Assembly (NCBI RefSeq): GCF_030547685.1
Contig: NZ_JAUOQM010000053.1
Span: 28,959 to 89,055, forward strand
Reading direction: 5' to 3'
DNA length: 60,097 bases
DNA from: Gilvimarinus sp. 2_MG-2023
GTDB lineage: Bacteria > Pseudomonadota > Gammaproteobacteria > Pseudomonadales > Cellvibrionaceae
Translations under genes and position numbers: made by a program
Part shown: positions 1 to 60,097 of the stretch, piece by piece
How positions within the stretch are numbered: the first letter of the stretch is position 1
Layout of the letters: each line of letters begins with the position of its first letter
Notes under the pieces: model-generated
What the model was told of the DNA's origin: nothing
Database searches by the model: none
What the model saw: only the letters and a program-made list of their open reading frames with translations

Positions 1-23
1 GATAGCGGATAGCGGATAGCAAT
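1..23. repeat. 7-bp tandem repeat (GATAGCG), intergenic
   Basis: The window opens with two complete GATAGCG units and a third of six bases, in non-coding DNA downstream of the DUF4168 gene. The array may extend beyond the left edge. It is one of five intergenic heptamer arrays in this window. Confidence 0.75.
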
Positions 24-80
24 TATAAGGCGGGAAATCAAGGGAACACTGGCTGCGAGCTGATCCCGCAGCCATGTGGT

Positions 81-506
81 TTAACTACCAGACTCTTCGT
101 TGAGTTCGGGCTGAACAATATCATTAACCGCAACGGAAATGCGCTCACGCAGCTCTTCATTGGCATTCGCAGCACGGGCAATGTTTTTGTATTCATCCAA
201 ACTTAAGCCGGAATCTTTAATCGCGGACTGGATTTGACCTTGCGTTTGCTTTTGCAAAGATTGCTTCTCTTCCGGATCAGTCACCTGCTGGACTTGCGCA
301 CCATACTGCTTACTCAGCGACTGCACAGCAACATAAGCATCGGCAAATTCTGCCACCTGGCCATCACTGACATCCATCGTTTGTGCGGCTTGTGCGGCCG
401 CCTCGGGCATGGCTGGTTTTTGCGGGGCCTCTTGGGCTTGTACGGCGGTAGAGGCAAGCGTTGCTGCAAACATTGCGCTGAGCAGAGCGGATTTAGCAAT
501 TTTCAT
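81..506 (-). CDS. DUF4168 domain secreted protein
   Basis: A small exported protein of 141 residues. The N-terminus (MKIAKSALLSAMFAATLAS...AVQA|QE) is a typical Sec signal peptide with cleavage near residue 24. The mature part is Gln/Ala-rich and helical. Its C-terminal half, with a segment like SGLSLDEYKNIARAANANEELRERI, matches the DUF4168 pattern found in secreted bacterial and cyanobacterial proteins of unknown role. An AGGAGA-type ribosome site lies just before the ATG. It is monocistronic. Function is unknown; family assignment is by motif recognition. Confidence 0.75.
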   Translation of the reverse strand: MKIAKSALLSAMFAATLASTAVQAQEAPQKPAMPEAAAQAAQTMDVSDGQVAEFADAYVAVQSLSKQYGAQVQQVTDPEEKQSLQKQTQGQIQSAIKDSGLSLDEYKNIARAANANEELRERISVAVNDIVQPELNEESGS

Positions 507-643
507 ATTATCTCCTTAGAACTTTCAAAATGGTCAACCCTCAACTGCAGGAACCATGCCCAGATGTAACCTATTGATTTGACTCTATTTAAGATGGCAG
601 CTCGGTGGGTTTTGTAAAATTGACAAGACGATTGATGCACAAT

Positions 644-1387
644 TTACAATTCAGCGGTCACGGCGCCGTCACCCACCTGCGCCCCAAAGTGTAGAAAACG
701 AAGTATCCACGACAGCACTCGCTCGTCATCCAGCGGCTCGGTTAACGTCGCCAAGGCCCCCTGAACCTTCTTATCGCCAATTGCGCGCACCCGCCCCTCC
801 ATCAAAGCCCGCGCATAGGCCAACGTAAACTCGGGGTGCCCCTGAAAAGTCAAAACGCTCGGCGCGATGTAAGTCATGGCGATGGGACAATCCGGTGTGC
901 TAGCCAAACATTCGGCGCCTGGCGCCATCGCCTGCACCTGGTCCTGATGGCTCGACAGCAAATGAAACCCATCGCCGGCAAAACCTAACGACTTGGCCCT
1001 ATCGGTTAACCGATTGTAGTGAGTGCCCACACACCACCCAGCAGTTGCCTTCTCCACACGCCCACCGAGCGCTTGGTGAATCACTTGATGACCAAAACAA
1101 ATACCCACAACCGGAACGCGCTGCGCAACTAAATCGACAATGTGCTGTTTTAGTCGATTAATCCAAGGGTCGTGATCATACGCGGCCGACTGACTGCCGG
1201 TGATAATGACACCACTAAAACCATCGAGCGACTGCGGGCACTGTTCGCGATTCACGTCAAAACGCTCAAACCTCTGCAAAGGAGCCTGCCTGGCAAGACT
1301 GCGCACAAACATATCTGGGTATTGGCCATGCTCGACAGCCAAATGTGGTGCAATGGTGTCGGTATTGTAAATGGCGATCGGCAACAT
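644..1387 (-). CDS. Class I glutamine amidotransferase
   Basis: A 247-residue stand-alone GATase1 protein of the GMP-synthase-amidotransferase-like type. The catalytic triad is visible: Cys97 in GICFGHQ, and His184 with Glu186 in FQGHPEF. The oxyanion-loop motif ITGS lies at residues 62-65. Such proteins hydrolyse glutamine, or in related families gamma-glutamyl compounds, to release ammonia; the acceptor cannot be told from sequence. It lies 38 bp downstream of the EAL gene on the same strand and may be co-transcribed with it. Confidence 0.85.
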   Translation of the reverse strand: MLPIAIYNTDTIAPHLAVEHGQYPDMFVRSLARQAPLQRFERFDVNREQCPQSLDGFSGVIITGSQSAAYDHDPWINRLKQHIVDLVAQRVPVVGICFGHQVIHQALGGRVEKATAGWCVGTHYNRLTDRAKSLGFAGDGFHLLSSHQDQVQAMAPGAECLASTPDCPIAMTYIAPSVLTFQGHPEFTLAYARALMEGRVRAIGDKKVQGALATLTEPLDDERVLSWILRFLHFGAQVGDGAVTAEL

Positions 1388-1425
1388 AGCAGTGCCCCTA
1401 TTAAGGGAGTATGTATGAGAGTGGG

Positions 1426-2670
1426 TTAGCGGGTAAAAAGTACTTGATCATGCACTTGCACATCGAGCATTAAAATACTGTCTTCAGCCAAGACCACGGC
1501 ATAGGTTTTACACATATCGTCACTGCGTATATCGCGGTAAGCGCCGGAAACCACCATTTGCTCAAGGGGTAAGTCTCGGATGCCAATCAAGTGGGGGAAG
1601 TACGGTCGGTGGCTCCAGTTGCGCCCCTGCATTGCACCGTCTGATTGAACACTGTCGCCCGAGAGTTCAAAGTTGGGAGATACTTGGGTCCCGGTACTGT
1701 TACACAAATAAAAGCGCAGTATCCCCAACTCTTGAAAGGTGGCGAGTTGGACGTTGCGGTGCAGCAAAGAAATATCTTCACACGCCCGCCACCAACCGCA
1801 CAGCTGGCGCGCGAGTTGCTCTACCGATAACCGGTGGCGGTAGCTGCGCTCAAAGGTGGCCGCCTTGCGCTCAAGGTACTGCCGTTTTAATGTTTGTGTC
1901 GGCTCGACATAAGCATTACTGCTAATAGGGTTGGCCCGTGCCGGAGCGTAAATCCACCCCTGTACAATATCGGCGCCACACTCAACGGCAAAATCGAATT
2001 CGTCTTGCGTCTCCACCCCCTCACAAACAATTTGGCAGCCAGCGCGCATGGCCATAGAGGTCATAGACAGGGCAATATCGGCGGCTCCTCCACCGCGAGA
2101 CGCCTCCTTAAAGAGCCCCATGTCTAACTTAATGATGTCAGGCTCGAGCGCAATAATGCGATCCACCTGCGAGGCCCCCGAGCCAAAATCATCAATCGCA
2201 ACCCGGATACCGTGACGCTGATATTCGCGAGTTAGAAATTTTAAATTCTCTAAATCACCACTGCGCTCAGTAACCTCAACCACTACACGCTTAGGATCCA
2301 GCCCAACCTCCTCGATCATCGCCAAGGTGGGGATCACGTTCATATTCGCCAAACGATCGATCCACACAGGTGAAATATTCAACGCGATAAAAGAATCCGC
2401 AGGCATATGGGCGTAACCGTGCAATGCCTGTCGCCTAATTGCGCGGTCGACATTCAACACCCAGTCCTCCGGGAGGCTCGAATCAAAAAACAAAGGCGCC
2501 GCCGAGATGACTTGGCCCTGTTCATTTGTTGTGCGGGCGAGCGCTTCGTGCCCAACCACTTGCCCGGTGCTCAATTCAATGAGGGGCTGATAATAAGGGA
2601 AATACTGATCAAGAGCGGCGTCAATGCCTACATCAGACGCGAAAGGTGGTATAGAGCTGTAACGGTTCAC
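1426..2670 (-). CDS. EAL-domain c-di-GMP phosphodiesterase with C-terminal sensor domain
   Basis: A 414-residue cytoplasmic protein. Residues about 20-250 are a complete EAL domain with every signature residue visible: GHEALAR, LNISP, EVTER, IDDFGSG, IIKLD, CEGVE and VQGW. It should therefore hydrolyse c-di-GMP to pGpG. Residues about 275-410 form a second domain (RPYF..., SGAYRDI..., a terminal LDVQV strand) resembling the PDC/PAS-like domain attached to EAL in YkuI-type proteins. That suggests ligand- or redox-gated activity. No membrane segment or GGDEF is present. It is divergent from fusA across a 550-bp gap. Confidence 0.88.
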   Translation of the reverse strand: MNRYSSIPPFASDVGIDAALDQYFPYYQPLIELSTGQVVGHEALARTTNEQGQVISAAPLFFDSSLPEDWVLNVDRAIRRQALHGYAHMPADSFIALNISPVWIDRLANMNVIPTLAMIEEVGLDPKRVVVEVTERSGDLENLKFLTREYQRHGIRVAIDDFGSGASQVDRIIALEPDIIKLDMGLFKEASRGGGAADIALSMTSMAMRAGCQIVCEGVETQDEFDFAVECGADIVQGWIYAPARANPISSNAYVEPTQTLKRQYLERKAATFERSYRHRLSVEQLARQLCGWWRACEDISLLHRNVQLATFQELGILRFYLCNSTGTQVSPNFELSGDSVQSDGAMQGRNWSHRPYFPHLIGIRDLPLEQMVVSGAYRDIRSDDMCKTYAVVLAEDSILMLDVQVHDQVLFTR

Positions 2671-3222
2671 ATCTTATCTCACTGTCAAAAATCGCTTTTT
2701 CGCGCGGGCCCCTGCAAAAATGGTTGATGGGCCATACAACGCTACTATTGAGCGGAATGCCCCTCTCATAGCAGAATGTATTCCACAATGCTGAATGCAA
2801 ACAAATAAAGCGGTAAACACAACCGCGCGCCCTCCGACGCGCAATTTTAAAGCACTTTGGAAGCGCGACCGAAAACGACCACCGAGCCTTTAGGCGTAAA
2901 TCGCACAACCAAAGCACCGAAGCGGTGCGCCACCTCGCACCACTTAGAGGCAATCGATAATGCTTAGAAAGCGCCGCGCACGACATTCTTTATGACCTTT
3001 TGAAGACAAACCAATCAATAGCACCGAGCTATCACAAGGCAGGAATCGATAGCCCAAAATTAATACAATACGCTTAATTTCCACCAAAATGCCTCGCACC
3101 CACCCCGATAGTCAAAAAACACCCCCATAAAGACGTTTTAAGACCAATTGCCATTGGCAATTGAACCCCGCAACGCTGTACAATGCCGTCCAATTTTTGG
3201 CCTTGATTATACGAGTATCGAC
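2671..3222. other. Intergenic region between EAL gene and fusA
   Basis: About 550 bp with no convincing gene. The minus-strand open frame here has basic, low-complexity shadow composition and no ribosome site. The only structure seen is near the fusA end: a perfect dyad at 3145-3163 and a TACAAT -10-like hexamer at 3179-3184. Confidence 0.6.
3145..3184 (+). promoter_or_regulatory. Perfect dyad and -10-like element upstream of fusA
   Basis: CAATTGCC at 3145-3152 and GGCAATTG at 3156-3163 form a perfect inverted repeat around ATT. TACAAT at 3179-3184 could be the -10, with TTGGCA inside the dyad as a -35 at a somewhat long 19-bp spacing. The dyad would then overlap the -35, as an operator would. 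No known regulator is recognised. Confidence 0.45.
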
Positions 3223-5313
3223 ATGACAGACCTTAGTTTATACAGAAACATCGGGATCTTTGCCCACGTTGACGCGGGTAAAACCACCACGACCGAGCGT
3301 ATCCTGAAGCTTACCGGTAAAATCCATAAGCTGGGTGAAGTGCACGAGGGTGAGTCCACCACTGACTTTATGGATCAGGAAGCTGAGCGCGGTATTACCA
3401 TTCAGTCCGCGGCTGTAACCTGTGAGTGGCAAGGCCACCGCTTTAACGTCATCGACACCCCTGGGCACGTTGACTTTACCGTTGAGGTTTACCGTTCGCT
3501 TAAAGTTCTGGACGGCGGCATCGGCGTATTCTGTGGTTCTGGTGGTGTTGAACCCCAATCAGAAACCAACTGGCGCTACGCCAACGAGTCTGAAGTGGCT
3601 CGTATCATCTTCGTTAACAAGCTGGACCGTATCGGTGCCGACTTCCTTAACGTGGTAGATCAAATCAAAAACGTTCTGGGCGCCAAGCCACTGGTGATGA
3701 CTCTGCCAATCGGCCGCGAAGACACCTTCAGCGGTGTTGTTGACCTGCTGAGCCAAAAAGCTTACGTATGGGACGATTCTGGTCAGCCCGAAAACTACTC
3801 GATCGAAGATGTTCCAGAAGACATGAAAGACGATGTCGAAATGTACCGCGAGCAGCTGATCGAAACCGCCCTGGAGATGGACGACGACCTGCTGATGGCT
3901 TACATGGATGGTGAACAACCATCTGAAGAAGACGTTAAGCGCTGTATCCGTAAGGGTACTCGCGATCTGGAATTCTTCCCCACTTACTGTGGTTCTGCCT
4001 TTAAGAACAAAGGTATGCAGCTGGTTCTGAACGCGGTTAATGATTACCTGCCCGCGCCAACCGAAGTTGATCCGCAAGATTTGACTGACGAAGAAGGTAA
4101 CCCCACTGGCGATAAAGCCATTGTAAGTGCCGACGAGCCGTTCCGGGCCTTGGCGTTTAAAATTATGGACGACCGTTTCGGCGCCCTGACCTTCGTTCGT
4201 ATTTACTCCGGTAAGTTAAACAAAGGCGACACCATCCTCAACTCGTTCACCGGTAAAACCGAACGTGTAGGCCGCATGGTAGAAATGCAAGCTGACGAGC
4301 GCAACGAGCTGACTCACGCCCAAGCCGGTGACATTATTGCCATCGTGGGCATGAAGAACGTACAAACTGGTCACACTCTGTGTGATCCGAAAAACCCTTG
4401 TACGCTAGAAGCCATGGTGTTCCCAGATCCCGTTATCTCGATCGCTGTTGCACCCAAAGATAAAGGTTCTACCGAGAAGATGGGTATCGCCATTGGTAAG
4501 ATGGTTGCCGAAGATCCATCCTTCCAGGTTGAAACCGACCAAGATTCTGGCGAAACCATTCTTAAAGGTATGGGCGAGCTGCACTTGGACATTAAAGTCG
4601 ACATCCTGAAGCGCACCTACGGCGTTGAAATGGAAGTGGGTCAGCCTCAAGTGGCTTACCGCGAAACCATTACCCAGGAAATCGAAGATTCTTACACCCA
4701 CAAGAAGCAGTCTGGTGGTTCTGGTCAGTTTGGTAAAATTGACTACCGCATCAAGCCAGGTGAGCCAAATTCTGACTTCACCTTCAGCTCTAGTGTTGTG
4801 GGCGGTAACGTACCGAAAGAATTCTTCCCAGCGATTGAGAAAGGCTTTAAAGGCATGATGGAAAAAGGCCCACTGGCTGGATTCCCTGTGCTTGACGTTG
4901 AGATTGAGCTGTTCGACGGTGCTTTCCACGCGGTTGACTCCTCGGCAGTTGCCTTTGAAATCGCCGCTAAAGGCGCTTTCCGTCAGTCTATGCCCAAAGC
5001 TGGCCCTCAGCTGCTGGAGCCAATGATGAAGGTAGACGTGTTTACTCCAGAAGATCACGTAGGTGATGTGATTGGTGACTTGAACCGTCGTCGCGGCATG
5101 ATCAGCGGCCAAGAGCCAAACGCCACCGGCGTTCGCATCAAGGCAGAAGTTCCGCTGTCCGAGATGTTTGGTTACATCGGCAGCCTGCGCACCATGACTT
5201 CGGGTCGCGGCCAATTCTCTATGGAGTTCTCGCAGTACTCTCCATGCCCGGCCAACGTAACTGAAGAAGTGATTGCCAAGGTGAAAGAACGCGAAGCGGC
5301 TGAGAAGAAGTAA
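3223..5313 (+). CDS. fusA: Elongation factor G, second-copy type (EF-G2)
   Basis: Translational GTPase that drives ribosomal translocation and recycling. The G motifs are clear: AHVDAGKT at residues 14-21, then RGIT, DTPGH, NKLDR and the SAF of G5, followed by domains II-V. I start at the internal ATG ([11 protein letters not shown], 696 aa). The 25-residue upstream extension has no family counterpart and overlaps the promoter region. The gene stands alone, outside a rpsL-rpsG-fusA-tuf operon, and its N-terminus resembles the fusA2 paralogue of pseudomonads. Codons are strongly biased (GGT, CGT, GTT, CTG), as in highly expressed genes. Confidence 0.92.
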
Positions 5314-5327
5314 GCAACCGCCACGCT

Positions 5328-5363
5328 AAAAAAGCCCGCATCATGATTGATGCGGGCTTTTTT
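5328..5363. terminator. Bidirectional Rho-independent terminator (fusA / tag)
   Basis: Stem GCCCGCATCA (5334-5343) pairs with TGATGCGGGC (5348-5357) around a TGAT loop, flanked by an A-run on the left and a T-run on the right. It can therefore stop both fusA and the convergent tag gene. Confidence 0.92.
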
Positions 5364-5374
5364 GTGTCCGTCGT

Positions 5375-5986
5375 TCAAGTGCGCGACTTAGGGCGTTTAA
5401 ATTCAGCCCGCGCCTGAGCTACCTTATTACGCATGACACAGGCTTCAAGGTGATCATTCACCAACCCCATCGCCTGCATAAAGGCAAAGACCGTGGTAGG
5501 GCCCACAAACTTCCAACCCTGTTTTTTCAACGCCTTAGCCAGCGCTACAGACTCATCTGAGGTGGTCTGGGACTGGGCCGCACACTCTTTTAAAGGCTCA
5601 AATTGCCAGACGTAAGCGGCAATAGACCCTTCACGCGCCACCAACTCCTGCGCTCGTTTAGCATTATTAATCACCGCTTCAATTTTACCCCGGTGGCGAA
5701 CAATCCCCTCATCTTGCAATAAGCGCTCGACATCTTGCTCTGTAAACTCGGCCACTTGGTTAAAATCAAAATACCGGAACGCTCGGCGAAAGTTCTCCCG
5801 CTTAGTCAAAATCGTGCGCCAACTCAGCCCCGACTGAAAGCTTTCCAGGCATAGTTTCTCGAATAGTGTGCGGTCATCAGCGACCGGATAGCCCCATTCG
5901 TTATCGTGATAGGGGAAAAACGCCTCAACATTGCTGCACCAGCCGCAACGCGGCTTACCATCTGGCCCCGCTACCGTTTTCATCAT
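5375..5986 (-). CDS. tag: DNA-3-methyladenine glycosylase I
   Basis: Base-excision repair enzyme that removes 3-methyladenine from DNA. Diagnostic features are RCGWC near the N-terminus, YHDNEWG, the ESFQSGLSW helix region, and DHLEAC near the C-terminus. The Cys/His pairs at both ends correspond to the structural zinc ligands of E. coli Tag. The frame is open to 6022, but an AGAGGGG ribosome site directly precedes the ATG-ATG pair at 5986/5983, so the start is placed there (203 aa). Monocistronic and convergent with fusA. Confidence 0.92.
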   Translation of the reverse strand: MMKTVAGPDGKPRCGWCSNVEAFFPYHDNEWGYPVADDRTLFEKLCLESFQSGLSWRTILTKRENFRRAFRYFDFNQVAEFTEQDVERLLQDEGIVRHRGKIEAVINNAKRAQELVAREGSIAAYVWQFEPLKECAAQSQTTSDESVALAKALKKQGWKFVGPTTVFAFMQAMGLVNDHLEACVMRNKVAQARAEFKRPKSRT

Positions 5987-6186
5987 ACGCCCCTCTTGTT
6001 CGCTCAACTGCCAGCAATTCATTCACCCACGGCACACGGCCATACATCCATACGAGCCTGCTCAACGTATAAGGTTTCGCCTTGGCGTTTGTTTCATTTC
6101 TCTCTCGACTTGCCTACACTAGTACTGTGCGCACCGAGCTTACGCGCCTTCAACCACCCTGCCCAGAGCAGCCCTCGGATTTGATC

Positions 6187-9100
6187 ATGCTGGATAACTT
6201 TTTCTTAACCCATCACGACCCGAGTCTTGTTCTCAGTGGCGTATACAACGGCAAGCTTGTCGCTCTATCTCTCGGCATCGCTGTATTTGCCAGTTATTTT
6301 ACCCTGTACTTACTAGAGCTGGCCCGGCGCACGCCCTTTCCACTCTACACTCATGTGGCTCGAATCACCTCATCACTGGTGATGGCGGGAGGCATTTGGA
6401 GCATGCACTTTATCGGCATGCTTGCCTTCTCACTATGCAACGAAATCCATTACGATCCAACCATCACCTTCCTCTCCGCAGGGCCTGCGGTGCTGGCCTG
6501 CCTGTGCACCAGCTATTTACTGACCGCCAAGGCCAGCTTCAGCAATATGCTTTTTAGTGCGCTGCTGCTGGGCTCAGGCATCGGCACCATGCACTACAGC
6601 GGTATGGCCGCCATGGAGCTAGCGCCACTGCTGCGCTACGACCCTTTGCTGTTTGGGCTGTCTATTGTGGTCGCGGTTGGCCTCTCGCTGACCGCCATAT
6701 TGGTACGTTACTACTTGCCTAAAATTTGGCCCGCCATTCCCACCGGATATAACCGAGCCATATGTTCCCTTATCATGGGCTTGGCGGTGTCTGGCATGCA
6801 CTATATGGGCATGCTAGCCACTCGGTTTATCGACACCGGTATACAACAACCCAACCAACCTACAGTGCAGGCGGACTTGTCGTTTATCGCCATCAGCGTG
6901 GCCTGCGCCAGTATCTTGCTCACTCTCAGTGTGGCGGTTATCAATGGCTTGGTCCGCTTTAAGTTGCTGCTGGCAGAAAAAACCGAGAGCGAATCGCGCC
7001 TAAGCGCCATCCTGTCCACTGCCGTGGACGGCATTGTGACCATGGACGAACACGGCTTAATTATCGGTGCCAACCCCGCGGTGGAAAAAATCACCGGCTA
7101 CCCCAAAGAGGAGCTTATCGGTCTACCCGCAACTAGCCTGACAGAGGACACCCCTCTTAGCAGCGCTCGCCTTGATGCCGATCAATCAAAGGCCCTAGCG
7201 GATTTTGTCGGTCGCAACCAAACCGTGCAGGTCCGTCACAAAGAAGGACACAACCTCCCTATTCGCTTCGGTGTGGGCGAGGTCCCGCTCCCTCACAATC
7301 AAACCATGTATGTGGCTTTTCTTACCGATTTAACCGACCAGCAGATTCTGCAGGAAAATCTTGAGCAAAAGGAGCACCAGCACCGCTCTTTGCTTAACAA
7401 TATTCCCGGGGTGGCATTTCGCTGTGAAATTAATGAAAACTGGTCGATGATATTTGCCAGCCCCAGTATTGAGGAGCTCACCGGCTACCCACTGGACGAC
7501 TTCATGCAGCGTACTATCGAACTGGGCGATGTTCTCCATACCGACGATTTACCCATGATTGACAACGGCATCAATCAGGCACTGGAGTCTCACTCTAACT
7601 ACTCCATGGAATATCGTATTCACCACCGCAGTGGCGAATTGCGCTGGGTGCTCGATCAGGGCAGCTTTTATTTCAACACCCAGGGCGAAGCGCTGTGGAT
7701 CGACGGTGTGTTGATTGATATTACCGAGCGGCGTCAATACGAGGACGAGCTAAAAGCGGCCAAACAACAGGCCGAGCAAGCGGCGCAAGCCAAGCAGGCT
7801 TTTTTGGCCAACATGAGTCATGAGATTCGCACCCCAATGAACGCCATCATCGGGTTTAGTGAAGTGCTGCTGGAGTCCCGCCTCGGCAGTGAACAAAAAA
7901 AGCATTTGGGAACCATTAACACCTCGGCCCGATCTTTGATGCACCTGCTAAACGATATTCTCGACTCGGCCAAACTCGAGAAAGGAAAACTGGACATCCA
8001 CCACGAACATTTTTCTCTGCGCGAGTTGCTCGACACTATTATTTCCACTTTTTGGCTGCTCGCCAAACGCAAGGGTATTGATTTAACTCTTGAGGTGGCC
8101 CCCGACCTTTCCGATGTGCGCATCGGTGATAGCAACCGACTGCAACAAGTGCTCAACAACCTGCTTGGCAATGCGGTCAAGTTTACCGATACCGGCAGTG
8201 TCGCCTTAAAGGTCAGCACGACAGAAAACTCGCGCGTGCTATTCGAAGTCATCGACTCTGGAATTGGCGTAGCCCCTGCACGCTTAAAAACTATTTTCCA
8301 ACCATTTGAACAGGCGGACAACACAACCACCCGGCGTTTTGGTGGCACCGGCCTTGGCACTACCATCAGCAAACAACTGGTGGAGTTAATGGACGGTGAA
8401 ATTAATGCCCGCAGCCAATTAGGAGAAGGCAGTTGTTTTTACTTTCACCTGCCGCTGCCTCCGGGCGACAAGCATAAGCTTGCCCCTAAAGCACCCTTGA
8501 GCGGACTGCACCTGCCGGCGCAGAAGGTGTTGGCGGTTGACGATATCGACACCAATATTGATCTCTTGCAGCTACTGCTGCAGCGTGAAGGGCACAGCGT
8601 GATTACCGCCTGTAATGGGCTAGAAGCTATTGAGCGCTATAAAAATGAACCCGTCGATATCATTCTGATGGATGTTCATATGCCCGAGTGCGACGGCATT
8701 TGCGCCACTGAAAGAATTCGCGCCTACGAGCAAGAACATCAACGCCCACAAATCCCCATCATCGCCCTGACTGCCAGCGTGCTACAGCAGGATCAAAAGG
8801 CTGCACTCGATGCCGGCATGAATGGATTTGCCAATAAGCCCATTGATCCGCCCCAATTGTTTGGCGAAATGGCCAATGCCCTCGGCATCCAGCACGAGAC
8901 CACGACCAGCATAGCGCCGCCGCAAGATTCCGCCATTGATTTCGACCACGGTGAATTGCTCTGGGGCAGCAGGGAAAGACAGATACAAGAGATACGACTA
9001 TTCTTACAAAAGTTGGAGAATGAAATTTTAGCGCTCGGCCACGAAGGCCAGGCAGCTGAGGTGTTGGCCCACAGTCTACACAAACTTAAAGGCACCGCCG

Positions 9101-9513
9101 GCAACCTCGGCTTAATCGAGCTGGCACGAGTATTAACCGAGATGGAGCTCTGCCAAAGCGAACCCAAGCTACGGGAAGTCGCCCAAGGCTTGCCGGCGAT
9201 CATTGCGACCATTAAGCAAGAAGTTTCAGGCGAGACGGCCGGCAGCGAACAAGATACTCGACAAGCATCGAGCATTAACTTGGCTGAGCTACTGCCACTT
9301 TGCCAACAACTGCAGGCAAAAGCCGAGGCAGCCCAAACCGATGACGCCCTGTTAGAGCAACTGCAAGCCTATGCCACCGGAAGTCAAAAAACACTGGTAG
9401 AGTCACTTGCTCTTGCTTTTGAAGAGTTCGAATTCGGGCAAGCGCAACAAATACTTAGCCAATTGATCAACACGCTCAACGAAGAGATGACACACCGCAA
9501 CCATGCCACATAA
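6187..9513 (+). CDS. MHYT-PAS-PAS hybrid sensor histidine kinase with REC and HPt
   Basis: A 1108-residue multidomain sensor. An N-terminal seven-helix MHYT domain (about residues 15-235) shows three motifs, SMHFIGM, TMHYSGM and GMHYMGM, thought to bind metal and sense a diatomic gas. Two PAS domains follow, then HisKA (NMSHEIRTPMN, phospho-His near 545), HATPase (NNLLGNAVKF; DSGIGV; GGTGLGT), a receiver with phospho-Asp near 829 (LMDVHMP), and a C-terminal HPt domain (HSLHKLKGTAGNLG). A TTG at 6082 gives a longer frame, but the ATG at 6187 starts right before the MHYT domain. It overlaps the HD-GYP gene by 11 bp, implying a shared phosphorelay. Confidence 0.9.
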   Translation: MLDNFFLTHHDPSLVLSGVYNGKLVALSLGIAVFASYFTLYLLELARRTPFPLYTHVARITSSLVMAGGIWSMHFIGMLAFSLCNEIHYDPTITFLSAGPAVLACLCTSYLLTAKASFSNMLFSALLLGSGIGTMHYSGMAAMELAPLLRYDPLLFGLSIVVAVGLSLTAILVRYYLPKIWPAIPTGYNRAICSLIMGLAVSGMHYMGMLATRFIDTGIQQPNQPTVQADLSFIAISVACASILLTLSVAVINGLVRFKLLLAEKTESESRLSAILSTAVDGIVTMDEHGLIIGANPAVEKITGYPKEELIGLPATSLTEDTPLSSARLDADQSKALADFVGRNQTVQVRHKEGHNLPIRFGVGEVPLPHNQTMYVAFLTDLTDQQILQENLEQKEHQHRSLLNNIPGVAFRCEINENWSMIFASPSIEELTGYPLDDFMQRTIELGDVLHTDDLPMIDNGINQALESHSNYSMEYRIHHRSGELRWVLDQGSFYFNTQGEALWIDGVLIDITERRQYEDELKAAKQQAEQAAQAKQAFLANMSHEIRTPMNAIIGFSEVLLESRLGSEQKKHLGTINTSARSLMHLLNDILDSAKLEKGKLDIHHEHFSLRELLDTIISTFWLLAKRKGIDLTLEVAPDLSDVRIGDSNRLQQVLNNLLGNAVKFTDTGSVALKVSTTENSRVLFEVIDSGIGVAPARLKTIFQPFEQADNTTTRRFGGTGLGTTISKQLVELMDGEINARSQLGEGSCFYFHLPLPPGDKHKLAPKAPLSGLHLPAQKVLAVDDIDTNIDLLQLLLQREGHSVITACNGLEAIERYKNEPVDIILMDVHMPECDGICATERIRAYEQEHQRPQIPIIALTASVLQQDQKAALDAGMNGFANKPIDPPQLFGEMANALGIQHETTTSIAPPQDSAIDFDHGELLWGSRERQIQEIRLFLQKLENEILALGHEGQAAEVLAHSLHKLKGTAGNLGLIELARVLTEMELCQSEPKLREVAQGLPAIIATIKQEVSGETAGSEQDTRQASSINLAELLPLCQQLQAKAEAAQTDDALLEQLQAYATGSQKTLVESLALAFEEFEFGQAQQILSQLINTLNEEMTHRNHAT

Positions 9514-10486
9514 CCCTTTGCGAATTCTGGTGGTGGACGATGAGCCCACCAACCTAAAAGTCATGCAAAACGTGCTGGCCGATACCTACCAGCTCTCTTT
9601 TGCTAAATCCGGCCAGGCCGCGCTTAAGCTTGCCGATGAACAAGTGCCCAACTTGATACTGCTCGATGTCATGATGCCGGAAATGAGCGGAATAGAGGTG
9701 TGTAAAGCACTGAAAAACAATCCCAATACCCAGCATATACCGGTCATTTTTGTCACCGCGCTGAGCGATAACAACGATGAATTTCAAGGCTTTGAAGTGG
9801 GCGCGGTGGACTACATTATCAAGCCCATTACACCAGCGCTGGTGCGGGCTCGGGTGCGCACCCACTTATCACTGGTGCAGGCCGAACAACTTAAAAAGGC
9901 TCATGTAGATTTAGTGCAAAGACTGGGAGCGGCTGCGGAATATAAAGACGAAGATACCGGCGAGCATATTTTGCGCATGAGTCGGTACAGTAAGGCCTTG
10001 GCACTGGCGCATGGCATTAACGAAGACGATGCGGAAATTATTCGCCAGGCCGCACCGATGCACGATGTGGGGAAGATCGGCATCCCGGATGCGATTTTAT
10101 TAAAGCCGGGCAAGTTGACTCACAGTGAGTTCGATAAAATTAAAGAGCACACCACCATCGGCGGAAAAATCTTAGAAAACTCCGACTCGCCCCTGCTGCG
10201 TCTGGCGCACAAGCTGGCGATGGAACACCACGAAAAGTGGGACGGCAGCGGCTACCCCTACGGCTTGCAGGGCGAGCAAATCAGCATTGAGGCGCGCATT
10301 GTTACCCTAGCCGATGTGTTCGATGCCCTGACCTCTAAGCGCCCCTATAAAGAGGCTTGGCCAACCGATCAGGCGTTTGAATATATTGCCGAGCAGGCGG
10401 GTAAACATTTTGATCCGGTACTGACGGCCACCTTTCTCGGCATTAAAACGCAATTGCTGGACATCAAACAACGGTACAACCGTTAA
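9503..10486 (+). CDS. Response regulator with HD-GYP c-di-GMP phosphodiesterase domain
   Basis: A 327-residue RpfG-like protein. The receiver domain (about 1-125) has VVDDEP and the phospho-acceptor Asp in LLDVMMP. The HD-GYP domain (about 145-320) shows HDVGKIGIPD, the HxxxGG region around TTIGGKIL, and HHEKWDGSGYP. These are the metal ligands and the GYP motif needed to cleave c-di-GMP. It overlaps the hybrid kinase gene by 11 bp, the arrangement of a coupled sensor-effector pair. The kinase HPt domain is the likely phosphodonor (inference). Confidence 0.93.
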   Translation: MPHNPLRILVVDDEPTNLKVMQNVLADTYQLSFAKSGQAALKLADEQVPNLILLDVMMPEMSGIEVCKALKNNPNTQHIPVIFVTALSDNNDEFQGFEVGAVDYIIKPITPALVRARVRTHLSLVQAEQLKKAHVDLVQRLGAAAEYKDEDTGEHILRMSRYSKALALAHGINEDDAEIIRQAAPMHDVGKIGIPDAILLKPGKLTHSEFDKIKEHTTIGGKILENSDSPLLRLAHKLAMEHHEKWDGSGYPYGLQGEQISIEARIVTLADVFDALTSKRPYKEAWPTDQAFEYIAEQAGKHFDPVLTATFLGIKTQLLDIKQRYNR

Positions 10487-10728
10487 TCAATGGCAGAATC
10501 TGGCTCGCGCTCCACTTTAATAGCGTCGGAGCGAGTCCAGCCTTTTTCAGCCATACAAGCATCTCGCTGAGTCGCAGAGTCTGCAAAGGCTTCCTGACAA
10601 GCTTCAAGGTCGGGCTCGTAACCTTCACGCAAACCGTCTTTGGAGTAACCCGGATCGTAGTAAACCTGTGAGCAAGCGCTTGCAAGAATAGCCAATAGAA
10701 AAATTGAGACGATACGCTCCAGAGTCAT
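10483..10728 (-). CDS. Small lipoprotein of unknown function
   Basis: About 81 residues from the ATG at 10728, which is preceded by a good GGAGGTC site. The longer frame to 10767 lacks one. MTLERIVSIFLLAILASAC carries a lipobox (LASAC) followed by a short Asp/Glu-rich mature part with two further Cys (EACQ and DACM), which may form a disulphide. No family recognised. Its 3' end overlaps that of the HD-GYP gene by a few bases (convergent). Confidence 0.65.
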   Translation of the reverse strand: MTLERIVSIFLLAILASACSQVYYDPGYSKDGLREGYEPDLEACQEAFADSATQRDACMAEKGWTRSDAIKVEREPDSAID

Positions 10729-10796
10729 TCGACCTCCATATAAATTTGTCAGGTAAAAGTAAGTCACCGCTCAACCGGTGGACAGAGGCTTGCTAA

Positions 10797-10985
10797 TTAA
10801 CTGGCTCTTCTATGCTTACCGGGCTTTGCCACACCAAAAACACCGCGCCACATCAGCCCCTCAAAAATAACACCGGCGACAATAAACAAAGCGCCGCCCA
10901 CAGGTGCAGCAAAAACAAAGCAAGCTATTGCGGCAAAGAAACAACCGACCACAACGGCCAAACGCAATATGATATTCATCTTCAT
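10797..10985 (-). CDS. Small two-helix membrane protein
   Basis: A 62-residue protein with two hydrophobic helices (about 6-26 and 30-48) and a basic C-terminus (KPGKHRRAS). Its ATG overlaps the last base of the stop codon of the upstream diguanylate cyclase (TAATG), so the two are translationally coupled. It could be a membrane partner of the cyclase, but no family is recognised. Confidence 0.55.
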   Translation of the reverse strand: MKMNIILRLAVVVGCFFAAIACFVFAAPVGGALFIVAGVIFEGLMWRGVFGVAKPGKHRRAS

Positions 10986-12313
10986 TACCTCTGTGATTCG
11001 GGCGTATAAAATGTGTAGTGACTTTTGCCGGACTGCTTAACCTGATACATCGCTTGGTCCGCCTTATCCAGCAATACTTGCATTTGCTCGCCATCCACGG
11101 GGTAGCAAGCAATACCAATGCTGCCTCCCAGGGTGAGTGGTTGCGACACACCGCCCAAACGAAAGGGCTGGGCAATCAACGCCACCAGTTTGTTTGCCAA
11201 GTGCTCGACATTGGCTCTATCTGTAACATTGGACTGTAACAGGACAAACTCGTCTCCGCCAATGCGCGCCAGCAAGTCCGACTGGCGGCAGTGTTCCTGC
11301 AAACGTTCGGCAACGGCCTTGAGCAACACGTCGCCGGTTTGATGACCGTACTGGTCATTGACGGCTTTAAAGCCGTCCAGGTCAATAAATAAAATGGCCA
11401 CCTGAGAACCGGCACGCTGCGCCGAACTCAGTATTGCCGCACCCTGTCGCTCAAACAGTCGTAGATTTGGCAGCTGGGTCAGAGGGTCGTAGTGCGCCAT
11501 TTTTTGCAACTGTGATTTGGCCTGATCGGCATCATCCAGTGCCTGCTGTAGATCCGTGACATCGTATTCCACCATCAGCAATAGGAAGTCGCCGGTGAGC
11601 GGATGGCGGGTATGGCGAATATCCAAAGTATGGCGGCGCACGCCCTGAGCGGTGCGCATTTCATAGGTCCAGCGCCCGCCGGGTGCCCGCTTTGCCTTTT
11701 GCAAACACTCGCGGCCATCCTCGGGGCGGACAAAGCGCGCAACAAATTCACTAACGCCCGCCTCCCGCTCTGTTTGCTGGGGGTAGGCTTCGGTGGCGGC
11801 CGGGTTTTCGGTGACCCGTGTGCCATTCATATCAAAGCTGGTAACCAGTACCCGGGTGTAGCGCATAGCTTCCACCAACAGCAGATTCTCCGGGGTTTCG
11901 CCCAAATTGACCTGCTCGTTGATATAGGCAATGATCGCGCGGTGCTTGTCTGGCCCCACCAGCACGGCGCGGTGGCGCATATAAAGCGTTTTTGGTTTGC
12001 CCTGGGGGTAGGTTGTCCAGGGGTCAATCGTTAACCCCTGCTGTTGAGCAAGCTCGAAGGTTTGCCAAGTGCGATCACGGGCACCCTGTGTGTCTCCCGA
12101 TAAATCTTTATTGATCAATTCATCCAGATTGGCGAGCCCCCAAAAATCAATAGCAGCCTGATTACCCCACCACCACTTGTGATCATCGACATCAAAAATC
12201 CACACCACATCGGGAATCAGTTCGTAAAGCCGCAACTCTTTATGGTCACGAATATGGAGCAAATGGGATAAGCGTGAGGTCATTGCGCGTGGGCCGCCAC
12301 AGGGTTTGGTCAT
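10985..12313 (-). CDS. PAS-PAS-GGDEF diguanylate cyclase
   Basis: A 442-residue cytoplasmic protein. Two PAS-like regions (about 25-130 and 145-260) precede a GGDEF domain with an intact active site (ARIGGDEF) and the metal-binding IDLDGFK. The RQSD located five residues before GGDEF matches the RxxD allosteric product-inhibition site. It should make c-di-GMP from two GTP. The start is uncertain: Met1 at 12313 has a weak ribosome site and Met11 at 12283 is equally possible. It is followed by a coupled 62-aa membrane protein. Confidence 0.88.
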   Translation of the reverse strand: MTKPCGGPRAMTSRLSHLLHIRDHKELRLYELIPDVVWIFDVDDHKWWWGNQAAIDFWGLANLDELINKDLSGDTQGARDRTWQTFELAQQQGLTIDPWTTYPQGKPKTLYMRHRAVLVGPDKHRAIIAYINEQVNLGETPENLLLVEAMRYTRVLVTSFDMNGTRVTENPAATEAYPQQTEREAGVSEFVARFVRPEDGRECLQKAKRAPGGRWTYEMRTAQGVRRHTLDIRHTRHPLTGDFLLLMVEYDVTDLQQALDDADQAKSQLQKMAHYDPLTQLPNLRLFERQGAAILSSAQRAGSQVAILFIDLDGFKAVNDQYGHQTGDVLLKAVAERLQEHCRQSDLLARIGGDEFVLLQSNVTDRANVEHLANKLVALIAQPFRLGGVSQPLTLGGSIGIACYPVDGEQMQVLLDKADQAMYQVKQSGKSHYTFYTPESQR

Positions 12314-12434
12314 TGGGTGATACGGGTTATTGGGTCATGTTGTATTGGCACGCAATACAACCAGCGCCTTTACAACGATTATCCATGAACCCCAGGCAAA
12401 TAAAAAGTGGCCCCGACTCACTTAAAGTATTGAG

Positions 12435-12779
12435 TCATGCATCAGAGGGTTGATCGGCCAACTCTGATGCATGCGCACGCCTGGCAGAGCGACAGTCGAT
12501 ATTTTTTTCGAACCAATAGACGGTATTGGACACCAGCACAATACTCCCCGAGATAATCGCACTGCCGGTACTGACCAACCCTGCCGAGACTAACGCCCCC
12601 GCACAGCGCTCCCCTTCACAGCGGAGCAGATGATTCACGGTGCTCACCTCCAACTCGGTCTGACGAACCATAATCTGGCATTCAGAATCGTATTTATGCA
12701 CCACCTTGGGCACATAAATACAGCCAGTTAATAACGCCACTAAGGCTAAAGAACCGATTATCCATTTAACAACGTACAT
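12435..12779 (-). CDS. Small lipoprotein of unknown function
   Basis: 114 residues from the ATG at 12779, which has an AAGGAC ribosome site; the upstream in-frame Met at 12815 does not. MYVVKWIIGSLALVALLTGC is a lipoprotein signal with the LLTGC lipobox. The mature part has four further Cys, a Gly/Ser/Val-rich hydrophobic stretch (about residues 70-95) that may be a membrane hairpin, and a charged tail. No homologous family is recognised. Confidence 0.6.
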   Translation of the reverse strand: MYVVKWIIGSLALVALLTGCIYVPKVVHKYDSECQIMVRQTELEVSTVNHLLRCEGERCAGALVSAGLVSTGSAIISGSIVLVSNTVYWFEKNIDCRSARRAHASELADQPSDA

Positions 12780-12864
12780 TTTAAGTCCTTTTAACCAAAA
12801 GAAGGGCAAGATCACTTAGCAAGTTCGCCCACAGAATTTTAACCTGCGAACGATTATCTTGCCG

Positions 12865-14196
12865 TCAGTTTAACTTCACGTAAAAAGGAAAATTCGCATT
12901 ACCCACTTTGCCTTTGCCATCATAGGTATAAGAATAGAGTCGATAGTCGCCCTCTGCAATTGGCGCCGTAAAGACAAGGCGGCCTGAGCCTTGCTCAATA
13001 ACCTGAAGCGGAACGGTCGCGGGCTTTTGCTCAAAGGCGCCGCCCTGGCTTCTAGTCTTTACCTCTTTTAGCAGCTCCCACTGATAGTCAATCGGGTCGC
13101 CGTCCGGGTCCTGCACGGCCACGTCAGCTTCGACCCGCTGCCCCGGCTTAAGGTAGACGCTGTCGGTGGCAAGTTTACCGTTTAACCGAATATCGGCGGC
13201 CAGCGGCGCACGGTTATCTGGGTATTGCCCGGTCCAGAAATGCGATAACTCATCGATACGGGCATTGGGTTTGCCGTCGGCGTTAAACATACCGTACCAG
13301 GTGGGGGTACGCTCTTGCTTTTGCCCCCACAAAAACGCGTAGGAGCCAATCACCTTACCGGTGGGGTTGCCCGCGAAGGCATCGCGCATACGCAGCGCCA
13401 TGGTTCGGGCCTTCTCGCCACTCGGCTCTTCAATTTCGCGCCCCCATTCGGTTGCCGGACGCTCCCAGTGACCGATGGCGCCATACTCGGTAACCATGTA
13501 GGGCTTGTCGATATTATGGCCCTCGATGATTTCCGGTAAGCTGCCGACATCGCCATACAACTGCACCGAAATAAAATCGACATCGGGCGTATACTGCAGC
13601 GCGGTTTTAATATGCTGTTCAGAAGCGCCGGCAAAAGTGTAAGTGACCGGATGGTTGGGGTCGTGCTGGTGTATATACTCGATCATGTCGTTGATCGCCG
13701 CATACACTTTAGGGTTCACATCCTGGGGGGAGCCATCTTCGCCCATCAGCAAATTGGGCTCGTTAGCGACGACCCAAGCCAGTAAGTTGGGGTGATCTTT
13801 GTAAGTCTGAACGGCTGTTTTAAAGGCCTCGAACTGCTCGGCAACAGCGGCCTCGTCGTTGTAATCAAAACCGTGCAGCTCTTTGTCGGTATCAAATCCC
13901 AAAGCCACCATAACGCCATGTTTTTTTGCTTCGGCCAGCAACTGGTCGGCCTTGCTCGTATTCCAGGTACGAACACTGTTACCGCCTATCGCCACCAGTA
14001 GATCCATACTGCCTATAGGCGAACCACCCACGCCTCGCACCTCAAACGGCTGACCCTCGACCCTTAGCTGGTAGACGTTATCGACTTTGACAATATCAAC
14101 CTCGCGAGGGCCGTTATTGTCTTCGGCGCAGGCCGTAGAAGTCAGAAGGGAAACAAACAAAACGGGCGCTAACCACGCTAGGAATTTTACCAGCAT
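12865..14196 (-). CDS. Secreted TIM-barrel glycoside hydrolase (GH2/GH5-like)
   Basis: A 443-residue exported enzyme. The signal peptide ends near TSTACA|ED. The barrel (about 40-330) resembles the catalytic domain of GH2: WVVANEPN carries the expected acid/base Glu after Asn on strand 4, and YMVTEYGAIG carries the nucleophile Glu on strand 7. The classic GH2 N-terminal sandwich domains are missing. Residues about 340-443 form a beta-sandwich module (PDGDPIDYQWELL), PKD/Ig-like. The substrate is not evident. It is probably periplasmic or secreted and lies alone, downstream of typA on the same strand. Confidence 0.7.
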   Translation of the reverse strand: MLVKFLAWLAPVLFVSLLTSTACAEDNNGPREVDIVKVDNVYQLRVEGQPFEVRGVGGSPIGSMDLLVAIGGNSVRTWNTSKADQLLAEAKKHGVMVALGFDTDKELHGFDYNDEAAVAEQFEAFKTAVQTYKDHPNLLAWVVANEPNLLMGEDGSPQDVNPKVYAAINDMIEYIHQHDPNHPVTYTFAGASEQHIKTALQYTPDVDFISVQLYGDVGSLPEIIEGHNIDKPYMVTEYGAIGHWERPATEWGREIEEPSGEKARTMALRMRDAFAGNPTGKVIGSYAFLWGQKQERTPTWYGMFNADGKPNARIDELSHFWTGQYPDNRAPLAADIRLNGKLATDSVYLKPGQRVEADVAVQDPDGDPIDYQWELLKEVKTRSQGGAFEQKPATVPLQVIEQGSGRLVFTAPIAEGDYRLYSYTYDGKGKVGNANFPFYVKLN

Positions 14197-14330
14197 ACAA
14201 TAACCTCGATATTATTTTGGATTATTGAAGCACGCGGTTTGAACGGACTCGCCCCACCTATCAGAAATAAGCAAAGTGGGACGCAGAGAAAAGTGGCACA
14301 CTGTCTAGAGCAAAATAAAGCCCCAGAAAC

Positions 14331-14359
14331 AACAAACCCCGCCTATAGCGGGGTTTGCC
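14331..14359 (-). terminator. Rho-independent terminator of typA
   Basis: A perfect 10-bp stem (CAAACCCCGC at 14333-14342, GCGGGGTTTG at 14348-14357) lies about 55 bp past the typA stop. On the minus strand it is followed by a T-rich stretch. Confidence 0.8.
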
Positions 14360-14411
14360 AAGCAATGATTGGATTAGATGCCCGAGCTCAGACATCCGAC
14401 CAAAGTATTAC

Positions 14412-16235
14412 TTATTTTTTAGCGCGCTTGCGCTCATTCTCGGTCAACAGCTTTTTACGCACACGAATTGACTCGGGCGTCACTTCAACCAGCTCGTCGT
14501 CTTCAATAAATTCCAACGCCTGCTCAAGCGTGTGGCGAACTGGTGGCGACAACGTCAGCGCTTCATCAGTACCGGCGGCACGAATGTTATTCAGCTGTTT
14601 CGCTTTGGTCGGGTTAACGCTCAAGTCGTTATCGCGCGAGTGAATACCAATAACCTGACCTTCGTAGACCTCGGCGCCGTGGCCTAAGAATAGACGACCG
14701 CGATCTTGCAAAGTAAAGAGCGCGTAAGCCAAAGTTTTACCCTTAACCATAGAGATCAGTACGCCGTTGTGACGGCTGATAATGTCACCGCCTTTGACCG
14801 GGCCGTAGTGGTCGAAGATGCTGGTCATGATGCCCGAGCCAGAGGTCATGGTGAGGAACTGACCGCGAAAGCCAATCAAACCGCGCGATGGAATCAAGAA
14901 CTCCAGCTTAACGCGACCTTTACCGTCTGGCTCCATGTTGGTCATTTCGCCACGGCGCAAGCCGATCTCTTCCATCACCGAGCCCTGGTGCTGATCTTCA
15001 ACATCAATCACCACATTCTCGTAGGGCTCGTGAATCTCGCCATCCACTTCGCGCTGAATAACCTCGGGGCGTGACACACCCAACTCAAAGCCTTCACGGC
15101 GCATGTTCTCAATCAGTACCGACAAGTGCAGCTCACCACGGCCGGATACGACGAATTTATCGGGGCTGTCGCCCTGCACAACGCGCAGTGCCACGTTATG
15201 AATCAGCTCTTGATCCAGTCGCTCGCGAATGTTGCGGCTGGTGACAAACTTACCTTCTTTACCGGCAAACGGTGAGTCGTTAACCTGGAAAGTCATGCTC
15301 ACGGTAGGCTCATCAACCGTCAGGGCGGGCAGCGCCTCTACCGCATCGGGGGCACATAATGTGTCGGAAATATCCAACCCATCGATACCGGTAATACAGA
15401 CAATGTCACCGGCGGTGGCGCGATCGGTGTCGACACGCTCCAGACCGTGATAACCCATTACCTGCAGAACCTTGGCTTTTTTAGGTGCACCTTCACGCTT
15501 GGCTACCACTACCTGTTGGTTGGGTGAGAGCGAGCCGCGGCTAATGCGACCAATACCAATAACCCCAACGTAGCTGTTGTAGTCGAGTGCGGAAATCTGC
15601 ATTTGGAAATCACCGTCGATATCAACTGCAGGTGCCTTCACATGCTCGGTGATCATTTCAAACAGCGGGGTCATGTCTTCGGCCAGCTCATCTGGCTCGG
15701 GGCCGGCAACACCGTTAAGAGCTGAGGCGTAAATAATCGGGAAATCGAGCTGCTCGTCGGTAGCACCCAAGCGGTCGAACAGATCAAATACCTGATCCAC
15801 AACCCAGTCAGGGCGAGCACCGGGGCGGTCAACTTTATTGATCACCACAATCGGGTTCAGACCTTTTTCAAACGCTTTGCTGGTTACAAAACGCGTTTGC
15901 GGCATAGGGCCGTCAACGGCGTCCACCAGCAGCAATACTGAGTCCACCATCGACAGAACGCGCTCTACTTCACCACCAAAGTCAGCGTGCCCAGGGGTGT
16001 CTACAATGTTAATTCGGTAGTCATTCCAGCGAATGGCGGTATTTTTAGCCAAGATGGTAATGCCGCGCTCACGCTCCTGATCATTGGAGTCCATGATGCG
16101 CTCGGCGCCTTCGTCGCGGCGATCCAGCGTGCCAGACTGAGACAACAGCTTGTCCACCAGAGTGGTTTTGCCATGGTCAACGTGGGCGATAATGGCGATA
16201 TTACGCAAATTAGCGATGTCGGATTGGGTGGTCAC
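14412..16235 (-). CDS. typA: Ribosome-associated translational GTPase TypA/BipA
   Basis: A 607-residue GTPase of the EF-G/LepA superfamily, involved in late 50S assembly and stress or cold adaptation. G motifs: AHVDHGKTT near the N-terminus, [17 protein letters not shown] and YASALNG. EF-G-like domains II, III and V follow, then the TypA-specific C-terminal domain. Length matches E. coli BipA. Monocistronic with its own terminator. Confidence 0.96.
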
Positions 16236-16398
16236 AGTGTGCCTCAGTACTTTGGGGAAATGACAGCGGCAGACAACTCGAAGCCTCTACCGCTAAAAAG
16301 GCGCGCATTATAACGGTCTCAAGGGATAACAGGAATGAAAAAGATCAGTTTTTAGGCACTATTGAGGAAATAATCCCTAGTGAGTGGCTTTTGCCGCC

Positions 16399-16869
16399 TC
16401 AAAGACCAAAATAATTGGTCGGCTCTTCACCATCGGAGCCAATTTGCCCCTCGCTGTCGCCGGCAAACTGGAACAGCTCTATCAGCCCGGACTCGGCATT
16501 GGTAAAACAAGAGATAAACATTTCACGCACGGGAGGCTCTCGGCTGGAGTCCTTAAAAATCTCAGCTTCGATATAAATCTTAAACTGATTGGTCGACCTG
16601 TCATGACGACTGCTGAATTTATCTACGTGCATGACCCGAATGCGATCAACGAAAGACTCCTGCATTCGCTCTTCGCAGTGTATACGGGCATCGGTCATGG
16701 TTGAATGGCGATAGCGCTCTTGTTCAGCCTGATCTCGATTAAAGTCAAATTCACCGAGTGGAACCCCTGAAAAATACAAGGTAGCACCAACCGACAACAT
16801 CACCAACCCAAATGCCGCCAATCCCAATACGGCTCCCTGCAACACTGATGCCCTGTGTTTTTTGCGCAT
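16399..16869 (-). CDS. Membrane-anchored hypothetical protein coupled to thiI
   Basis: About 156 residues. MRKKHRAS is followed by one transmembrane helix (about residues 10-32) and a soluble domain with two Cys, probably periplasmic. It begins about 10 bp after the thiI stop. The GTG at 16875, three bases past the stop, is an alternative start. The spacing indicates co-transcription and translational coupling with thiI. No family recognised, and the link to thiouridine synthesis is positional only. Confidence 0.6.
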   Translation of the reverse strand: MRKKHRASVLQGAVLGLAAFGLVMLSVGATLYFSGVPLGEFDFNRDQAEQERYRHSTMTDARIHCEERMQESFVDRIRVMHVDKFSSRHDRSTNQFKIYIEAEIFKDSSREPPVREMFISCFTNAESGLIELFQFAGDSEGQIGSDGEEPTNYFGL

Positions 16870-16878
16870 AATCACTGA

Positions 16879-18351
16879 TCACTCAGGGCGATAGACGCCG
16901 ATATTTGACTGGCCATCCTCCACCAAATGAGAGGCGTGCAATTGACTCATAATGCCTTTATCGCAATACAAATAATACCGCTTTTCGCCTTCGAGCTGCC
17001 CCAGCGCGTTATTGAGAGTATAAAAGGGAATTTTAAGCACCTCGGCATCACCAACCGCCAATGGCTTGAGCGCCTCTTCGTCGGGGTGGCGAATATCAAT
17101 AATCACTCCACCCACGGGCAGGCTCGACACGATATCCAGCGGTTGCTCGGGCATAACTGACTCAGCCAAATCGCGCACATCCGAGACGATCTTATTTTGC
17201 ACAGCCTGCTCCAATACAGCAAAATCGAACTTCTCTTCCACCGCAACCACTTTGTCGAGCTTGGCACGAGTGGTGGGTCGCACCGAAATAACCCCGCAAT
17301 ATTCAGGCATGCTGGCAGCAAAGGTTTCGGTGCCAATATGGCGTGAAATATCAATAATTTCGCCTTTATCCATGGTCACCAATGGACGCAACACTAAGGT
17401 ATCAGTGACTCGGTCGATCACATTGAGGTTAGGCAAGGTTTGGCTCGACACCTGGGCCACACTCTCCCCTGTTACCAGCGCGGGCAACTTCAACTCTGCC
17501 GCCACCTGACTGGCAGCGCGCATCATCATGCGCTTTAGCACCACCCCCATGTAGGAGTTGTCGACATTTTGCAGAATTTCACTGACCACCCCCTCAAAGG
17601 GGACGGTGATAAATTTAACAGGGTGCGAAACGCCGTATTTATTCCAGAGAAAGTAAGATACCTCTTTAACGCCCATCTCGTGCTGGCGACCGCCGAGGTT
17701 AAAAAAACAAAAATGGGTGCGAATGCCGCGCTTCATGGTCAAATAAGTGGACACAGTAGAGTCAAAGCCACCGGAAATGAGTGACAACACAGACTCTTGC
17801 GACCCCAGTGGGTACCCCCCCAAGCCTCTGCGAAGACTTGAAACCACTAACAAACGATCATCTTTAATTTCTAAACGCACGGTCACATCGGGCTTTTTCA
17901 ACACCACGCCGGCGTTTTCCGTATGCTGGGCTAAGCCACCGCCGATATAGCGCTCAACGTCGGTGGAGGTAAAATCATGACGACCACTGCGCTTTACCCG
18001 CACACAAAAAGTTTTGCCAACCAAACGCCCCTGCCAGCAAGCGAGCACCTGCTCAAAGTTTTGGTGCATATCCCCCAAGGGAAACTCCAACACCTTTAGA
18101 AAGCTACCGATACCTGGCGTGTGGGCCAAAATTTCCGTCACCCGGGCCTCACGCTGAGCCACCTCCTGGTCGCTCAGCCCTGCATCACTGGCGATCAGCT
18201 CGACTTTTTCCCAGTCGCGACTGACCCGAATGTCACTGGACACCTCTACCACCTGCGACCGTATATTATCTCGCAACTGACGAATAAAGCGCTTTCGCAC
18301 CGGTGGACTCTTAATAATTATTTCTGGGAAAACCTTGACGATGAAATGCAT
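16879..18351 (-). CDS. thiI: tRNA 4-thiouridine sulfurtransferase ThiI
   Basis: A 490-residue enzyme that adenylates U8 of tRNA and transfers sulfur to make s4U, and supplies sulfur for thiazole synthesis. An N-terminal ferredoxin-like/THUMP region (about 1-165) precedes a PP-loop ATP-pyrophosphatase with SGGFDS. A C-terminal rhodanese-like domain has the persulfide-forming Cys463 (YLYCDKG). The rhodanese extension marks the enterobacterial-type long ThiI. It is divergent from glnA. Confidence 0.96.
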   Translation of the reverse strand: MHFIVKVFPEIIIKSPPVRKRFIRQLRDNIRSQVVEVSSDIRVSRDWEKVELIASDAGLSDQEVAQREARVTEILAHTPGIGSFLKVLEFPLGDMHQNFEQVLACWQGRLVGKTFCVRVKRSGRHDFTSTDVERYIGGGLAQHTENAGVVLKKPDVTVRLEIKDDRLLVVSSLRRGLGGYPLGSQESVLSLISGGFDSTVSTYLTMKRGIRTHFCFFNLGGRQHEMGVKEVSYFLWNKYGVSHPVKFITVPFEGVVSEILQNVDNSYMGVVLKRMMMRAASQVAAELKLPALVTGESVAQVSSQTLPNLNVIDRVTDTLVLRPLVTMDKGEIIDISRHIGTETFAASMPEYCGVISVRPTTRAKLDKVVAVEEKFDFAVLEQAVQNKIVSDVRDLAESVMPEQPLDIVSSLPVGGVIIDIRHPDEEALKPLAVGDAEVLKIPFYTLNNALGQLEGEKRYYLYCDKGIMSQLHASHLVEDGQSNIGVYRPE

Positions 18352-18463
18352 GTAAGCCTACTGTAAGCGCGCAGTAAAAACGCGTTATTATAATGCAATC
18401 AGGTACCTGAGCGAAATGCGCAAACCTTATGCGCACCATAATGAGTCAAAACGTGGTGCACGA

Positions 18464-18490
18464 GCACAACTATGGTGCACACCATTGCGC
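18464..18490 (+). promoter_or_regulatory. NtrC-like binding site(s) upstream of glnA
   Basis: GCACA-N5-GGTGC at 18464-18478 is one base from the symmetric NtrC consensus GCACC-N5-GGTGC. An overlapping weaker GCACA-N5-GCGCC follows at 18476-18490, and further GGTGCAC and GCACC half-sites occur just upstream. They sit about 75-90 bp before the sigma-54 promoter, as an NtrC enhancer should. The regulator itself is encoded 3.5 kb downstream. Confidence 0.7.
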
Positions 18491-18551
18491 CACTGTAGAT
18501 ACCCCATGGCCGGAAGCCCTGTATTTTCTCCACCTTTTGATATGAATATTA

Positions 18552-18567
18552 TGGTACAGTTCTTGCC
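18552..18567 (+). promoter_or_regulatory. Sigma-54 promoter of glnA
   Basis: TGGTAC-N5-TTGC has GG at 18553-18554 and GC at 18565-18566, separated by exactly 10 nt, which is the canonical -24/-12 arrangement. Transcription should begin near 18577. Together with the NtrC-like sites this predicts nitrogen-limitation induction. Confidence 0.85.
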
Positions 18568-18692
18568 TTAAATCGAGCACAACCACAAATTGCCCACCTT
18601 AGCGGTGGTGCACTGAATCAGTAGCGTTGAGTACTGACGAATTTTTTAACTAAACGTACGTAGCCCTAGGCTTTTCAAATTGGAGGCATTCG

Positions 18693-20102
18693 ATGTCTAA
18701 CAAGCAGACACTGGAACTGATTAAAGAACACGAAGCGCGCTGGGTAGACATGCGCTTTACCGACACCCGCGGTAAAGAACAGCACGTCACCATCCCCGCC
18801 GCCACGATTGACGAGGACTTCTTCGAAGAAGGCAAAATGTTCGATGGCTCCTCCATCAACGGCTGGAAAGGCATTAACGAATCAGACATGATTTTGATGC
18901 CAGACGACGAAACCTCTATCGTCGATCCGTTCTCTGAAGACAGCACCATTATTATTCGCTGTAACATCGTTGAGCCTACCACTATGCAAGGCTACGATCG
19001 CGACCCACGCTCTATCGGCCTGCGCGCTGAAGAGTACTTGAAATCTACCGGCCTGGGTGATACCGCACTGTTCGGTCCCGAGCCTGAGTTCTTTGTATTC
19101 GATAGCGTACACTGGGCCTCTGAAATGGGCGGCTCTTTCTACAAAATCAAATCTGAAGAAGGCGCCTGGTCTTCTGGCGACGACTTTGAAGACGGCAATG
19201 CCGGCCACCGTCCAACCGTTAAAGGCGGTTACTTCCCAGTACCTCCCGTTGACTCACTGAACGACTTGCGTGGCGCTATGTGTAACGCCATGGAAGCCAT
19301 GGGCCTGGAAATTGAAGTACACCACCACGAAGTTGCCACTGCTGGTCAGTGCGAAATCGGCGTTGGTGCCAACACTTTGGTTAAAAAAGCTGACGAAGTA
19401 CAGATTTTGAAGTACTGCGTACATAACGTTGCTCACGCCTACGGCAAAACCGCGACCTTTATGCCTAAGCCCCTGATTGGCGACAACGGCTCTGGCATGC
19501 ACGTACACCAGTCTTTCTCTAAAGACGGTGTTAACCAGTTTGCTGGTGACGACTACGCTGGCCTGTCTGAAACTGCCCTGTTCTACATTGGCGGTATCAT
19601 CAAGCACGCACGCTCACTGAACGCTTTCTGTAACGCCTCTACCAACTCTTACAAGCGTTTGGTTCCAGGCTTTGAAGCTCCTGTTATGCTGGCCTACTCT
19701 GCTCGCAACCGCTCTGCGTCTATCCGCATTCCGTTTGTGACCAGCCCTAAAGCCAAGCGCGTTGAGACTCGCTTCCCTGATCCAACTGCCAACCCATACC
19801 TGTGCTTCGCTGCACTGATGATGGCCGGTATCGACGGTGTTCAGAACAAGATCCACCCAGGCGAAGCAGCCTCTAAAGACTTGTACGACCTGCCCCCAGA
19901 AGAAGAAGCGCAAATCCCAACTGTGTGCTCTAGCCTGGAACAAGCTCTGCAAGCTCTGGAAGACGACAACGAATACCTGCAAGCAGGCGGCGTATTCACC
20001 AAAGACTTTATCGATTCTTATATCGAGCTGAAGCAAGCCGACATTCAGCGTCTGCAAATGACTCCACACCCTGTAGAATTCGAACTGTACTACAGCGTGT
20101 AA
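18693..20102 (+). CDS. glnA: Glutamine synthetase, type I (beta subtype)
   Basis: A 469-residue enzyme that condenses ammonia and glutamate using ATP; it forms a dodecamer in the cytoplasm. The catalytic motifs MFDGSS, GPEPEFF, the NGSGMH stretch and the NRSASIRIP latch region are intact. Tyr398 in [10 protein letters not shown] is the adenylylation site, so activity is probably modulated by GlnE. AATTGGAGG precedes the ATG. Transcription is predicted from the sigma-54/NtrC promoter, and a strong terminator follows. Codon use is highly biased, consistent with high expression. Confidence 0.98.
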
Positions 20103-20145
20103 GTCTCGCTTAGCCCCCCCCTTAAGGGATAAGGGACTAAGTCGC

Positions 20146-20181
20146 AAAAAGGCCCGCCTGGCAACAGGCGGGCCTTTTTCT
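20146..20181 (+). terminator. Rho-independent terminator of glnA
   Basis: GGCCCGCCTG (20151-20160) pairs with CAGGCGGGCC (20165-20174) around GCAA and is followed by T5CT4. It separates glnA from the DUF4124 and glnLG genes. Confidence 0.93.
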
Positions 20182-20243
20182 TTTGTCGTTAAAGCGTTAT
20201 CGTACTATGTAGTACGCACCTGATTCCTACAGGAATGACCACC

Positions 20244-20765
20244 ATGGTTAGACTGACATTTATTGCCCTGACACTTTTCGCCTTTCATGCCTCGGCCGAA
20301 GTTTATAAATCGGTCGATAAATACGGTAACGTCACCTACACTGATGACCCCGCCCCAGCCTACAAACGCGGTGAAAAAACTGAAAAAGTGAATGTCCCAC
20401 CCACCAATATTGTGCCAGCCGGCAAAGCCATGGCGCCCGACATTGACCTGGATATAGAAACTGAAGAAAAGCACCCCGACTATCAGGTGCGTATTATTAG
20501 CCCCTCCGAGGGTCACACCCTCACACCTGGCCAGCGAGACCTGGTGATTGCGGTAACCACCCAGGCACCATTGCGCCACGAGGCCAAATTTGCGTTTTAC
20601 ATGGATGGCAAACAGCTCGGCACGACCGAGCTCAACAACTATTCCATTCGCGAGATTATTCGTGGCGAACACACCATTCGGGTAGATGTACTAGATAGCA
20701 ATGAGCACACGCTCTCTAGCAGCGCGCCCGTGACCGTTTATGTTCACCGTGCCTCGGTGAACTAA
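20244..20765 (+). CDS. DUF4124 domain periplasmic protein
   Basis: About 173 residues. Signal peptide MVRLTFIALTLFAFHASA|EV is followed at once by the DUF4124 module (EVYKSVDKYGNVTYTDDPAP), which is common in gammaproteobacterial envelope proteins. Residues about 85-170 form a beta-rich domain (SEGHTLTPGQRDLVIAV...). The AGGA site fits the ATG at 20244; the ATG at 20235 abuts it too closely. Such a gene often sits between glnA and glnL in related bacteria, but its role is unknown. Confidence 0.75.
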   Translation: MVRLTFIALTLFAFHASAEVYKSVDKYGNVTYTDDPAPAYKRGEKTEKVNVPPTNIVPAGKAMAPDIDLDIETEEKHPDYQVRIISPSEGHTLTPGQRDLVIAVTTQAPLRHEAKFAFYMDGKQLGTTELNNYSIREIIRGEHTIRVDVLDSNEHTLSSSAPVTVYVHRASVN

Positions 20766-20956
20766 TCCCGACCGCAGAAACCGCCCCAATATGGCGCAAA
20801 CGCCCTCATTCTGTGCAAGAATACAACCCCCAATAACACTTCAAGCAAGGAAACGCCCGTTTTTCGCGCCTTTTGTGTTGGTTTGGTTATTGCATAGTGC
20901 ACCTTGATTAATCACCGCAAGCCTTAACGCTGCGGCGCCAGGAGTATAGAAATAAC

Positions 20957-22060
20957 GTGACACCCACTGATTTACACAAACAATTGCTCGACAGCCTGAG
21001 CACAGCCATCATTCTTTTGGATGGCCACCTGCAGCTGTGCCATATCAATCCGGCCGCTGAAGCGTTGTTGTCCATCAGTCTGGAGCGCTGCCTAGGCGAA
21101 CCCTTTACGCATTTTTTTCACGAGTCCAGTGATACGCCTGGTGAGCTGAGTCACGCGGCACAGCAAGCCAATCATTACACCAAGCGACACGCCGAATGGC
21201 AATTGCTCAACGGCGAGCAAATTACGGTAGATTATACGGTTACACCATTCAGTCACAATCAAGGCTTAGTGATTGAGATTTTACCCATAGACCGCTTACT
21301 GCGCATCTCCCGTGAAGAAATGTTGTCATCATCGCAAGAGACCACACGAATTCTGATTCGCGGTATGGCTCACGAAATCAAAAACCCGCTGGGCGGTATT
21401 CGTGGAGCAGCGCAATTATTGGCCCGAGAATTACCGGAACCTGAACTGAAAGAATACACCGGCATTATTATCGACGAGGCCGACCGCCTGCGAAATCTAG
21501 TAGACCGGATGCTCGGCCCCAATCAATTACCGCAGTTGTCGCAACTTAATATTCACGAGGTTTTAGAGCGTGTGGCCACAATGATACACGCAGAAAGTGG
21601 CGATGCGATTCACATCGTTCGCGACTATGACCCTAGCCTACCCGATATCAACGGCGACAAAGAACAGCTTATTCAGGCATTACTCAACATTGCACGCAAC
21701 GCCATGCAAGCGATGAAAGAAAACCATACACCCAACCCAACGCTGACCTTGCGCTCACGAGTACGCCGCCAATACACCATTGCCGGCCATCACCATCCGC
21801 TGGTGATTCATATTGAGGTGGTCGATAACGGTCCGGGTATTCCCGAGCATATGGTAAAACAAATTTTTTACCCCATGATATCTGGCCGCGCCGAAGGCAC
21901 TGGCCTGGGTTTAACTATTTCCCAGCACTTGATCCATCAACACAATGGCTTAATCGAGTGCCACAGTGAACCGGGCGAGACACGCTTCTCCTTGTTCCTG
22001 CCCATGGAAACCACATCCTCTTCAACTACAGCTACGAGAAACCGCCATGCAGAAGTCTAA
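20957..22060 (+). CDS. glnL: Nitrogen regulation histidine kinase NtrB (GlnL)
   Basis: A 367-residue cytoplasmic kinase/phosphatase that, together with PII, sets NtrC phosphorylation. An N-terminal PAS domain (about 10-105) precedes the H-box MAHEIKNPLGG with phospho-His139. The ATPase domain shows NIARNAMQAM, DNGPGIP and GTGLGL. The start codon is GTG with a GGAG about 12 nt upstream. Its 3' end overlaps glnG by 14 bp. Confidence 0.95.
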   Translation: MTPTDLHKQLLDSLSTAIILLDGHLQLCHINPAAEALLSISLERCLGEPFTHFFHESSDTPGELSHAAQQANHYTKRHAEWQLLNGEQITVDYTVTPFSHNQGLVIEILPIDRLLRISREEMLSSSQETTRILIRGMAHEIKNPLGGIRGAAQLLARELPEPELKEYTGIIIDEADRLRNLVDRMLGPNQLPQLSQLNIHEVLERVATMIHAESGDAIHIVRDYDPSLPDINGDKEQLIQALLNIARNAMQAMKENHTPNPTLTLRSRVRRQYTIAGHHHPLVIHIEVVDNGPGIPEHMVKQIFYPMISGRAEGTGLGLTISQHLIHQHNGLIECHSEPGETRFSLFLPMETTSSSTTATRNRHAEV

Positions 22061-23468
22061 TTGCGTATGGATTATTGACGACGACCGTTCAATTCGTTGG
22101 GTTTTAGAAAAAGCCCTACAAAGTGCCAACATTGTAACGCGTACTTTCGATACCGGTGACTCGGCACTCAGTCAGCTTAACCGAGAAATTCCCGACGCTA
22201 TTGTCAGTGACATTCGCATGCCCGGGGTTGATGGTCTAGGGTTGTTATCAACTCTACACACCAACCACCCTGAAGTGCCGGTGATTATTATGACAGCGCA
22301 CTCAGATTTAGACAGTGCCGTAGCAGCCTACCAAGGTGGGGCCTTTGAATACCTACCCAAACCCTTTGACGTAGACGAAGCGGTAGCCGTGGTTCAACGC
22401 GCGCTGGCTCACGCCGAAGAGCAAAAAAGCGAACGCACTCACCCCGATGCTGTAGAAGTCGATACCGAGATTATCGGTGAAGCACCAGCCATGCAAGAAG
22501 TGTTTCGCGCGATTGGCCGTCTATCGCAATCCAATATCACGGTATTGATTAACGGTGAATCGGGCACGGGTAAAGAGCTAGTAGCACGCGCACTGCATCG
22601 CCACAGCCCGCGACGCAACGAACCTTTTATAGCACTGAACATGGCCGCCATTCCCAAAGACTTAATGGAATCGGAACTGTTCGGCCACGAGAAAGGCGCC
22701 TTTACCGGGGCCGCCACACAGCGCCAAGGTCGCTTTGAACAAGCCAATGGTGGCAGCCTGTTTTTAGATGAAATAGGCGATATGCCAGCCGAGACCCAAA
22801 CGCGCCTGCTGCGCGTTTTAGCCGATGGCGAATTCTATCGCGTTGGCGGCCACACACCAGTGAAAGTGGACGTACGCATTATTGCCGCCACCCACCAGGA
22901 CCTGGAAAATTTGGTAACCGATAACCGTTTCCGTGAAGACTTGTTTCACCGCCTAAACGTTATTCGTATTCATATTCCCAAGTTGGCTGATCGGCGCGAA
23001 GACATCCCCAAGCTATCTCAGTTCTTTTTGCAAAAAGCTGCCGGTGAATTAAACGTCGACCCGAAAGTATTGCTGCAAGAAACCGAAGACTTTATGTGTG
23101 GCTTGTCATGGCCGGGCAATGTCCGCCAGCTAGAAAACACCTGTCGCTGGATTACGGTGATGGCCTCGGGGCGCGAAGTGCACACCGAAGACTTACCGCC
23201 GGAGCTGATGGACAATAAAGAGGGCAATGCGCCTGCCGATGACTGGGAAAAAGCCCTGCGCCACTGGGCCGATCAAGCCCTGGCTCGCGGCCACCACCAA
23301 TTACTAAGCGAAGCCGTCCCCACCTTTGAGCGCGCCCTGATTGAAACCGCGCTTAAGTACACCGCCGGGCGCAAACGCGATGCTGCCAACTTGCTGGGTT
23401 GGGGACGCAACACGCTGACCCGCAAACTCAAAGAGCTGAACATGGCGGGGGGAGACGAGACGAGCTAG
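22047..23468 (+). CDS. glnG: Nitrogen regulator NtrC (GlnG), sigma-54 activator
   Basis: 473 residues from the ATG at 22047 ([13 protein letters not shown]). The longer frame to 21966 only adds sequence shared with glnL. The receiver has phospho-Asp55 (VSDIRMPG). The AAA+ domain has Walker A GESGTGKE, the sigma-54 contact loop GAFTGA and Walker [10 protein letters not shown] Fis-type HTH ([20 protein letters not shown]) closes the protein. It should activate glnA and other nitrogen genes from enhancer sites such as those at 18464-18490. Confidence 0.96.
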
Positions 23469-23507
23469 AGAGCCGGGTTACGGGTCCGATTTTTCCTTAA
23501 CCTGCCC

Positions 23508-23524
23508 CCGTTCTCCGTTCTCCG
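23508..23524. repeat. 7-bp tandem repeat (CCGTTCT), intergenic
   Basis: Two CCGTTCT units plus a partial third lie in the 84-bp gap between glnG and the symporter gene. This belongs to the same class of intergenic heptamer arrays as 1-23, 26280-26358 and 60080-60097. Confidence 0.55.
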
Positions 23525-23552
23525 CTGAAAATGTTACCCTAACCCTCATCTA

Positions 23553-24932
23553 ATGATTGGGGGCTCTGTGGAAACGCTATTACAACAATTTGCCACGTTT
23601 ATGTGGGGCACACCACTGATCGTTTTACTGGTCGGTGGCGGGCTTTTTTTCGTCATTTACAGCCGCGGCTTGCCCTATCGGCACCTCGGCCACGGCCTGG
23701 CCATACTCACCGGCCGCTACGACCAAAGCTCCGCCCAAGGCACTCTCAATCACTTTCAGGCTCTCAGCACGGCGCTTTCTGGTACCTTGGGCTTGGGTAA
23801 TATTTCCGGCGTCGCCCTGGCCATTACCGCCGGCGGGCCCGGCGCTGTGTTTTGGATGTGGGTAACCGCCGTGGTGGGTATCGCCACTAAGTTTTTTACC
23901 GCCACCGCAGCGGTCATGTATCGCGGCCGTGACTCCGCCGGCGAACTTCAAGGCGGGCCCATGTATGTAATACGCGAGGGGCTGGGCGCCCGCTGGCTCT
24001 GGCTGGCCTTTGTCTTCGCGTTTGCCGGTTTGTGCGGCACACAACCTATCTTTCAGATCAACGAGCTTGTTAACTTGCTACGAACCTCGGTTGCCTACCC
24101 CCTCAACCTCGCCAGTGATGGTTCGCACTTTCTGTTCGATTTGGTTGTAGGCATATTGGCTGCCCTTGTTATTTTTGCCATTATTAGCGGTCAATTGCAG
24201 CGCGTAGGCAAGGTAACTGCACGCATCGTACCCACCATGGTACTGGTTTATTTAGTGATGACCGGGGGGGTGTTAATCAGTCACGCTAGTGCTATTCCCG
24301 AGGCATTTTCGCTGATTTTTCACGACGCCTTTTCCGCCACCGCTGTGGCCGGGGGCGCGCTGGGCACAGTCATTAAAGTTGGGGTCAGTCGCGGCGCCTT
24401 TTCCAACGAGGCGGGCATAGGCACAGAATCCATGGCGCACGGGGCGGCGCGAACCAATGAACCGGTGCGCGAGGGGTTGGTGGCAATGGTCGGGCCTATC
24501 ATCGATACATTGCTGGTGTGCACCTGCACTGCTCTAGCAATTTTAGTAACCGGCGTCTGGCAATTAGGCCAGGACGATGGGGTACTGTTAACCGCCGGTG
24601 CCTTTTCGGCGACCTATGGTTCTTGGGGGCCCATACTCCTTACGATGATGGTCATATTTTTAAGTTTGAGCACTATTCTTACTTTTTGGTATTACGGCAG
24701 TAAATGCTTAGGTTTTTTAATTGGGGCTCAACACCAACACCACTATGTATGGATCTACTGTGTGTTTATTGTGATCGGCGCGGTGGCATCACTCACCGCC
24801 CTGTTTAATTTTCTGATTGGCATGTACGCGGTTATGGCCATCCCCACCATGGTGTCGGCTTTACTGTTATCTCCACGTATTATGCGAAGGGCTCGAGAAT
24901 ATTTCGCACAACAAAAACTGAATAAATCGTAA
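23553..24932 (+). CDS. Alanine/glycine:cation symporter (AGCS family)
   Basis: A 459-residue inner-membrane protein with about 10-11 helices. The AGCS signature region LSGTLGLGNISGVALAITAGGPGA is present near residue 75-100, with GAFSNEAGIGTESMAH in the middle. These proteins import alanine, glycine or related amino acids with Na+ (or H+). The ATG at 23553 lacks a clear ribosome site. A GTG at 23568 follows GGGGG at good spacing and could be the true start. Its position after glnG suggests, but does not prove, nitrogen control. Confidence 0.88.
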   Translation: MIGGSVETLLQQFATFMWGTPLIVLLVGGGLFFVIYSRGLPYRHLGHGLAILTGRYDQSSAQGTLNHFQALSTALSGTLGLGNISGVALAITAGGPGAVFWMWVTAVVGIATKFFTATAAVMYRGRDSAGELQGGPMYVIREGLGARWLWLAFVFAFAGLCGTQPIFQINELVNLLRTSVAYPLNLASDGSHFLFDLVVGILAALVIFAIISGQLQRVGKVTARIVPTMVLVYLVMTGGVLISHASAIPEAFSLIFHDAFSATAVAGGALGTVIKVGVSRGAFSNEAGIGTESMAHGAARTNEPVREGLVAMVGPIIDTLLVCTCTALAILVTGVWQLGQDDGVLLTAGAFSATYGSWGPILLTMMVIFLSLSTILTFWYYGSKCLGFLIGAQHQHHYVWIYCVFIVIGAVASLTALFNFLIGMYAVMAIPTMVSALLLSPRIMRRAREYFAQQKLNKS

Positions 24933-24952
24933 CGCTAGGCCTCAAGTACGCC

Positions 24953-25564
24953 ATGACGCCCGACACCTTGACCTCCTACTTAGCCGCCAGCGTGTATATT
25001 GATTGGCAAAATAAAGCGATAACACAACAAAGTGCCGCTTTAACTCACAAGCTCGATACCCCTCGCGAAAAAACCGAGGCATGTTTTGTATTTGTACGCG
25101 ACCAGATCGAACACAGCTGGGACTACCAGCGCAACCCAACCACCTGCCGCGCCTCAGAAGTATTAAAAGCCGGTACGGGATATTGCTACGCCAAAAGCCA
25201 TTTGCTGGCGGCACTGCTACGCGCCGCCAATATTCCAGCCGGATTGTGCTATCAACGCTTAACTGTTAGTAATAACCGGGCGCCGTTTTGCCTGCACGGT
25301 TTAAACGCCGTGTATTTACCGCCATACGGCTGGTATCGGCTGGATGCTCGCGGCAATAAACCGGGCATTAATGCTGAGTTTTGTCCACCGATTGAAAAGT
25401 TGGCCTTTCCAATCTTGACACCCGGCGAGGCCGATTTATCTGAAATATGGCCTGAGCCACTGCCATTGATTACCCAGTGCCTAGAGCGACAGCATACATG
25501 GCAGGCAGTGGCCGATCACTTGCCCGACATCCCTCTTATTCAAACTTTAAGGATATCCTCATGA
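24953..25564 (+). CDS. Transglutaminase-like superfamily protein
   Basis: A 203-residue cytoplasmic protein. The papain-like transglutaminase core shows Cys in GTGYCYAKSH, His in CLHGLNAVY and Asp in YRLDARG, in the order of the Cys-His-Asp triad. Whether it acts as peptidase, amidase or crosslinker is unknown. It overlaps the DUF2164 gene by 4 bp (ATGA), so the two are translationally coupled, and a GNAT gene follows. Confidence 0.82.
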   Translation: MTPDTLTSYLAASVYIDWQNKAITQQSAALTHKLDTPREKTEACFVFVRDQIEHSWDYQRNPTTCRASEVLKAGTGYCYAKSHLLAALLRAANIPAGLCYQRLTVSNNRAPFCLHGLNAVYLPPYGWYRLDARGNKPGINAEFCPPIEKLAFPILTPGEADLSEIWPEPLPLITQCLERQHTWQAVADHLPDIPLIQTLRISS

Positions 25565-25806
25565 AATTTTCCGACCGGGAAAAAGAGGTCATTACATCTA
25601 AAATTCAACTGTATTTTCGCGAGGAGTTGGATCAAACCCTTGGCAGTTTTGATGCACTTTTTTTATTGGATTTCTTTGCCGAAGAAATTGGTCCCTATTT
25701 TTATAATCGCGGCCTGCATGACGCCAGTGCTTTACTGCACGAACGTATGGACAGCATAACCGATGCGGTTTATGACTTAGAAAAAGCCACGGAGTTGAGC
25801 CGTTGA
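25561..25806 (+). CDS. DUF2164 family protein
   Basis: 81 residues from the ATG at 25561, which overlaps the stop of the transglutaminase-like gene by 4 bp; the frame is open upstream but without family sequence. MKFSDREKEVITSKIQLYFREEL and the FAEEIGPYFYNRGL segment are characteristic of DUF2164. Small, acidic and soluble. Function unknown. It is the middle member of a coupled trio. Confidence 0.8.
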   Translation: MKFSDREKEVITSKIQLYFREELDQTLGSFDALFLLDFFAEEIGPYFYNRGLHDASALLHERMDSITDAVYDLEKATELSR

Positions 25807-26279
25807 TAACCATTAAACGCGCCGATTACGATCGAGCTGAAGATGCCGAGGCCATTATTGTACTGATGGACGCCTACGCTCAAGATCCGATGGGGGGTGG
25901 ACAACCACTGTCGGATTACAGCCGGAAAAATCTGGCCACTAAACTTAAGCAACACAATGCCGTAACACTTTTAGCCTGGGACGGACAACGCCCGGTGGCT
26001 ATCCTCAACGCATTTTTTGGGTTTTCGACGTTTGCCTGCCGGCCACTGCTCAACGTTCATGATCTCGCGGTACTAAAAAACTACCGCGGCCGGGGCCTAA
26101 GCCGCCTGCTGCTGACAGAGCTAGAATCAGTGGGGCGCAATCATGACTGCTGCAAATTAACGCTAGAAGTACTCAGCGGCAACGAACGGGCGCAAGCCGC
26201 TTACCAGTCCTTCGGGTTTTCCCGCTATCAATTAGACCCCACCCAAGGGCAGGCATTTTTTTGGGAGAAAAAGCTGTAA
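25803..26279 (+). CDS. GNAT family N-acetyltransferase
   Basis: A 158-residue GNAT-fold protein. Motif A (NVHDLAVLKNYRGRGLSRLLL) supplies the acetyl-CoA pyrophosphate loop, and SGNERAQAAYQSFGFSRY is the usual C-terminal helix-strand. The start is TTG at 25803, overlapping the DUF2164 stop. No better ATG preserves the first strand (ITIKRADYD), so reinitiation is likely. Acceptor substrate unknown. Confidence 0.85.
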   Translation: MITIKRADYDRAEDAEAIIVLMDAYAQDPMGGGQPLSDYSRKNLATKLKQHNAVTLLAWDGQRPVAILNAFFGFSTFACRPLLNVHDLAVLKNYRGRGLSRLLLTELESVGRNHDCCKLTLEVLSGNERAQAAYQSFGFSRYQLDPTQGQAFFWEKKL

Positions 26280-26358
26280 CGGGGTACGGGGTACGGGGTA
26301 CGGAATGATAATCCGTCTCCCGTACCCCGTCTTGCGTTCTGCGTTCTGCGTTCTGCGT
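26279..26358. repeat. Two 7-bp tandem arrays and a 12-bp inverted repeat between convergent genes
   Basis: GGGGTAC occurs three times (26281-26301) and GCGTTCT three times plus GCGT (26334-26358). ACGGGGTACGGG (26279-26290) is perfectly complementary to CCCGTACCCCGT (26319-26330), so the first array can fold into a strong hairpin. It lies between the convergent GNAT and fadL genes and could terminate either, though no T-run follows directly. Confidence 0.75.
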
Positions 26359-26361
26359 ATT

Positions 26362-27693
26362 TTAAAACTGCCAGTTCAGCTGCGCAGCGAAGATATCAAC
26401 GCTACTGTCAAATGAGCCGGAAAGTTTGTGAGTAATACCCAGATCATTCGTCTCTTCTTCAATGAGCGATGCATCGTCAATCAATAGATGGGTATAGCCA
26501 AAATCCAGTGACAAGTTAGCAGAGACTTCCCAGTTAGCCCCGAGGCTTAACCAAGTGCGGTCGGCATCGGGAATACGCGGGCTGACGTGCTCTGGGTTGG
26601 TTTGCGGCGCTTCATCAAGCGCTACCCCAGCGCGCCAAGTCCAGGCCCCGGTATCCATACTGGTGCCCAGTGCATAGCGCATGGTGTCATCGTACTGCAG
26701 ATCCAGTACGTCTACCTCAGCACCATTACCGACATTGATTACCTGGATATTTTGAATACTGCTCCAACTGGTTTTGGCAATGTCCGCGTGGAATGCCCAG
26801 CCGTCGGTAATATATTGCGTCGCACTAACGGTCAGTGTGTCTGGCAGAGTGACATCTGATTCGATATCCCCACCGAGTGCGGATAATCCTGCAAAGCAGG
26901 CGGTGCCTGTCGACCCACCTGCCTGAGGAGGTAAAGGCGCACCAACGCCGGGGCTACAGGCAGCATTAAAATCAAAGGTGGCTTCGCCTTCGAGAGTATA
27001 TTCGCCGCCCTCCCGCCACGAAACACCAATGCTCGTTTTATCGGACGGGGTAATCAGTACGCTTAAATCGATAACAAAGCCGTCGTCGTCGCCTTTGATT
27101 TGAGCGCTACTGTCGGTAGCAGGGCTGGGAGCCAAACCAAGGGTCGAGTCGACCTGACTTTGCAGGTCGGCCTCGATGGTTTGATAGTTAATACCTACCC
27201 CAACAGCAATAAAATCGGCTATCTGCCAAGCGGTGGTGGCATTAATATTAACCAGTTGCAGCTCACTATAGGTGGCCGAGTAGCGCCCCACCCATTCATC
27301 GCTAAAGCTGCTGGACAAGCCGTAGGGCGCATTAATACCAAACCCTACCGAGAACCGGTCACTCAAGGGTACAACGGCGTAGAGGTTGGGTATGACACCT
27401 AACTCGTCGGTGTTATCGCCGCCGCCAGAAAAGGATGATCCCTCATCATTAAAGGTTGCATCGGTTGCTACAAAGTTAATGGCCGCGGTAAAGGACGTGC
27501 GATCGATCTGGGTCATACCAGCAGGGTTGAAATAAACGGTACTCGCATCCGTAATATCCGAACCTGTACCGGCAAATGCTTTCCCCATATGCGCAGGGCT
27601 TTGCTCTAACAGCTGAAAAGAGGCACTGTGTGCAAGCACAGGTAAACAGGCGAGGGTAGTAGCCAGTATTGTTTTATTAAATTTATGATACAT
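26362..27693 (-). CDS. Outer-membrane protein of the FadL/OmpP1/TodX family
   Basis: A 443-residue 14-strand barrel type. Signal peptide ends near LAHSA|S. The mature N-terminus SFQLLEQSPAHMGKAFAGTG and the VYFNPAGMT motif are the hallmarks of FadL hatch and barrel start, and the chain ends in Phe (QLNWQF) as barrel proteins do. It imports hydrophobic compounds such as long-chain fatty acids; the exact substrate is unknown. Monocistronic. Confidence 0.93.
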   Translation of the reverse strand: MYHKFNKTILATTLACLPVLAHSASFQLLEQSPAHMGKAFAGTGSDITDASTVYFNPAGMTQIDRTSFTAAINFVATDATFNDEGSSFSGGGDNTDELGVIPNLYAVVPLSDRFSVGFGINAPYGLSSSFSDEWVGRYSATYSELQLVNINATTAWQIADFIAVGVGINYQTIEADLQSQVDSTLGLAPSPATDSSAQIKGDDDGFVIDLSVLITPSDKTSIGVSWREGGEYTLEGEATFDFNAACSPGVGAPLPPQAGGSTGTACFAGLSALGGDIESDVTLPDTLTVSATQYITDGWAFHADIAKTSWSSIQNIQVINVGNGAEVDVLDLQYDDTMRYALGTSMDTGAWTWRAGVALDEAPQTNPEHVSPRIPDADRTWLSLGANWEVSANLSLDFGYTHLLIDDASLIEEETNDLGITHKLSGSFDSSVDIFAAQLNWQF

Positions 27694-28124
27694 AAATAGC
27701 TCCTAGGCGTCAGTCGAACGACAAGATATGATTCCAACTCGAACCCGAATACATCTAAGGTCCGAGCCTAGAGATAGGCTCACAGCCAGCAGAGCAAATC
27801 ATCACTGGCAGCGAGGCACCGCAATCATAAATAAGCTTGCCTCCCATAAGACTAGCAGATAGAAATCTAAATTCAGCTTTTCTCACAAAAATTTACCGAC
27901 ACCTCACCCCTTCCCCAAAGCCCTATTTCAACGATGCAAGCCAATTCCGAGACTGCACACACGCCGTCGACCTTGTTTATTATTTGTACAATTTTCGAGT
28001 TCTGTGAGACGCAGCACATCTTGTTTGCCTGCACTCTCTACTGGCTTAATTTTTGCCCCTTGTAGAGTGCGATGATTCAAGCGCTTATAGCGCATTTTTT
28101 AAGTTGCATTATTAGGAGGCAATT
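27694..28124. other. Divergent intergenic region fadL / peroxiredoxin
   Basis: No gene is supported here. Close to the peroxiredoxin, two successive stem-loops occur. GCACTCT (28031-28037) pairs with AGAGTGC (28064-28070), and GCGCT-TAT-AGCGC at 28081-28093 is followed by a T-rich tract. An AGGAGG ribosome site lies just before 28125. Confidence 0.5.
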
Positions 28125-28658
28125 ATGTCTGATAGAAAAATCTCTTCAGCCGCCGTTTTTCCTGACATTAGCGTTAAAAGCGCCGACAATACCGACGTTC
28201 TGCTCGGTCAACGTCAATCGGAATCGAGCTGGAAAATGGTCGTGGTTTACCGGGGTAAACACTGCCCTATTTGTACAAAATACTTAAACGAGCTCGAAAA
28301 TTACAAACAGAAGCTGGCCGATATGGATGTGGAGTTGGTCGCCGTCTCTGCCGACAGTTCAGAGCAGCTGAATGAACACAAAGAGCAGCTTGAGGTTTCG
28401 TTTGCGCTCTACCACAGCCTTAGCATCGAACAAATGCAAACCCTAGGGGTGTATATTTCGCAGCCTCGCTCAGCAAAAGAAACGGATCACCCCTTTGCAG
28501 AGCCAGCCTTGTTTATTATTAACGGTGATGGGCGCATTCAAATCGTTGATATCGCCAATGCGCCTTTTTCACGGCCGGACCCTGAGATATTGGTATCGGG
28601 TTTGGAGTTCATTCGCGACCCCGAAAATGACTACCCTATCCGCGGTACTTACTCTTAA
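28125..28658 (+). CDS. Peroxiredoxin-like (AhpC/TSA) protein
   Basis: A 177-residue thioredoxin-fold protein without a signal peptide. YRGKHCPICTKYL holds a CPIC pair at the position of the peroxidatic Cys, as in a Prx-like subfamily that carries CxxC rather than the classic TxxC. The following AVSADS and PALFIINGDGRI segments match the AhpC/TSA core. Expected role: thiol-dependent reduction of peroxides. A strong AGGAGG precedes the ATG. Confidence 0.85.
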   Translation: MSDRKISSAAVFPDISVKSADNTDVLLGQRQSESSWKMVVVYRGKHCPICTKYLNELENYKQKLADMDVELVAVSADSSEQLNEHKEQLEVSFALYHSLSIEQMQTLGVYISQPRSAKETDHPFAEPALFIINGDGRIQIVDIANAPFSRPDPEILVSGLEFIRDPENDYPIRGTYS

Positions 28659-28706
28659 TTCAGTACTCGGGCGTCGCCCCAAAACCACGAGGGCGGCGCC
28701 TGCCCG

Positions 28707-30476
28707 TTAAAGTGTTAAAGGCCAACCGAGTGCCAGCACTAGCACGGTGGTAGACCCCACCAAGATGCTCATTGGCAAGCCCGCCTTAAGAAAGTCGGTA
28801 AATCGATAACCTCCGGGGCCATAGACCATTAAATTGGTTTGATAGCCCAAAGGGGTACTAAAGCTGGCAGAGGCCGCCATCATCACTACCAGCATAAAAG
28901 GCTCGGGGTTTAATCCTGCTTTGGCGGTCATCTCCAACACCACGGGTACCATTAAAATCGCCGCCGCATTATTGGTAATGGATTCGGTTAATAACCAAAC
29001 CGCCACGTAGGTCAGAAACAAAATCAACACCGGATGCCCCTGGCCAATTACAAGCAAGCCATCGGCCAGCAACTGAGCCACGCCGGTTTTGTACAAGGCA
29101 TTACCCAGCGCAAACGAGGAGGCAATAGTAAGCAGTACCGTCGGGTCGAGGCTCTTTTGCGCCTGCTGCGCCGAACAACAGCCGGTAAGCATCATAGCGG
29201 CTGCTCCCAGTAAGGCCGCGTTCAGCATAGAGAGCAGCCCTAGGGCAGCTGAGAGTACAACACCCAATAAAATCGCCCAAGACAAAAAGGCTCGCTGATG
29301 TCGTGGCGGTTCGGTGCCAAGATCACTGACCAGCAAAAACTCTTTACTGTATTTTTGCCGGCTGACAAACGCTGGGCGCGCTTCCAGTAGCAATGTATCA
29401 CCCGATTTTAGAGTTGTTGTCCCCAGATTGCCCGGAATACGCTCACCATTGCGAGCCACCGCCAAAACCGCCGCGCCATAGCGCTCGCGAAAGTTCGAAT
29501 CGCGTACCGTCTGGTTAATACAGTCGCTGTGCGGAGAAATAACCGCTTCGACTAAACGTCGCTCTTGACGCTCACTGGCAAGGGTTAGCTCACCATCGGT
29601 AGAAGGCACAATGCCTTTAATACGCAACAAGTCGGAAATGGCTTCGGTGTTACCAGCAAAGACTAAGCGATCAGCTGCCTGCAGAGGCTCCTCTGAGCTA
29701 ACCGCAGGAATAATACTGCCCTTGCGTTCAATCTCCACTAAGTAGATACGCTTTAAATTGCGCAGCCCCGCCTCTTCTACCGTGCGCCCCACCAAAGGGC
29801 CGTCCGATGCTACCGCCACCTCTAGAGTAAATTCACGCAAATTGCCAAAGATGGCTTTTTCGCGACGATCCGGCAAACTTTTGGGAAAGACAAAGTACAT
29901 AAATACCATGCCCACGATCACCACAGGCAGTGCAACAGCGGTTATCGAAAATAACGAGAAGCTGGCATGGCCGGTCAATTCTTGATATTGACCGTTGACC
30001 ACTAAATTGGTACTGGTGCCTATTAGGGTTAGGGTACCACCGAGTATGGCAGAGTAGCTGAGGGGGATCATCAGCTTGGAAGGAGCCACATCAATACGCC
30101 GCGCCCATGAACGCACGGCGGGAATCATGGTGGCAACCACCGGTGTATTGTTCAAAAACGCACTTAGTATGGCCACCGGCAGGCCGATTCTAATTTGGGC
30201 TAAGCGAATAGAGCGTGGATGCCCCAATACATGATTTACCAGCAAGTCCACGCCGCCTGAACCGTGGATACCCGCCGCTACCACAAACATGGCTGCGACC
30301 GTCAGTACTCCTTGATTACTAAAGCCGGCAAAGGCCTCGCCGACCTCCAGCACCCCGGCAACACTGAGAATCACCAACACGGCCATCATCACCAAGTGAG
30401 CGGCAATACGGGTAAAAATGAGCACTAACAAAGCACCCACCACAAGCCCCAATGATAATAATCCCTGCCACTCCAT
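28707..30476 (-). CDS. SLC13/DASS-type anion permease with two RCK-C (TrkA-C) domains
   Basis: About 589 residues from the ATG at 30476, which has a GAG ribosome site; the longer frame starts at a TTG and adds nothing hydrophobic. N-terminal helices, then two cytosolic RCK-C domains (about residues 200-285 and 295-375), then a second helical half containing SITNNAAAILMVP and, near the N-terminus, FLNNTPVVATMIP, the paired SNT/NNTP substrate motifs of the DASS family. It probably transports sulfate, dicarboxylate or a related anion with Na+. The ligand is not predictable. Confidence 0.85.
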   Translation of the reverse strand: MEWQGLLSLGLVVGALLVLIFTRIAAHLVMMAVLVILSVAGVLEVGEAFAGFSNQGVLTVAAMFVVAAGIHGSGGVDLLVNHVLGHPRSIRLAQIRIGLPVAILSAFLNNTPVVATMIPAVRSWARRIDVAPSKLMIPLSYSAILGGTLTLIGTSTNLVVNGQYQELTGHASFSLFSITAVALPVVIVGMVFMYFVFPKSLPDRREKAIFGNLREFTLEVAVASDGPLVGRTVEEAGLRNLKRIYLVEIERKGSIIPAVSSEEPLQAADRLVFAGNTEAISDLLRIKGIVPSTDGELTLASERQERRLVEAVISPHSDCINQTVRDSNFRERYGAAVLAVARNGERIPGNLGTTTLKSGDTLLLEARPAFVSRQKYSKEFLLVSDLGTEPPRHQRAFLSWAILLGVVLSAALGLLSMLNAALLGAAAMMLTGCCSAQQAQKSLDPTVLLTIASSFALGNALYKTGVAQLLADGLLVIGQGHPVLILFLTYVAVWLLTESITNNAAAILMVPVVLEMTAKAGLNPEPFMLVVMMAASASFSTPLGYQTNLMVYGPGGYRFTDFLKAGLPMSILVGSTTVLVLALGWPLTL

Positions 30477-30815
30477 TTTTCTCAGACCCAATAATAGACA
30501 ATAAGGCGGCGAGGATACCCGAACTTGGCGCAAGGGAAAAATAGTTATTTCTGCTAGGTTTATAACTTCTGCGTATATCGATCACTTTTCATTCAACACT
30601 TCTTGAATATCAACAACAACCACAACCCACGCCCTAGTATGATAAAAAGCCCCCCTCCGGCTAACCGAGAATGGTAAACTTGTGCGTTTGATCATCGGCA
30701 CTCCAGTGGCCGCCCCTTCGTAAGTGGTGTGCTGCCCACACTTGGGCGCTGAGCTCGCCCACGCCATGCTGCGATAGCGCCTAGGCGATAAACCATCACC
30801 CATAAAGGGATTTAT
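30477..30815. other. Divergent intergenic region permease / acyltransferase
   Basis: No gene is convincing. A short inverted repeat (AAGTG...CACACTT around 30720-30741) and a GCGCCTAGGCG palindrome near 30777-30787 are seen. No clear promoter was recognised. Confidence 0.4.
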
Positions 30816-31901
30816 GTGAATACCTCCAACAGATATCTAACCGATTTTGATGGCCGTAGAGACAATAACTTTACGGTTATTCGGCTACTGCTGGCATGGG
30901 CGGTTCTATACGGCCACAGCTTCCCGATACAGTCTACGAAAGGCATTCCCGACCCGTTAACCCAATTGTTTCAGGGCTCCACCTGGGTTGGAGCCATTGC
31001 AGTCGACGGGTTCTTTGCCATTAGTGGCTTTCTGGTCACCGCTAGCTTATTGCGGCGCGGGGCTGTGGATTACTGCCTTTCACGTCTACTGCGAGTATTG
31101 CCCGGTCTGATGGTGTGCGTGGCACTATCTGTGTTTGTGCTCGGCCCCATAATGACCAGCCTGCCAGTGGCGGAGTACTTCTCACACCCCAAAACGCTGC
31201 AATACCTGTCAAATGCTTTCGCCTTTCCCAATGTTCAGTGGGTTTTACCGGGCGTATTTGAAAACAATCCGAAAACAGCCATCAATGGTTCACTTTGGAC
31301 CCTATCCGTAGAGGTTCGGTGTTATGTATTTTTGGTCGCTCTCTCCGCATTTTATGTATTCCGCACCCGAATAATGGCAAACGCATTTCTGTTGGCTCTT
31401 TTCTTGTTCGGCGCTTACTTTTTTAGTGAAATACCACTACTAGGCAATAATAGCCGCTGGACCCGTACCTGTTTATATTTCTTGCTCGGCGTAGCCTTTT
31501 ATATAAATCGCGACCTAATTCTTATTCATTACCGGCTGGCTTTATTAGCTCTGATTTTAACAATCACCGCTTTTGGTGAGCAGTGGTTTCCGTATGTCTT
31601 CCCTGTCAGCCTGACGTATTTAATTTTTTATCTGGCCTATGGCGTCAAACACATAGACCTAGACAAATATTTAGGGGACATTTCTTACGGCGTATATATT
31701 TACGCTTGGCCCGTACAGCAAATAGTGGCATCTTACCTACCAGGTGATCGCCCCTACTTACACGCCGTTATTGCCAGCATAATAGTCGCTATTCTTGCTT
31801 TTGCCTCGTGGCGATTGATTGAAAAGCCAGCCCTGGGGTTGAAGAAAAAGCTGCTGAAACCGGTATCCCCACCACCTGCACCGCAAACTCACAGCAGCTA
31901 G
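30816..31901 (+). CDS. Acyltransferase-3 family membrane protein
   Basis: A 361-residue protein with about ten membrane helices. Catalytic-site features of the AT3 family are present: the RLLLAWAVLYGHSFP segment with its His, VDGFFAISGFL, and LSRLLRVLPGL. AT3 proteins O-acetylate or O-acylate surface glycans or other envelope molecules. The start is GTG at 30816 after AAAGGGA; the ATG two bases earlier is out of frame. No glycan-synthesis neighbours indicate the target. Confidence 0.88.
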   Translation: MNTSNRYLTDFDGRRDNNFTVIRLLLAWAVLYGHSFPIQSTKGIPDPLTQLFQGSTWVGAIAVDGFFAISGFLVTASLLRRGAVDYCLSRLLRVLPGLMVCVALSVFVLGPIMTSLPVAEYFSHPKTLQYLSNAFAFPNVQWVLPGVFENNPKTAINGSLWTLSVEVRCYVFLVALSAFYVFRTRIMANAFLLALFLFGAYFFSEIPLLGNNSRWTRTCLYFLLGVAFYINRDLILIHYRLALLALILTITAFGEQWFPYVFPVSLTYLIFYLAYGVKHIDLDKYLGDISYGVYIYAWPVQQIVASYLPGDRPYLHAVIASIIVAILAFASWRLIEKPALGLKKKLLKPVSPPPAPQTHSS

Positions 31902-31930
31902 CAGGTTGTTAATAACCCCTTAACACACCT

Positions 31931-31960
31931 ATAAAAAAGGCCGCCCAACAGGACGGCCTT
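31931..31960 (-). terminator. Terminator downstream of the TonB-C-like gene
   Basis: AAGGCCG (31937-31943) pairs with CGGCCTT (31954-31960). Read on the minus strand the stem is followed by T6, placing a Rho-independent terminator about 30 bp past the stop at 31991. Confidence 0.75.
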
Positions 31961-31990
31961 AAAGACAGGAGCTTACGATATCTCTAGTGT

Positions 31991-32719
31991 TTAGTCGTTT
32001 CCGGGGTAGTTCACCACAGCGATATAATGCATACCGACCGCGTCCTCTCCGACAAAACCCGGAATAAAGCGAGAGTCTTTCAGGGCGCCTTCAATAATAC
32101 GGGCGTCGCGACGAGCCCGGCCACGCGCTTCAATGGTTTGCACACTGTCCACACCGCCTTCAGCGTTGACGTTACCGAGAATACGAGCCATCTGACCGCT
32201 ATTGAAAAAACGCTGGCCTTCACCGCGGTCGGAATAGTTACTGTACCAATCGGCATTGTCCAAACGCTCTTGCGGGGCGAAGTAACTTACGCCATATTCG
32301 CGCTGTAGTGTACCCATATTGGGCAGCATCACCACATTGGGCTGTGAGTCGTTGCGCGAGTACACAACGCGAAAGGTCATGCGAACAGGCACCGCTTCGC
32401 CATCCACCTGAGCAGGGGTAAAAGCCAAGCCGTCTAAAGCGCGCTCGGTTTGCCCTTGCAGATCATCGTAACCGGCTTTCTCAAAACAAGTTACATTGCT
32501 GGCGGCACCCGTGGTAGCAATGTCAGCCTGACAATATACAGCTATAGTTCTATTATCAGTGGCCATAGATTGGGGAATAACAACTTTACTGGTTACCTGA
32601 TCAACCACATCGCCAAATTGAGCGGGCTGATACATGGAGCTCGCACTGCTGGAAAAAGGCAGGATAACTGCCAACATTGCCAGTGAACCGAGCACCTTTT
32701 TGGTTAGATGAATTTTCAT
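31991..32719 (-). CDS. Periplasmic protein with two TonB-C-like units
   Basis: 242 residues from the ATG at 32719, eight bases after AGAGGAA; the ATG six bases upstream is too close. The signal peptide or anchor is MKIHLTKKVLGSLAMLAVILPFSSSASS. Two segments, around LDGLAFTPAQVDGEAVPVRMTFRV and LKDSRFIPGFVGEDAVGMHYIAVV, resemble the TonB C-terminal end pattern, each preceded by a strand-helix stretch, so the protein may be a tandem of TonB-C-like folds. No Pro-rich spacer is present. It lies downstream of a TonB receptor but behind that gene's terminator. Function unknown. Confidence 0.6.
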   Translation of the reverse strand: MKIHLTKKVLGSLAMLAVILPFSSSASSMYQPAQFGDVVDQVTSKVVIPQSMATDNRTIAVYCQADIATTGAASNVTCFEKAGYDDLQGQTERALDGLAFTPAQVDGEAVPVRMTFRVVYSRNDSQPNVVMLPNMGTLQREYGVSYFAPQERLDNADWYSNYSDRGEGQRFFNSGQMARILGNVNAEGGVDSVQTIEARGRARRDARIIEGALKDSRFIPGFVGEDAVGMHYIAVVNYPGND

Positions 32720-33118
32720 GCTCATTTCCTCTTTACTGGGGAGTTGCCCCGACTACAAAGTGCGCCAATTGCAATTGTTTAACCAGCGCCGTTGTATTAA
32801 GAATATCACCGCCCCAAGCATATCAATGTTAATTTATTGTGACAGAAATGACTTATTTGCCTGTTTTTGGGCAAAAATTTGAATTTTTTATCGTTTTTTT
32901 AGCCAAATAGTGGGCAAAAAAGGGGCGGAGCGCTCAATTAATGGGCAAATGAGCATTTATCTATAACAAAAAAGTCTAAAAATACCAGTAGTAAAACCGA
33001 CAGTAGAAGCCAAATTCAGGCAAGCACCCCTTCTATTGGGCAAAAAAAAGCCGCTGATGGCAGCGGCTGGTTCGCATTCCTTTGCGTTATTGTCCTGCCT
33101 TGTGACAGGCATTAGGTA
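32720..33118. other. Intergenic region with four TGGGCAAA repeats
   Basis: No gene fits in these 400 bp. TGGGCAAA occurs at 32868-32875, 32911-32918, 32942-32949 and 33037-33044, all in the same orientation. The start-to-start spacings are 43, 31 and 95 bp, close to 4, 3 and 9 helical turns. The AT-rich stretch 32820-32900 lies upstream of the TonB-C-like gene. Confidence 0.6.
33041..33070 (-). terminator. Rho-independent terminator of the TonB-dependent receptor gene
   Basis: AGCCGCTG (33049-33056) and CAGCGGCT (33061-33068) form a stem, followed on the minus strand by T8. It lies about 50 bp past the receptor stop. Confidence 0.9.
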
Positions 33119-35815
33119 TTAGAAGGAGTATTTAAAGTCCAACCCAACACCAGTGCCTTGCTCCTGTTTTAAAATCGTAACCGCTTCACCACCAGCGTTC
33201 ACCTGCTCGAACTCACGGTCTTGGTCAAGCAAATTGCTTAGCTTAAGCTTCAAACTCAGAGTTTCTGTCGGATAGAAGGTGTACACCAGATCTAGCGAGT
33301 GATACGGCATTTCAAATGCGTCCTGGTGGCCGTTAGAGCGCGCCGCATAGTAAACCCGATCACCAAATACGTTATACAACAGCGAGGCTGTATGCATACC
33401 ATCGTCAGAGTCAAAACCCAGCTGTGCATTCATCACATACTCGGACTGGCCCGTCATACGACGTACCGTATTGGTAAAGCCTTCACCGTCTGGTGATACG
33501 ATCTCAGAATCGCTTAATGTCAGGTTACCGGACACAAACAAACCGCGACCCAAGCCTTTCTTACCTTCAAACTCCAGGCCATATATCTCACCGGAAGTCG
33601 CGTTGTAATACTCCAGAGAAATATCATCATCTGAGGCTGGCTTGCGTGTTTGCTCAATCGGATCAGAAATTTCTTTATAGAAGAAAGAGACAGTGAGGTT
33701 ATCCCCGTCGCCATAAAACCATTCTGTGCGCAAATCCAAATGGTTAATTTCGGAGAACTTAAGCAAGGGATTGCCTTGAACCAGAATACCCAAATCGGGG
33801 TCGATGTAAGACACATTCGACATCTCCCGCAAATCTGGGCGAATCACTGACTGGCTAACCGCTGCGCGAACCTGGAAATCATCGGCATCCATAAAGCCCT
33901 GATTCATATAGGTCAACGCTAAGGATGGATACCAGCCGTCTTCTTTAATCGCTAAGGACTGCCCCTCTTTGGCCAATTCTTCGTTCAGCTGACGAATTGA
34001 TTCACCAGTGTGATCCAGCAGATCGATTGGCAATACCGCCTGACGAAAATCCTCATAGCGCACACCGGCATTGACCCGCCACGTATAATCGAAATTGATA
34101 TCGATCATGCCGTAGGCAGCATCCGTCATTTGGGCGGCAATATAACTTTCCTGCCCAGTCGCGGTTCCCATGCTCAGGTTAAAGCCGTTCTCCAGGCTGC
34201 TTAAGTTATCATCCGACAACACCGCCCCGGGAGTTCCGGCCAATACATCGCCAGATATACCGGCAGTATTAATGTTGGCCGTGTAACCGTAGTAAGCACG
34301 CGATTTGTCGTTGTAATCATAACCACCACTTAACGTGACCAGGTTGTTGCCAAAGTTTAATGGCAACTCCACATCCAAGCCGTAGCTTTCAACGTTATCC
34401 TCCAGTTGAAGGAATGCAAAGGTGGCCACGGATGTGGTCGCCAGTAACGCCGTGTCAATCAGTTCGCCAGTCGCTGGATTCAGCGTGTTGGAGCCCTGAA
34501 TATTAGTCTCGTTAGGTACAGCAGTCTCCGCCTTGGAGTCTGAGTAGTACCAGTTAGCACTCAACTCATCCATTGCATCAAACAAGTCAAACTCGACAGC
34601 GTGATCACCCGTCACCTGGAGTACCTCAAGGCGACGCTCTTCAAAACGAGTTTGATAATCCACTCTCTGGGAGCCATCGGCAAGAGTGTTGTTGTTATTA
34701 AAACCTTCTGTAATGCTGGCTAAATCTTCAGTGTTAGTAATAAAGAAGCCGCTCGCTTCGATTGTGTGCATTTCCTGAAAACTAACACCGGCACTGACCG
34801 AGGCCAGCTCTTTTACTTCTTCGGTGGTCCGGGCTACTTTCGAGTTCACGGTATCCGGGTTACCAACACCCTTTTTCTCTTGATTCTTATTGCGCCACTC
34901 TTTGTCATAAGAGAGGTTGGCCAGCGCACCAATGCGCCAATCATCAGAGACATACCAAGAATTACCCAGCGACACTTTGGCGCCTACATCGGGATCAAGA
35001 GATTTTGAAGTGATCTCAACGTCCCGATCCAGCGAGAGAATAAGGTCGCGGTTGATTTGTTCGGCTTGCTCACGCAGTTCGGCACTGGCCGCGCCGCCAC
35101 TGGTGTGCAAAACATTCAGGATGCCATTGATGCTGGGGTCACCCTGGTATTGAGTCAACGCATTGCCCAGCTCAACGGGAATGCCATTATCAACATCACC
35201 ACCGGAGTAAGTTAGACCGTCATTACTGCTCTGACTGTTCCAACCGGTACCGATTGAAATATCGAATACGACATCATCGGGGATACCTTTGGTGCGGATA
35301 TCAACACTACCACCACCAAAAGTTGCCGGTAAGTTGGGAGAGTAGGCTTTTTGCACTTTTAGCGTTTTAACAATGCTAGAAGGCAAAAGGTCGAGCGGTA
35401 GCACGTTACGCGTTAACTCTGGTGACGGCACAGCCGCGCCGTTGAGTCGGGTCGTAGAATAACGCTCCCCCAAAGAACGAACGTAGACGTACTGGTTGTC
35501 GACAACGGTCAAACCAGTAACACGAGAAAGCGCGGCGGCAATATCGGAGTCGCCAGCGCGGGAAATTTGATCAAATCCGAGAACATCAGCGGCGTAGGGC
35601 TGCTCAATGCGCTCATCAATAATTGAATCGGACGCGCTTTGTAGGCGGCCAACTGTAAGAACTTCTTCAATCACCGGTGCTTGAATTCTTGGTGTTGAAG
35701 ATACTTCACCGGCGTCGGAAGATTGTGCAACAGCCTGCTGGCCACTGTACAACACGACGGACGCTGCCATTATCGCCAGGCTTAACTGGCGTCGCTTGGA
35801 AGTCATTGTGCGCAT
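33119..35815 (-). CDS. TonB-dependent outer-membrane receptor
   Basis: An 898-residue 22-strand barrel receptor. The signal peptide ends near QQAVAQ|SS. A TonB-box-like IEEVLTVG follows at about residues 49-56, then the plug (residues about 70-185; VYVRSLGERYSTTRLNG, then FGGGSVDIRTKG), and the chain ends in an aromatic barrel signal (FKYSF). The plug is of the type seen in large receptors of unknown substrate that sit beside a lipoprotein gene. The lipoprotein with a PHO-box promoter lies immediately upstream on the same strand, suggesting phosphate-responsive uptake. No siderophore or vitamin B12 genes lie nearby. Confidence 0.93.
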   Translation of the reverse strand: MRTMTSKRRQLSLAIMAASVVLYSGQQAVAQSSDAGEVSSTPRIQAPVIEEVLTVGRLQSASDSIIDERIEQPYAADVLGFDQISRAGDSDIAAALSRVTGLTVVDNQYVYVRSLGERYSTTRLNGAAVPSPELTRNVLPLDLLPSSIVKTLKVQKAYSPNLPATFGGGSVDIRTKGIPDDVVFDISIGTGWNSQSSNDGLTYSGGDVDNGIPVELGNALTQYQGDPSINGILNVLHTSGGAASAELREQAEQINRDLILSLDRDVEITSKSLDPDVGAKVSLGNSWYVSDDWRIGALANLSYDKEWRNKNQEKKGVGNPDTVNSKVARTTEEVKELASVSAGVSFQEMHTIEASGFFITNTEDLASITEGFNNNNTLADGSQRVDYQTRFEERRLEVLQVTGDHAVEFDLFDAMDELSANWYYSDSKAETAVPNETNIQGSNTLNPATGELIDTALLATTSVATFAFLQLEDNVESYGLDVELPLNFGNNLVTLSGGYDYNDKSRAYYGYTANINTAGISGDVLAGTPGAVLSDDNLSSLENGFNLSMGTATGQESYIAAQMTDAAYGMIDINFDYTWRVNAGVRYEDFRQAVLPIDLLDHTGESIRQLNEELAKEGQSLAIKEDGWYPSLALTYMNQGFMDADDFQVRAAVSQSVIRPDLREMSNVSYIDPDLGILVQGNPLLKFSEINHLDLRTEWFYGDGDNLTVSFFYKEISDPIEQTRKPASDDDISLEYYNATSGEIYGLEFEGKKGLGRGLFVSGNLTLSDSEIVSPDGEGFTNTVRRMTGQSEYVMNAQLGFDSDDGMHTASLLYNVFGDRVYYAARSNGHQDAFEMPYHSLDLVYTFYPTETLSLKLKLSNLLDQDREFEQVNAGGEAVTILKQEQGTGVGLDFKYSF

Positions 35816-35955
35816 GTTAAAAACCTATTCAGGCGGTTTTCTGTTCGAATGGAGTTCGGTTTCCCCCCTGATACTTCTGGCCCGTGAGGCCGAAGGGGTG
35901 ACCGAGTGAGGCGAGCCGCCTCTATACTCTTACATTAAGCTTGGGGCCTTATCGC

Positions 35956-35987
35956 AACAGGGCGCCCCATTAATAAGGCGCCCTGTT
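35956..35987 (-). promoter_or_regulatory. Strong stem-loop between lipoprotein and receptor genes
   Basis: AACAGGGCGCC (35956-35966) pairs perfectly with GGCGCCCTGTT (35977-35987) around a 10-nt loop, about 20 bp past the lipoprotein stop. No T-run follows on the minus strand. It looks more like an mRNA processing or stabilising element, or a leaky terminator, inside an operon than a full terminator. Confidence 0.7.
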
Positions 35988-36008
35988 ACTTGAGCCGAGA
36001 CGCCTAAC

Positions 36009-37712
36009 TTAGTCGTCCAGACCTACAGTCCAGCCAGCGACCCAGTTGTTATCAGCGCTAACCGCACCGATAAAATCAACCGCGTCAAAGAAGTTGCTGG
36101 TTCCTGAATCACTCAGAGCAGGAGCAGCACCGGCTTCGAACTCGTTAGCAAGCATAGTCACGTCGTAAACAGGAACGTTAATTACGTTGCTATTGCCGTC
36201 GGTCATGCTACCGGCAGTAATGTAAGCGCGTGGATTGCTGTCCAGGCCTTCAATAACAACCGCAGGCAGTGCACCAGTGGTGTTTTCATCCAGAATCACG
36301 TTGTCAGTGTTCTCACCAGAGGCTAACCAAGCGTCAATATCGAAAGCACCGTTGGCAGGATCAACACCAGCTTTAGTCGCTTCGGTACAAGCAACCACGT
36401 TGCTCTTGGCAACAGACCAGCCGTCGATTGCCGCTGCAATAGTTTGTGGACCTTCGGTGTCATCCAACTCCAGACACTCGTTAGATTCCATGCCAGAGGC
36501 GTTAGACGTTACGATAGAGTTGTATAGCTCAAAGTGCGCACCTTCGCGGAACAGTGGGCCTTCAGAGCTACCTTTTGAACTTGGGTGCTCACCGTCGTTT
36601 TCGCCGACATTAGAAGTGATACAGGTCATGTTTGAGATACGACCTTTAGTGAAAGGCTCGATGTTATCGGCGCGGTCACCACCAGTGTTGTCCGCTTCGA
36701 TACAACGGTTTGAACCAGAAGTGTGAGTAACCAGTGCGAATTGAATGTCGCCCACCCAGCCTTCAGAGAAGTCGATCGAGTCATCACCTACGTTTACGGC
36801 AACAACGTTTTTCAGGTCAACCGCACCGCCGAACATCTCAAATCCGTCGTCCAAAGTGGTGTAAGTTTGTACGTACTCGATCTCAGTGCCAGAACCTACC
36901 GCGTTCAGGGTCAGGCCGTTCAGCTCTGAACCATCAACCACTTCGTAGCCTGCGTAGCGAATTTGCACATAGTTCAGGATACCGCTGCTTTCGCCGTTGT
37001 TGTTACCACCGTAAGTCGCTGGGCGACCTTCGGCCGTTACGTGACAGTTGTGAACGTTGTTGCTGGTCGCTTGACGCTGAGCATCGGTACACTTGTTGGT
37101 AATGCCGTTACCGTTGATTTGTACACCACCCCACAAACCGCGATCACCTTCGGTGGCCGCACCGTCGCGCAGGTCAGTAACGGAAGAGAATACGATTGGC
37201 GCATCGGCCGTACCTTCAGCGATAATCGAAGAGCCGCGGGCGATACGAACATAGTCGGCTGAAGAAGAGAAAGCGATGAGAGCGCCGGCTTCGATAGACA
37301 GCACAGAACCTTCGCCTTCCTGAGGAATACGAACGCCGGTTGAAGCTTCGCTGGCATCAACGTCTTCACCTACCCAGAGGCTGTCCTGGAAGATGTGCAA
37401 ACCACCGTTTTCCAAGGCGGGGATATTCAGATCAACAGTCAGGGGGCTGACGTCGCTAACAAATGCGGCGCTGTAAGTACAGTTGCCGTTAGCGTAGGTA
37501 CCTTCGCGAGTTTGGCCCGCTTCGGAGTATGACGCACATGGGTTAGTGTCAGTGCTTGGAGTGTCACCGCCACCAGCTTCGTTGGTGATGTTGTTGGTGG
37601 TGTTGTTTGAGTTAACCTGATCGCTTGAAGGGTTCAGGTTAATGTCGCCGCCGCCACAAGCAACCAACATGGCCGCCAAAGTATTTACGCTAATGAGGGT
37701 CTTGATCTTCAT
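36009..37712 (-). CDS. Surface-type lipoprotein with a right-handed beta-helix
   Basis: 567 residues from the ATG at 37712, preceded by GGGAGAGTTGGAA; the longer frame to 37772 lacks a signal. The lipobox MLVAC|GGG is followed by a disordered Asn/Thr/Ser/Gly linker of about 40 residues. Then comes a large domain of repeated short strands (GSSIIAEGTADAPIVF, LWGGVQINGNG, GILNYVQIRYAG, DDGFEMFGGAVDLKNVV) typical of a parallel beta-helix, with several Cys pairs. No lyase or hydrolase active site is recognisable. Its position ahead of the receptor gene suggests a ligand-capturing partner of that receptor. Transcription is predicted from a PHO-box promoter. Confidence 0.75.
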   Translation of the reverse strand: MKIKTLISVNTLAAMLVACGGGDINLNPSSDQVNSNNTTNNITNEAGGGDTPSTDTNPCASYSEAGQTREGTYANGNCTYSAAFVSDVSPLTVDLNIPALENGGLHIFQDSLWVGEDVDASEASTGVRIPQEGEGSVLSIEAGALIAFSSSADYVRIARGSSIIAEGTADAPIVFSSVTDLRDGAATEGDRGLWGGVQINGNGITNKCTDAQRQATSNNVHNCHVTAEGRPATYGGNNNGESSGILNYVQIRYAGYEVVDGSELNGLTLNAVGSGTEIEYVQTYTTLDDGFEMFGGAVDLKNVVAVNVGDDSIDFSEGWVGDIQFALVTHTSGSNRCIEADNTGGDRADNIEPFTKGRISNMTCITSNVGENDGEHPSSKGSSEGPLFREGAHFELYNSIVTSNASGMESNECLELDDTEGPQTIAAAIDGWSVAKSNVVACTEATKAGVDPANGAFDIDAWLASGENTDNVILDENTTGALPAVVIEGLDSNPRAYITAGSMTDGNSNVINVPVYDVTMLANEFEAGAAPALSDSGTSNFFDAVDFIGAVSADNNWVAGWTVGLDD

Positions 37713-38261
37713 AAGTTCCAACTCTCCCAGAATGGATAGTTTGCAAAAAATAGTTTTGTGATCGCAGGCCATGCCTGCGCTCGGTAATCCGTAGCACTTC
37801 GTTGTGCCTTGCTCATGGCCGACTGAATATTAGCGCTCGCACACGTCGAGCTCAGTGCTCATGTGGCGCCTATACTTGACGAGTTTTATGAAAGTTGCGT
37901 GACAGCTTTATGAAGGTTTTGTTTCAGGGGAACTTTTGGATACATACTGACCACCTCACGACAGGGCCTAGCTCTGATCAAATAACAGTCAATCAGCGCC
38001 TGACACACCGAACATCTGGCACGCAATGGCACGTCTATATTGATAACGACAGGCTATTTGACTTTACCCACCAAAGCGGTAACCTACGGCTGAATTCATT
38101 TTTATGACCGAGAGCAGAACATTGGCTCGTTGCCTTCGCTTTTTTTTGTGGAGAACTTCTCCTATCTTCCCCTCTTGATAGTGCCGCCTGGCACTTGATG
38201 CGCTTCACCTCAACCTTAATTAAGTACTCGAAATAAGTAATATCGTTTTATAGGCATTACC
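37713..38261. other. Intergenic region with PHO-box promoter
   Basis: About 550 bp between the minus-strand lipoprotein gene and the plus-strand Rnk-like gene. The left half holds the PHO-box promoter (37869-37916). In the right half only small dyads are seen: GGAGA-ACT-TCTCC near 38150-38162 and GTGCC-GCCT-GGCAC near 38180-38193. The short plus-strand frame at 37895 is not supported as a gene. Confidence 0.6.
37869..37916 (-). promoter_or_regulatory. PHO box (three PhoB-type 11-nt repeats) and -10 element
   Basis: Read on the minus strand, three contiguous 11-mers occur: CCTTCATAAAG (37916-37906), CTGTCACGCAA (37905-37895) and CTTTCATAAAA (37894-37884). Each begins with a CTGTCAT-like heptamer plus four A-rich bases, the PhoB direct-repeat format. 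The first two are close to the E. coli phoA box. TATAGG (37874-37869) follows as a -10 with the repeats covering the -35 zone. The leader to the lipoprotein ATG would be about 150 nt. Confidence 0.7.
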
Positions 38262-38645
38262 ATGTGCAAAAACACGCATGTCGAATTTAAACATTCGATG
38301 CTTCGGCGCGCTCAAAATTTTTACCTAACCAGGCCCTGGGGCTTGGGCATAGAGCCATTAATGTTGTCTGCCATTTTCAATCACATAGAGTCAACAGACG
38401 TTCAGCCAACGACTGGGGAGAGTCGAATATCCATCAACAGCTCGGTTATTTTGCAAGACGTACAAGAAAGACAAAACATTAAATTTACAATTGTTTCACC
38501 CCCGCTAAGCAATCCGAATCAAGGAAGAATATCGCTCCTGTCGCCATTGGGAGCGGAGCTTATCGGTAAAAAGAAGGGGGATACGATAGAGATCGGCTAC
38601 CTAAATACAATATTGCAATTTAGAGTGTTGGACATACTGCAATAA
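38262..38645 (+). CDS. Rnk / GreA-GreB C-terminal domain-like protein
   Basis: A 127-residue soluble protein. The C-terminal half (RISLLSPLGAELIGKKKGDTIEI ... FRVLDI) is the FKBP-like GreA/GreB C-terminal domain that binds RNA polymerase. The N-terminal half is not the Gre coiled coil, so the architecture is like Rnk. It may act as an RNA-polymerase secondary-channel regulator (inference). No clear ribosome site precedes the ATG, so the start is uncertain. Confidence 0.65.
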   Translation: MCKNTHVEFKHSMLRRAQNFYLTRPWGLGIEPLMLSAIFNHIESTDVQPTTGESRISINSSVILQDVQERQNIKFTIVSPPLSNPNQGRISLLSPLGAELIGKKKGDTIEIGYLNTILQFRVLDILQ

Positions 38646-38736
38646 CACTTCATACCGCTAGCAGCCGTAGGTCGACTGCTAGCGACAGATCATATTTTTA
38701 ATCATTCCTATCAACTCAACAGGAGATGCTAAAACA

Positions 38737-39525
38737 ATGAAGAAGCTCGCAATTGTAGGCTGTGGAAAGCTTGCCCACCTAGTGGTCGAGGCGTTATTAA
38801 AAGGCTTGCTAGCCGACTACTCACTTGTCGGCGCACAATCACGTACAGCTGACAAAACCCAGCGCCTTTGCGATAAAGCGCGAGAGGGTGGCCACGAGTG
38901 CACACCTTGCTCCACGATGGATGAACTTTTAGCTCTAAAACCCGACTATATTGTCGAAACCGCATCACCAGAGGCCATGAGAGCCTTGGCCCTACCGGCA
39001 TTGCGCCAAGGCATCTCACTGGTAACGCTCTCAATAGGCGCACTTGCCGACACGGATTTTTATCAACAGGTAGAGCGTACCGCTCGCGACAATAACGCCC
39101 GTGTGCACTTAGCTTCTGGAGCCATTGGCGGGTTTGATGTAATGCGTACGGCCTCTTTAATGGGTCAATGCAAAACCTCATTCCGCACTGAAAAAAGCCC
39201 AAGACCACTCAGACGAACCGCTGTTTATACTGACGATCTTGAGCACAGCACGCGCCAAGTATTCTCCGGTAACGCCAAAGAGGCGATTGCACTATTCCCG
39301 ACTCAGGTTAACGTTTCGGTCGCCGCTGCGCTCGCAACAGTCGGGCCCGACAATATAGACGTGGCGATAACATCGATACCAGATTATGTGGGAGACGATC
39401 ATCGTATTGAGGTTGAAAACGATCAAGTTCACGCGATAATCGATGTTTACAGCAAGACAGCCGACATTGCCGGCTGGAGCGTTGTGAACACCTTACGCAA
39501 CATTACCTCTGCAATTGTATTCTGA
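38737..39525 (+). CDS. Aspartate dehydrogenase-like NAD(P) oxidoreductase
   Basis: A 262-residue protein. A Rossmann N-terminus (LAIVGCGKLAHLVVEALL) and the central ASGAIGGFDVMRTASL plus NAKEAIALFPTQVNVSVAAALAT segments match the NadX/aspartate dehydrogenase (DUF108) family, which interconverts L-aspartate and iminosuccinate/oxaloacetate. NDQVHAIIDV supplies the His expected in the C-terminal domain. No nadA/nadC lie nearby, so catabolic or other amino-acid substrates are possible. Confidence 0.8.
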   Translation: MKKLAIVGCGKLAHLVVEALLKGLLADYSLVGAQSRTADKTQRLCDKAREGGHECTPCSTMDELLALKPDYIVETASPEAMRALALPALRQGISLVTLSIGALADTDFYQQVERTARDNNARVHLASGAIGGFDVMRTASLMGQCKTSFRTEKSPRPLRRTAVYTDDLEHSTRQVFSGNAKEAIALFPTQVNVSVAAALATVGPDNIDVAITSIPDYVGDDHRIEVENDQVHAIIDVYSKTADIAGWSVVNTLRNITSAIVF

Positions 39526-39721
39526 AGGGTTTCTGCACACTGAATTTTCTCCGCTGTGACGCCAAGCATGGGCTTACTCTGCATTGGCACAGTCCTGTAT
39601 AAACCCGGATCGCTTAATCTGATTAGCGCCTCTAGCTAATGGCTTAGCCTTTTACAAGAGGCGCCAACCTTTCACGCCTAAACGCATAGGCCTTGTCTCT
39701 ATGCGCGCAGGCGACTTCTTA

Positions 39722-40630
39722 TTAAGCTAGATGCGCTTTAATATTATTGATAACCTTCTCACTTAAACGACGGAACGCTTGACGTGTGCGGCCGGTGCAA
39801 ATGTTAACCGAATGAACATTGGGATACTCTAAATATTTCTCATTGCCTAAAGCCCCATAAGAATCGCAATAGCAGGCGTTACTAGAATCCTTTATCCACT
39901 CGGCAAATGGCGCCTCCTGCCAGGCAGGCGACAAGCCGACGTTAAACAAAATTTTGCCATTACCAAAGCTTGTAAACTCTTCGTCGTTGAGCAGAACAAC
40001 ATTTTTATTGAGGCAACAAACAACTACTTCGTTTTGGGCCAACAACTCTTTTAGTGGTAAAAAGTGATAACCCTTTTTAGCGGCATGAGCTTTTTCACTG
40101 CGGGAAAAGTAGGTAATTTCGGCACCGAACATGGTTAACGCATCGGCGATCATCTCGCCCAAGGTGCCCAAGCCCACAATGCCCACCTTTAAATCGGTGA
40201 TTTCACGGGGCACACCATCCCAGGGCTGTACGGGCTTGCCATTATCATCTTCGCCAAATCCGTGCAGGCAACGCACAAGCTCACTCACCACATACTCAAC
40301 CACACCTTCGTCGCCGTAGTCGCGCACACCTTTTACAGTAATCCCGCGCTCGTTAGCGTATTTTATATCGACGTTGGCCGACTCGGGTGAGTACAGTGAA
40401 CAGCACATGCCAATGTATTGAATATTATCGCACTGAGATAAAGCCTCTTTACCAAGGTCGGTGGTGTGACTAAGCATAACCGCATCGGCATCACCAATAC
40501 GTTTGGCGATTTCATCGGGGCTCTTGGGGCGATCGTCATACAGCACAACCTCTTCAGCCAGATCATACAGTTGCTTTTCAAACTCTGGCACAAGACTTAA
40601 TGGCTCAATACCCACTAACTTTTTAAACAT
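39722..40630 (-). CDS. Atypical D-isomer-specific 2-hydroxyacid dehydrogenase family protein
   Basis: 302 residues from the ATG at 40630, which has a GAGGAGG site; the frame extends to 40759 without family sequence. The NAD-binding core shows VGIVGLGTLGEMIAD, so the fold is clear. The usual catalytic elements are not where expected: FNVGLSPAW replaces the N-x-ARG segment, no DVF-x-x-EP follows, and VHSVNICTGRT stands at the PHIGG position. Either chemistry differs or the protein is non-catalytic. It is convergent with the aspartate dehydrogenase-like gene. Confidence 0.78.
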   Translation of the reverse strand: MFKKLVGIEPLSLVPEFEKQLYDLAEEVVLYDDRPKSPDEIAKRIGDADAVMLSHTTDLGKEALSQCDNIQYIGMCCSLYSPESANVDIKYANERGITVKGVRDYGDEGVVEYVVSELVRCLHGFGEDDNGKPVQPWDGVPREITDLKVGIVGLGTLGEMIADALTMFGAEITYFSRSEKAHAAKKGYHFLPLKELLAQNEVVVCCLNKNVVLLNDEEFTSFGNGKILFNVGLSPAWQEAPFAEWIKDSSNACYCDSYGALGNEKYLEYPNVHSVNICTGRTRQAFRRLSEKVINNIKAHLA

Positions 40631-40760
40631 TTCAACCTCCTCTAAAAGCAACAGCCAACCATAGTGGCTACCCGTTAAATTAGCAACCGCAAAAATCGCA
40701 CAATAATCCAATCGTTGACGAACAAATATACATTCTAAGCGGCCATGGCTTAGTACCATA

Positions 40761-40797
40761 AAAAAGGCAGCAAAGCTTGTCGCTTTGCTGCCTTTTT
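40761..40797 (-). terminator. Rho-independent terminator of the ars operon
   Basis: GGCAGCAAAG (40766-40775) pairs with CTTTGCTGCC (40783-40792), flanked by A5 and T5. It lies just past the acr3 stop, and read on the minus strand the poly-T follows the stem. Confidence 0.9.
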
Positions 40798-40816
40798 GCC
40801 TACTTAATTAGCCGAT

Positions 40817-41830
40817 TTAATTAAACCAATGACGGGTCCGGTTGGCGAATGCCACCAGCGACAACATAACCGGAACCTCAACCAGCACCCCCACCACCGT
40901 GGCCAGAGCCGCGCCGGAGTTGAGACCGAATAATGAAATGGCCACCGCCACCGCCAACTCAAAAAAGTTGGAGGTGCCAATCAAACAGGCGGGCGCGGCA
41001 ATGTCGTGACTTAAGCGCCAGCGTTTAGCCCACCAATACGACAGAGCAAAAATGCCGTAGGTTTGCAGCAACAGCGGAATGGCAATCATCACAATGGCCA
41101 ACGGCTGCGCCAGAATGCGCGGCGCCTGAAAACCGAACAGCAACACGACTGTCGCAATTAAACCGAGAATCGACAACGGCTTTACCCGATGCAAGAATTG
41201 CTCAAGCCCGGCTGCGTTTTGCTTAAAGATTGCGTAGCGGGTAATCACACCGGCAACGAGCGGCAGCAGCACATAAAGCACCACCGAAGCCAAGAGTGTT
41301 TGCCAGGGTACCGTAATATCGGTGACCCCGAGCAACAGACCAGCAATGGGTGCAAACGCTACCACCATAATCACATCATTGACCGATACCTGCACCAATG
41401 TGTAGTTGGCGTTGCCTTTGGTGAGTTGACTCCAAATAAAAACCATCGCCGTACAGGGCGCCACGCCCAGCAGTATCATGCCGGCGATGTACTCTTCTGC
41501 CGTGGCCGGATCGACCCAGGGGGCGAAGATATATTTAAAAAACAATACGCCCAAGGCAGCCATGGTGAAGGGCTTAATCGCCCAATTAATCAGCAGGGTG
41601 AGCATTAAGCCTTTGGGGTTGGCACCCGCCTGGCGCATAGAGGAAAAGTCCACCTGAGCCATCATGGGATAAATCATCAACCAAATAAGCACTGCCACGG
41701 GCACATTTACCCCAGCCAATTCCCAACCGGCCACTTGGGCAAAAACGCCGGGCATAAAGCTGCCCAAAACAACGCCAGCGATAATCGCCAGCCCCACCCA
41801 AACGGACAATAAACGTTCAAAAATTCCCAC
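40817..41830 (-). CDS. acr3: Arsenite efflux permease, ACR3 family
   Basis: A 337-residue inner-membrane carrier with about ten helices that extrudes arsenite, usually driven by proton motive force. ACR3 hallmarks: [18 protein letters not shown] in helix 2, and [24 protein letters not shown] with the conserved helix-4 Cys. It follows arsH by 8 bp as the last gene of arsR-arsC-arsH-acr3. Confidence 0.95.
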
Positions 41831-41838
41831 GCTGCCTC

Positions 41839-42543
41839 CTAAATACTTTTTTGGTTAACCCGCTCGCTTAACTGCTGCGCCGTTTCTACTCGTTCGGAGT
41901 ACCGATCGACCAGGTAAGATTCCCGCCCCTGCACCAGCAGGGTAAACTTCATTAGCTCTTCCATCACATCCACCACCCGGTTGTAGTAACTGGAAGGCTT
42001 CATGCGGCCGCTATCGTCAAACTCCAAAAAGGCTTTTGCCACCGATGACTGGTTGGGAATTGTGATCATCCGCATCCAGCGCCCCAGTACGCGCAGCTGA
42101 TTGACGACATTAAAAGACTGGGAGCCGCCGCACACCTGCATAACCGCCAGCGTTTTGCCCTGCGTAGGGCGCACGGCACCTATGCTGAGCGGGATCCAAT
42201 CGATCTGCGCCTTCATAATGCCCGTCATTGAGCCGTGCCGTTCGGGGGAGCACCACACCATACCGTCACTCCAGGTGGCCAACTCACGCAGCTCGACGAC
42301 CTTGGGATGATCCGCTTCGGCATCGTCCGGCAGAGGCAGGCCCGAGGGATTAAAGATCCGCGTCTCGGCCCCCATATGATCGAGCAGGCGCTGAGCCTCC
42401 TCGGTCACCAATCGGCTAAAAGACTTTTTGCGCAGCGATCCGTACAGCAAGAGAATGCGCGGCGCCCTGGCATCCGAATTGGCCAACTTCTCTTTATCGA
42501 TAGCAGGCAGCGCCTCGGCGCTCAAATTGGGCAAATCACTCAC
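41839..42543 (-). CDS. arsH: ArsH, NADPH-dependent FMN reductase / organoarsenical oxidase
   Basis: 234 residues starting at GTG 42543, inside the arsC stop region (8-bp overlap). The longer open frame just shadows arsC. The flavodoxin-like fold has [12 protein letters not shown] at the FMN phosphate loop and [22 protein letters not shown], an ArsH signature. ArsH oxidises trivalent methyl- or aryl-arsenicals to the less toxic pentavalent forms. It is coupled to arsC and followed by acr3. Confidence 0.93.
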
Positions 42544-43027
42544 GGTAGGGCTCCTGCTCTGCCACCTGAGCGGCCAAAGCCTGCAAACTGTCCCCCAATA
42601 AGCTATCGCCGTTAGCATCCAACAATGCTTGAATGCGTCTTTGCAGCACATCGACCACCGCGTCAAAGGCCTGCTCCAGTGCGTCGTCACCTTCCAAACC
42701 GGCATGAGAGGGGTCGGGCAAACCCCAGTGCGCCTTAGCGGTATCCCCCAACCACAGCGGGCAGGCTTCGCCGGCGGCGCGATCGCACACAGTGATCACC
42801 AGGTCTGGGGCGAAATCTTCAAACTCGTCCATCCCCTGGCTTTTTAATCCCTCGGTGGCAATGTTGCGCGAACTCAGATAGTTCAAAGTCAGCGGATGCA
42901 CCCTTCCCGCCGGTGCACTGCCGGCACTGGCGGCGGTAATACGGCCTGCCCCCAGTCGATTAGCGGTCACCTCGGCCAGCACACTGCGACAGGCGTTATG
43001 GGTACAAACAAATAATATTTTGATCAT
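42536..43027 (-). CDS. arsC: Arsenate reductase, low-molecular-weight phosphatase type
   Basis: 163 residues from the ATG at 43027, which has a GGGGGAG site; the upstream frame to 43066 is not family sequence. [15 protein letters not shown] is the LMW-PTP P-loop (C-x5-R-S) of the thioredoxin- or glutaredoxin-linked ArsC class, and VITVCDRA provides a second Cys. LPDPS matches the general-acid Asp loop. It converts arsenate to arsenite for export by Acr3. The C-terminus has a helical extension beyond the usual ~140 residues. Confidence 0.92.
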
Positions 43028-43050
43028 CTCTCCCCCGATAAATAATTTAC

Positions 43051-43066
43051 TTGGGTTTAAACCCAA
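43051..43066. promoter_or_regulatory. Perfect 16-bp palindrome upstream of arsC
   Basis: TTGGGTTTAAACCCAA is fully self-complementary and lies about 24 bp before the arsC ATG, in the arsR-arsC gap. It is a candidate operator or mRNA hairpin; no regulator is known for it. Confidence 0.55.
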
Positions 43067-43071
43067 AAGAC

Positions 43072-43087
43072 ATATGGAATACCATAT
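43072..43087 (-). promoter_or_regulatory. Candidate ArsR operator in the arsR-arsC gap
   Basis: ATATGG (43072-43077) and CCATAT (43082-43087) form a dyad that resembles the one upstream of arsR. It may allow arsenic-dependent control of arsC-arsH-acr3 independent of arsR. Confidence 0.5.
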
Positions 43088-43128
43088 ATATAGAATTAAA
43101 AAATAGACCGCGACCGGCCTTCATTAGA

Positions 43129-43467
43129 TTAACGACAACAAACAATCTCCACACTTGGGGACTGCTTCAATCTCCCCATTGCCTCTGACAAATAAACCTC
43201 ATTCCCCTCAGCCGTTGCCTTCAGCACGGCGATTGACCAGTCGGGCAAAGCTGTACTTAACCGGTAATAAACCCATTTACCGCGACGATGGCTCTGCAAT
43301 AGGCCGCACTCACGCAGCTGCGCCAAGTGACGCGAGACCTTAGGCTGGCTCTCACCGGTAGCTGTCACTAACTCGCAAACACATAACTCTCCTAACTGTT
43401 GCAACAGCAACATACAGTGCAACCGGGTGTCATCGGCCAGGCACTTATAAAACGAGACCGGGCTCAT
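43129..43467 (-). CDS. arsR: ArsR-family arsenic-responsive repressor
   Basis: 112 residues from the ATG at 43467 (MSPVSFYKCLADDTRL); the frame is open ten residues further. Winged-helix repressor with the metal-binding ELCVCEL motif in helix 3 and the recognition helix SQPKVSRHLAQLRECGLL. Arsenite binding to the Cys pair should release it from DNA. Extra Cys at the very C-terminus (EIVCCR) could add a ligand. First gene of the ars operon. Confidence 0.94.
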   Translation of the reverse strand: MSPVSFYKCLADDTRLHCMLLLQQLGELCVCELVTATGESQPKVSRHLAQLRECGLLQSHRRGKWVYYRLSTALPDWSIAVLKATAEGNEVYLSEAMGRLKQSPSVEIVCCR

Positions 43468-43493
43468 GGATACATACCCTCTACCGCTTACAA

Positions 43494-43516
43494 ACATATA
43501 TGATTTTCCATATATT
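43494..43516 (-). promoter_or_regulatory. Candidate ArsR operator upstream of arsR
   Basis: ACATATATGA (43494-43503) and TCCATATATT (43507-43516) form an imperfect 10-bp inverted repeat around TTT, about 27 bp before the arsR ATG. The same ATAT(A)TGG/CCATAT(A) core recurs at 43072-43087. Confidence 0.6.
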
Positions 43517-43634
43517 ATGCAATAAAAGCGCTGTTGTACAGTGGATAATCACGTACACGACCAATGATTGACACCTATTACTCGCTCATTCAAACTCGCT
43601 CCTTGAGTAATCTTGGACATGACAAAGGAACTGC

Positions 43635-44270
43635 ATGAGTACCAGGCGCCAACAACTGATTGAACTCATCCAACAAAACGTTATCCCCCCTGCGGATATT
43701 GCCCGCGCTGCCGACCAATCAGGCATCAGACCCACCTGCGCTCAATGGCGCACCTTTACCGACCGCATACTGCTTACGCTTGGCATTTTGGCACTGGTCT
43801 TCGCCGTACTGTTTTTTATCGCGTACAACTGGATGGTTTTGGGTCGTATGGCGCGTTTCGCCCTGATTGAAGTATCCATTGCCGCCGCTGTTGGTGTCTA
43901 CGTCTGGCGCCCAAGGCTGACGTGGCTCGCCCCTCTCGCTCTACTGGCAGCCAGTATTCTTCTGGGGGTATTGTTGGGCTTTTATGGCCAGACTTATCAG
44001 ACCGGCGCAGACCCATGGCAACTGTTTTTTAATTGGGCGCTACTGATGACCCCTTGGGTCGTACTCGCCCGCCTGCCCGCACTTTGGCTGCTCTGGCTGG
44101 GCTTGTGGAATCTGTCCGCCTTTTTATACCAATCGACTGACGGTTTTGACTGGCTGCCCCTGCCCAGCGGGAGCAGTCGCTGGCTCGCTGTCTGCACCGC
44201 ACTTAATATTACCGCGCTCGCCGTCTGGGAGATGGGCCAGCGGCGCCTTGCCTTGACCACCGCCCGCTGA
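43635..44270 (+). CDS. DUF2157 membrane protein, N-terminal part (interrupted by TGA)
   Basis: 211 residues with an N-terminal soluble helix region (about 1-45) and at least five transmembrane helices, matching the start of DUF2157 proteins. It is preceded by AAAGGA. The reading frame stops at TGA 44268-44270, yet the same frame stays open with coherent membrane sequence to 44600, and the downstream gene begins with the ATGA overlap expected after the full-length gene. The full protein would be about 321 residues. This is a point nonsense mutation, a sequencing error, or readthrough. Confidence 0.7.
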   Translation: MSTRRQQLIELIQQNVIPPADIARAADQSGIRPTCAQWRTFTDRILLTLGILALVFAVLFFIAYNWMVLGRMARFALIEVSIAAAVGVYVWRPRLTWLAPLALLAASILLGVLLGFYGQTYQTGADPWQLFFNWALLMTPWVVLARLPALWLLWLGLWNLSAFLYQSTDGFDWLPLPSGSSRWLAVCTALNITALAVWEMGQRRLALTTAR

Positions 44271-44600
44271 GCCAAACAGGTTCTAGGCTTAGCCGCTGTA
44301 AGCAGTGTTTCTCTGTGGATGCTGCACTATCTTGTGTCGGACAACCAACATCCGATCATTGCGGTTATCTACCCACTGCTACTGGCCGTAGGCTATTGGG
44401 TTTACCGGCACTGGCGTTTCGATTTATTGATGCTGGCGGGCGGTTGTCTGTCATGTATCGCCGTTATTCAAACCCTACTGGTTAAAGCTCTAGGGGGCTC
44501 CGATGCGGGCCTCTTTTTGCTACACGCTCTGCTTCTGCTGGGACAGGCCTCCATCGCCAGCATCTGGCTCAAACACGTTCAAAAGGGGCAAACTCCATGA
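44271..44600 (+). pseudogene. DUF2157 membrane protein, C-terminal part (same frame, after in-frame TGA)
   Basis: Directly after the TGA the same frame continues without another stop (AKQVLGLAAVSSVSLWMLHYLV...) through several hydrophobic helices to a stop overlapping the DUF4401 start by 4 bp. The first ATG in this part is at 44319, but no ribosome site precedes it. It is therefore better seen as the detached end of the DUF2157 gene than as an independent gene. Confidence 0.65.
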
Positions 44601-45634
44601 CCAATCAGCCCCTGTTACATAAAACCCTGAGAGATGCGGGCATTAACATCAGCCATGAGTACTCGTCGCCGGCCTATGAAAGCCCTTGGTTTATTAAGTT
44701 TTTAATCGGCTTTTCTGCTTGGGTAGCGTCGTGGTTTCTAATCGGCTTTGTTGTGCTCAGTCTTAAACCTAGCATCAATAGTACAGAAACATTCATGGCT
44801 GTTGGTGCGGTGCTGCTTACTGTCAGCAGTATTATTTTATACCGTCCCAGAAATGAATTTGTCGATAATCTGGCCCTGGCATTCAGTTTAGCCGGGCAAA
44901 TTTTTCTAGCCTTTGCCCTGCAGACTATGCTCAGCTGGCAAAACCCTGAATTCTGGTGGGCACTGACCCTAATGCAGCTTACTTTGTGTGCCATACCCAA
45001 TTTTATTCACCGGGTAACGGTCAGCGCTTTTGCCGGTATAACTCTCGCCATTGCACTTGCCCATAGCGGAGCAGCGTATATAGCCACCGTCTTAGTGTTA
45101 GCAATGGGGGCTTTCACCTGGTCCTATGAGCTTAAACATAAACACTGGATGCGTTTTTATCAGGCTGTCGGTTTTGGTACTGCCGCCGCGTTGCTATTAA
45201 TTCAATATGGTTTGCGATTCAACGCCGGTACTATTTTTTACGCCATTCCTACTCAACAGTGGGCAACACCCGCAATGGGCGAATTACTGACCGTGTTTAT
45301 CGCCACGGCTGTACTCTGGCACATCACCCGCAGGGTGCAACTGAGTGGCAACCAATGGGCGTTCGCGCTGGGGGTTTTAGCCTTGCTGGGAGTTGCCTCC
45401 GGGTTTGCATACGGTCTGCTGCAGGCCACCGTGCTTTTAGTTTTGGGGTTTTATGGTGGCAACCGAGTGTTAATGGGGCTGGCAACGCTCGCGTTAATAG
45501 CCGCCATCAGCAGTTACTATTATCTGCTGGACACCACCTTGCTAATTAAATCCGCAACCCTGCTCGCCATAGGCGCTGTACTGCTGCTGACCAGAGTCGC
45601 TTACCGCCGACTCTGGCCGGAGGAAAACCCATGA
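44597..45634 (+). CDS. DUF4401 membrane protein
   Basis: A 345-residue polytopic inner-membrane protein with about ten helices after a short cytoplasmic N-terminus. Its position between DUF2157 and a GDYXXLXY protein, with 4-bp overlaps on both sides, is the characteristic arrangement of this membrane operon. SFLIGF-type helix 1, an internal YRPRNEF loop and the C-terminal YRRLWPEE tail are consistent with DUF4401. Function unknown. Confidence 0.78.
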   Translation: MTNQPLLHKTLRDAGINISHEYSSPAYESPWFIKFLIGFSAWVASWFLIGFVVLSLKPSINSTETFMAVGAVLLTVSSIILYRPRNEFVDNLALAFSLAGQIFLAFALQTMLSWQNPEFWWALTLMQLTLCAIPNFIHRVTVSAFAGITLAIALAHSGAAYIATVLVLAMGAFTWSYELKHKHWMRFYQAVGFGTAAALLLIQYGLRFNAGTIFYAIPTQQWATPAMGELLTVFIATAVLWHITRRVQLSGNQWAFALGVLALLGVASGFAYGLLQATVLLVLGFYGGNRVLMGLATLALIAAISSYYYLLDTTLLIKSATLLAIGAVLLLTRVAYRRLWPEENP

Positions 45635-46128
45635 ATCGCCTGATTGCCCTTGTCGCACTGAGCTTTATCCTCGCGTTGGTCAATATCAGTATTTGGCACA
45701 AGCAACAACACCTGGCAAACGGACAACCGGTTTTACTGGAGCTGGCGCCGGTAGACCCTCGCTCATTAATACAGGGCGACTATATGGTTTTGAGGTTTAA
45801 GCTCGCCGGCGATATTGACGACGCACTCACCACCCAGTCAAAGCCGTTAACGAATCACCAGGGGTATGCCATCATCTCTCTGGATAACAACGGGGTAGCC
45901 TCGTTAGTGCGGATAGATAACGGCACAGCTTTGGCCGACGATGAACTGCGCATTGAATATCGCGTGCGTGATCACCGAATAAAATTTGCAACCAATGCTT
46001 TCTTTTTCCAGGAAGGCACCGCCGATGTGTACAGTACCGCCCGCTATGGCATGTTCCGCCTAAATGATAATGGCGAGCCGTTACTAACGGATTTGTACGA
46101 TTCAGAGTTAAAGCGTCTTAGCCCTTAA
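45631..46128 (+). CDS. GDYXXLXY-motif membrane-anchored protein
   Basis: 165 residues with one N-terminal membrane helix (about 4-20) and a periplasmic domain carrying the family motif in DPRSLIQGDYMVLRF and a later QEGTADVYSTARYG. It overlaps DUF4401 by 4 bp and closes the three-gene operon. Such proteins are always envelope-located partners of DUF2157/DUF4401 proteins. Role unknown. Confidence 0.85.
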   Translation: MNRLIALVALSFILALVNISIWHKQQHLANGQPVLLELAPVDPRSLIQGDYMVLRFKLAGDIDDALTTQSKPLTNHQGYAIISLDNNGVASLVRIDNGTALADDELRIEYRVRDHRIKFATNAFFFQEGTADVYSTARYGMFRLNDNGEPLLTDLYDSELKRLSP

Positions 46129-46203
46129 ACAGGGTTGATGCCAGTGATTTAGACTACAAGCAGCGCTCGTGCTTTTCACTTACTTACAATTGCCCAATTG
46201 AAC

Positions 46204-46221
46204 GCCCTAGCAGGGCTTCTT
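46204..46221 (+). terminator. Weak hairpin terminator after the GDYXXLXY gene
   Basis: GCCCT-AGC-AGGGC (46204-46216) is followed by TTCTT. The short stem and imperfect T-run make it a modest terminator candidate. Confidence 0.45.
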
Positions 46222-46311
46222 ATAATGCCCAGACAAAACGACTGGTGCCCACACAAAAACCAGCATACCTGACGCAGTGAAAACCATAACAACACCATCA
46301 GGGATTACACC

Positions 46312-48108
46312 ATGTTATTTACCATTACCCGCGGTCTAATACTGGCCGCCATTGTCTTTTGTTCAGGCGCATACGCTGCCAAGATTACTCAAAATACCAA
46401 TGCCCGGCCCCATATCAACCTCGATGGTGCCTGGCATTACATCGCCGACCCTTACGAGAACGGCTTTTATAACCACCGCTACCAAGAGCACACCCGCGAC
46501 GGTTATTTTAAAAATGCTCAGGTCGAGCAACCGGGCGACCTTATCGAGTACGACTTTGCCAATGCCGCCACCCTCAATGTGCCTGGGGACTGGAACACCC
46601 AGCAAGACGAGCTTTTTTTGTACGAGGGCACGGTTTGGTATCAACGCGATTTCACGCTTAACAAGTCTCGCAACGAGCGTTATATCTTACATTTTGGCGC
46701 CGCCAACTACGAAGCCGTGGTGTATGTGAACGGCCAGAAAGTTGGCACTCATATTGGCGGATTTACCCCTTTTGAGTTTGACGTGACCGATGTTGTAAAC
46801 GACGGCGACAACTTTGTGATTGTGAAAGTGGACAACCGCCGCGAGCGCGAGCAAATCCCTACCGTCAATACCGACTGGTGGAACTATGGCGGCCTAACCC
46901 GCTCGGTAAAATTACTGACTTTGCCCAAGCAACACATCAGTGACTACAGCATTCATTTAGCCGACGGCGACAGCAATAGCATCACCGGCTGGGTAGAGCT
47001 CAATCAGCCACTCAACAATGCTAAGGTCACCGTTGAGATTCCCGAGCTTAAGGTCAAGCAAACGCTCAAGTTTACCGGCGATGCGCGCCAAAATTTCCAA
47101 TTTAAGGCCGAGCCGATTTTATGGGGCCCATCTAACCCTAAGCTATACGATGTCCGCTTTCGCTTGCACGACCAAACGCTGAGCGACCGCATTGGGTTTC
47201 GCCAAATTGATACCAAGGGCGAAGATATATTGCTCAATGGCAAGCCGATTTTTCTCAAAGGCATCAGTATTCACGAAGAGTCCGCGCTACACCCCGGCCG
47301 CGCCTGGAGCCAGGCAGACGCCAAGCAACTATTGAGCATGGCCAAAGAACTGGGGGTTAATTTTGTCCGCCTTGCCCACTACCCTCACAACGAACACATG
47401 GTGCGTATGGCCGATGAAATGGGACTATTGGTCTGGTCAGAAATTCCGGTGTACTGGACTGTACTGTTCGAGCGCGACGATGTTTACGCCAATGCCCAAA
47501 ACCAATTAAGTGAAATGATCAGTCGCGACAAAAATCGCGCCTCGATTATTTTGTGGTCCATGGCAAATGAAACGCCCATGTCAGATGCGCGCTTAACCTT
47601 TATCAGCAAGTTGGCCGCCAAGGCCCGCGAGCTCGACGGTACGCGCCTGATTACCGCAGCACTGGACACCTCCAGTGAAACGGACAAAGGCAAAAGTATT
47701 GATGACCCACTGTCAGCCGTGGTTGACGTTATTGGTATCAACAACTACTGCGGTTGGTATTACAAAGAGCCCGCTCAGTGTGCCAAGGTTCGGTGGTTTT
47801 CGGACAACAATAAGCCGGTGATCATGAGTGAATTTGGCGGTGGCGCCCTGGCAGGCTATCACGGTGCAGCCGAACAGCGCTGGAGCGAGGAATACCAAGC
47901 CGACCTGTACCGCTACAATTTACAGATGATCGACAACATGAGTTTTATACGCGGCATGACGCCCTGGATATTAAAAGACTTTCGCTCGCCGCGCCGCCCG
48001 CTGGCCAATATTCAGGACTTCTGGAACCGCAAAGGCTTAGTGTCGGATAAAGGCGTTAAAAAACAAGCCTGGCATATTCTCAATCAATATTACGAACAGC
48101 ACCAGTAG
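46312..48108 (+). CDS. Secreted glycoside hydrolase family 2 (beta-glucuronidase/beta-galactosidase type)
   Basis: A 598-residue exported enzyme. Signal peptide ends near GAYA|AK. The GH2 jelly-roll sugar-binding domain (about 30-210; VWYQRDFTL, NYEAVVYVNGQKVGTHIGG), the Ig-like sandwich (about 210-300) and the TIM barrel (about 300-595) are all present. SMANETP carries the acid/base Glu and IMSEFGGGA the nucleophile Glu. The NYGGLTRSV motif before the sandwich domain is typical of glucuronidase-like GH2. Linkage is unknown. A nearby PL7-like lipoprotein hints at uronic-acid glycans. Confidence 0.9.
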   Translation: MLFTITRGLILAAIVFCSGAYAAKITQNTNARPHINLDGAWHYIADPYENGFYNHRYQEHTRDGYFKNAQVEQPGDLIEYDFANAATLNVPGDWNTQQDELFLYEGTVWYQRDFTLNKSRNERYILHFGAANYEAVVYVNGQKVGTHIGGFTPFEFDVTDVVNDGDNFVIVKVDNRREREQIPTVNTDWWNYGGLTRSVKLLTLPKQHISDYSIHLADGDSNSITGWVELNQPLNNAKVTVEIPELKVKQTLKFTGDARQNFQFKAEPILWGPSNPKLYDVRFRLHDQTLSDRIGFRQIDTKGEDILLNGKPIFLKGISIHEESALHPGRAWSQADAKQLLSMAKELGVNFVRLAHYPHNEHMVRMADEMGLLVWSEIPVYWTVLFERDDVYANAQNQLSEMISRDKNRASIILWSMANETPMSDARLTFISKLAAKARELDGTRLITAALDTSSETDKGKSIDDPLSAVVDVIGINNYCGWYYKEPAQCAKVRWFSDNNKPVIMSEFGGGALAGYHGAAEQRWSEEYQADLYRYNLQMIDNMSFIRGMTPWILKDFRSPRRPLANIQDFWNRKGLVSDKGVKKQAWHILNQYYEQHQ

Positions 48109-48170
48109 CCTTTGCCCACCGGGTGCGGGGCTTTTGTTAGCCTCCACCCGGCCCCGTCGCTCAGGGTAAT

Positions 48171-49613
48171 CTATCCGCCCGAACCACTCACAAAATCCCA
48201 CACATAGACCGCGGCAAATCCGAGATAAAACAATCCGGCTAGCGCCATAGAGATTACCGCCACTATACCGGGCCGAATCGGTTTTGCCAGGCGGGTAAGA
48301 TTGACGTACAGGGCACTGAGCGCAATAAAAGGCGTATGCAAAGCGGCGATAATGCCCGATGCCGACATCACTTTTACCGGATCTTTAAAGACCAACAAAA
48401 TACCGACCGGAATCACCCCGGTAATCAGGGCAACATATAATCGTTTTAGGTTCTTGCGTTTAAATAAAGTCATACCGGTTGAACGAGAAACCCACTGCGC
48501 CAGACGTGACGCCCGGGTGGCGCTTTCGCAATCGCGTTGGTTGCGGGTCAGTATCAATGTCATATCGGCGAAGCTGCGACCCCAACCATCTTGGTTGGCC
48601 AAAACACTGCCGCCCAGAGCGATGATAATGGCGGCCAGCAGCAGGTATTTACCCACACTGCCCCACACATCGGAAAACAAACTGGCCAAATCAACGGCGA
48701 CGTCCGAGCCTTTGGGAATGTTACCGGTGGGTGCCAGCAACTCGGCCCCCAGTATCATAAACGCGGTAATCACAATAAACCCACCGATAACACCTAAGGT
48801 GGCTGCGCCCGACATCACGTTTACCCACTGTTTTGCGCGCGCTAAACGCACCGACTCTTGCTGATGGCGATCGCTCTCACTGACACGCTCAGCCTTGCTT
48901 TCATCGTCCGGGTCACGGCTTTCCAGGCCGCCGCCGAACCCGCGCGTGGCAGTCCAGTAACCGAACCAAACAATCCCCATGGAGCCGGCGAGTATTGTGC
49001 CCACCCACGGCAATATAATGTAGAGGTCGGGCTGTTTAGGCCAGGTGGGAAGCAGCCCCTTGCCCATCGCGGTTATGTCAGGGGCGACCACCACCGCCGC
49101 GACAATCACCACAGCCATCAGCAATAGCGCCATAACACGGCTAAATTTTTCGATCACCGAATACTGACCTGTGGTCACAAACACCGTGGATAAAACAATC
49201 ATCACTATGCCGTACAAGGTGCCACCACCCGGCGCCACACTCTGCACCGCACTGCCCACTACCCCCGCCAAACCGGCAATACCGACACAGGCGGCGAGCA
49301 GTTGCGGCACAAAGATAAACCAAATGGCCCACCCCCTGGGACCTTTGAGGCTGTACATCCCCTCCAGCATGGTTTCGCCGCTGGCAATTGAATAGCGCGC
49401 CATTTCCCGAATCATTACCCACATAAAATAAACAACGAGCGCCAACAACCAAAACAACTGGTACTCATACACAGCGGCTACACGAGGTGTAAATAAAATG
49501 GAGCCCGTACCGACGGCGGAAAGCATCCACAGTAACCCCGGGCCATACCAGCGCCACTTATTCCAACCATCGGGCGCCTGGGGCGAACAGTCGCGCCTAT
49601 GTAACTTTTGCAA
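48171..49613 (-). CDS. Nramp-superfamily transporter lacking the canonical metal motif
   Basis: A 480-residue inner-membrane protein with about eleven helices. GPGLLWMLSAVGTGSILFTP aligns with Nramp helix 1, but the metal-binding DPGN is replaced by GTGS, and the helix-6 MPH is replaced by a GIVWFGY-type sequence. A charged cytosolic loop (GLESRDPDDESKAERVSES) sits in the middle. The fold is Nramp-like, but the substrate is probably not Mn/Fe. It ends 62 bp from the convergent GH2 gene. Confidence 0.75.
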   Translation of the reverse strand: MQKLHRRDCSPQAPDGWNKWRWYGPGLLWMLSAVGTGSILFTPRVAAVYEYQLFWLLALVVYFMWVMIREMARYSIASGETMLEGMYSLKGPRGWAIWFIFVPQLLAACVGIAGLAGVVGSAVQSVAPGGGTLYGIVMIVLSTVFVTTGQYSVIEKFSRVMALLLMAVVIVAAVVVAPDITAMGKGLLPTWPKQPDLYIILPWVGTILAGSMGIVWFGYWTATRGFGGGLESRDPDDESKAERVSESDRHQQESVRLARAKQWVNVMSGAATLGVIGGFIVITAFMILGAELLAPTGNIPKGSDVAVDLASLFSDVWGSVGKYLLLAAIIIALGGSVLANQDGWGRSFADMTLILTRNQRDCESATRASRLAQWVSRSTGMTLFKRKNLKRLYVALITGVIPVGILLVFKDPVKVMSASGIIAALHTPFIALSALYVNLTRLAKPIRPGIVAVISMALAGLFYLGFAAVYVWDFVSGSGG

Positions 49614-49844
49614 AACAACCCCCTCACTTTGCTAATCTTGCCGAGAAACAACACTCAAACAATGAAAAACGCTAGAGGAGCAAATTTTGCACCAGCCGCA
49701 CAGTGCCGCCCACAGGCGATAAAAGTGCGATAAAACACTTTTTGCTTGGCCCCCACCCGGCATCTCTTTACAATCGACTGCCACAGTCGGCAATGCCATG
49801 CGGCGACCAGTACCTAGATAACAATCAACGCTGAGAAATTCTCT

Positions 49845-50660
49845 ATGGATCTTTACCCTAAAGTGCTTGCCGGTAAATGGGGCTGTGTCATTGCCGCCTG
49901 TTTTGCTTTAAGTCTGGCAGCATGCGCCGAACACACGACTCACCCAAACACGGTGAATACCGCGACGAAAACAGCCGAGAAGATTCCTGCGGTTATTACT
50001 GATGGCCATTTATTCACGCTTGAAGGAAAAACACCCCACCCGCTCATCGACGACCAAACGCTACGTTTTGCCGCCTTAGAAGCACAGTACCTCAGCCCCA
50101 ACGGCAACGGTTTGCGTCACGAATACAAAATCAAATCGAACCTGCGAACGGCCATGTCGAAAACCTACGAGCTGTTTAAAGCGGATATAAAAGTAGAAAT
50201 GTCCGACGGCGGCAAAACAATAGTCGCCCAGCATCACACAGGTGGTCTAGGAACCATCATGAAACTGTATGTGTCGGATACCAGCGAACAAGGCCTACTC
50301 GATGGCGTTGCCAACAATGGCGTGTTTGATGTTTACGTCCGTCTTCGCAGCACGGTCGGTATGGAAGAAAAGCACCCCTTTGGCACGATTCAATCGGGGG
50401 AAGAATTTGATCTGCGCGTGGTCAATAACTATGGCGAGGTTTGGGTCTATGCCATGGGTGAGGCTTTTGGTATTCCAGTTAAGGATGATTCAGCCGCGTA
50501 TTTTAAATTTGGCAACTATTTGCAATCGCAAAGTCCGGTAACACTTAAAAAATGTGGCGTGCGCGGCAATGCCGAATCATTTCTCGCCTGTTATGCCGAG
50601 TACGGCATTACCGAATCCGTTATCAGCATGACCAATGTCGAGTACCAGCGCAAACGATAG
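49845..50660 (+). CDS. Lipoprotein resembling polysaccharide lyase family 7 (alginate lyase-like)
   Basis: A 271-residue protein with a signal and lipobox (SLAACAEH). The beta-rich domain shows three elements in the order of the PL7 jelly-roll groove: an Arg-bearing strand (KIKSNLRT), a Q-H-containing strand (IVAQHHTGG) and AAYFKFGNYLQSQSP, close to the YFKxGxY motif. Family members cleave alginate or related polyuronates by beta-elimination. The match is motif-level and the first motif deviates from R(S/T)ELR, so substrate specificity is uncertain. Confidence 0.6.
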   Translation: MDLYPKVLAGKWGCVIAACFALSLAACAEHTTHPNTVNTATKTAEKIPAVITDGHLFTLEGKTPHPLIDDQTLRFAALEAQYLSPNGNGLRHEYKIKSNLRTAMSKTYELFKADIKVEMSDGGKTIVAQHHTGGLGTIMKLYVSDTSEQGLLDGVANNGVFDVYVRLRSTVGMEEKHPFGTIQSGEEFDLRVVNNYGEVWVYAMGEAFGIPVKDDSAAYFKFGNYLQSQSPVTLKKCGVRGNAESFLACYAEYGITESVISMTNVEYQRKR

Positions 50661-50724
50661 CACTTTACGACGGCCCGCGATCAGGCGAGCCGTCACGCCC
50701 GTTGCGCACCCGGCGCTGGAGTCA

Positions 50725-51354
50725 CTAGTTTGTACCCTCTAACACCACACCTTGTTTAACGCCATAGTCTGTCATGGCATCCAGGCTCTGACCTTTTTCG
50801 CGATGCGCCTTAACAATGGCTCGCGCCTTTTCATCGGCCTGCTGTTCCAGCACTTTGCAATCAGAGGCCGGAGGCAAATTGAGAATTGCCAGCTCTATTT
50901 TATTGGCCGCCTGTAATGCCACTACATAATGCAATAACAAATACTCCTGCAGCGCGGCCACATAATCGTTAAAGGTTGATTGTATCTCGGGCTCGCTGGC
51001 GCTTAGCTCCGGCAGCAGAACCGTTGCATTGAGCGTTACACTCACGCCCGTAACCTTGCAACTGCTTTCTTGCTGTTGCGTAGTACTCTGCCAGCGGATT
51101 AACCAGCGATTTTCACCGTGGCGCTTTACCCCTGCCTTTACGACCGGCGTTGCCGCATCCAAACTCTGCTTAAGCGACTGCCCGGTAAGCGCCGGATCTT
51201 CGATTTCGTAATAGATGTAATCAATACTCTCTTCGACGTTATCTTCCCGCTCAACACTAAAGTCCAAAGCCTGGGCCAGACAAGAAAACCCCACCGTTAG
51301 CATCATTAACAAGTGAGGCGCACAGGTTTTTTTTGCACTACAAAAAATTGACAT
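50725..51354 (-). CDS. DUF922-like secreted protein without HExxH
   Basis: About 209 residues from the ATG at 51354, preceded by GGGAG; the frame extends to 51393. The signal peptide ends near AQA|LDF. The pattern [18 protein letters not shown] ... RWLIRWQ ... [21 protein letters not shown] matches DUF922, a predicted zinc-peptidase family. Where the HExxH helix is expected, LLLHYVVAL is found, so the metal site appears lost. Monocistronic. Confidence 0.6.
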
Positions 51355-51496
51355 TTTTACTCCCAAAAAGTGTTCTGCCGCACTGCGCGTCAAGGGATTA
51401 GCGTGGCGCAGAATTCTTTTTTACCAACCGTCACTATGTAACAAACTTGTCATTTCTCCCACTTATGTTTGCCTCCTAACCGGAGGGGAAAACACC

Positions 51497-53827
51497 GTGA
51501 AAATATCAACACGCCTCATGCTGGGCGCCGTCTCACTGACCGTTGTCGCCATTATTGGTTCAGCGGGTACGACAGCCTACCTCGCACTTAATAATTCATC
51601 CAGCTCTATCGAGCAAACCCTGACCAAGCAATTTCAGGCACTGACCAACAGCCGGGAAGACGCCATTGACAACCGCCTCTCCAGCTATAAAGATTTGCTC
51701 GCCTCACTGGCGCAGGGGCGTATGGTACAAGAGGCGGTTTACAGCCTGGTTCGCCCATTTGATTCCTACCGTTACGAGGTGGGCATCATCGACAAGGTGG
51801 CACTGAATGACGAGCTGAGCCAGTGGTACCGCACCGAGTATATCGCCGACTATCAAAATAAAAGCCGCAGCGAAGCTCCGCCTGTGGATCAGTGGCTGGC
51901 GCAAATGGCCTATGAAGCGAAACTCTTGCAACACAAATACTTTCAGACCAACCCCGGCTGGCCCGACGCTCTGGCCGATATGACCAACCGCTCCGACGCC
52001 ACCATCTACGGCCAACAACACCGCAAGTTTCAATCGAGCTTTCACGATATTATCGAGCGTTTCGGCTTTAGCGATTTAATGCTGGTGGATCACGCCCGCA
52101 AGCGTGTCATCTACTCCACCCGCAAAGGCGCCCATCTGGGTACCTCGCTGCTTAAGGGGCCTTTTGCCCAGGGCCAACTTGCCGAAGCTGCGCGACAGCT
52201 GGGCGAAAAGCCGAGCGAGTTTGCGCTCTCGGGGTTTGAACACTCGGCCTACCTCTACGACGAGTTAACCGTTTACCTGGGCATTGGTGTTTACCATGAT
52301 GCCCACAGCCCCGAGCGCCCGGTGGGCTACCTGGTGGCCGCCATCCCCGCCTCGGTTTTTTCCGACCTACTCACCAGCCAGGGCCACTGGCAAGACTTAG
52401 GGCTAGGACAAACCGGCGACGTGTATCTAGTGGGCCCTGAAGGCAGCTTGGTGACAGAGCTGCGAGAATTGCGCGAGGCCCCCCAACAGCTGCTGCAGCA
52501 ACTGGAACAAACCGGTCGCGCGGGCGATGCCCACACCATTGCTAAGTTCGGGACGGCGGCGGGGCGTTTTATGCCCGACACGCCAGCCGTAAACCTGGCA
52601 CTGGGTCAGTCTAGCGGCACGCAGTTGAGCCCCGACTACCTCGGCCGCGAGCGCTTCACCAGCTGGCAGCCGGTCGATTTAGGCGGGCAGAGTTACGCGC
52701 TGATTGTGCAGCAGGCACCGGAAGAAGTATTTTCCAGCCTGCGCCAATTGCGACAAAAAATTATTACCAATGTTATCGGCACTGCTCTGCTACTGATTGT
52801 TTTGGCGGCCATAGGCGCGTTCTTTTACGCTCGCTACCTGGCCCAGCCCATGGCGCGCCTGGCGGCCAATATCGACGAGGCGGCGCGGCGCAAAAGTCTG
52901 GCGGTCGACTTTGAAACCGGGCGCAGCGATGAAGTCGGCGATATCAGCCGTGGCCTGGAACAGTTATTCCAGACCCTGCGCGATACCCTTAGTCGGGTAA
53001 ACGACGCCACCGCCAATACCGCCGACAGTGCGGCGGAAAACGCCCAGCTCAGCGCCGATTGCCAGCGCGACGCGCAAACCCAAAGGCGCGAAATGGGCCA
53101 TGCCGACGCTATGCTAAGTCAGGTCGACGACGCCCTGCAAAGCATCCGCAACGAACTGGACACACTCGCCGGCCAGACCCGCGAGGCCAGCCAAGCCGCA
53201 CGCACGGGCCGCCACCAAATGGAAGATGTAGCCCAACAGGTCACCAATCTGCAAACCGAAATCGCCCACTCGGGCCAATCCATGCAGGAACTTACGGTCG
53301 CCGCCGATGATATTGTCGCAGTTGTAGACACCATTCAGGGGGTGGCCGAACAAACCAACCTACTGGCCTTAAACGCGGCCATTGAGGCGGCCCGCGCCGG
53401 TGAGCACGGCCGTGGCTTTGCCGTTGTCGCCGATGAAGTGCGCCGCCTGTCCGCCAGCACTCACGAGGCCACCGGGGAGATTCAGCAACTGATCGATCGA
53501 TTGCGGCAAACAGTGCACTCCACCGCCAGCGGGCTGGAGACCGAACAGACCAGCGCCAGCCAATGTGTCGAGTACACAGGCGCCGCACAGGGGGCATTAA
53601 GCAGCATTCAGCAGACCGTAGAAGCGGTGGAGAAAATTATCGGCGCCCTGGCGCAATCGTCAGAGCAGGAGTGTGAACGCACCCGGGCCATGCGCGACTT
53701 ATTGGGCAATGTGTTGCGCACGGTAGAACACACGGACTTGAGCATTGGCCGCATGGCGGACAGCGCCACGCGCCAGCAAGAGGTTGCCCAAACCACTCTG
53801 GCCACAACGCGACAAATTTCACTGTAA
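51497..53827 (+). CDS. Methyl-accepting chemotaxis protein
   Basis: A 776-residue transmembrane chemoreceptor. Helix 1 (about 8-30), a large periplasmic sensor of about 390 residues (probably a dCache-type double domain), helix 2 (about 420-442), HAMP, then a long cytoplasmic coiled coil. The signalling hairpin ([34 protein letters not shown]) is complete. No CheR-tethering C-terminal pentapeptide is seen. The ligand cannot be inferred. An AACCGGAGGGG site precedes the GTG/ATG start region. Confidence 0.94.
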
Positions 53828-53854
53828 AAAACGCGGGCCGTGTAAAATAGGCTC

Positions 53855-54583
53855 ATGACCTATACATTCGAAGCCATAGGCGTTGTTCGCTCCTGCTATA
53901 CCGAGAAGTTTGGCATCCCTCGGCAAAGCGGGCTGGCGCCGGCGGCGCGCGCCACCATAGAGCTCTACCCGCCCTACAGCGACCCGGACGCCTTTACCGG
54001 CCTGGAGCAGAGCTCGCACCTTTGGGTTGAGTTTATTTTTCACAAGTTCCAACCCGCCCCCTTTCGCCCCCGCGTGCGACCACCGCGTCTGGGCGGCAAT
54101 CGCACTTTAGGAGTGTTTGCCACTCGCTCGCCCAACCGCCCCAACCGGCTCGGGCTTTCGGTTGTGAAGCTCGACCGTATCGAAACCGCGAACGGCGCGG
54201 TGCGTTTGCACATCAGTGCCCACGACCTACTCGAGGGCACACCGGTGCTCGACATTAAGCCCTATATTCCCTACGCCGATGCCGTCCCCCAGGCCACCAA
54301 TACCCTGGCCCCCGAGCCCCCGGCCAAACTGGCGGTGTACTTTAGCCCTCAGGCCGAACAAGACTGCCGAGCCCACAGCGAGCGGCTGGGGCAAAACCTT
54401 ACCGAACTTATCAGCCAGTTGCTGGCGCAAGACCCGCGCCCGCAATACCAGAGCCCGGACCCGGCGCGCCGCTATGCCATGGCTCTGCTGGATGTGGATG
54501 TGGCCTGGCACTACAGGCTGGTAGAAGATGGAGCACCGGAGGTTATGGTGATTAACGTTGGACAGCGTGCCCCTGACGTCTGA
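53855..54583 (+). CDS. trmO: tRNA (N6-threonylcarbamoyladenosine37-N6)-methyltransferase TrmO
   Basis: A 242-residue TsaA/YaeB-family SAM-dependent enzyme that makes m6t6A37 in tRNA-Thr. The first domain shows GVVRSCYTEKFGIPRQSGL and the SAM-binding FATRSPNRPNRLGLS stretch, followed by HDLLEGTPVLDIKPYIPYAD. The C-terminal tRNA-recognition domain runs from about residue 150. It lies 27 bp after the MCP gene. Confidence 0.95.
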   Translation: MTYTFEAIGVVRSCYTEKFGIPRQSGLAPAARATIELYPPYSDPDAFTGLEQSSHLWVEFIFHKFQPAPFRPRVRPPRLGGNRTLGVFATRSPNRPNRLGLSVVKLDRIETANGAVRLHISAHDLLEGTPVLDIKPYIPYADAVPQATNTLAPEPPAKLAVYFSPQAEQDCRAHSERLGQNLTELISQLLAQDPRPQYQSPDPARRYAMALLDVDVAWHYRLVEDGAPEVMVINVGQRAPDV

Positions 54584-54707
54584 CGCGTTACGTCCCCCGC
54601 TCAGCACAAACCATCCCCCTCACCCCCCAATTATGCTATTATCGCCCCCTTTCTTTTCGGGCCTTTGGCCCACCCTTCCATCCGCCGTTACTGAGGTCTG
54701 ATCGACA

Positions 54708-55937
54708 ATGGGCAAAAAGTCACTGGATAAGAGCAAGATTAAATTCCTGCTGCTCGAGGGCGTCCACCAGAGCGCTATCGAAGCTCTACACGCCGCCGGT
54801 TACGAGAATATCGAATACCTAAAAACCGCACTGTCCGAAGAGGAGCTGATCGAAAAGATCAAAGACGCTCACTTCGTCGGCCTGCGCTCGCGCACCCAAT
54901 TAACACGTAAAGTGTTTGAAAATGCCCACAAATTGATTGCCGCTGGCTGCTTTTGCATTGGCACCAACCAAGTGGATTTACAGGCAGCGCAGGAGCACGG
55001 CGTAGCGGTGTTTAACGCTCCCTACTCCAACACTCGCTCTGTGGCCGAACTGGTGATTGCCGAGGCTATATTAATGCTGCGCGGCATCCCCGAGAAGAAC
55101 ATCGTCTGCCATCGCGGCGGCTGGTTAAAATCGGCTGCGGGCTCCTACGAAGTGCGCGGCAAAACGCTGGGTATTATCGGTTACGGCTCTATCGGCAGCC
55201 AAACCAGTGTGCTGGCCGAGTCACTGGGTATGAAGGTGAAGTTTTACGACGTGATCGCCAAGCTGCCGCTGGGTAACGCCTCACAGGTGCGCTCGCTGGA
55301 CGACTTGCTGCAAAGCGCCGACATTATCAGCCTGCACGTACCGGAAACCGGCTCCACCAAAAATATGATTGGCGAGCGCGAGCTGGGCCTAATGAAAAAA
55401 GGGGCCTACCTGATCAACGCCTCACGCGGTACCGTGGTCGACATCGACGCCTTGGCCGCTGCGGTTAAAAACAAACATATTGCCGGCGCGGCCATCGATG
55501 TATTCCCGGTCGAGCCCAAAGGCAACAGCGATGAGTTTGTCAGCCCACTGCGCGGTCTGGACAACGTTATTCTCACCCCGCACATCGGTGGCTCCACTCA
55601 AGAAGCGCAGGAAAACATCGGCGTAGAAGTGGCAGAAAAACTGATACGTTACTCGGACAACGGCACCACCATCACCTCGGTTAACTTCCCCGAGGTGGCC
55701 CTGCCCGAGCACCCGGATGCACATCGTTTACTGCATGTACACGCCAACGTGCCCGGTGTTCTGTCGGCCATTAACAAAGTGTTTTCCGATAACGACATCA
55801 ACATTTCGTCGCAGTATCTGCAAACCAACGACAAGGTCGGTTATGTAGTACTGGATGTGCACTCGCCTTACAGCGAAACCGCACTGGAACAACTGCGCAA
55901 TATCGAAGGCACCATTCGCTGTCGCGTGCTTTTTTAA
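54708..55937 (+). CDS. serA: D-3-phosphoglycerate dehydrogenase
   Basis: A 409-residue enzyme, the first step of serine biosynthesis. NAD-binding GIIGYGSIGSQTSVLAE is followed by catalytic NASRGT (Arg), DVFPVEP (Glu) and LTPHIGGST (His). A C-terminal ACT domain of about 75 residues (ANVPGVLSAINKVFSDNDINI) predicts serine feedback inhibition, and the length equals the E. coli type. Monocistronic with its own terminator. Confidence 0.97.
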   Translation: MGKKSLDKSKIKFLLLEGVHQSAIEALHAAGYENIEYLKTALSEEELIEKIKDAHFVGLRSRTQLTRKVFENAHKLIAAGCFCIGTNQVDLQAAQEHGVAVFNAPYSNTRSVAELVIAEAILMLRGIPEKNIVCHRGGWLKSAAGSYEVRGKTLGIIGYGSIGSQTSVLAESLGMKVKFYDVIAKLPLGNASQVRSLDDLLQSADIISLHVPETGSTKNMIGERELGLMKKGAYLINASRGTVVDIDALAAAVKNKHIAGAAIDVFPVEPKGNSDEFVSPLRGLDNVILTPHIGGSTQEAQENIGVEVAEKLIRYSDNGTTITSVNFPEVALPEHPDAHRLLHVHANVPGVLSAINKVFSDNDINISSQYLQTNDKVGYVVLDVHSPYSETALEQLRNIEGTIRCRVLF

Positions 55938-55960
55938 GCCACACCCGCAGCAATAAATAA

Positions 55961-55994
55961 AAAAGCCACAGCGTGCAAACACTGTGGCTTTTTT
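55961..55994 (+). terminator. Terminator between serA and the TonB-fusion gene
   Basis: AGCCACAG (55964-55971) pairs with CTGTGGCT (55982-55989), preceded by A-rich and followed by T6 sequence, so it can act in both directions between convergent genes. Confidence 0.88.
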
Positions 55995-56022
55995 ATTTCC
56001 GCGCACACCCGCTACAAAAACA

Positions 56023-57252
56023 TTAGCGGTCTAGCATAAACGTTATAGGGAAAATAAACTCAAAGCTCTCGGCGCCAATCGACTCAAGTAAAGGTGGGTA
56101 GGGCGCAGCACCCTCAATCGCTCTTTCCACCGCCTGGTTAAGCTGTTTGTATTCCGACGCCAACAATAACTGCATATCGACTACTTCACCTTGACGGTTA
56201 ATGACCACCCCCATACGCACACTTCCGGTTTGTTTTAGCTTCATAGCGCGGCGCGGATACTCAATATGCTGGTGAGTCAGTTGCACCAAGCGCGAGGTGT
56301 AATCCTGCAGTGCCGTGAGCGACTGCACCGAAAAGTTGGGCAAGTCCTCTTCGGGCTCCGGCGCTATTGGCAATGAATTGACCCCTGCCACTTGCGCAGG
56401 CGACGACTCGGCTGGCTCGGCTTTTGTGATGACTTCTGGCTTTAACACAGGCTCTGCTTGCGCGGGCAGCCTTTGCGCTGTTGCGACTGGGGCAGAGGCC
56501 GGATCCGATAGCGCAGGTTCTTCGACAGGCGCCTCAACGGCAGCTGCTGTGTTGGCCGTACTGCTCTGCTCCACCGGCTTTTCACTAACGACCCGCTCCT
56601 GAGTTTGGGCGGCCTCGCCTTGCGTCTCTAGCGGGGCGGCGCTTTCTGCCGGTTGCAGCCAAGTGGCAACCGCCGTGCGACGCTCAGCGGTTGGCGTAAT
56701 GGCCCGCAAGCGAGCCAAATCTTCAGCCGGGTAATCGCCCAGTAAAGCGGCTTTAAAAACCGTATTGGGGGGTACCGCCCCAATCCAGGCTACCAACAGT
56801 AAATTAAAAAATTGACGATCTTCAATATCGGCCAGAGTATGGCCATTTAAATAAATAAACACACCGCTGGCGTCAGTCTTTTCACTGATGATTAGCACAT
56901 CGCTCTGATGCAAACTACCCTTGAGGGCGTTAAAAAACTGCGCCAGTGAGTCCGCGCTGGCACGCTGTGTTTGCGGATGGGCGTTAATGGCAATACTTTG
57001 CAAAAATAAACGCGACAGCTTGCCCGCCGTCATACGTTTTTGCGTAAACTTTAATTCCAGTGCCCTAGAGCCTTGATGGGACAAAGCCTCCTGGGCCGAG
57101 CCGGCTCCCCCCGGCACATAGAGTGCCATTAAAAAAGCCTCCCGGTTGAGCTCAACAAACGGGGCAAGCCCGGTCGGGGCAGAGGACGACTGAGCACCGG
57201 CAAACAAAGAGAAAAAAGACAGGGCAAAGATCAAAGCAATACGATACATCAT
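56023..57252 (-). CDS. Chalcone-isomerase-like domain fused to TonB C-terminal domain
   Basis: A 409-residue exported protein. The signal peptide or anchor ends near FAGA|QS. Residues about 30-195 match the bacterial chalcone-isomerase-like module: FLMALYVPGG, RALELKFTQKRMTAGKL, GVFIYLNGHTLADIEDRQFFNLLL, WIGAVPP and AALLGDYPA. Residues about 200-300 form an Ala/Pro/Glu-rich spacer. Residues about 320-409 are a TonB C-terminal domain (QHIEYPRRAMKLKQTGSVRMGVVINRQGEV). The combination is unusual. A Fur-like AT-rich site lies about 40 bp upstream. No exbBD is adjacent. Confidence 0.8.
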   Translation of the reverse strand: MMYRIALIFALSFFSLFAGAQSSSAPTGLAPFVELNREAFLMALYVPGGAGSAQEALSHQGSRALELKFTQKRMTAGKLSRLFLQSIAINAHPQTQRASADSLAQFFNALKGSLHQSDVLIISEKTDASGVFIYLNGHTLADIEDRQFFNLLLVAWIGAVPPNTVFKAALLGDYPAEDLARLRAITPTAERRTAVATWLQPAESAAPLETQGEAAQTQERVVSEKPVEQSSTANTAAAVEAPVEEPALSDPASAPVATAQRLPAQAEPVLKPEVITKAEPAESSPAQVAGVNSLPIAPEPEEDLPNFSVQSLTALQDYTSRLVQLTHQHIEYPRRAMKLKQTGSVRMGVVINRQGEVVDMQLLLASEYKQLNQAVERAIEGAAPYPPLLESIGAESFEFIFPITFMLDR

Positions 57253-57292
57253 GTCTCGCTGATAGTTATGTGAATAACAAGGGCATCGTATT

Positions 57293-57311
57293 ATTAATAA
57301 TAGTTATTATC
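57293..57311 (-). promoter_or_regulatory. Fur-box-like AT-rich site upstream of the TonB-fusion gene
   Basis: On the minus strand GATAAT starts a 19-mer that agrees with the Fur consensus at 13 of 19 positions by eye. It lies in the 140-bp divergent gap, 40-60 bp from the TonB-fusion start. AT richness makes chance matches likely. Confidence 0.35.
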
Positions 57312-57395
57312 GTTTTATGACAACACAGTTTTCGATACGCATACAAAAACAAATTAAGCCTAGCCTGTTCTAGCGTGCAAAAAAGGCAGCTCACG

Positions 57396-59432
57396 ATGAA
57401 GACTATGACAATAAAGCTTTGGGGCCTCTTCTGGCTGTTGCTCAGCTCACTAAGCCTGGCCCAGAGTGGCGCCAGCGACGATCCGTTGCGCGCCGCAGGT
57501 GACCACGTCGAGGTCACCTGGCTTGCACCGCAAAGCCTTAGCGCCGAGAGCACCACGACACTGGGGTTTTATTTTAAGGTGGCGCCCGAGTGGCACGTCT
57601 ACTGGCGCAACGCCGGAGACTCGGGCGCCGCCCCCCGCTTTGACTTTACCGCGACCGGCGCCGACGTTGGCCCCATTCAGTGGCCATTTCCAACCCGCTT
57701 GCCCATTGAGCACCTCACCAATCTGGGCTACGAAGGCAACACGGTGTATTTATTCGATGTCATCGCGCAAGCCGGCGCAGAGGAGGTGGCGCTCGAGGTC
57801 GATTTGGAATGGCTGGTCTGTAAAGTCGATTGCATCCCGGGCTTTGGGCAAATGGCTCTCACCATCCCGATTACCGGGCAAACACGCTGGGCCCCCGACA
57901 ACAAAGCTCTGCTCGACCAATTCCAGCAGCGCGTGCCGCAAAGCGGCGACAAAAGCCCGTGGAAGATCACCGGGCTCTGGCCTGAGGGCGAGCAAGGCTT
58001 ACAGCTGACTATCGACTCCGATCAGGCAGCGCCGCCCGCCTCCTTCCCCTTAGATGGCGACATAATCACTGCGCGCGAGCCGGTCGCACAACCCACCGAA
58101 ACAGGCTGGCAACTAAGCTTCGAGCGCCAGCCCGGGGTGGCGCTTCCTGCCAGTACAGGCTTTGTACTCAGCGACGGGGAGCGCGCCTGGTCTCTGCCCG
58201 ATGTTGCTATAGGCTCACCACCGCCCCCCGCTGTTGCTAAGCAATCGATCGCGCTCCTGCTACTGGCGGCTTTTGTGGGCGGCATTATTCTCAATTTAAT
58301 GCCCTGTGTATTTCCGGTTTTGTCGATCAAGCTCTTTGGCCTGATGAACTCCAATGCAACCGCTGGCGCCCGCACCCGCGAGGGGTTGCTCTACGGCGCT
58401 GGCGTACTCGCCACCTTTGCCGCTTTAGGCGGACTGCTACTGGCCCTGCGCGCCGGAGGCGCCGCTATTGGCTGGGGCTTTCAGCTGCAGTCGCCCGTCG
58501 TCGTTCTGGCACTGATTGTGTTGTTCTGGCTGATGGCTCTGGCCTTTAGCGGTGTTTTTGAATTTGGCCACCGGCTTATGAATCTGGCGGGCAGTGCCTC
58601 GGGCGGCTCCTTCGCCACCGGCGTATTGGCGGTATTTGTGGCCGCCCCTTGCACCGGCCCCTTTATGGGCGCCGCTTTGGGGGCGGCGGCCGTACTTCCG
58701 GCCATTTCAGCCATGGCCATCTTTATCGGGCTCGGCGCCGGACTGGCAGCGCCCTTTTTATTGCTTTGCCTGTCGCCGGGCCTGCTCAAACGATTGCCCC
58801 GCCCCGGCCCCTGGATGGACACACTGCGACAATTTTTTGCCTTTCCCTTGTACGCCACCGTACTTTGGCTAGCCTGGGTATTGGGACGCATTATGGGCGA
58901 CAGCGGCTGGCTTCTGGCGGGCACGGTACTGCTGTCGCTAAGCTTCTGCGTATGGCTGGGGCAGCGAAGCGGTAAACTCTGGCGCGCCCTGGCGATAGCC
59001 GTATCGATTGCCACCTTAACGCTGGCCACAACAACCTTGTACCACTGCGATAACAGCTCACCCGCAGAGCCCGCCACAGACCTTTGGCACAGCTACGACA
59101 AGGCGCGTATCGACCGGGCGCTAAACGAGGGGCAAGCGGTTTTTATCGACTATACCGCCGCTTGGTGCATCACCTGCCAGGTCAACAAAAAGCTGGTTCT
59201 GGATACTGCCAATACGGCTGCACTGTTCCGCCAACACAATGTATTGGCGATTCGCGCCGACTGGACACGTCACGATGCCGATATCACTCAAGCACTGGCT
59301 GCACTGGGGCGCAATTCGGTGCCGGTGTACGCCTGGTATGCGGCGGGCGAGTCAACCCCACGGCTCTTGCCCCAACTATTGCAAGAGCGCATGATTAACG
59401 AGCTTTTCACCAAACCGACAGGAGATCAATAA
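57396..59432 (+). CDS. DsbD/ScsB-like protein-disulfide reductase
   Basis: 678 residues from the ATG at 57396 (a GTG seven codons upstream lacks a ribosome site). A signal peptide precedes a periplasmic N-terminal domain (about 25-275) with Cys in WLVCKVDCIPG. An eight-helix electron-transfer module follows, with LNLMPCVFPVLS and AAPCTGPFMGAALG as its two Cys motifs. The C-terminal thioredoxin domain has YTAAWCITCQVNKK (CxxC). It moves electrons from cytoplasmic thioredoxin to periplasmic partners. Its stop overlaps the start of the redoxin gene by one base. Confidence 0.92.
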   Translation: MKTMTIKLWGLFWLLLSSLSLAQSGASDDPLRAAGDHVEVTWLAPQSLSAESTTTLGFYFKVAPEWHVYWRNAGDSGAAPRFDFTATGADVGPIQWPFPTRLPIEHLTNLGYEGNTVYLFDVIAQAGAEEVALEVDLEWLVCKVDCIPGFGQMALTIPITGQTRWAPDNKALLDQFQQRVPQSGDKSPWKITGLWPEGEQGLQLTIDSDQAAPPASFPLDGDIITAREPVAQPTETGWQLSFERQPGVALPASTGFVLSDGERAWSLPDVAIGSPPPPAVAKQSIALLLLAAFVGGIILNLMPCVFPVLSIKLFGLMNSNATAGARTREGLLYGAGVLATFAALGGLLLALRAGGAAIGWGFQLQSPVVVLALIVLFWLMALAFSGVFEFGHRLMNLAGSASGGSFATGVLAVFVAAPCTGPFMGAALGAAAVLPAISAMAIFIGLGAGLAAPFLLLCLSPGLLKRLPRPGPWMDTLRQFFAFPLYATVLWLAWVLGRIMGDSGWLLAGTVLLSLSFCVWLGQRSGKLWRALAIAVSIATLTLATTTLYHCDNSSPAEPATDLWHSYDKARIDRALNEGQAVFIDYTAAWCITCQVNKKLVLDTANTAALFRQHNVLAIRADWTRHDADITQALAALGRNSVPVYAWYAAGESTPRLLPQLLQERMINELFTKPTGDQ

Positions 59433-60037
59433 TGAACATCCTTAAGCAAGGTTTACTGGCCAGTCTTCTCTGTGTACCCGCTCTGGCATTTGCCGTCGCC
59501 ACCCCCGGCGAAACGGCGCCAAGCTTTTCCGAGGTCGATGCCGAAGGCAATGTGCACGCGCTTTCAGACTACCAGGGCGAATGGCTGGTACTGGAATGGT
59601 TTAATAAAGACTGCCCGTATGTTCGCAAGCACTACGGCAGTGGCAATATGCAGGCGCTGCAAAAAAAGTACACCGAGCAAGACGTCAACTGGCTCACTAT
59701 TATCTCCTCGGCCAAAGGCAAACAGGGCTATTTGGACGCACCACAGGCGCAGGCTGAAGCCAAGGCTCACAAGATGCAGAACAGCGCGCCCATTTTACTC
59801 GACCCGGACGGCAGCATGGGGCGGGCCTTTGGTGCCAAAACAACCCCGCACATGTACATTATTAACCCCGCCGGCGAGGTGGTTTACGCCGGAGCGATTG
59901 ACGATAACGACTCGGCCAACCCAGCCGTGATTGCCGAGTCGAAAAACTTCGTTGCCGCCGCGCTGGACGCCGCCTTGGCGGGGGAGCCGGTTGCAGAGCC
60001 TGCAACCCGGGCCTATGGGTGTAGTGTTAAGTATTGA
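59432..60037 (+). CDS. Periplasmic thioredoxin-fold (redoxin) protein
   Basis: A 201-residue protein with signal peptide (ALAFA|VA). The AhpC/TSA/redoxin-like fold shows WFNKDCPYVRKHY with a single Cys at the active-site position, and TTPHMYIINPAGEVVYAG. A C-terminal AYGCSVKY holds a second Cys. It overlaps the DsbD-like gene by one base (TAATG) after a GGAG site, so it is the probable electron acceptor of that reductase. Confidence 0.88.
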   Translation: MNILKQGLLASLLCVPALAFAVATPGETAPSFSEVDAEGNVHALSDYQGEWLVLEWFNKDCPYVRKHYGSGNMQALQKKYTEQDVNWLTIISSAKGKQGYLDAPQAQAEAKAHKMQNSAPILLDPDGSMGRAFGAKTTPHMYIINPAGEVVYAGAIDDNDSANPAVIAESKNFVAAALDAALAGEPVAEPATRAYGCSVKY

Positions 60038-60079
60038 ATAGAACAATAACATTGAGGTGCTGGCGCCAATGGTGTTCAC

Positions 60080-60097
60080 GCTGAATGCTGAATGCTG
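60080..60097. repeat. 7-bp tandem repeat (GCTGAAT), runs off the window
   Basis: Two GCTGAAT units and a partial third occupy the last 18 bases, in non-coding DNA after the redoxin gene. The array may continue past the right edge. Confidence 0.7.

Follow-up and report, generated by a model that had tools for sequence, protein, structure and literature searches.

We consider it very likely that a tandem array of PHO-box repeats in the window (i.e., the whole stretch of DNA analyzed here, 60,097 nt in length) is a promoter activated by the response regulator PhoB, and that the lipoprotein gene it precedes encodes a member of the ElpS family. The features discussed are as follows, from upstream to downstream on the minus strand:

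37873..37927, minus strand: predicted PhoB-site array of five 11-nt units, CTGAAACAAAA / CCTTCATAAAG / CTGTCACGCAA / CTTTCATAAAA / CTCGTCAAGTA, then TAGG
37888..37905, minus strand: best two-unit PHO box, CTGTCACGCAACTTTCAT, with a score of 17.0 by the pstS-trained matrix
37869..37877, minus strand: candidate -10 region, AAGTAT (37877-37872) or TATAGG (37874-37869), then GCGCCACATGAG
36009..37712, minus strand: predicted ElpS-family surface lipoprotein of 567 aa (lipobox Cys19), homologous to the C. vibrioides lipoprotein
35954..35989, minus strand: GC-rich hairpin between the lipoprotein and receptor genes, with a 16-pair stem
33119..35815, minus strand: CC0171-like TonB-dependent receptor, 898 aa, with PF00593 and PF07715
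33049..33068, minus strand: intrinsic-terminator-like hairpin and T run after the receptor gene, with an 8-pair stem
32827..32845, minus strand: conserved element CTGTCACAATAAATTAACA ahead of the third gene, a possible weak PHO box
31991..32725, minus strand: third gene, 244 aa, with a signal-like N terminus and a TonB_C-like domain

Phosphorylated PhoB is described as binding PHO boxes and recruiting RNA polymerase, with the 11-nt repeats replacing the -35 element (PMC11208175). Read directly, the minus strand from 37916 to 37869 is CCTTCATAAAG / CTGTCACGCAA / CTTTCATAAAA / CTCGTCAAG / TATAGG. The three central heptamers agree with CTGTCAT at five, six, and six of seven positions, which confirms the three contiguous CTGTCAT-like 11-nt units of the original prediction. 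Two weaker units, in register with these, extend the array that had been proposed (CTGAAACAAAA upstream, 37927-37917, and CTCGTCAAGTA downstream, 37883-37873), for a total of four to five units on the minus strand ahead of a -10-like hexamer. The array resembles pstS/phoA-type promoters (as represented by pstS of relatives) in having CTGTCAT-like heptamers repeated at 11-nt spacing before a -10-like hexamer, and differs from them in the number of units, which is two in the pstS/phoA type, and in the candidate -10 region. TATAGG, which had been placed at -10 distance, lies 13 nt past the two-unit box CTGTCACGCAACTTTCAT (+31 from the box start), or 3 nt beyond the pstS spacing, and this part of the earlier layout needs to be amended; AAGTAT has the pstS-site spacing (10 nt past the box, +28 from the box start) and is a poor hexamer. 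The GCGCCACATGAG stretch that follows is invariant in an alignment of eight congeners.

Two such units alone are a weak signal, since the two-unit consensus (≤3 mismatches) has 233 matches genome-wide versus 166 with a reversed control; within the window alone, a two-heptamer search gave four matches versus 3.5 expected, a number reached by 49 of 100 shuffles (not significant). For a degenerate three-unit PHO pattern, which was chosen after the array had been seen, the array is the sole one-mismatch match in the 3.76 Mb genome, three others having two mismatches; at ≤3 mismatches there are 22 genome matches versus 13 in the control. We also scored upstream regions using a matrix whose training set consisted solely of pstS promoters, in order to avoid circularity outside the genus. 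Training used 22 of 26 pstS sites (those of L224, L225, L226, and L243, with fewer than ten heptamer matches, were left out), and significance was assessed by shuffles and other controls, with background from regions holding the lipoprotein upstreams and the G006 pstS set aside. The 350-nt region upstream of the lipoprotein gene has p = 0.0006 by this matrix (5000 dinucleotide shuffles).

Homologues of the lipoprotein occur in 48 of the 97 genomes searched (its own genome and relatives). In the upstream alignment of eight genomes of the genus, which have common ancestry and are not independent, there is a sharp footprint from 37927 to 37862 (CTGAAA to ATGAG), in which 47 of 66 columns are invariant; next to it, invariant columns number 5 of 120 directly upstream and 29 of 150 across the leader. 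The pstS-only matrix places a site before the lipoprotein gene in 27 of 30 homologues at p≤0.05 and in 24 of 30 at p≤0.01, these 30 being the best-scoring of the 48 genomes with a match, the window's own included. The repeats on whose conservation upstream of orthologous pairs the original prediction had been staked are thus conserved; in three of the 30 close relatives (L046, L049, and L065) there is no site at p≤0.05. As a control, receptor-gene upstreams in 20 of these genomes have a site in one case at p≤0.05. Among other-gene upstreams the count is 7/54 at p≤0.05 (three of them at p≤0.01); the best three of these seven lie before two porin genes and before the L095 third gene, which is on the opposite strand there, and two more of the seven also belong to third genes. 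Windows drawn at random from the close-set regions pass 0.05 in 32 of 300 cases, some of which may overlap true sites, and the shuffle p-values are therefore somewhat generous in this set.

The wider set was comprised of the best 80 of at least 562 loci from a scan of named genomes begun from a Caulobacter member; 77 of these were scored, mostly from alphaproteobacteria and xanthomonads. The same matrix finds a site in 34 of the 77 at p≤0.05 and in 26 at p≤0.01, and 43 are without a significant site, while receptor upstreams give 4/75 and 0/75, and random windows 17/300 and 7/300, at the respective thresholds. At the C. vibrioides locus (L150), the region before the lipoprotein gene has only a half match (p=0.34). 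Chance repetition would be in keeping with the frequency of two-unit matches in the genome and the lack of enrichment within the window, but it is contradicted by the genome rank of the array, by the footprint, and by conservation over genera and classes, and its probability is negligible.

The genome encodes PhoB and PhoR in adjacent genes (TIGR02154, 365.5 bits; TIGR02966, 420.3 bits; both above cut-off), and PstS is also encoded. The matrix score is highest for the pstS site (28.9), although pstS was in the training set. An untrained site of 22.4 precedes the receptor gene of a receptor-phytase-PhoX cluster on contig 57, in which the PhoX gene is without its own site (best 4.0). On contig 46, two sites (22.0 and 14.9) lie before a Porin_4 gene. 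Upstream of phoB itself the highest score is 10.4, less than the 17.0 of the lipoprotein-gene array. The ranking against pstS/phoA-type sites that had been proposed as a check holds to the extent that the array falls among the sites of known phosphate genes, in a comparison of selected sites. In the congener G006, pstS, with a site of its own, is the next gene after the lipoprotein, receptor, and third genes.

Members of the OmpR family other than PhoB also bind direct repeats, and several further full-length regulators in the genome match the PhoB model with scores under its cut-off, such that a non-PhoB response regulator of this family might use these 11-nt repeats. We regard this as very unlikely, given that the matrix came from pstS promoters only, that the same motif stands before the receptor-phytase-PhoX cluster and porins, that pstS is adjacent in G006, and that published relatives of the lipoprotein gene are reported as induced by low phosphate (PMC2996285; PMC8115612). 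Control of the lipoprotein gene by PhoB, as originally predicted, is well supported by the site rank, by the footprint, by conservation in different genera and classes, and by a genome that encodes both PhoB and PhoR.

Additional PHO-like sites were observed elsewhere. The receptor-phytase-PhoX cluster of contig 57 (L070:6847-11541 (+) and G000:C57:241830-243464) is a second PHO-boxed cluster in the same genome, with genes for a TonB-dependent receptor, a phytase (PF02333), and a PhoX phosphatase in consecutive order. The GGDEF gene divergent from the contig 57 cluster has its own site of 18.6, and two-unit sites are found before GGDEF/EAL genes in L002 and L016. Upstream of a TonB receptor-like gene (L253; CarboxypepD_reg, Plug, and OMP_b-brl_4), at G000:C47:33330-33369, there are approximately four 11-nt PHO-like units; a PF13620 receptor is described as induced by low phosphate in Flavobacterium (PMC8115612). 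Porin_4 genes with strong PHO sites occur at L069:6641-7579, L085:8594-9559, and L089:8908-9945, and those of L085 and L089 are near the lipoprotein/receptor module. They possibly encode a phosphate-starvation porin.

An upstream in-frame ATG in the lipoprotein gene gives an alternative ORF of 587 aa, starting at 37772. The lipobox is LVAC, and Cys19 is invariant in 18 lipoprotein sequences (the signal was judged by eye). No Pfam or NCBIfam family was found in the protein at E≤0.01, and there is no believable PDB sequence match, a single row at E 0.5 being taken as noise. The predicted model is all-beta (pLDDT 79.3, pTM 0.83), and the modeled fold is probably a parallel beta-helix. A SusD-type lipoprotein was rejected on the basis of the all-beta model and the lack of a Pfam family (SusD domain) at the same threshold. 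A fold search with the model gave nothing below E 0.001; the best match, to pectate lyase Pel9A, is weak (E 0.013, TM 0.27/0.36), and many other weak matches are to beta-helix polysaccharide lyases, hydrolases, and epimerases. In eight diverse lipoproteins, the Caulobacter one included, seven acidic residues (D288, D289, E292, D310, D311, D314, and E339) are invariant, which suggests that this conserved cluster is a metal or active site. The lipoprotein profile matches in 63 of 396 genomes of a phylum sample. Among these matches, L127, L134, L135, and others have frames of ∼900-980 aa with two tandem lipoprotein-domain matches, and there are many such homologues.

The lipoprotein may instead be a polysaccharide-active beta-helix enzyme or a glycan binder with an indirect link to phosphate (e.g., through phosphate-holding glycans), a reading with which a PhoB promoter would be compatible. 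The resemblance to Pel9A and to further beta-helix carbohydrate-active enzymes is in its favor, the invariant acidic residues would fit a metal or catalytic site, and a polygalacturonase was the reported modeling template for the Flavobacterium relatives (PMC8115612). However, no fold match reaches E 0.001, and no believable PDB sequence match or Pfam family bears it out; we judge it unlikely. Surface handling of a phosphorus source by the lipoprotein and its receptor is the most likely role, with about an even chance of being correct.

The receptor gene adjoins the lipoprotein gene in the window and in all 20 of the relatives' regions compared, which were picked from the 30 tested homologues. 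In one of these, the draft genome of L084 (3680-6311), the receptor gene appears to be split in two ORFs by a frameshift or assembly error. In 14 distant regions, selected from the 63 genomes of the phylum sample, the two genes adjoin in 13; the order is reversed in L138, and in L139 they do not adjoin. A PDB search with the receptor profile at E 1e-10 gave no match.

The closest described system is that of Caulobacter. The window lipoprotein matches that of C. vibrioides T5M6 (L150) at 36.1% over 230 aa (E 6.7e-36), and the receptors match at 29.7% over 936 aligned positions (E 3.7e-81); the two loci share the same order, as well as a lipobox Cys that is followed by glycines. At the T5M6 locus this order is lipoprotein, receptor, and GspD (617 bits, cut-off 351), and the published order in Caulobacter is cc0170 (ElpS), cc0171, and gspC-N (PMC2996285). 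Because of this homology, and because the gene order of the T5M6 locus equals the published one, the window pair very probably belongs with ElpS/CC0171, as judged from sequence and by way of T5M6, not the CB15N sequence. The original prediction had called the pair uncharacterised, which does not wholly hold, as its lipoprotein is homologous to a published product of phosphate starvation. ElpS is reported to be made on phosphate starvation and to be surface-exposed and released (PMC2996285). In the same account, overexpression of ElpS raised extracellular phosphatase activity, ElpS apparently being no phosphatase itself, and deletion of elpS left phosphatase activity unchanged (PMC2996285).

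The window differs from the Caulobacter locus in two respects: the PHO array is strong where L150 has a half match, and a TonB_C-like third gene stands where type II secretion genes would be. Type II secretion genes are described beside the pair in several species, and are not presented as defining in the accessible portion of that account (PMC2996285); the Caulobacter PhoB regulon is reported to take in the type II system together with several TonB receptors (PMC11208175). No type II secretion gene was seen by eye among the window ORFs beside the pair. Two genes above the GspD cut-off occur elsewhere in the genome, and a motif of GspE (the type II ATPase) occurs near the pair in 4 of the 14 distant regions, two of these being confirmed by model.

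In another phylum, the hypothetical lipoproteins FI, FII, and FIII of Flavobacterium johnsoniae, which were modeled on polygalacturonase, are described as strongly induced by low phosphate, with FI and FII clustered with induced receptors and FII within the phoBR cluster (PMC8115612). They are reported to be 31-36% identical to the Caulobacter lipoprotein, and a Flavobacterium relative is the exoprotein of greatest abundance when phosphate is depleted (PMC8115612); their likeness to the window lipoprotein is drawn from this published description. The PusCD/SusCD-like complexes of the same source also pair a TonB receptor with a surface lipoprotein under low phosphate (PMC8115612), whereas the window lipoprotein is without a SusD domain and its model is all-beta.

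The GC-rich hairpin in the window lies between the two genes of the pair, and intergenic hairpins of this GGCGC type occur in 17 of the 20 regions folded (the window and 19 relatives). L088, L089, and L091 are without one, and L090, in which the genes overlap, was left out of the folding. A T run follows the hairpin in L095 and is absent after that of the window; read-through is therefore likely in the window. A terminator-like hairpin follows the receptor gene; the terminator scan as a whole gave 9 sites versus 7.1 in shuffles, and this hairpin is weak evidence alone. The original prediction also had the receptor induced and a phosphorus compound captured, and both are put forward here tentatively: the intergenic hairpin parts the two genes, and cc0171 is reported to be expressed in rich as well as in poor medium (PMC2996285). 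As read from the sequence, a reasonable arrangement would be strong expression of the lipoprotein, weaker expression of the receptor, and a separate start for the third gene.

In a variant of the main reading, the array would drive the lipoprotein strongly and the receptor little, if at all, with the hairpin ending or protecting the lipoprotein message and the receptor expressed at a low level or independently; the lipoprotein would then be mostly an abundant, partly released surface protein. The prevalence of the GGCGC-type hairpins, the T run in L095, and the scarcity of PHO sites in receptor upstreams (1/20 and 4/75 at p≤0.05) argue for this variant, as does the reported expression of cc0171 in both media. 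Against it stand the probable read-through of the window hairpin, the adjacency of lipoprotein and receptor in 20/20 close relatives' regions, and the reported induction of Flavobacterium receptors beside such lipoproteins (PMC8115612), and we hold it to be somewhat unlikely.

The third gene accompanies the pair in 13 of the 20 relatives' regions, a count in which it could be missed in L088, where the region ends soon after the receptor. Its protein matches TonB_C (PF03544) at 24.5 bits, marginally short of the 24.6 cut-off; of three third proteins of relatives that were scanned, two exceed the cut-off and one is without a match. No proline-rich linker was seen by eye in the window's protein, which is unusual for TonB, and its model is poor (pLDDT 63, pTM 0.53). 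An element like CTGTCACAATAAATTAACA is the best-scoring stretch upstream of the third gene in 12 of 14 cases (by eye), and at this element the matrix gives p≤0.05 in 5 of 14, the window having p=0.12. The third gene of L095 (7175-7924) is encoded on the opposite strand, with a strong PHO site to itself (TTGTCATACACCTGTAAC, p=0.003), which supports membership of the third gene in the regulon. We tentatively suggest, as a proposal with less than even prospects, that ElpS-type pairs belong to the core of the PhoB regulon across Proteobacteria and are not peculiar to Caulobacter, and that in this lineage they are part of a three-part module with a TonB_C-like protein that has no obvious membrane anchor, bears a PHO-like element of its own, and is perhaps an accessory or adaptor of the receptor.

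In the mechanism we favor, PhoR would phosphorylate PhoB under phosphate starvation, and PhoB would bind the tandem 11-nt units, which would stand in for the -35 element. RNA polymerase would then start ∼150 nt upstream of the start codon of the lipoprotein gene. The product would be an ElpS-family lipoprotein of the outer membrane, with a CC0171-type TonB-dependent receptor as its partner. The beta-helix lipoprotein may bind or process an extracellular phosphorus-bearing polymer, or promote extracellular phosphatase activity, and the receptor would import the product.

Because it is related to the Caulobacter ElpS system, the pair very probably represents a phosphate-scavenging module of a known type, not a novel one. 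In the portions of the open-licence literature that were accessible, we found no earlier report of PHO boxes before ElpS-type genes in gammaproteobacteria or in several Proteobacteria classes. The new points are modest: a long multi-unit array, PHO sites before ElpS-type genes in several Proteobacteria classes, and a TonB_C-like third partner. The conserved PhoB signature offers a simple handle for locating ElpS-type genes in genomes along with their partners, for which the third gene is a concrete candidate. Uptake of organic phosphorus at the outer membrane bears on the competition for phosphate among marine and soil bacteria.
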